Shown here: piece after piece, positions 1-22,036 of the stretch | How the letters are laid out: every line of letters starts with the position of its first letter | Position numbering within the stretch: position 1 is the stretch's first letter | DNA from: a virus | Direction: 5' to 3' (one strand) | IMG/VR virus record: IMGVR_UViG_3300042914_001959 | Coordinates: 1-22,036 of that record | DNA length: 22,036 nt | Notes under the pieces: generated by a model | Told to the model about the DNA's origin: nothing | What the model saw: only the letters and a program-made list of their open reading frames with translations | Database searches by the model: none | Made by a program: the position numbers and the translations under genes

Positions 1-1
1 G

Positions 2-67
2 CCGTGTGCAGAATGTGGCAAAATGAATAGGCGTTATTTGATGCGTCGTCAGCATCACAAACCGTAA
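2..67 (+). CDS. C-terminal fragment of a small CxxC protein (5' end outside window)
   Basis: Reading from base 2, an open frame of 21 codons ends in TAA at 65-67 and contains Cys-x-x-Cys followed by a basic tail (RRYLMRRQHHKP). It ends 15 bases before the terminase small subunit, as expected for the upstream gene of the packaging operon. The CxxC pair and basic end fit a zinc-ribbon protein. HNH nucleases with CxxC pairs often lie beside terminase genes, but no H-N-H residues are visible here, so that is only a possibility. Too little is present to name it. Confidence 0.4.
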   Translation, partial: PCAECGKMNRRYLMRRQHHKP

Positions 68-82
68 TATAAGGCATTTCCG

Positions 83-526
83 ATGGGTGGCAGACCGCCG
101 AAGACATCAGCACAGCACAAAGCCGACGGCACGTATCGCAAAGACCGTCAAGGCCGACGCGCCGAAGCTATGTTTCGTCCGGGAGCACCGCAGCAGCCGC
201 CAGGATTCGACGACGACGCCAAGCGGATTTGGAAGATGATCGTTGACCAGGTTCCAAGCGAGGTACTTTCAACGCTCGACGCCTTTGCCCTGGAAGATTG
301 CTGCCGCTGGTACTCGCTGCTCTGCAAATATCACCAGTTGCTCGCAGACGATCCGCTAGAGGAGCAACTGCTTAAGAGCGCGAATGAGGCCAGTAAAAAC
401 TTCAAACAGTACTGCGCAAAGTTTGGACTGAGCCCCGTTGATCGCGCACGAATCAAAGCCCCGCCACCAGCCAGCGATGACATCGACCCCATCGCGGCAA
501 TCGTAAAAATGACGCAGGCCGGATAA
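83..526 (+). CDS. terS: Terminase small subunit, P27 family
   Basis: 147 residues. The protein recognises phage DNA and hands it to the large subunit for cutting and packaging. The N-terminus GGRPPKTSAQHKADGTYRKDR is the family's usual basic GRPPK start. A Pro-rich link (about 30-42) leads to a helical segment with W50 (KRIWKMIV), and the C-terminal FGLSPVDRARI (about 114-124) is the standard P27 signature. The start follows an AAGG about 7 bases upstream. The stop TAA overlaps the ATG of the large subunit by one base (TAATG), so the two are translationally coupled. Length and position directly before the large subunit support the call strongly. Confidence 0.93.
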   Translation: MGGRPPKTSAQHKADGTYRKDRQGRRAEAMFRPGAPQQPPGFDDDAKRIWKMIVDQVPSEVLSTLDAFALEDCCRWYSLLCKYHQLLADDPLEEQLLKSANEASKNFKQYCAKFGLSPVDRARIKAPPPASDDIDPIAAIVKMTQAG

Positions 527-2250
527 TGATTGCCTCAACCGTACCAACCGTCGAAAGCATTGAACGTAGCGTCACACGCTACATCGACGGCGTATTGTCG
601 GGTGACATCATCACTGGGCGCCTCGTGCGACTTGCAGTAGAGCGGCACGTCACCGACTTAGATCACGCAAGAAAACGCGGCTGGATTTTCGACAACCTAG
701 CTGCGGCACAAGCCGTCGCGTTTTTTCCAATGTGCCTTCGTCATTCAATCGGCGAATGGAATGACGCGCCGTTTACCCTTGAGCCGTGGCAGCAGTTTAT
801 CACTTGGTGCCTGTTCGGCTGGAAGCGCAGCAGCGACAACACACGACGATTCCGCAAGGCTTATATCAGCATCGCGCGCAAGAACGGAAAGACGACCTTT
901 GCAGCTGGGCTCGCGCTTAAGGCTCTTTACCTTGACGATCCAGTCGAGCCAGCGGCACAAGTCTATTGCGTCGCGACGAAAGAAGAGCAGGCCAGGTTGC
1001 TCTACAACGAAGCCGAACGCATGGTTCGCAAATGCCCATGGCTGATGAAGCGCTCACGCATTCGCAAAGCACCGCATTTGATAAGCTACGAGCAGTATCA
1101 ATCCATCTTCAAACCGCTCGGAAGCGACAGTAACGGCACAGACGGATTGAACCCACATTGCGTGGTCATGGATGAATTGCACGCCTGGAGCGAGCACCAT
1201 CGAGCACTCAAGGAAAAGTTATCAACCGGTGGCGGAGCCCGTCGTCAGCCGCTCGAAATAATGATCACCACGGCGGGAGATTCAGACTCATTGTTGTGGC
1301 TGGAAGAGCAGGATTACGCACGGCGCAGCGTTGAATCAGTCGTGACCGGCAACGTGTACGACGATCAATACTTCGCCTTCAATTGCACGCTTGACGAAGG
1401 CGATAACCCACTAGACTCTGCAGTGTGGATCAAGAGCAATCCTAACCTGGGCGTCAGCGTCAAGCAGGAATATCTCGAAGCGCAGGCCAGAGAAGCACGC
1501 AACGTAGCAAGCAAGCATAACCAGTTTGTGCGCTATCACGCGAACGCTCAGACCGAATCACGCAAGCGCGAAATCAGCGTGGAAGACTGGGCGCGGGGTA
1601 ATCATGCCGTTGAAATTGAGCCTGGCGCGGTATGCCATGCCGGTATGGACCTAGGACGATCGAGCGATTTCGCATCGGTTACACTCTGCTTTCCTCGTCA
1701 CGTCGAAATGGATGACGGGTCAACGGCTGTTCACTATGACATCATCAGCCGGTCATGGACATGTTCAGATGGCAAGTTTGACGTATGGCGCGAGCCGTTT
1801 AAGGGCTGGATCACGCGCGGCGAGATCAGCTGCACAAAGGGAAACGCGATCGACTTTCACGAGGTGGAAGACTGGATCGTCGAGCAGTCGCAGCGGTACA
1901 CAATTCAGACCATTGCCTACGACAAAACGTACGCGCGCGAAATGGCATTGCGACTACAAGACCAGCACGGGCTAACGCTCTTTGAATTCACTCAGGCGCC
2001 ACGATTTTATAACGAGCCGTTTCGCAAATTCATCACCGAACTTCAAGCTGGCCGCATTTATCACGGAGGCGATCCGGTGCTAGAATGGCAGGCCGGAAAC
2101 CTGCAAAACTCGCCGAACTCCCGCGATGAATGGATGCCCAACAAAGGCAACCATAACGCTAAGATTGACGCGATGGTCGCCACGCTCATGGCGTTTAGTG
2201 AATGTCTGTTTGCTGAAAAGTCATCAACTGGGCCGATGTTTATTGTTTAG
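526..2250 (+). CDS. terL: Terminase large subunit (packaging ATPase and nuclease)
   Basis: 574 residues, the usual length for HK97-like TerL. The ATPase half has a Walker A-like ARKNGKTT (about 117-124) and Walker B CVVMDE (212-217). The nuclease half carries the expected acidic residues: D375 in MDLG, D466 in IAYDKTYA, and D548 in NAKIDAMVA near the C-terminus. No key residue is missing and the reading frame is intact. It cuts concatemeric DNA and pumps it into the prohead through the portal. It starts on an ATG overlapping the small-subunit stop and is followed 13 bases later by the portal gene. The HK97-type sequence suggests cos packaging, but no cos site can be proven here. Confidence 0.96.
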   Translation: MIASTVPTVESIERSVTRYIDGVLSGDIITGRLVRLAVERHVTDLDHARKRGWIFDNLAAAQAVAFFPMCLRHSIGEWNDAPFTLEPWQQFITWCLFGWKRSSDNTRRFRKAYISIARKNGKTTFAAGLALKALYLDDPVEPAAQVYCVATKEEQARLLYNEAERMVRKCPWLMKRSRIRKAPHLISYEQYQSIFKPLGSDSNGTDGLNPHCVVMDELHAWSEHHRALKEKLSTGGGARRQPLEIMITTAGDSDSLLWLEEQDYARRSVESVVTGNVYDDQYFAFNCTLDEGDNPLDSAVWIKSNPNLGVSVKQEYLEAQAREARNVASKHNQFVRYHANAQTESRKREISVEDWARGNHAVEIEPGAVCHAGMDLGRSSDFASVTLCFPRHVEMDDGSTAVHYDIISRSWTCSDGKFDVWREPFKGWITRGEISCTKGNAIDFHEVEDWIVEQSQRYTIQTIAYDKTYAREMALRLQDQHGLTLFEFTQAPRFYNEPFRKFITELQAGRIYHGGDPVLEWQAGNLQNSPNSRDEWMPNKGNHNAKIDAMVATLMAFSECLFAEKSSTGPMFIV

Positions 2251-2263
2251 CTGAGGATCACGG

Positions 2264-3889
2264 ATGGAAACGACAGATAACCCATCGGCACTTTTAACCG
2301 TTCAGAACGCAACGCTGCGCAATCCAATTGAGGATTGGCTCCGTGATGCAATCGCTCCGAATAACTCGCCAGCAGGCGTGCCGGTGAACGGTGACACGGT
2401 GCGAGGGCTTCCCGCGGCGTGGTATTCAATCAGTAAAATCGCGGGTCACATTGGCGTTCTGCCGCTTAATTTATATCGCCGTCTGCCCGATGAAATGGCG
2501 GAGATTGCGCGCAATCACCCAGCCTATTACGTGATTAAAAAACGACCAAACGAATTCAGCAGTCCGGCAGTATTTCGGGAGACAATCCACCATCACGCAC
2601 TGCTGCACGGCAATGGTCGCGCAGCAATCATACGCAACGGGCGCGGCGATCCCATCGAACTAATTCCAATGCTTCCTTCATCATGGGCGATCGTCGTAAG
2701 CGAGCCGCGCGAGATTGACGGTATCATGGTGCCGCAAATGAAATGGCACGTCAGAATCGACGATCCGTCGATCAAGATTAAAGACGAGAACGTTCTGCAC
2801 ATCATGGGGCTGAGCAATGACGGAATCGGCGGCATCTCGCTAGTGGAAGCCATGCGAACCGCATTTGGGATTGCCGTTGGCCAGCAGCGGCAACGCGGTT
2901 ATGCCGTCAAGAACGGCGCGAAAATCCGCTATTTACTCAGCGCCCCACCAGGAGCGTTTCGAACCGCTGCCGAGGCCCAGGCTTTCATCGATGGGTTTAA
3001 CAGCTATCACAGCGGAGCGGATAACGTTGACAAGGTTGGTTTGCTTCGCGAAGGCATCACCGCGCAAGCGATCGGACAAAGCGCACAGCAGGCGCAAGAA
3101 CTCGAACACGCAATCTTCGGTCGCCAAGATGTCGCGCTAGCGTTTGGCATTGAATCAATGCTCGGCGACAAGTCAAGCAACTCATACAACACTCGCGAAC
3201 AAGCAGCGCGTGATTACCTCGTTAATTGTCTGCAGCGCTGGATGACGCGGTGGGAAGAGGAGTGCGGAATCAAATTGCTGACGACGCAGCAATATGACTC
3301 AGATGAGTATTATTTCAAGTTTGTGCCAGAAGCCTTGTTACGCGGTACCACGAAAGAACGCTACGAGGTTTACCAGATTGCGCGGCAGATTGGCGTCATG
3401 AGTGCGAACGAGGTTCGCGAACTCGAAGATATGAACGAACGCACGGACCCAGGCGGCGACAGCTACGACAATCCAGCGATCACAGTTCCAGGCCAGCAGC
3501 CAGCACCGCCACCAGACACAGAGGACGATTCACCCGATGAATCGATCGACACTCCCGCACTGGCAAAACTGCGCCGCATGGTGACGGCGTCCGTGCGCGG
3601 TCTTGTGCAGGTAGAGATCACGCGAGTTCATCAGGCCACCGGCAAACCGAACTTCTGCAAATGGCTCGATGAATTCTATGCTGGCTGGTCACTCAAGATT
3701 CAAGAGATTGCGGACAACTGCGATCACCGCGAAACCATCGGCGCCGAGTGGTGTCAGGCGAGTAAGTCAGCACTTCTCGATGTCGCAGGCAAGACCGATC
3801 AGCGAGGACTAGGAGAAGCGGTGCGAGCGGAGCTGGCGAAGTTTTCGGCGCGAGCCGATGAGTTAATTGAAACACTTTTAGGAGCTTAG
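2264..3889 (+). CDS. Portal protein, HK97 family, with a long C-terminal extension
   Basis: 541 residues. Forms the dodecameric ring at one capsid vertex through which DNA is packaged and to which the neck attaches. The core (about 30-395) has typical HK97-portal features: YSISKIAGHIG near 50, HALLHGNGRAAIIRN near 115-130, VLHIMGLSNDGIGGIS near 180, and the stem/crown stretch ending ANEVRELEDMNERTDPGGD near 385-400. After a Pro/Asp-rich linker (about 405-430) comes about 110 residues of charged, helical sequence that most portals of this family lack. The next gene, the protease, begins 4 bases after the stop, with its AGGAG site inside the end of this gene. The portal call is secure; the role of the extension is unknown. 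Confidence 0.93.
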   Translation: METTDNPSALLTVQNATLRNPIEDWLRDAIAPNNSPAGVPVNGDTVRGLPAAWYSISKIAGHIGVLPLNLYRRLPDEMAEIARNHPAYYVIKKRPNEFSSPAVFRETIHHHALLHGNGRAAIIRNGRGDPIELIPMLPSSWAIVVSEPREIDGIMVPQMKWHVRIDDPSIKIKDENVLHIMGLSNDGIGGISLVEAMRTAFGIAVGQQRQRGYAVKNGAKIRYLLSAPPGAFRTAAEAQAFIDGFNSYHSGADNVDKVGLLREGITAQAIGQSAQQAQELEHAIFGRQDVALAFGIESMLGDKSSNSYNTREQAARDYLVNCLQRWMTRWEEECGIKLLTTQQYDSDEYYFKFVPEALLRGTTKERYEVYQIARQIGVMSANEVRELEDMNERTDPGGDSYDNPAITVPGQQPAPPPDTEDDSPDESIDTPALAKLRRMVTASVRGLVQVEITRVHQATGKPNFCKWLDEFYAGWSLKIQEIADNCDHRETIGAEWCQASKSALLDVAGKTDQRGLGEAVRAELAKFSARADELIETLLGA

Positions 3890-3893
3890 AATC

Positions 3894-4550
3894 ATGGCGT
3901 TTGAAATCAATCTCGACGACGATATTGGACCGGATTACTACGGGCTTAAGTCGGCGAAATGGCTACGCGACGAGGTGAAGGCCGCGAGCGGAGCGGATAT
4001 TTTGCTGCGCATCAACTCACCTGGCGGAAGCGTTATCGAAGCGCAGGCCATGTACACCGAACTCCGCCAGGCACAGCAGCGCGGGCAACGTGTCGTCGTT
4101 CAGATCGACGCACTCGCAGCAAGCGCCGCGAGTTTTCTGGCGATGGTTGGCGATGAGATCACCATAGCCGAAAACGCGATGATGATGATTCATAACGCAT
4201 GGACGATTGCAGTCGGCAACGCTGCCGACATGCAGGCGACCGCAGACACGCTACGAAAGTTTGATTCGATCCTCGTCGATCAATACGCGGCGCGGACAGG
4301 ACAGGACAAACAGAAAATCGCCGACATGATGGCGGCAGAAACATGGATGACTGCGCAAGAAGCGATCGACAACGGATTCGCGGACAAGATCAGCACCCCA
4401 CTCAAGCAGGCAGTAAAGCCCGCAGCAATCGCCGACGGCAGGTACCAGCACACGCCGCGCGACCTCGTGGCAGACGTACCAGAGGCCGGCATCGCAGCAC
4501 GAGCGGCACGCCGTAAGCTGGCGATTGCACGGGCGCGAATGGGGCGGTAG
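3894..4550 (+). CDS. ClpP-like prohead maturation protease
   Basis: 218 residues of the S14 (ClpP/SppA-like) prohead protease family, which removes the scaffolding part of the major capsid protein during head maturation. Visible features: LRINSPGGSVIEA (oxyanion region, about 38-50), the nucleophile S77 in DALAASAAS, H100 in MMIHNAW, and a candidate third triad residue D129 in VDQYAARTG. WMTAQEAIDNGFAD near 151-164 is the typical end of the fold, followed by a basic tail. The AGGAG about 9 bases upstream decides the ATG. The stretched N-terminal extension of some phage ClpP proteins is absent, so the enzyme is compact. Placement between portal and capsid is classical. Confidence 0.93.
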   Translation: MAFEINLDDDIGPDYYGLKSAKWLRDEVKAASGADILLRINSPGGSVIEAQAMYTELRQAQQRGQRVVVQIDALAASAASFLAMVGDEITIAENAMMMIHNAWTIAVGNAADMQATADTLRKFDSILVDQYAARTGQDKQKIADMMAAETWMTAQEAIDNGFADKISTPLKQAVKPAAIADGRYQHTPRDLVADVPEAGIAARAARRKLAIARARMGR

Positions 4551-4559
4551 TGGTCGAAT

Positions 4560-4590
4560 AATACCCGGCGAAACATCCGGGTATTTTCTT
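4560..4590 (+). terminator. Intrinsic terminator after the protease gene
   Basis: A perfect 9-bp stem (4560-4568 with 4577-4585, core ATACCCGG/CCGGGTAT), an 8-base loop and the tail TTTCTT. It begins 10 bases after the protease stop codon and separates the packaging block from the capsid block. Confidence 0.75.
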
Positions 4591-4595
4591 GAGAA

Positions 4596-4611
4596 TGTTG
4601 TATTGACAACA
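4596..4611. promoter_or_regulatory. Short inverted repeat overlapping a TTGACA box
   Basis: TGTTGT (4596-4601), 4 bases, ACAACA (4606-4611): a perfect 6-bp palindrome that contains TTGACA (4603-4608). A promoter/operator is possible directly after the terminator, but no good -10 box is seen 16-18 bases downstream. The same bases also cover the putative start of the small ORF at 4602. Confidence 0.25.
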
Positions 4612-4733
4612 CGGCGCGACCGGCCGAAGAATGGGACATCATTCAGAAGGCACGAAAGCGAGCTGGCCAGACGCTCACAGAATGGGCGGTGCCGGCGCTG
4701 GTCGCCAAGGCGAAGAGGGAGCTATCAAAGTGA
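4602..4733 (+). CDS. Small helical protein without an ATG/GTG/TTG start, coupled to the next ORF
   Basis: The frame is open from 4593 to a TGA at 4731-4733. From base 4602 it gives 43 residues containing EEWDIIQKARKRAGQTLTEW and ending VAKAKRELSK. This is amphipathic and protein-like, in the style of ribbon-helix-helix or DUF1778-like segments (W-x-x-I-x-x-A ... G-x-T-x-x-E-W). No ATG, GTG or TTG exists upstream in this frame; the only plausible initiator is ATT at 4602, with GAGAA 6 bases before it. The stop overlaps the GTG of the next gene as GTGA, the arrangement seen throughout this phage, which argues that the frame is translated. Alternatives are a recently lost start codon or a frameshifted start from the ATG at 4595. 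Confidence 0.4.
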   Translation: MDNTARPAEEWDIIQKARKRAGQTLTEWAVPALVAKAKRELSK

Positions 4734-4948
4734 AAGCACAAAAGCAAAAGCAACCGCCGAAGCAATGCGAGGACTGCACAGCAGAGGCAAGGCCAGGAGA
4801 GCGCTACTGCTCAGCGTGTCGCAAAGCGCGACTGGCAGTTATGCAGGCCAGCGGATATTTGCAGCGTGGCGGACGCGGCCACGTTGGCATGAGTCGAACC
4901 AGCGAACAGCGTGAGAACATTCGCGAAACGAAATACGGGAGGGACTGA
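4730..4948 (+). CDS. Small zinc-ribbon-like protein (CxxC-x10-CxxC)
   Basis: 72 residues from a GTG at 4730 preceded by GAGGGAG (4714-4720). An in-frame ATG at 4631 would add 33 low-complexity residues, but the ribosome site and the GTGA overlap with the preceding frame favour 4730. After a Lys/Gln-rich start come C14-x-x-C17, ten residues, and C29-x-x-C32, followed by a helix (RKARLAVMQASGYLQ) and a polar tail. The four cysteines should bind one zinc ion. Function unknown: RNA/DNA binding or a structural adaptor are both possible. A similar layout is seen in the minus-strand gene at 17071-17277. Confidence 0.65.
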   Translation: MKAQKQKQPPKQCEDCTAEARPGERYCSACRKARLAVMQASGYLQRGGRGHVGMSRTSEQRENIRETKYGRD

Positions 4949-4954
4949 AAACAC

Positions 4955-4983
4955 TTGACACCAAGCGGCGAATGCCATAACGT
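4955..4983 (+). promoter_or_regulatory. Candidate promoter upstream of the capsid gene
   Basis: A perfect TTGACA at 4955-4960 is followed 15-17 bases later by CATAAC (4976-4981) or TAACGT (4978-4983), both imperfect -10 boxes. It lies in the only long non-coding stretch before the most highly expressed late gene. The direct repeat AGCCGCTCG (4997-5005 and 5008-5016) lies just downstream and could be an operator or part of the leader. Confidence 0.35.
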
Positions 4984-5041
4984 AACACCCTAGTCGAGCC
5001 GCTCGTTAGCCGCTCGCAAAATCAATCGTGCCTCTTATCAG

Positions 5042-5094
5042 ACGCGCGAACACTCGAAACCATTCCCCACGGTTTCCGGTGTCGCGCGTTTTTT
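5042..5094 (+). terminator. Long hairpin with T-run just upstream of the capsid gene
   Basis: Stem of three blocks: 5042-5048 with 5083-5089 (7 bp, ACGCGCG/CGCGCGT), 5050-5053 with 5079-5082 (4 bp), and 5056-5061 with 5071-5076 (6 bp, GAAACC/GGTTTC), with a 9-base loop and TTTTTT at 5089-5094. It looks like a strong intrinsic terminator, yet it sits only 34 bases before the capsid start codon. It may insulate the capsid gene, act as an attenuator, or protect the 5' end of the capsid mRNA. Confidence 0.7.
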
Positions 5095-5127
5095 CGTGCG
5101 ATCCGGGCCAGAACCAGGAGCACGAAA

Positions 5128-6489
5128 ATGACTGTTAAGGCACTGACCGAAAAGCGGGCCGCATTGCTCGACGAAGCAACCGCGATCAACAATCTTGTTG
5201 AAAAGGAAAACCGCGACCCGACCCCAGAGGAAGCGGCACGAATGGCCGAGATCTTTGGCGACGATGGCAATGGCGGTGAAGCCGCCAAACTGGCTGCACG
5301 AATCGCACAGGCGCAGAAGCTGGAAAACGAAATCGCTGCCGTACAGGCCATGCGACTCCAGCCAGCACGGCACGAACAGCAGCAACCGACACAGAATCGT
5401 ATCACGGTTCCAGCCCGTGCCGCTCGCTACCGTGCTTCCGACCTGGCCAAAGTCATGCCAGCAGCGGAAGCCGACGCGGTGGCTTATGGATTCGGCCAGT
5501 GGTTCGCCGCGTTCCAGGGACACGAAGGCGCGAAGCAGTGGTGTCAGGATCACGGTTTTGGTTTTCGTGCCGCGATGACGGAAGGCTTCGATAGCAAAGG
5601 CGGATACTTGGTGCCCGAACAGTTCGAGGCCGCTGTTATCGCTCTGCTGAACGATTACGGCGTGGCGCGTCGCTCGCTGGCAGTGGTGCCGATGACGAGC
5701 GATACGAAGATCACTCCACGGCGTACGGGCGGTCTAACCGTGTATTCCGTTGGCGAAGGCTCGACGATCACCGCCAGCGACATCTCCTACGATCAGGTGC
5801 GACTCATCGCGAAGAAGTTCGCGATCCTGATTAAGCATTCGGCTGAACTCGCAGAGGATGCAGCGGTGGCGATGGGCAACGAGTTTGCTCGAGAAATCGC
5901 GTACGCCTTCGCCGAGAAGGAAGATCAGTGTGCTTTCAATGGTGACGGAACCAGCACCTACGGCGGCATCGTCGGCATTAAGTCGGCGCTGGCTGCTGGC
6001 TCGAAGTATACCGCAGCGACTGGTAACACGGCGTTCAGTACGCTCGACTTGGAAGACTTCGAAGGCATGATGTCGAAGCTGCCCAGTTACGCCTACATGA
6101 ACGGCGGGCCGTCATGGTACATCAGTCGAGCTGGCTGGGCTCAGTCGATTCAGCGACTTTTGGCCGCTGCTGGTGGCAACACGATTGCCGACCTGCAAGC
6201 TGGCGCACAACCGCGATTCCTCGGTTACCCGGTGGTATTCGCGGACGTCATGAACTCTACGCTCACCGCGCAGACTTCAACCGATGGACTCGCCTACTTC
6301 GGAAATCTCCGCATGGCTGGCTTGTTCGGCGACCGACGCGGGCTGGCCATCGCGACGTCAACCGACGTGTACTTCACCACGGACGACGTGGGCGTCCGCG
6401 CGACCGAACGATTCGATGTGAACATTCATGACAAGGGTGACGCATCGAATGCTGGCGGAATCGTGATGCTCTCGACGCCGGGCTCCTAG
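5128..6489 (+). CDS. Major capsid protein, HK97 fold, with N-terminal scaffolding domain
   Basis: 453 residues. Residues 1-80 are charged and helical (coiled-coil), the fused scaffolding or delta domain that the upstream protease should remove. Cleavage probably falls within about 95-150, but the site cannot be placed by eye. The HK97 core shows SKGGYLVPEQF at 156-166 and FNGDGTSTYGGIVGI at 270-284, then LGYPVVFADVM and GVRATERFDVNIHDKG toward the end, all family hallmarks. AGGAG at 5116-5120 sets the start. Hairpins with T-rich tails lie on both sides (5042-5094 and 6510-6537), making this a separately controlled unit, which fits the need for hundreds of copies per virion. Confidence 0.95.
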   Translation: MTVKALTEKRAALLDEATAINNLVEKENRDPTPEEAARMAEIFGDDGNGGEAAKLAARIAQAQKLENEIAAVQAMRLQPARHEQQQPTQNRITVPARAARYRASDLAKVMPAAEADAVAYGFGQWFAAFQGHEGAKQWCQDHGFGFRAAMTEGFDSKGGYLVPEQFEAAVIALLNDYGVARRSLAVVPMTSDTKITPRRTGGLTVYSVGEGSTITASDISYDQVRLIAKKFAILIKHSAELAEDAAVAMGNEFAREIAYAFAEKEDQCAFNGDGTSTYGGIVGIKSALAAGSKYTAATGNTAFSTLDLEDFEGMMSKLPSYAYMNGGPSWYISRAGWAQSIQRLLAAAGGNTIADLQAGAQPRFLGYPVVFADVMNSTLTAQTSTDGLAYFGNLRMAGLFGDRRGLAIATSTDVYFTTDDVGVRATERFDVNIHDKGDASNAGGIVMLSTPGS

Positions 6490-6509
6490 TCTGCTGACTG
6501 ACAATTAAC

Positions 6510-6537
6510 GCGGCGCGGCACTAGTCGCGCCGCTCTT
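6510..6537 (+). terminator. Terminator after the capsid gene
   Basis: A perfect 8-bp GC stem (GCGGCGCG 6510-6517 with CGCGCCGC 6526-6533), loop GCACTAGT, tail TCTTTCC. It starts 20 bases after the capsid stop. Confidence 0.65.
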
Positions 6538-6569
6538 TCCATCGCTCAATTTTTCACAAGGAAATAAAC

Positions 6570-7028
6570 ATGATTGCTGCTCAGTCTGATAAATTTGTTC
6601 CGGTCACTCCCCCTGCTGCGATTGTCGATAACGCCAGTCTCACGACGTCAACCGTGGACACCGCTGGCTTTGCATACGCTCGATTCTTCCTGTACCTCGG
6701 CGCGACCGACATTGCAATGACGGCGCTCAAGTTGCAGGAAAGCGACGACAGTGGAATGAGCGGAGCCGCTGACGTCACCGGCGCCATCTATGGCACGAGC
6801 AACGGCATCAGCGGAAGCGCTTCAACGCTGCCGTCTGCGACCGATGACAATAAGTGCTTCGTTATCGAAGTGGACCTGCGTGGCCGCAAGCGCTATCTCG
6901 ACCTCGTGGCGACTTGCGGCGACGGCGCAGCGGGCACGTATGCCACGGCGTTCTGCTTGTTGTCTCGTGCGAGCGACGCGCCGGTGAGTGCATCCGAGCG
7001 CGGCTTCGGCAACATTCTGCGAGTCTAA
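6570..7028 (+). CDS. Probable capsid decoration or minor head protein
   Basis: 152 residues with AAGGA about 8 bases before the ATG. The sequence is rich in Ala, Thr, Gly and Ser with alternating beta-type stretches (FAYARFFLYLGATDIAMTALKL near 33-55; KCFVIEVDLRGRKRYLDLVATC near 95-116) and no catalytic motif. A small beta-rich protein encoded directly after the major capsid protein is usually a decoration (capsid-stabilising) protein. That function is inferred from position and composition only. The post-capsid hairpin lies between it and the capsid gene, so it is likely made at a lower or separately controlled level. Confidence 0.6.
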   Translation: MIAAQSDKFVPVTPPAAIVDNASLTTSTVDTAGFAYARFFLYLGATDIAMTALKLQESDDSGMSGAADVTGAIYGTSNGISGSASTLPSATDDNKCFVIEVDLRGRKRYLDLVATCGDGAAGTYATAFCLLSRASDAPVSASERGFGNILRV

Positions 7029-7031
7029 CCA

Positions 7032-7247
7032 ATGCTCGTCGAACTAATCCGACCGTGGATGGGAAAGCGAATTGGCCAGCAGGTTCTGCTGGCTGACGGC
7101 GTGGCGAATCTGTTATTGAGGCTCAAGACTGCAAGGCTACCCGATGAGAAACGCGCTACTGATAACAGCGGCACAATTCGAGCCGGTCAGCCTCCAGCAA
7201 CTCAAGACACAGGTGCAGCTAGCCGACGATTACCGCGAACACGATAA
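7032..7247 (+). CDS. Small phage protein overlapping the connector gene
   Basis: 71 residues, starting 4 bases after the preceding stop without a clear ribosome site. The first 35-40 residues (MLVELIRPWMGKRIGQQVLLADGVANLLL) follow the pattern of short head-region phage proteins of the type V-x-L-x-R-P-x-x-G-x-x-x-G ... L-x-D-G-V-A-x-x-L. The rest runs 104 bases into the next gene in another frame and looks like random sequence. Either a real small gene with a meaningless tail, or a gene whose stop was lost by a frameshift. Function unknown. Confidence 0.45.
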   Translation: MLVELIRPWMGKRIGQQVLLADGVANLLLRLKTARLPDEKRATDNSGTIRAGQPPATQDTGAASRRLPRTR

Positions 7248-7725
7248 CGAACTGCAAGCACTCATCACAGCCGCGCGTGAAAAGTATGAAGCGGACACGG
7301 GCTTAATCCTGTGTTCATCATCATGGCGGCTAAACTTCGATGAGTGGCCGGTGAGTTATCTCGAACTGCCGACGCGCACGGTCAGTAGCGTTTCATCGAT
7401 CAAGTACATCGACGCGACTGGAACGCAGCAGACCGTCGCCAGTAGCGTTTACGAACTTGATGCCGCCTATCCATCGCCACGAATTCGGCTGCAAGATAAT
7501 CAGCAGTGGCCGACGATTCGAGGCCATGAAGGCGACATCGAGGTTAATTACGTGGCAGGCTATGCAAACCAAGGAGCGGTTCCTTATCGCGATCAGCAGG
7601 CGATTCTATTGCTAGCGGCGAACTGGTTCGAGAATCGCACCGGAATGATTGCATCTAGCGTGAATGAATCACCAGTCGGCTACAACCACCTGGTTCTGAA
7701 TCGCATGAGGGCGACTTACCCGTGA
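7144..7725 (+). CDS. Head-tail connector protein, gp6-like
   Basis: 193 residues. The N-terminal pattern LLITAAQFEPVSLQQLKTQVQL followed by a helical ITAAREKYEADTGL is the hallmark of HK97 gp6-like or SPP1 gp15-like adaptors, which form the ring below the portal. The middle contains the typical beta region (WPVSYLELPTRTVSSVSSIKYID and DIEVNYVAGYA), and the end has the QAILLLAANWFENRTG helix. ATG with AAGG 7 bases upstream. The gene ends in a GTGA overlap with the head-closure gene. Its position after the capsid genes and before the neck proteins is standard. Confidence 0.9.
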   Translation: MRNALLITAAQFEPVSLQQLKTQVQLADDYREHDNELQALITAAREKYEADTGLILCSSSWRLNFDEWPVSYLELPTRTVSSVSSIKYIDATGTQQTVASSVYELDAAYPSPRIRLQDNQQWPTIRGHEGDIEVNYVAGYANQGAVPYRDQQAILLLAANWFENRTGMIASSVNESPVGYNHLVLNRMRATYP

Positions 7726-8060
7726 GATTTCGCGACATGGTTGACATCCAGCAGGATTCGAGCGCCGAAGGAAATCCCGAAGAGGACTTCACTGGCTCGC
7801 CATTCATTGCCCGTGTTCCATGCGAGATCAAGACAATCAGCGGAGACGAAACCTTTCGCGGCAGACAACTGACGGCGGGCAATTCGCACGTCGTCCACAT
7901 GCACTTTTACCCAGGCGTCAAGACACGAATGCGGCTTTTATGCCGCGGCAGACTCGACGGGCGAATCCTGAATATCACCGATGTTCGCGAGCTTGACATG
8001 ACAGAGCGAGGGGCGAGGAAGATTCTCGAACTGTACTGCAGCGAGGCCAGTCCGCAATGA
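7722..8060 (+). CDS. Head closure (head-tail joining) protein
   Basis: 112 residues from a GTG start that overlaps the previous stop as GTGA. The pattern RFRDMVDIQQDS near the start, beta-rich middle (VPCEIKTISGDET), and R-x-L-D-G-R-I-L-N-I-T-D-V-R-E-L-D toward the end matches SPP1 gp16-like head-tail adaptors, which plug the portal/connector channel after packaging. Family members are about 105-120 residues, so the length fits. The stop overlaps the following ATG as ATGA, keeping the neck proteins coupled. Confidence 0.85.
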   Translation: MRFRDMVDIQQDSSAEGNPEEDFTGSPFIARVPCEIKTISGDETFRGRQLTAGNSHVVHMHFYPGVKTRMRLLCRGRLDGRILNITDVRELDMTERGARKILELYCSEASPQ

Positions 8061-8635
8061 TGCGACTACGCACCAACATCCAGAGTGAAGCCTGGGCAAT
8101 CATCACGAAAGAGGTTGAGCGATTGCCAGCGGAGCTACGTGAAAAGCCGATCCGCGCAGCAATGACGAAAGCTGCTCGCGACATCGCAGCGAAGCAGACC
8201 GCGATCGTGAAGGCGATGACGTTTAAGCCGCTCGACAAGCGGCAGGAACTCAGGCCGCGACTCTACGAGATCATGGGCTATCGAATTCGCAGCTACGGAA
8301 AGCACCTATACACCATTGCCGGCGCGACTCGTGGAAACAAAGCAGGTTATCACGCTCATCTAGTCGATAGCGGGCATCAGATCGTAGTCGGCGGCACGCT
8401 GAAAGACGGCGGAAAAAAAGCGCGGACACGCAAGAGTAAACGCGGTGCGGCATACATGGGCCGCGGCATTGTCAAAGCACGAGTAGCGGCGAGGCCATTC
8501 GTTAAGGCTCCCGCCGTGGAGGTTTACTCAAACTTCGGTGACGTAGTCGTTCAGCGAGTGCGAGGATACATCAAGAACTGGGAAAGCCGAGTAAGACGAG
8601 GGATCACAACCAAGGCGCAGCGGGTGAAGGTGTAA
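8057..8635 (+). CDS. Neck/tail completion protein, HK97 gp10 family
   Basis: 192 residues. The family signature is HAHLVDSGHQIVVGG near 112-126, and ARPFVKAPAVEVYSNFGDVV near 157-176, as in HK97 gp10-like proteins that join the tail to the connector. It is very basic overall, with a Lys/Arg-rich loop (KDGGKKARTRKSKRG). The start ATG overlaps the previous stop as ATGA; ATGATG offers an alternative start one codon later. Somewhat longer than many family members (about 140-160). Confidence 0.85.
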   Translation: MMRLRTNIQSEAWAIITKEVERLPAELREKPIRAAMTKAARDIAAKQTAIVKAMTFKPLDKRQELRPRLYEIMGYRIRSYGKHLYTIAGATRGNKAGYHAHLVDSGHQIVVGGTLKDGGKKARTRKSKRGAAYMGRGIVKARVAARPFVKAPAVEVYSNFGDVVVQRVRGYIKNWESRVRRGITTKAQRVKV

Positions 8636-8637
8636 TC

Positions 8638-9060
8638 GTGGCAGAGATCACCGCCGAGTTAATCACCTGGCTGAAGACGCGATCGACAATAACATCGCTT
8701 GTCGGCGCTTCCACTGGTGCGAGGATCTACCCAGAGCGACCGAAGCAAAACGCACAGTTGCCGTATCTGGTCATTTCACAGAACGGCGGGCGAGCGGTGC
8801 CGCACTTGGCCGGACGATCGAAACTAAAAGAGACGGCGTTTGAAATCTTTGCGGTGGGTGACACTCGCGCACAAGCCGACGCACTAAGCACGGCAGTCGA
8901 TGACGAGTTGACGCCGGACAACAAGACAATGGGCTCAACCTTCGTAACAGAGGTTGTTCAAGAAATGCACCGCGACGCGGGCGATGACTTGCCGATTGAC
9001 GGCAGCGACCGCACGCGGTACTGGGCACGTAGTTCTTACAGGCTGTTTTACTTGACTTAG
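8638..9060 (+). CDS. Tail completion protein, DUF3168-like
   Basis: 140 residues from GTG, with GAAGGTG 6 bases upstream. TARIYPERPKQNAQLPYLVISQNGG (about 26-51) is the typical 'x-x-R-I-Y-P-x-x-x-P-Q-x-x-x-x-P-Y-x-V-I' line of gp17-like/DUF3168 proteins, which cap the proximal end of the tail tube. ADALSTAVDDEL near 79-90 and RYWARSSYRLFYL at the end fit as well. It lies between the gp10-like neck protein and the tail tube protein, the canonical place. Confidence 0.85.
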   Translation: MAEITAELITWLKTRSTITSLVGASTGARIYPERPKQNAQLPYLVISQNGGRAVPHLAGRSKLKETAFEIFAVGDTRAQADALSTAVDDELTPDNKTMGSTFVTEVVQEMHRDAGDDLPIDGSDRTRYWARSSYRLFYLT

Positions 9061-9077
9061 GAAACGGAGGCTGAATC

Positions 9078-9509
9078 ATGCCAGCAACGGCAGTACCAGA
9101 CACAGGGCACGGGGCGACGGTGACATTTGCGACGACAAGCTGGAGCGGAAAGCTGGTAGGCATTCCGACGAATCTTCAACTCACGCGGCCGCGCGTTGAT
9201 ACGACGCACTTGGGCACGAGCACGAACCGCTCTTACATGCCCGGCGACGTCAACGAGCTTGGCGAGATCACGCTCGATGTTTTGTTCGAGGGCACGGTTG
9301 GCTTGCCAGCGATCGGCACCGCAGCGGAAACAATCACGATTACCTTTCCGCTCCCAGGTGGTGGCGCAGCAACTGCGCCGAACATCGCGGGCACTGGCTT
9401 CATCACCGGCGTTCAGTACCCACCACTCCAGACGGGCACCGTTCAGCAGGGTCAAATTACGTTCACGTACAACGGCGGCACCGGACCGACGTACACAGCC
9501 GCAAGCTAA
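9078..9509 (+). CDS. Major tail (tube) protein
   Basis: 143 residues with GGAGG about 9 bases upstream. The protein is beta-rich: GHGATVTFATTSWSGKLVGI, then PRVDTTHLGTST (about 39-50), ELGEITLDVLFEG (about 61-73), TITITFPLPGG and GQITFTYNGGTGPTYTAA at the end. This 'V-D-T-T-H-x-G-T ... G-E-I-x-L-x-V-x-F' pattern is typical of lambda/HK97-like tail tube proteins that stack as hexameric rings around the tape measure. No Ig-like C-terminal domain is present. Position just before the chaperones and tape measure supports the call. Confidence 0.85.
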   Translation: MPATAVPDTGHGATVTFATTSWSGKLVGIPTNLQLTRPRVDTTHLGTSTNRSYMPGDVNELGEITLDVLFEGTVGLPAIGTAAETITITFPLPGGGAATAPNIAGTGFITGVQYPPLQTGTVQQGQITFTYNGGTGPTYTAAS

Positions 9510-9521
9510 GGAGTGCAAGCC

Positions 9522-9830
9522 GTGGCAGACTTTTCAAAAATACGTGTCGAACTTCGTCGGCACGTTGGCTACATGCACACCGCTGAATTCGGTTTGATGC
9601 CGGTCGAGCATCCGCAGAAATACGTTCTCTACTATCTTCCAGAAGCTGCGCCGGGTGAATCAAACATCCGCCATGCTGGCTATCTGGCAGACGTGGAAGG
9701 CGCGCGGGTTTGCTGGTTTCCGCACATACGCGAAAAAGCGGAGCAGGTTCGCGGGCTTGTCGAACACATCGAAGGCGAAGCTTACCGGCTGAAGGACGCG
9801 GGCGAGTTTGTCGATCCGCCGGAGGCTTAA
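9522..9830 (+). CDS. Small tail-region protein of unknown function
   Basis: 102 residues if started at the GTG at 9522, which has TAAGGAG (9507-9513) 8 bases upstream. An earlier in-frame GTG at 9513 overlaps that ribosome site and is less likely. The sequence is mixed helix and strand: MADFSKIRVELRRHVGYM, KYVLYYLPEAAPG, YLADVEGARVCWFPH, and an acidic helix REKAEQVRGLVEHIEGEAY. No motif is recognised. Sitting between the tail tube protein and the tail assembly chaperones, it is probably a tail component or assembly factor. Confidence 0.65.
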   Translation: MADFSKIRVELRRHVGYMHTAEFGLMPVEHPQKYVLYYLPEAAPGESNIRHAGYLADVEGARVCWFPHIREKAEQVRGLVEHIEGEAYRLKDAGEFVDPPEA

Positions 9831-9846
9831 GGATCAAAGTGGCGTA

Positions 9847-9915
9847 GTGTGGCACGTTATCGCCGCGCTGCTGGTTTTCGTCGTGAGACGAATCGCCACA
9901 CCCCAGCAGCGCGGC
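9847..9915 (+). promoter_or_regulatory. Predicted RNA pseudoknot with embedded hairpin, upstream of the tail chaperone gene
   Basis: Three exact pairings: GTGTGGC 9847-9853 with GCCACAC 9895-9901 (7 bp); GCCGCGCTGCTGG 9862-9874 with CCAGCAGCGCGGC 9903-9915 (13 bp); and between them TTCGTC 9877-9882 with GACGAA 9887-9892 around a GTGA (GNRA-type) tetraloop. The first two cross each other, giving an H-type pseudoknot with an inserted hairpin. There is no T-run after it (ACCTTATT), so it is not a simple terminator. The ribosome site of the next gene (GAGG 9925-9928) is 10 bases downstream and free. Confidence 0.55.
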
Positions 9916-9937
9916 ACCTTATTCGAGGATCTTGGTC

Positions 9938-10306
9938 ATGAGTTTGAAGGACAAATTGCGTCAAGGATTCGAGCGGCGTTTCATCACAGTGACCGTCCCC
10001 CTCGTGGGCGACGTTCGATTACGTTCCTTATCATCGTCGGAAATGCGAGCGCTTCGCAATTCGTTGACCGATGACAAAGGCGAGACAATCAAACCACGCA
10101 TCGAGCGACTGAACGAAATACTGGCTTCAATGACGATTGTTGATGAGGCTGGCAATCTCGAATTCACCGAAGGCGAAGCGATGAGCGGCGCATTCGACTC
10201 GATGGATGCCGCATCGGCGAAGGTGCTGTTTTCGCACGTCGTCAGGCACACCGGCTTTACCGCGGACAGCGACTGGCAAGCAATCGAGGGCGCAGCAAAA
10301 AACTAA
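9938..10306 (+). CDS. Tail assembly chaperone, G-like (unshifted product)
   Basis: 122 residues from ATG 9938, with GAGG (9925-9928) 9 bases upstream. A TTG at 9932 is in frame but only 3 bases from that site. Content is helical and acidic (SLKDKLRQGFERRFITV, LRSLSSSEMRALRNSL, SMDAASAKVLFSHVV). The position between tail tube and tape measure, and the ending ...GCA AAA AAC TAA, identify it as the lambda G equivalent: a chaperone that coats the tape measure protein during tail assembly and is absent from the virion. Its last codons form the frameshift site that leads to the longer G-T product. Confidence 0.82.
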   Translation: MSLKDKLRQGFERRFITVTVPLVGDVRLRSLSSSEMRALRNSLTDDKGETIKPRIERLNEILASMTIVDEAGNLEFTEGEAMSGAFDSMDAASAKVLFSHVVRHTGFTADSDWQAIEGAAKN

Positions 10307-10620
10307 GAAACAACCGGCTTGAACTACTTCGCGCACGAACCGCGGCGCGACTTGGGTTTCAGTCGGTGGGAGAATGGCTCGACGCAACAACCAGAGACGA
10401 ACAGCGCGAGATGATGGCACTCGCACTGCTTGATGGTTGGGGCGAAGAGTGGCAGGAAATCGTCGCCATGATTCACAATGCGAACGTGACGAAACCAGAG
10501 CACGTGAAATCACCCGAGGACATGCGGCGATTCAAGCACTTAGAAGCGGTGAAGCAGCCGGAGCCAGTGGACTGGGAAGCGGCGCAGCGAGCATTTGAGC
10601 GAGCAATTTTGAGGCGATAG
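9938..10620 (+). CDS. Tail assembly chaperone G-T fusion made by -1 frameshift
   Basis: Slipping back one base on A AAA AAC moves ribosomes from the G frame into the frame that starts CTA AGA at 10303 and stays open to TAG at 10618-10620. This adds 105 residues to the 122 of the G part (227 in all). The T part reads LRNNRLELLRARTAARLG, then VGEWLDATTRDEQREMM, GWGEEWQEIVAMIHN and DMRRFKHLEA, helical and charged like other T domains, which recruit the tail tube protein to the tape measure. A separate start for the T part (ATG 10366) exists but would lose the first third and has no obvious ribosome site. The tape measure gene follows one base after the stop. Confidence 0.8.
10297..10303 (+). other. 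Slippery heptamer A AAA AAC for -1 frameshifting
   Basis: In the upstream frame the codons are GCA AAA AAC TAA, so the heptamer is exactly in register (X XXY YYZ) and directly followed by the stop. A possible stimulatory stem, TCGCGC 10329-10334 with GCGCGA 10345-10350, lies 25 bases downstream, further than usual. Such a site between two tail chaperone frames is a conserved feature of many siphoviruses. Confidence 0.82.
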
Positions 10621-10621
10621 C

Positions 10622-12685
10622 ATGGCCGATAAATCGATCAGCGTAGGCGCAGAACTTTTATTCGAGTTTAGGGACGATGCTTCATCGTCCGCGCGTAAGG
10701 CTATTGCCGATCTTAATAAAGTCATTCGCTCGACGACGCCTGAACAAGAATTGTTCGCTAAGGCAACTGCCAAGGCTGATTTTCAGCTTTCTAAGCTTGC
10801 CGAAAAATATGCTGCAGGCGAGATCAGCGGCGAACATTATGCAGCAGCGATCAAACACATCAACGACAACCTGCCGCAGAATATCAAGCTGCAGCAGCAA
10901 GCAGCAGCAGAAGCAAAGCGGCTAGCAGATGCGCAGCAGATCGTGACCGCCAAGCTAGTAAGCCGCGGCGGATTTAGCGACGACTTAAAGCAAGCCGCTG
11001 GACAGTTGCCACTATTCGGAAAATTTACCGGCGTGATTGGACCTGCAACCGCAGGTCTAGCAGCGTTTGCCGTGGCTGCTGGAGTCGTTCGCGCGCAAGT
11101 CGAGTTAATGTCCACAGCGATCGGCTACGCAGCAGACAACATTCGTAAAGCCTACGAAGCACTCGACGAAACAGCAGACGCCGCCGAGGATTTAGGCATC
11201 AAAGCGAACGCTCTGCGCCAATTGCAGCTTCAAGCCGAGCTTGCCGAAGTCTCAACGGAAACGCTTCGCAACTCGCTCAAGAAGATGATGGTAAACCTGG
11301 GCGAAGCTGCTGACGATCCACGAGGCGGAGCGGCGAAGCTATTCACTAAGCTGCGACTGGACGCAACCGAGCTCGCCAACGCAAAGCCAGAAGTCGCGTT
11401 TGAAAAAATCATGACGGCAATCGAGGACTTGCCGACGCGGGCCCAGCAGCTGAACGCGATCAATGACATATTCGGTCGTGGCAATACCGAAATCATTCGG
11501 CTTATCGGAAGCTACGAGAAGTACCGCGACGTGGCGAAGGAGTTAGCTACAACGCTAACCGATGAGCAGACAGCCGCGCAGGATGAAGCACAAGCATCGT
11601 TTCGGCTGCTTGATATCGTCATGCGTGAGACGTGGAAGGAAGTGGCGAAAGACGTTATCCCCGCCGTTGGCAATCTTGCGAAAGCACTCACGGAACTACT
11701 GCGCGACAAGGACGCACGCGACACGTTTATTGCAGCGTTTCAGGACATTGCAGGCGTGATGAAGATAGTAGCCGAATCAGGCGATACCGTGGCAAGTGTG
11801 CTGGGAAAGATAATCAGAGCATTACAGGAAATCGGGCCAGCTGGAAAAGCACTGGCTCAGATCGTGCTACCGCAACCGCTGCGCGTTCCATTCATGGCGG
11901 CAACAACAGCCGCCGGATTGCTTCCCAGTCAACAGCAAGTCGAGGCATTGCGCCGCAACCGAGAAGCGGAAGCATTTATCCAGAAGCAGATTGACAAAAC
12001 GAAAGAGCAAGAGGAAGCAGCTAACCGAGCAGCGAAAGCGGTACGCGGTTTGGACGTCGAGTTTTCTGCACTTATCTCAGGCCCAACGCTAGGCGGTGGA
12101 GCATTCAGTTTGTTCGACGGTGTCGGCGATCGAATCAAAAAAATGACCGAGGACCAAGAGAAGTTTCTGCAGCAGATTCGAGAGCAAAACGAACTCATCG
12201 GGAAGACGCGCGAAGAACAGGAGCAGATCAGGCTTAGTAGGATCACGGCACTTGCTGGGGCAATGGATGCGCTAAAAGTCGCACAAGACGAACGGGCCGA
12301 AAAAGAGAAGATACTGGACCTGGAACGTGAAGCCGCACAAGTAGCACAGGATCAAGTGAAGGAAGCCGAGAATTTGCGACGCTCGCTCATGTCGCGAGAC
12401 GAAAAGGCGCAAGAGAACATCGCCAAGTGGCGCGACTTGGCGAAGCAGGGACTTCTCTTTGACTTTGAGTTGCAAAAACTTATTGACCGGGAACTAGGCG
12501 GACTGGGAACCGGCAAGGCTCCAGAGGTACCTAGCACGCTGCGAGCGGGCTCAGCGGAGGCGTATCGAGCGATGTTCTATAAATCGACGAAGACGACCGA
12601 CGACATCCTCAAGCGCATCGAGAAAAACACGCGGCCAGACCAAGCAGGCGAGAAGCTGCAATTAGTCAACGAAGGGATTGCATAG
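10622..12685 (+). CDS. Tape measure protein
   Basis: 687 residues, the longest gene here, preceded by GAGG and overlapping nothing. It sets tail length and is ejected with the DNA. Residues 1-125 are Ala/Lys/Gln-rich helix; 131-157 form a hydrophobic segment (FTGVIGPATAGLAAFAVAAGVV) that could insert in the host membrane; about 185-300 matches the TP901-type tape measure core (LGIKANALRQLQLQAELAEVS ... AINDIFGRGNTEIIRLIGS); 440-620 is strongly coiled-coil (REAEAFIQKQIDKTKEQ and REQNELIGKTREEQEQ). By the 1.5 A per residue rule the tail is about 100 nm. No lytic domain is visible. Confidence 0.92.
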   Translation: MADKSISVGAELLFEFRDDASSSARKAIADLNKVIRSTTPEQELFAKATAKADFQLSKLAEKYAAGEISGEHYAAAIKHINDNLPQNIKLQQQAAAEAKRLADAQQIVTAKLVSRGGFSDDLKQAAGQLPLFGKFTGVIGPATAGLAAFAVAAGVVRAQVELMSTAIGYAADNIRKAYEALDETADAAEDLGIKANALRQLQLQAELAEVSTETLRNSLKKMMVNLGEAADDPRGGAAKLFTKLRLDATELANAKPEVAFEKIMTAIEDLPTRAQQLNAINDIFGRGNTEIIRLIGSYEKYRDVAKELATTLTDEQTAAQDEAQASFRLLDIVMRETWKEVAKDVIPAVGNLAKALTELLRDKDARDTFIAAFQDIAGVMKIVAESGDTVASVLGKIIRALQEIGPAGKALAQIVLPQPLRVPFMAATTAAGLLPSQQQVEALRRNREAEAFIQKQIDKTKEQEEAANRAAKAVRGLDVEFSALISGPTLGGGAFSLFDGVGDRIKKMTEDQEKFLQQIREQNELIGKTREEQEQIRLSRITALAGAMDALKVAQDERAEKEKILDLEREAAQVAQDQVKEAENLRRSLMSRDEKAQENIAKWRDLAKQGLLFDFELQKLIDRELGGLGTGKAPEVPSTLRAGSAEAYRAMFYKSTKTTDDILKRIEKNTRPDQAGEKLQLVNEGIA

Positions 12686-12686
12686 C

Positions 12687-13625
12687 ATGGCAGTCGTCGG
12701 CACCGCGCAACCAATCGAATCCAGCGGTTCATTCGGCAATGCCGCTGAATACACCGTTGTCTATCAGGTCATTACCGATTCAGCAGGTGACGGGCCAGCA
12801 GTGGCACAAGGCGCCAGCGGCATACCATCGCGCGGAGTGGCTTACTCGTTCGGCAACGAATCGGATTCGTTTTGCTTCGCTGAGTCAGCGACAGCTAAAC
12901 TCGTCGGTGTTGAGCAGTCGCGCAAGCAGTGGCACGTAACGGTTACATTCAAACACCCGTCACTCAGCGAGCAGAAGGACGAGTCAACAGCGGGCCAGTA
13001 TCAAGACCCGGTGGACATGGGCTGGAAGATTAGTGGGAGCTTTGCCTCAGGCGACGTACCAGCAATTCGCGACAGCACCGGGCTCCTGATCGAGAACTCC
13101 GCCAAGCAGTTATTTTTGAATCCGCCACTCATGACCGATGGGCGCCTTGATACGCTCGTTCTTCAAAAAAACACGCCGACCATTTCGCTATCGCTCCGCG
13201 CGTTCTTGCGTGGGCGCGTAAACGCTGGTCAGCTATGGGGACTCAAAGCGCGACAGGTTAAACTGGTGCGATGGGACTACCAAATACTGTACTACGGTGC
13301 TGGGATTCCGTACGTCGCCAACACATGGGAATTTTCGATCAAGACGCAGCAAGATCCAGAGTTTGAACAAGTCGAAGCCGAGATTGGATGGACTGATAAG
13401 GTAATCGACCGAGGAACGCGTTTTATCCGTGACGCAGACGCCGACGACATTCGTGAGCGTTATCAGGCGGTGATGATTAACGATCATGAAGCCGAAGCGA
13501 ACTTGGACGGCAACGGCGGTTTGCTTGAACCAGATGACGATCCGCACTTCCTAACGTTTCGCGTTGAGCCCGAAGTCAATTTTGGGCTCTACTTCCCAGA
13601 TCCACTACCAGGACCATTTGTTTAA
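12687..13625 (+). CDS. Tail-tip region protein, possibly distal tail/baseplate
   Basis: 312 residues from ATG 12687, with GAAGGGA (12671-12677) 9 bases upstream; an in-frame TTG at 12678 is too close to that site. Beta-rich with recurring lines such as YTVVYQVITDSAGDGPAVAQ (about 25-44), QWHVTVTFKHPS (about 82-93), IENSAKQLFLNPPL near 140, and WDYQILYYGAGIPYVANTWEFSIK near 210-233. I recognise this general layout from proteins encoded directly after the tape measure in other siphoviruses, where it is usually annotated only as a tail protein. A distal tail or baseplate role is inferred from position. It ends in an acidic, Pro-rich tail. Confidence 0.6.
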   Translation: MAVVGTAQPIESSGSFGNAAEYTVVYQVITDSAGDGPAVAQGASGIPSRGVAYSFGNESDSFCFAESATAKLVGVEQSRKQWHVTVTFKHPSLSEQKDESTAGQYQDPVDMGWKISGSFASGDVPAIRDSTGLLIENSAKQLFLNPPLMTDGRLDTLVLQKNTPTISLSLRAFLRGRVNAGQLWGLKARQVKLVRWDYQILYYGAGIPYVANTWEFSIKTQQDPEFEQVEAEIGWTDKVIDRGTRFIRDADADDIRERYQAVMINDHEAEANLDGNGGLLEPDDDPHFLTFRVEPEVNFGLYFPDPLPGPFV

Positions 13626-13635
13626 CAGGTGAATC

Positions 13636-14007
13636 ATGGCCGATGAACTAACGATGACATTGACGTTAAGCTACAAGAACGGCAACGCTGCCGATTCGGT
13701 GGCGGCTGGGGCGCTCAAGTATTCTCAAGTAAACCAGCTGATTGCGAGCGGCATTCAAACGATCGGCACGAGTGCCGAAAACCTTGGAACCGGCGACGTT
13801 GGCACTACGGGCGGTTGGCTCTGGATGAGAAACCTGTCGTCGGTCAATTACGTCACCTTTGGCGCCGACGACAGCGGCACGCAAAAAACATGCGGGCGAT
13901 TGCCAGCTGGTCATCAGTGCTTGTTCTTTCTCGAAGCTGGAACAACGCTCAAGCTCACCGCTAACACGGCAGCGGTGAACGTTCAATACAAACTCTTCGC
14001 TCTGTAG
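13636..14007 (+). CDS. Small beta-rich virion protein
   Basis: 123 residues with AGGTG about 7 bases upstream. The pattern of small glycine-rich loops between strands (LTLSYKNGNAADSVAAG, GGWLWMRNLSSVNYVTFGADDSG, RLPAGHQCLFFLEAGTTLKL, AAVNVQYKLFAL) resembles small jelly-roll-like virion proteins found in the tail-tip/fibre region, where 'G-x-L-x-x-x-N-L-x-x-x-N-Y-V-x-x-G' and 'L-P-A-G-x-x-x-L-F' lines recur. Probably a minor structural subunit of the tail tip or a fibre-associated protein. No enzymatic motif. Confidence 0.55.
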   Translation: MADELTMTLTLSYKNGNAADSVAAGALKYSQVNQLIASGIQTIGTSAENLGTGDVGTTGGWLWMRNLSSVNYVTFGADDSGTQKTCGRLPAGHQCLFFLEAGTTLKLTANTAAVNVQYKLFAL

Positions 14008-14009
14008 TC

Positions 14010-14726
14010 ATGGCCAAACTCACCACGTTTAACGATGACGCACGCCGGCGCATTTCGCGCGTAGTACGCGACTGGGAAACCGGACGCGATCCGCGCATGG
14101 CGGAGGGTATTGGCAAGCAGGGGACCGGCGTAGATTGGAGCTGCCTGACGGTCAAGAACATGACCGGCGGAAATCTTCGCCGTGGCGACGTCGTAAAAAT
14201 TGGCGGGCTCGATTTTACCGCGACCGTTGAAGCCGACATCCGCCAAGCATCCGCGACGTATGCAGTAGCAACTAATGACTACGAGCCGCTGGGCGTAGCC
14301 ACGTTTGCCATTGACTCGACGAAAACCGGGCGAGTGCAACTGGCGGGAGTCGCGACGGTCTATGCTACCATCAGCGACAGCATTGATCGACCATACCTAG
14401 CACCAGGCGCGAGCGGAAAACTTAAGCCGTCATGGTGGGGGCAATTTGAAATCGTTTACGCTGATCAATCGACTAACGGCGAAAAGCTGGTACTCGCTCG
14501 CATTTGCGCCACGCAAACCCCGGTCTATAAGGGCAAGACCAAATCAACCATCAATCCAGGTGGCAGCGGCAACGTGGGCCTGTACTATGGCGGAAGCGAG
14601 CGGGAAACCGTGACGGCATTTCTAAACTGGATGGAGGGGACGACATCCCTAGCCACCAATACCGAATGCCTGATAACATGGTTCCGAGACGAGAAAAAGT
14701 GGGTCATTATCGAAGCTGAATGCTAG
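14010..14726 (+). CDS. Tail-region structural protein of unknown function
   Basis: 238 residues beginning 2 bases after the preceding stop, with no clear ribosome site, so probably translated by re-initiation. An Arg-rich helical start (DDARRRISRVVRDWETG) is followed by beta-rich sequence: CLTVKNMTGGNLRRGDVVKIGG (about 45-66), then repeated strand-like stretches and IARICATQTPVYKGKT-like loops, ending in WFRDEKKWVIIEAEC. The 'V-x-N-x-x-G-x-x-L-x-R-G-D-V-V' line suggests a small barrel-like domain. Its place among tail-tip genes points to a baseplate or fibre component; function not recognised. Confidence 0.55.
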   Translation: MAKLTTFNDDARRRISRVVRDWETGRDPRMAEGIGKQGTGVDWSCLTVKNMTGGNLRRGDVVKIGGLDFTATVEADIRQASATYAVATNDYEPLGVATFAIDSTKTGRVQLAGVATVYATISDSIDRPYLAPGASGKLKPSWWGQFEIVYADQSTNGEKLVLARICATQTPVYKGKTKSTINPGGSGNVGLYYGGSERETVTAFLNWMEGTTSLATNTECLITWFRDEKKWVIIEAEC

Positions 14727-14741
14727 GATGAAAGGTGAAAT

Positions 14742-15692
14742 GTGGCGTTTCGTCGAGCACCAAACTGTAATTGCTGTACGGTCGAATGCACGTGTGAATG
14801 CCCCGATGCATACGCGGACAAAGTGATCGGCAGCGCAATCGTGAGCCTTGGCGGATTTCAAGCCGCTAGCGCGTACGACTGCGGCATATGCGATGAGATT
14901 AGCGGCGAGTACCAGCTAACGCATGGGGTCGGGACACAAGCGAATGAAGGACCGTTCGTTGTTCCGCCTACGTGCTTTTTTGAGCCGCGACTTGACCCTG
15001 CCCCAGATGAGTACGATTCGTGTCTAGGGGTGTATGTGTCAGGCTTATCGGGCACCATGCCTTCAAACTCCGTGCAGAATGATTTTTTCTGTGGCGATTA
15101 TGAACCGCTAATGGCTGTGATTTTGGGAGTGGTGGGAAGAACATACTGCGCCTATCAGGCGAATGGAAAAATCTACCGACCAGAAACGGCGCCAAGTGGA
15201 GCGGCTCTGATCGGCAGGGCGTTTGAGGTTCGCGCCATGATCCTTGGCGTGGCAACTGGTATCTATGACCCCGGCAACTACTGCTATGCGGTGAGTCTCG
15301 CAGAGGCGCAGTACGCAACATCGCTCGATCTGTGCTACGCGAATATTACTCAGTACGGTTTTGAATTTGCCTGCTGCGATGCTCCCGCAAATTTTTACAA
15401 CACGCTTGAGCCGTGCGTTAGTGATTGCGGTTATTATGGGAATCCATTAGAGCCGCGATGCGTAGACCCGATGTGCTGGATTGCGTACGGCATGTGGGCA
15501 TGGCGGACAATTCTGCCGATCAACCGCAAGTGCGACGGGCTTGATGAAACGCTGCGGCTTATTACCGACGAAGAGGAGTTGAGCCGAGAGTATGTTTTCC
15601 AAAATCACCGCTTGCGCGCCGCGATTGGCGGTGACACGTGTAGCAAGTTTGCGTTGTGCGATCCACCATTAACTATTCGATTGGAAATTTAA
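14742..15692 (+). CDS. Extremely cysteine-rich tail-region protein
   Basis: 316 residues from GTG, with AAAGGTG 5-6 bases upstream. It contains 23 cysteines (about 7%), six of them in the first 20 residues (NCNCCTVECTCEC), then pairs such as DCGIC, ACC, CVSDC, CVDPMC and CSKFALC spread along the chain. No signal peptide is visible, so disulfides would have to form after release, or the cysteines bind metal. The rest is Gly/Tyr/Ala-rich (DYEPLMAVILGVVGRTYC; GIYDPGNYCY). It lies in the tail-tip block just before the glycosyltransferase. A receptor-binding or metal-stabilised tip protein is possible but unproven; I do not recognise a named family. Confidence 0.6.
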   Translation: MAFRRAPNCNCCTVECTCECPDAYADKVIGSAIVSLGGFQAASAYDCGICDEISGEYQLTHGVGTQANEGPFVVPPTCFFEPRLDPAPDEYDSCLGVYVSGLSGTMPSNSVQNDFFCGDYEPLMAVILGVVGRTYCAYQANGKIYRPETAPSGAALIGRAFEVRAMILGVATGIYDPGNYCYAVSLAEAQYATSLDLCYANITQYGFEFACCDAPANFYNTLEPCVSDCGYYGNPLEPRCVDPMCWIAYGMWAWRTILPINRKCDGLDETLRLITDEEELSREYVFQNHRLRAAIGGDTCSKFALCDPPLTIRLEI

Positions 15693-15695
15693 GCT

Positions 15696-17090
15696 GTGGC
15701 GGCTTCATTTACCGATTGCGAAATTGACGCGAAAACATTGACGTGCATACACTGCCAAGAGCCGATTAAACGCGCGACCATTCGCCGCGTTTGTAGTGCG
15801 CTGGGCGTAGCGAAGGTACTCGCCGAGAAAGAACTATCTTGGGCCAGCAAGGCGAGCAACTACGCGGCAGCGATCACCAAGTGGCTGAAAGCAGGCCGAC
15901 TAACACGAACGCAAGCCGAGATTGACCAGCTACTCACCGAGCACTGCACACCGTGCGAGCGATATCGAGACGGCAACTGCTCTGCGTGTGGTTGCCGGGT
16001 AAATCGCGGAACGTTGCCGTTTTTGAACAAGCTCGCAATGGCGACTGAATCGTGCCCACTCGGAAAGTTTCACGGCAGCGACTACGTAGCACCAGCAAGG
16101 CCAGGACTTCGCGTTGCGTTTGTAATCCCATGCCTAATGACTGGTGGCGTGGAGTCGTGGCTGTGGTCGCTCGTTAGCCAGTGGCACCGCGGCGACAAGA
16201 TCAGGTGCACCGGCGTGGCGTTATCGAGCGGCAGCTATTCGCCAGCAATGCTCAGGCAACTATCGAGCCTTGTGCCGATCGTGGGACCGGTGGAAGCGGA
16301 CGGAGTAGCATATTCGTCGAACCCGATCGACTCAGCAAAGGCAATTGGAGCGGACGCCGACGTGGTGATTGTGTGGGCGCAGATGCCAACGGTTATCGCC
16401 GCAGCGAAGTCATCAGGAGCAATGACTGTAGGCGTGTCGCACGCGTGTGAGGAATGGTGGGCACGCGGCGCAAGGCACGTTGACCGCTGGGTAGCGGTGC
16501 ATCAGGTCGCGGTTGGTACGCTGCCCGATGGACAAGCGGATGCCATCATCGGAAACGGCGTTGATGTCGAGCGCTGCGTTAGCGGACTGTCAAAAGCAGA
16601 GGCACGCGAGCGGCTAGGGATTCCACCAGAGGCGAAGGTGTACGGTTACATTGGTCGTTTTGCGCACGAAAAACGAGTGCCGGAAATCGCGGGCGCACTC
16701 GATCACCTGGGGCCAGAGTGGCATTGCCTGCTTGTCGGCAGTGGGCGTGAACAACCGGCCACACGTGAACGACTGCACATAATGGCGCCAAGTCGCGATA
16801 TCGGCGACTTGTGGAGAGCCTGTGACGTGGGCGTCATTGCGTCGAAGTATGAATCGTGGTGCCTAGCTGCCGACGAGATCCACGCAGCGGAAATACCGCT
16901 GGTAAGTACGCGGGTTGGTGCCATCATTGACGCGGCTGAGTGGCTGTCCGATGAGCCAACGCCCCAGGAAATCGCAGCGGCAATCGAAGCTTCGCATGGC
17001 AGACAATCGCCAGGACTGCCCCCAGAGCGCACGGCGAAAGCAATGGCTGACGCCTGGGCCCAGTGGCTCGTCAATTGTCGTAAAACCTGA
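15696..17090 (+). CDS. Fusion of a cysteine-rich zinc domain with a GT4-type glycosyltransferase
   Basis: 464 residues, GTG start with a weak ribosome site. Residues 1-125 hold ten cysteines: C17-x-x-C20, C84-x-x-C87, C95-x-x-C98-x-C100 and C120 in ESCPLGKF. The 'C-x-x-C ... C-x-x-CGC ... CPLGK' arrangement is like DUF6171-type zinc modules. Residues 138-464 are a GT-B glycosyltransferase: GGVE at 150-153 (acceptor side), GNGVD at 286-290, GRFAHEK at 320-326 (donor phosphate loop) and the E-x7-E pair E386/E394 of family GT4. It probably transfers a nucleotide-activated sugar, perhaps to a virion protein or a host surface molecule. Its 3' end overlaps the minus-strand gene at 17071 by 20 bases. 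Confidence 0.82.
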   Translation: MAASFTDCEIDAKTLTCIHCQEPIKRATIRRVCSALGVAKVLAEKELSWASKASNYAAAITKWLKAGRLTRTQAEIDQLLTEHCTPCERYRDGNCSACGCRVNRGTLPFLNKLAMATESCPLGKFHGSDYVAPARPGLRVAFVIPCLMTGGVESWLWSLVSQWHRGDKIRCTGVALSSGSYSPAMLRQLSSLVPIVGPVEADGVAYSSNPIDSAKAIGADADVVIVWAQMPTVIAAAKSSGAMTVGVSHACEEWWARGARHVDRWVAVHQVAVGTLPDGQADAIIGNGVDVERCVSGLSKAEARERLGIPPEAKVYGYIGRFAHEKRVPEIAGALDHLGPEWHCLLVGSGREQPATRERLHIMAPSRDIGDLWRACDVGVIASKYESWCLAADEIHAAEIPLVSTRVGAIIDAAEWLSDEPTPQEIAAAIEASHGRQSPGLPPERTAKAMADAWAQWLVNCRKT

Positions 17091-17277
17091 TGCCAGTAGT
17101 AGATATCACACGCGGCGCACGCACATAATCCAGCCCAGATGGCGGCAGTGGTCGCGATCTTTTTATCTCCGCTGCCGTGCGTAAATGCTCTCGGCGACAA
17201 GCGGCACACGGCTCATCGGTGCCAGGGCTAACCGCTCTTTTTTGACAGTATTGGCATTTTGTTCGGTCTTTTTTCAT
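17071..17277 (-). CDS. Minus-strand small zinc-ribbon-like protein
   Basis: 68 residues on the minus strand with an AAGGA site about 9 bases before its ATG (positions 17275-17277). C8-x-x-C11, twelve residues, C24-x-x-C27, then a basic helix (RREHLRTAAEIKRSRPLPP) and a polar tail. The well-spaced CxxC pairs, the ribosome site and the lack of any competing + gene over most of its length make it the one believable minus-strand gene in the window. It converges on the glycosyltransferase (20-base tail-to-tail overlap) and is divergent from the accessory operon at 17456. The arrangement 'CxxC ... PG ... C-x-A-C-R' recalls the protein at 4730-4948. Function unknown; possibly a regulator read at another phase of infection. 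Confidence 0.6.
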   Translation of the reverse strand: MKKDRTKCQYCQKRAVSPGTDEPCAACRREHLRTAAEIKRSRPLPPSGLDYVRAPRVISTTGIRFYDN

Positions 17278-17363
17278 TGTCGTAAATCCTTGGCGTGTCT
17301 ACTAGTTGCGACTGGACGAAAGTGTAGCCGGAAAGAAAACCGAAAAAAAGTCGGCGGGAGGCA

Positions 17364-17390
17364 TTGCACACAATGACGTCACTTTATAAA
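17364..17390 (+). promoter_or_regulatory. Candidate promoter for the accessory operon
   Basis: TTGCAC (17364-17369), a 15-base spacer, and TATAAA (17385-17390), about 66 bases before the first gene of the operon. The spacer contains the 8-bp palindrome TGACGTCA, a possible repressor site. The short spacer lowers confidence. Confidence 0.45.
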
Positions 17391-17402
17391 CTCACTTCAT
17401 CA

Positions 17403-17421
17403 GTTGGTGATTGCCACCAAC
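17403..17421 (+). promoter_or_regulatory. Inverted repeat in the leader of the accessory operon
   Basis: GTTGGTG (17403-17409), 5-base loop ATTGC, CACCAAC (17415-17421). It lies about 13 bases after the -10 box, so it could be an operator at the transcription start or a hairpin at the 5' end of the mRNA. Confidence 0.35.
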
Positions 17422-17455
17422 GCAAACGCAACGCACGAGATGAAGGAACCAAGCA

Positions 17456-17767
17456 ATGACAACGCAACGAGCACACATGCACACCGAGTGCGCAATTTAC
17501 GCCGAGGCTTGCACGCTAACGGCAAACGAACTGATGCTGGAGTGGGACGCCGAACTACGGCGCGACCCAGACGCAAATTGTTCGTGGTGGCTCGAAAAAT
17601 TCGTGCGAGCCAATGCGGCTAAGCACCTGACGCGGCACGCACGAGCGATTGGAATCCCAGGGCGCGATATCGCGGTGCTGGTCGCCGATGCGGTGGGCGT
17701 GGCGATGGATAGCACGCTGGGCGCGGCTGAGGTCTACCTCGACGCTATGTTAGCGGAGGCAGAATAA
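17456..17767 (+). CDS. Hypothetical helical protein, first gene of the accessory operon
   Basis: 103 residues with AAGGA (17443-17447) 8 bases upstream. It is almost entirely helical by composition: ECAIYAEACTLTANELMLEWDAELRRDPD, WWLEKFVRANAAKHLTRHARAIG, and an Ala/Val-rich C-terminal helix (DIAVLVADAVGVAMDSTLGAAEVYLDAML). No motif or family is recognised. One base separates its stop from the next ATG, so it is the promoter-proximal member of a coupled operon. Confidence 0.65.
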   Translation: MTTQRAHMHTECAIYAEACTLTANELMLEWDAELRRDPDANCSWWLEKFVRANAAKHLTRHARAIGIPGRDIAVLVADAVGVAMDSTLGAAEVYLDAMLAEAE

Positions 17768-17768
17768 C

Positions 17769-18011
17769 ATGGCCGACCAGCGAGTAACAGTTTTCCGCGA
17801 CGGCGTCGAAATTGGTCGCGGGACGATTAAATATGCAGGCAGTCATCATGCATGGCTGAGATTTCCAGATTTTTTGATTCCGCGAATGGATGATGACTGG
17901 GAACGCGGGCGGCGTGACGCTGCTACCAATGATGCCATTGATGCGGTGTGTGCCGCAGGTGGCGCGCGGTGTGAGATATTTGGTTTTGTGTTTTCGTGGG
18001 AGGCAACATGA
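17769..18011 (+). CDS. Hypothetical small protein
   Basis: 80 residues with GGAGG about 9 bases upstream, located inside the end of the preceding gene. N-terminal beta-type sequence RVTVFRDGVEIGRGTIKYAG followed by WLRFPDFLIPR and an acidic helix (DDDWERGRRDAATNDAIDAVCAAGG), ending FGFVFSWEAT. The small strand-turn-strand start resembles SH3-like or barrel folds but no family is recognised. Stop overlaps the next ATG as ATGA. Confidence 0.6.
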   Translation: MADQRVTVFRDGVEIGRGTIKYAGSHHAWLRFPDFLIPRMDDDWERGRRDAATNDAIDAVCAAGGARCEIFGFVFSWEAT

Positions 18012-18562
18012 AACCCGCCGAGCTGCAGGAAATTTTGCGGCTGCATCGCATGTGGCTGCGCGGCGAAGATGGTGGAGCGCGGGCAGACATCAGCGGGGCA
18101 GATCTCCGCGAAGCAGATTTCAGCTGGGCAAGCCTCAGCAGGGCAAACCTCAGCGAGGCAGATCTCAGCGGGGCAAACCTCAGCGAGGCAAACCTCAGCG
18201 AGGCAGATCTCAGCGGGGCAGACCTCAGCGGGGCAGACATCAGCCGGGCAAACCTCAGCTGGGCAAACCTCAGCGGTGCAGATATCACCCGAGCAAGTCT
18301 AAGCGAGGTAAACCTTAGCAGGGCGATCGACGGCTCTATGTGCCGCATGGATTTTGGTGGCTGGTCGATTTGCATTCGCGCGTATCACACGAGCATAGGC
18401 TGTCAACGGCACCCGAACGAAAAATGGCTAGCGTGGTCGCCGGATGACGTGGCGCACATGCACACAGACGCGCGTGATTGGTGGGTCGTGCACGGTGAGG
18501 CAATTAAGGCGGCGATCAAGTGCGTGATGGCGAAAGCAGCGAAAGCAAAGGAGGCGGCATGA
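18008..18562 (+). CDS. Pentapeptide-repeat protein with a phage-type C-terminal domain
   Basis: 184 residues. The ATG at 18008 overlaps the previous stop (ATGA) and has GGGAGG about 5 bases upstream, which is preferred over the in-frame GTG at 17996. Residues 26-105 are 16 uninterrupted A(D/N)LSx pentapeptides, predicted to form a right-handed quadrilateral beta-helix. The remaining about 80 residues (GGWSICIRAYHTSIGCQRH, WLAWSPDDVAHMHTDARDWW) form the C-terminal domain found on some phage and bacterial pentapeptide proteins. Known pentapeptide proteins include DNA mimics that inhibit or protect gyrase (Qnr/MfpA), but this repeat has no obvious acidic DNA-like face that can be judged by eye. 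Function open. Confidence 0.85.
   Translation: MKPAELQEILRLHRMWLRGEDGGARADISGADLREADFSWASLSRANLSEADLSGANLSEANLSEADLSGADLSGADISRANLSWANLSGADITRASLSEVNLSRAIDGSMCRMDFGGWSICIRAYHTSIGCQRHPNEKWLAWSPDDVAHMHTDARDWWVVHGEAIKAAIKCVMAKAAKAKEAA
18083..18322 (+). repeat. 15-bp tandem repeat array encoding the pentapeptides
   Basis: Sixteen 15-base units of the type GCAGACCTCAGCGGG with limited variation. Central units are nearly identical at DNA level, pointing to recent slippage or unequal recombination. Because the period is a multiple of three, several other frames on both strands are also open here. Confidence 0.9.
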
Positions 18563-18966
18563 AATACGAAATCGAAATCGAGTTACCGGAGAATTTGCGC
18601 GACAAGTGGAGGCCAGTTGCTTTTCGTGACGCGCAGGTTGGGGAGTACATATTTTGGCTAGGCGGAGAAGTACGCAGAGTTACTTGCACGGCAGCGAGCT
18701 GCTTAATCGTCGAACCGATCGACTCACGCGACGAGATCAAAAAGTGGTGGCCAAAAACACTTGGCTTTGACTGGATCGCGCGAGATAAGCTCGGCGTTTG
18801 GGGCTGGTTCGGAGGCAAGCCATATCTTTTAGATTACGGGTTTTGCAACAAAGAAAACGAAACGGTTAGTTTTTCGGTAGCGTTCGAGTTATTTGACATC
18901 GATGCGCCAGGACTGGCAAACACTGCCGATCAAGTGTGGGCCAATCCCTGGAAGGAGCAGCAATGA
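18559..18966 (+). CDS. Uncharacterised phage protein with W-rich C-terminal region
   Basis: 135 residues from the ATG at 18559, which overlaps the preceding stop as ATGA and has AAGGAGG 5 bases upstream. N-terminal half: YEIEIELPENLRDKWRPVAFR followed by GEYIFWLGGEVRRVT, a pattern I know from many small phage proteins ('I-x-x-P ... W-x-P-V-A-x-R-x-x-x-x-G-E') of unknown role. C-terminal half: WWPKTLGFDWIARDKLGVWGWFGGKPYLL, with the equally common 'P-x-W-x-x-x-x-D-W-x-A-x-D-x-x-G-x-W' line. It probably combines two small phage-specific domains. No catalytic residues are evident. Confidence 0.65.
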   Translation: MKYEIEIELPENLRDKWRPVAFRDAQVGEYIFWLGGEVRRVTCTAASCLIVEPIDSRDEIKKWWPKTLGFDWIARDKLGVWGWFGGKPYLLDYGFCNKENETVSFSVAFELFDIDAPGLANTADQVWANPWKEQQ

Positions 18967-19139
18967 AGTACATCACCACAGCCGAGGCCGGTAAGCTGCT
19001 CGGCGTGAAATCAACCACCGTTTCGATCTACTGCCAGTCCGGCAAGATCAGCGGGCGATTGATTGGTCGCACGTGGCAAGTGAGCGAAACGAGCGTGCGA
19101 AAGTATGCGGCAGCGCGAAAGAGAAAGGGTCGTAAGTGA
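18963..19139 (+). CDS. Excisionase/MerR-like helix-turn-helix protein
   Basis: 58 residues, ATG overlapping the preceding stop (ATGA) with AAGGAG upstream. YITTAEAGKLLGVKSTTVSIYCQSGKI is the typical winged-helix start of HTH_17/excisionase (Xis-like) domains, and GRLIGRTWQVSETSVRKYAAARKRK is the wing and basic end. Such proteins bind DNA as small regulators or as recombination directionality factors. No integrase is visible in this window, so an autoregulatory role for this operon is as likely as excision. Confidence 0.8.
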   Translation: MKYITTAEAGKLLGVKSTTVSIYCQSGKISGRLIGRTWQVSETSVRKYAAARKRKGRK

Positions 19140-19882
19140 ATGAGCTGGCTCTTTTCGCGGGCGCTGGTGGCGGAATACTCGGCGGTCATTTGCTTGGATG
19201 GCGAACAGTCTGCGCCGTCGAAATTGACGCATACGCCGCAAGCGTACTTGTCGCGAGACAAAACGACGGATGCTTGGCACCGTTTCCCGTCTGGGATGAC
19301 GTGCAAACCTTTGATGGGCGACCGTGGCGAGGAATTGTTGACGTCGTATCAGGCGGCTTTCCGTGCCAAGACATCAGTGCCGCAGGGCGGGGCGCTGGAA
19401 TCGACGGCGAGCGGTCTGGACTCTGGCGAGAATTTGCCAGAATCATTGGCGAGGTACGACCGCGCTACGTGTTCGTGGAGAACTCGCCAGTGCTTACTAG
19501 CAGGGGACTTGGTCGAGTTCTCGGAGACTTGGCCGAGATGGGGTTCGATGCGGAATGGAGTATCGTATCGGCGAGACATGTCGGCGCATCTCATATCCGA
19601 GAGCGTTTGTGGATTGTTGCATCCGACGCCAACGCGCGACGATCACAAAGGCGCGACGACCAAGGCCATGAGGAAAAAAGGGGAGTCGTATTTAAAATAC
19701 TGGCTTCACGCCAGATTTTCCCGCGGAGCGTCGACGACCTACCCTCACCCGCAGTTGTGCGAGCTGGTGAACGGTTGGCCTATCGGGTGGACAGAACTAA
19801 AGCCATTGGAAATGGACAAGTTCCGGCAGTGGCAACGCTTGCATGGGAAATCTTAACACAAAAACGAAAGGGCACAAAATGA
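19136..19882 (+). CDS. DNA (cytosine-5) methyltransferase
   Basis: 248 residues from a GTG whose GTGA overlaps the preceding stop; AAAGGG lies 6 bases upstream. All core motifs are present: I, LALFAGAGGGILGG (4-17), SAM binding; IV, GGFPCQDIS (73-81) with catalytic C77; VI, VENSP (114-118; usually ENV); VIII, HIRERLWIVA (153-162); X, AIGNGQVPAVATLAW (223-237). The target-recognition part between VIII and X is only about 55 residues, so the enzyme is compact. It would methylate phage DNA, most likely to evade host restriction; no partner nuclease is nearby. The same DNA is open in the +1 frame over almost the whole gene (19140-19856). Confidence 0.9.
   Translation: MNELALFAGAGGGILGGHLLGWRTVCAVEIDAYAASVLVARQNDGCLAPFPVWDDVQTFDGRPWRGIVDVVSGGFPCQDISAAGRGAGIDGERSGLWREFARIIGEVRPRYVFVENSPVLTSRGLGRVLGDLAEMGFDAEWSIVSARHVGASHIRERLWIVASDANARRSQRRDDQGHEEKRGVVFKILASRQIFPRSVDDLPSPAVVRAGERLAYRVDRTKAIGNGQVPAVATLAWEILTQKRKGTK
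19140..19856 (+). CDS. Long open frame overlapping the methyltransferase (possible second gene or conserved shadow)
   Basis: 238 codons in the +1 frame, starting from an ATG 4 bases after the methyltransferase GTG, 10 bases from the same AAAGGG, and ending 26 bases before the methyltransferase stop. The product is not low-complexity: MSWLFSRALVAEYS at the start, SWRTRQCLLAGDLVEFSET and WPRWGSMRNG in the middle, LLHPTPTRDDHKG, and VNGWPIGWTELKPLEMDKFR near the end. From general familiarity, unverified here, many phage genomes carry annotated proteins with these same lines. Parts of that resemblance would follow automatically from the conserved methyltransferase motifs in the other frame. Real dual coding is therefore possible but not shown. 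Confidence 0.4.
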   Translation: MSWLFSRALVAEYSAVICLDGEQSAPSKLTHTPQAYLSRDKTTDAWHRFPSGMTCKPLMGDRGEELLTSYQAAFRAKTSVPQGGALESTASGLDSGENLPESLARYDRATCSWRTRQCLLAGDLVEFSETWPRWGSMRNGVSYRRDMSAHLISESVCGLLHPTPTRDDHKGATTKAMRKKGESYLKYWLHARFSRGASTTYPHPQLCELVNGWPIGWTELKPLEMDKFRQWQRLHGKS

Positions 19883-19983
19883 CGCACGACGACGGCGGCG
19901 ACTGGCAGCCAGCGCCGGGAATGGAAGTGGTTTTTGTGACATTAGGCGCACTCGTAATTTGGAGTCTCACATGGCTGGCATAA
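19879..19983 (+). CDS. 34-residue single-pass membrane peptide
   Basis: ATG overlaps the methyltransferase stop as ATGA and has GAAAGGG (19866-19872) about 6 bases upstream. Fourteen polar, acidic residues (MTHDDGGDWQPAPG) are followed by one hydrophobic segment, MEVVFVTLGALVIWSLTWLA, ending at the stop. This fits a small phage membrane protein: a holin-type or inhibitor peptide, or a superinfection-exclusion factor. The next gene starts inside its end (13-base overlap), so the two are tightly coupled. A single segment without charged tail residues is unusual for a classical holin. Confidence 0.55.
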   Translation: MTHDDGGDWQPAPGMEVVFVTLGALVIWSLTWLA

Positions 19984-20540
19984 CATCGTTAAAGATTGGC
20001 GTAAAAACAGCAGACGAGCGGCAGAATGCAGCGGTGCGGCTCCGGCCAGGTCAGTCGGCTGAGGACGCGCCTCGACGTGCAGCACCACCAGCGGCAGAAG
20101 CACCAGCACCAGCAACAAGAAAACACCCGGATATCATCGAGAACGAGCCTGAGCACATCGGCAAGCCGAATCGCGTGGATAAATTCAAGGATGATTCAAT
20201 CGCCTATTTACGCAGACAGACCAGTTACCTTCGAACACGAGCCGACAAGCTTCAAGGCCAGCTAAACGCGGCAACGCAGAAGCTTCACGCACTCGAAGCG
20301 AAGCGCGACAGCCAAAAAAAGGAACGCGGCGAGATGTACCGTACATCGATCAAGGTGGCCGCAGGGTTACGCCGGGAGATTGCGACCGAGCAGCGATTGC
20401 GAAAGAAAGCGGAGGCAGAGGTGTCGAAGCTGACGCGAACGATCAACGCGAGCCGCGACGAGAATACCGAACTGCGATCGATCATCGCGAAGCTTGAGCA
20501 AGCGATTTTGCTAGGACCGGGGCACGATTCCCAGGAGTGA
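19971..20540 (+). CDS. Coiled-coil protein of unknown function
   Basis: 189 residues from ATG 19971, with TTGGAG 6 bases upstream (an in-frame TTG at 19959 overlaps that site). A short N-terminal part is followed by an Ala/Pro-rich linker (about 34-48), an acidic stretch (KHPDIIENEPEHIG), and a long charged coiled coil (about 75-182: SYLRTRADKLQGQLNAATQKLHALEAKR, then TEQRLRKKAEAEVSKLTRTIN). No transmembrane segment or signal peptide. Overlap with the preceding membrane peptide suggests they act together or are co-regulated. It is the last gene before the hairpin at 20552. Confidence 0.6.
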   Translation: MAGITSLKIGVKTADERQNAAVRLRPGQSAEDAPRRAAPPAAEAPAPATRKHPDIIENEPEHIGKPNRVDKFKDDSIAYLRRQTSYLRTRADKLQGQLNAATQKLHALEAKRDSQKKERGEMYRTSIKVAAGLRREIATEQRLRKKAEAEVSKLTRTINASRDENTELRSIIAKLEQAILLGPGHDSQE

Positions 20541-20551
20541 ACGGATTCCGT

Positions 20552-20588
20552 AACCGGCTCGCGCATGAGGCGCGGGGCCGGGTTGTTT
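20552..20588 (+). terminator. Hairpin ending the accessory operon
   Basis: CGCGC 20560-20564 pairs with GCGCG 20570-20574 around a 5-base loop, and outer blocks ACCGGC-side 20552-20558 pair with 20577-20584 with single-base bulges; followed by GTTT. The T tail is short, so termination may be partial. It lies 12 bases after the coiled-coil gene stop. Confidence 0.5.
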
Positions 20589-20613
20589 AACCAAGGTTTT
20601 TAAGGGGTGAGTG

Positions 20614-21231
20614 ATGAGTTTTTTGAAATTGACAACCGCGAGGACGAAGTCGCCAATCCGCGTACGGTCACGAGCGATTCAGGCATTTTGGACCGATGGT
20701 GCAGGATCGACAAAAGTTATCATCGGCTACGAGTCGGTATCGATTTGTGAATCGCTGGATGAACTCGACGCAAAGATTGCCGAATGCGAGCACGTTAAGA
20801 CAAGCAGACAATCAGGAATGCGAATTAGCGCAGAGTTAGTGAGCGCGGAAGAAATGACTACACTTGCAAAGCAGTTGCTTGGTTATCGTCGATCGATGGG
20901 ATTTACCGGTGCCAATGTCGCCAAAGATTCTGGCTTCAAAAAGAGTATGATTTACGACATCGAGTCAGCAGCGTCAGGCAAGGCTCGTCGTAAAGTGTCG
21001 CGAAAAACGTTTAGCGTCGTCGCGGCATGGGTGCAGGGCATCACTGAACAATTTATTCGCGAAGGTGGCTCTGGATCGCCGACAAACGTTGGTTGTTACT
21101 GCTGCCTGCTGCACGGGACGCAATACGTTAGGAGGTGGTGGGATGGTTCGCAATGGACCAAGTTTGAATCCGACGACGATGCAAACCGTACCATAATTGG
21201 TTGGCAGTATTTGGGCCGACACGTTCGGTAA
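20614..21231 (+). CDS. Regulator combining FlbD-like, HTH and W-rich segments
   Basis: 205 residues from ATG 20614; AAGGGG (20602-20607) is 6 bases upstream, against 3 for the in-frame GTG at 20611. Residues 1-55 (FLKLTTARTKSPIRVRSRAI, VIIGYESVSICESLDEL) resemble the small FlbD-like fold. Residues 80-143 form a lambda-repressor/XRE-like HTH (LAKQLLGYRRSMGFTGANVAKDSGFKKSMIYDIE), the recognition part of a DNA-binding regulator. Residues 160-205 (CYCCLLHGTQYVRRWWDGSQW ... IIGWQYLGRHVR) match the 'W-D-G-x-x-W ... I-x-x-W' phage domain type. It could control the flanking operons. I know no named family with this order. Confidence 0.6.
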   Translation: MSFLKLTTARTKSPIRVRSRAIQAFWTDGAGSTKVIIGYESVSICESLDELDAKIAECEHVKTSRQSGMRISAELVSAEEMTTLAKQLLGYRRSMGFTGANVAKDSGFKKSMIYDIESAASGKARRKVSRKTFSVVAAWVQGITEQFIREGGSGSPTNVGCYCCLLHGTQYVRRWWDGSQWTKFESDDDANRTIIGWQYLGRHVR

Positions 21232-21268
21232 GTAGTCAACAACCACCAACCAACCAGGAACCAGCACC

Positions 21269-21478
21269 ATGAGCGTATTACCACCGAGTTACACTGAGGT
21301 TGCAAGAGCTTGCCTGAACTGCAGGCATAGCGGCTGGCATACAAAACGCGCCGTTTATATCTGCATGAAAATAGATAGCAAAGACGCAACGTTTGACGAT
21401 CGAATTGTTGACACCTACGGCCACTGCGCCGAGTTTGAGTGGTGCGAGGACGAAAGTGAAGATCATTCCAGCCCGTAG
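21269..21478 (+). CDS. Small cysteine-rich phage protein
   Basis: 69 residues; CAGGAA about 10 bases upstream. C15-x-x-C18-R-H (ACLNCRHSGWHTKRA), then YICMKIDSKDAT, and VDTYGHCAEFEWCEDE with an acidic tail. The layout 'C-x-x-C-x-x ... C-x-x-x-D ... V-x-x-x-x-x-C-x-x-F/Y' is seen in many tiny phage proteins of unknown role that probably bind zinc. The leader before it (21234-21265) is an AC-rich run of ACCAACC-like repeats. Confidence 0.65.
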   Translation: MSVLPPSYTEVARACLNCRHSGWHTKRAVYICMKIDSKDATFDDRIVDTYGHCAEFEWCEDESEDHSSP

Positions 21479-21678
21479 TCACGAGGGCGCGTAACGGCTT
21501 GAATGCCGGTGACGCAAGACCGCGATGAGAAGTTTGGTTTCAGCCTGGCCGCTACCCCAGGTGCGATCGTGACAGGTGGCAAAATCTTCAGTGTGGAGCG
21601 CGCTAGTTGCTCGCTCCCCCTCGCGCCGGCGTGTGCTGGCGCGAGGGCTCTTTTAAGGATTGGTGAGGGGAGTAAAAA
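21479..21678 (+). other. 200-base interval without a convincing gene, with RNA-like pairing
   Basis: Possible stems: GCGT 21489-21492 with ACGC 21512-21515 enclosing CGGC/GCCG (21495-21498 with 21505-21508), and CCTGG 21544-21548 with CCAGG 21557-21561, before the strong terminator at 21618. A 59-codon frame from ATG 21503 to 21682 overlaps the next gene as ATGA but runs through the terminator hairpin and has no ribosome site. A small RNA ending at the terminator, or a leader for the following gene, fits at least as well. Confidence 0.35.
21618..21655 (+). terminator. Strong intrinsic terminator
   Basis: A perfect 10-bp GC stem (CCCTCGCGCC 21618-21627 with GGCGCGAGGG 21638-21647), a 10-base loop and CTCTTTT. 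It isolates the downstream gene at 21679. Confidence 0.8.
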
Positions 21679-21855
21679 ATGACTTCGATGAGGCGATTTT
21701 ATGCGCAGCAGGAACGCGGCTGCGACATGCTGGCGCCAGACCACGACTACGTGTATGAGGAAGAATGGCATCGCACCGACGATGCGATTAAGACGCCTGA
21801 AAAGCCTTGCACGACTGAGGCCGATCAGGTAAAAGAGACGCCGGAAGAATCCTAA
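21679..21855 (+). CDS. Small acidic protein of unknown function
   Basis: 58 residues, with GAGGGGAG 5-6 bases before the ATG, one of the best ribosome sites in the window. After a short basic start (MTSMRRFYAQQERG) the protein is strongly acidic: DHDYVYEEEWHRTDD and then EADQVKETPEES at the end. No hydrophobic core segment or motif is obvious, so it may be partly disordered. Small acidic phage proteins include DNA mimics and enzyme inhibitors, but nothing here proves such a role. It lies between a terminator and the RNA-like element at 21862. Confidence 0.6.
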   Translation: MTSMRRFYAQQERGCDMLAPDHDYVYEEEWHRTDDAIKTPEKPCTTEADQVKETPEES

Positions 21856-21861
21856 AAAGTA

Positions 21862-21977
21862 TTGGTTTTGATCTTTGCTCGTCGCCGAGCGTCGGCAGTA
21901 GGTGACTACGCCGGGGGAAGTCTCGCGCGATTCTTGAGCGCCAACCAGGCCCTAGGACCGGTCGGCGACGAGCTTTT
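21862..21977 (+). ncRNA. Structured RNA-like element ending in a T-run
   Basis: A perfect 12-bp stem, GCTCGTCGCCGA 21877-21888 with TCGGCGACGAGC 21962-21973, encloses 73 bases and is followed by TTTTCATTT. Inside is a hairpin of CGGC-a-GTAG (21893-21901) with CTACGCCG (21906-21913) around a GTGA tetraloop. GCCGA 21884-21888 can instead pair with TCGGC 21892-21896, and upstream TGGTT 21863-21867 with AACCA 21943-21947 inside the big loop. Such competing pairings suggest a switch or attenuator, or a small RNA with its own terminator. No known riboswitch consensus is recognised. It precedes the gene at 21999. Confidence 0.5.
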
Positions 21978-21998
21978 CATTTGAACGAAGGTGGCATT

Positions 21999-22036
21999 AT
22001 GAAAATCGTAAAGGGGAAGCAGCAAAGGCCGCGCCG
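21999..22036 (+). CDS. Start of a gene cut by the window end
   Basis: ATG with GAAGGTGG 5-6 bases upstream, open to the end of the window. Only 12 residues are visible, beginning MKIVKGKQQRPR, strongly basic. Nothing further can be said about its function. It follows the RNA-like element at 21862-21977, which may control it. Confidence 0.55.
   Translation, partial: MKIVKGKQQRPR

Follow-up and report, generated by a model that had tools for sequence, protein, structure and literature searches.

The locus

What kind of element separates the last two reading frames at the right-hand end of this phage record, and does it act on the gene at 21999? The window, that is, the whole stretch of DNA that was analysed, is a virus record of 22,036 bases from a tailed phage; its terminase, portal and major head protein match PHROGs families, and its protease and tape-measure labels were assigned from gene order alone, without a family match. 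The element sits in a gap of 143 nt that separates a 58-codon frame from the gene at 21999 (Table 1). The original prediction drew here a 12-bp stem closing a 73-base loop, an inner hairpin with a GTGA loop, a T-run and two complementary pairings, all of which are indeed present in the DNA. The coordinates of these parts, together with those of the neighboring genes and of the other leader hairpins discussed below, are collected in Table 1.

Table 1. Positions of the element, its parts, the adjacent frames and the leader hairpins in the window
Feature	Position	Strand	Description
Closing stem, 5' arm GCTCGTCGCCGA	21877-21888	+	perfect 12-bp inverted repeat
Closing stem, 3' arm TCGGCGACGAGC	21962-21973	+	perfect 12-bp inverted repeat
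T-run TTTTCATTT	21974-21982	+	abuts the stem; TTTT at 21974-21977
Loop of closing stem	21889-21961	+	73 nt; z +0.72 relative to its own shuffles
Inner hairpin CGGC-A-GTAG-GTGA-CTAC-GCCG	21893-21913	+	8 bp, one bulged A, GNRA (GTGA/GUGA) loop
40-codon open frame	21862-21984	+	TTG start at 21862, TGA end at 21984; spans the element; coding-like codon score
58-codon frame	21679-21855	+	upstream of the element; in phase with the 40-codon frame
Shine-Dalgarno-like GAAGGTGG for gene at 21999	21987-21994	+	read from the sequence
Gene downstream of the element	starts 21999 (21999-22036 in the window)	+	cut by the record end
Capsid-gene leader hairpin	5041-5090		hairpin end to ATG 37 nt
Leader hairpin of gene at 6570	6510-6533		hairpin end to ATG ~35 nt
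Hairpin before 58-codon frame	21618-21647	+	13 bp (12 Watson-Crick and one G-U), CTCTTTT tail; 31 nt to 21679
Element hairpin	21877-21973	+	25 nt before ATG at 21999

Stem and T-run

The closing stem has 12 perfect base pairs, or 14 if one mismatch is allowed, and 11 G-C pairs. Two features of an intrinsic terminator are found, namely a stem that is G+C-rich and 4 bp or longer and a U-run that abuts it (TTTTCATTT, 21974-21982), the run after the stem (UUUUCAUUU) being a modest one.

The possibility that the inverted repeat arose by chance has to be weighed at this point, as the repeat was picked out of 22 kb by the original prediction and 0.2 perfect 12-bp repeats with a loop of up to 150 nt are expected per shuffled window. 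Two are seen, however, and both perfect repeats of at least 12 bp in the window fall within gaps separating called genes. A perfect 12-bp repeat followed directly by TTTT on the + strand occurs in 0 of 1000 shuffled windows. When the 143-nt gap is shuffled alone, a perfect 12-bp repeat appears in 6 of 20,000 trials, and stems with 12 or more pairs and a T-rich tail are expected 0.05 times per shuffle, compared with the two distinct ones observed (21618-21647 and 21877-21973). The abutting TTTT and the position in a gap make a chance repeat a quite unlikely explanation.

Folding of the loop and alternative pairings

The exact 97 nt of the hairpin fold with a z of -3.1, a value that we attribute to the closing stem, and the whole gap folds with a z of -1.63. 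With a z of +0.72, the 73-nt loop is a little less stable than its shuffles. The inner hairpin reaches a z of -3.2 for its own 21 nt, a number to be read with the fact that this hairpin was chosen after the fact. Of the whole element, only the closing stem, together with the T-run that abuts it, is above chance.

We have also considered a regulated switch, in which an aptamer or a protein-binding RNA would lie inside the terminator loop and the 5' arm would form an antiterminator with 21921-21939. Such an arrangement has a precedent in the terminator-embedded aptamer of the HMP-PP riboswitch (PMC6478431), and stepwise folding does provide a candidate alternative: in the most stable structure of the RNA that still lacks the 3' arm, at -38.7 kcal/mol, 21921-21939 is taken up by the 5' arm, and the leader at 21863-21870 pairs with 21953-21960. 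However, this fold is little better than what shuffled sequence gives, with a z of -0.45 for the RNA lacking the 3' arm (-0.45 to -0.9 up to 21961) and of -1.9 for the 63-nt rod alone. The more-than-chance structure expected of a riboswitch or other structured RNA is thus seen neither in the loop nor in the fold that precedes the terminator, there is no Rfam match, and no homologues were found in which a conserved loop could be identified. A switch of this type is accordingly rated as improbable.

The competing pairings named in the original prediction stand as complementarity, GCCGA with TCGGC (21884-21888 with 21892-21896) and TGGTT with AACCA (21863-21867 with 21943-21947). Both are 5 bp long, which in our judgement is the kind of match that any GC-rich 100-mer provides. 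Since both the loop and the state preceding the 3' arm are ordinary, neither aptamer-like complexity nor meaningful competing pairings are supported.

The fold is stable and rod-like and has a U-run at its end, which would also suit a free-standing small RNA that ends at about 21978 and is transcribed from its own upstream promoter. A search limited to the sigma-70 pattern found no promoter-like site nearby, and no relatives of such an RNA were found, so that we hold this explanation to be quite unlikely.

The open frame through the element

A different reading is that a small gene fills the gap, coding for a protein or leader peptide of 40 codons, and that the hairpin overlaps it. The frame begins 6 nt past the preceding stop and ends 14 nt short of the next ATG. 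Its codon score has a z of ~2.6 relative to its own open shuffles, which is within the range of real in-frame 120-nt windows (2.29 +/- 0.98), while 0 of 127 out-of-frame windows on the + strand reach 2.5 and the relatives' capsid-leader gaps score near zero (0.07 +/- 0.93). The G+C content at the three codon positions, 0.66/0.51/0.61, also resembles that of the genes, 0.60/0.46/0.61. On the other hand, the frame is open by chance in 32% of the shuffles, its TTG start is weak and without a good Shine-Dalgarno site, and 8% of antisense in-frame windows reach 2.5 as well. The synonymous-only score of 0.09 does not decide the matter, the values being 0.133 +/- 0.104 in frame and 0.029 +/- 0.114 out of frame, and no homologue was found in Pfam, PHROGs or phage records. 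With a small gene, moreover, the stem and its T-run would be partly coincidental. We consider a gene here unlikely, although it is to be taken seriously; were it real, it would illustrate how readily a very short gene within a GC-rich gap is mistaken for structured RNA.

The small frame and a terminator can both hold, as a leader frame overlapping the terminator. In that case, ribosomes translating the frame would block formation of the hairpin, and the downstream gene would depend on translation of the leader. A full translation-dependent attenuator, with a 40-codon leader peptide over an oversized terminator, an antiterminator in the loop, and ribosome or ligand occupancy switching the downstream gene, is a combination to which we assign little probability.

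Searches for relatives

Relatives of the phage were located via the terminase, portal and capsid proteins, and none of them has a recognisable counterpart of the window's right-hand end. Protein baits from 20611, 19959, 21269 and the glycosyltransferase likewise gave no relatives sharing that end. A methyltransferase bait matched many phages that have nothing else in common with the window. One contig, binned in a Pyrinomonadaceae MAG, shows 41% identity in the capsid gene and 56% in the counterpart of the gene at 6570, and judged by these sequences it is a distant relative of the window phage.

No homologue of the element itself was found in the related phage records (IMG/VR relatives), and blastn of the region against phage and plasmid collections returned chance matches only. 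The comparison with Rfam, suggested by the original prediction, was negative, with no match at the gathering score and nothing meaningful at E up to 10. Single-sequence covariance models, which are weak models, were run for the element and for the fold at 21478-21573, and neither gave a match in 0.9 Mb of related loci and 162 genomes of one bacterial class.

A few candidates were rejected. An exact 20-mer of the stem has a sole match in viral contigs, in an apparent coding region of an unrelated 101-kb contig, and this is taken as chance. The same holds for a look-alike stem followed by TTTTCCTTTGA in L134, which falls within a gene of 257 codons that bears a CxxCH motif. A haem-binding-like CxxCH motif occurs in a gene on the contig of a relative, G007. 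The ends of a transposon with 12-bp terminal repeats were considered as well, but a second copy was not found and there is no clear target duplication.

Leader hairpins in the phage family

A hairpin with a U-rich stretch lies shortly upstream of four gene starts in the window, those of the capsid gene and of the genes at 6570, 21679 and 21999. The first of these was compared over 11 sequences, the window and 10 relatives. The capsid hairpin has a covariation score of 0.494, compared with 0.292 +/- 0.036 when shuffled and at most 0.195 with the partner strand slid; 91.7% of the alignment cells are paired, and both sides have changed in 5 of the 11 pairs. There are 15 cells with both sides changed, against 5.7 +/- 2.0 in shuffles; since some of the relatives are close kin, these cell counts exaggerate how many changes are independent. 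A T-run follows the hairpin in most relatives, and in many of them a second hairpin is predicted around the capsid Shine-Dalgarno site. In the window, the leader of the major capsid gene (5041-5127) shows the corresponding order of a composite hairpin, a U-run and then the predicted Shine-Dalgarno hairpin. The element fits the leader-hairpin layout of this phage family, in which hairpins stand 25-37 nt before start codons.

Proposed role of the element

The agreement in layout and the little space between the T-run and the Shine-Dalgarno site lead us to prefer, at a probability of about 0.5, a terminator- or attenuator-type leader hairpin with an oversized loop in the phage's rightward gene string, attenuating transcription into the next gene. 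The 12-bp G+C-rich stem and the abutting UUUUCAUUU would form as RNA polymerase leaves 21973, and a part of the polymerases would halt at about 21975-21982. The gene at 21999 would then be expressed by read-through only, because its Shine-Dalgarno site begins ~10 nt past the T-run and leaves no room for a promoter in between. With such read-through, to whatever degree, the hairpin would set the dose of this gene relative to the upstream genes. No ligand would be involved.

The stem, the T-run, their joint improbability and the similar layout at other genes argue for the terminator-type hairpin, and the 73-nt loop, the modest U-run, the failure of the searches to find a homologue and the coding-like frame through the element argue against it. 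Of the original prediction, the part that envisaged a phage element shaped like a terminator or attenuator before the gene at 21999 is retained in this qualified form, on the basis of the stem and U-run 25 nt before the ATG and of the layout at three other genes, one of them covarying. The proposal of a complex regulatory RNA or an unknown riboswitch class is not supported, considering the loop that is no more structured than shuffles, the negative Rfam result, the searches that found no homologues with which covariation could be assessed, and the coding-like 40-codon frame. In kind the element is known, a leader hairpin that resembles intrinsic terminators, and nothing points to an aptamer or to a new class of RNA.

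If the terminator-type reading is true, this is another phage that doses genes via leader hairpins just before start codons. A more useful by-product, and a testable one, is that in the relatives a covarying hairpin with a U-run is kept immediately ahead of the major capsid gene.

Other features of the window

Several other features of the window deserve mention. The frame 9932-10306 has a slippery heptamer, A AAA AAC, at its end (10297-10303), and the -1 frame stays open as far as 10620, just ahead of the tape-measure-like gene; this is likely a programmed -1 frameshift that serves the tail assembly chaperones. The second perfect inverted repeat (9862-9915; 13 bp, 28-nt loop) lies before the tail chaperone genes and has no clear T-run after it. 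Just upstream of the 21618-21647 hairpin, the region 21478-21612 contains a three-hairpin fold (21478-21573; z -2.1) closed by GTCACGA/TCGTGAC, which has the look of a second structured RNA; this region may instead be a small gene, because the frame 21503-21682, which overlaps part of it, scores coding-like. The frame 7032-7247, starting in the 7029-7143 gap, has a strongly coding-like score (z 3.0 over its part in the gap) and probably represents a small gene that overlaps the frame at 7144. On the minus strand, a 68-codon frame with two CxxC pairs (17071-17277), situated in a 365-nt gap and opposite to the other genes, looks like a small zinc-ribbon gene.

Comparison with known systems

Like intrinsic (Rho-independent) terminators, the element has a G+C-rich stem that runs straight into a U-run, and it lies between two genes of the same orientation. 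It differs from them in directly preceding a Shine-Dalgarno site and in its loop of 73 nt, in line with the original prediction's remark that ordinary terminators do not have such a loop: in terminators mapped by experiment the median loop is 4 nt, as obtained with a hairpin finder that allowed short loops only (PMC12207403), and terminator loops are mostly shorter than 13 nt (PMC8355165). The canonical limits of TransTermHP, a loop of 3-13 nt and a stem-loop of at most 59 nt (quoted in PMC12207403), are exceeded by both the 73-nt loop and the 97-nt hairpin. We therefore file the element under the broad kind, a stem with a U-run, and outside the canonical terminator class, because of the loop limit.

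The HMP-PP (thiS) riboswitch also carries extra sequence inside a terminator stem, and a competing fold can be drawn for it as for the element (PMC6478431). Its loop, however, binds a ligand and is conserved over 400 representatives (PMC6478431), whereas that of the element has no excess structure and no homologue was found for it, and the gene context here lacks a metabolic link. That riboswitch class was revealed by a conserved loop, a conserved alternative pairing and a consistent gene context, none of which is seen for the element. By analogy with the known terminator-embedded aptamers (PMC6478431), such an arrangement is not impossible here.

The capsid leader hairpin of the element's own phage family is a continuous composite with a small terminal loop and covaries, in contrast to the element with its 73-nt loop and no relatives found. 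The two are nevertheless alike in their order, a hairpin followed by a U-run and then by a Shine-Dalgarno site and an ATG within 25-40 nt.
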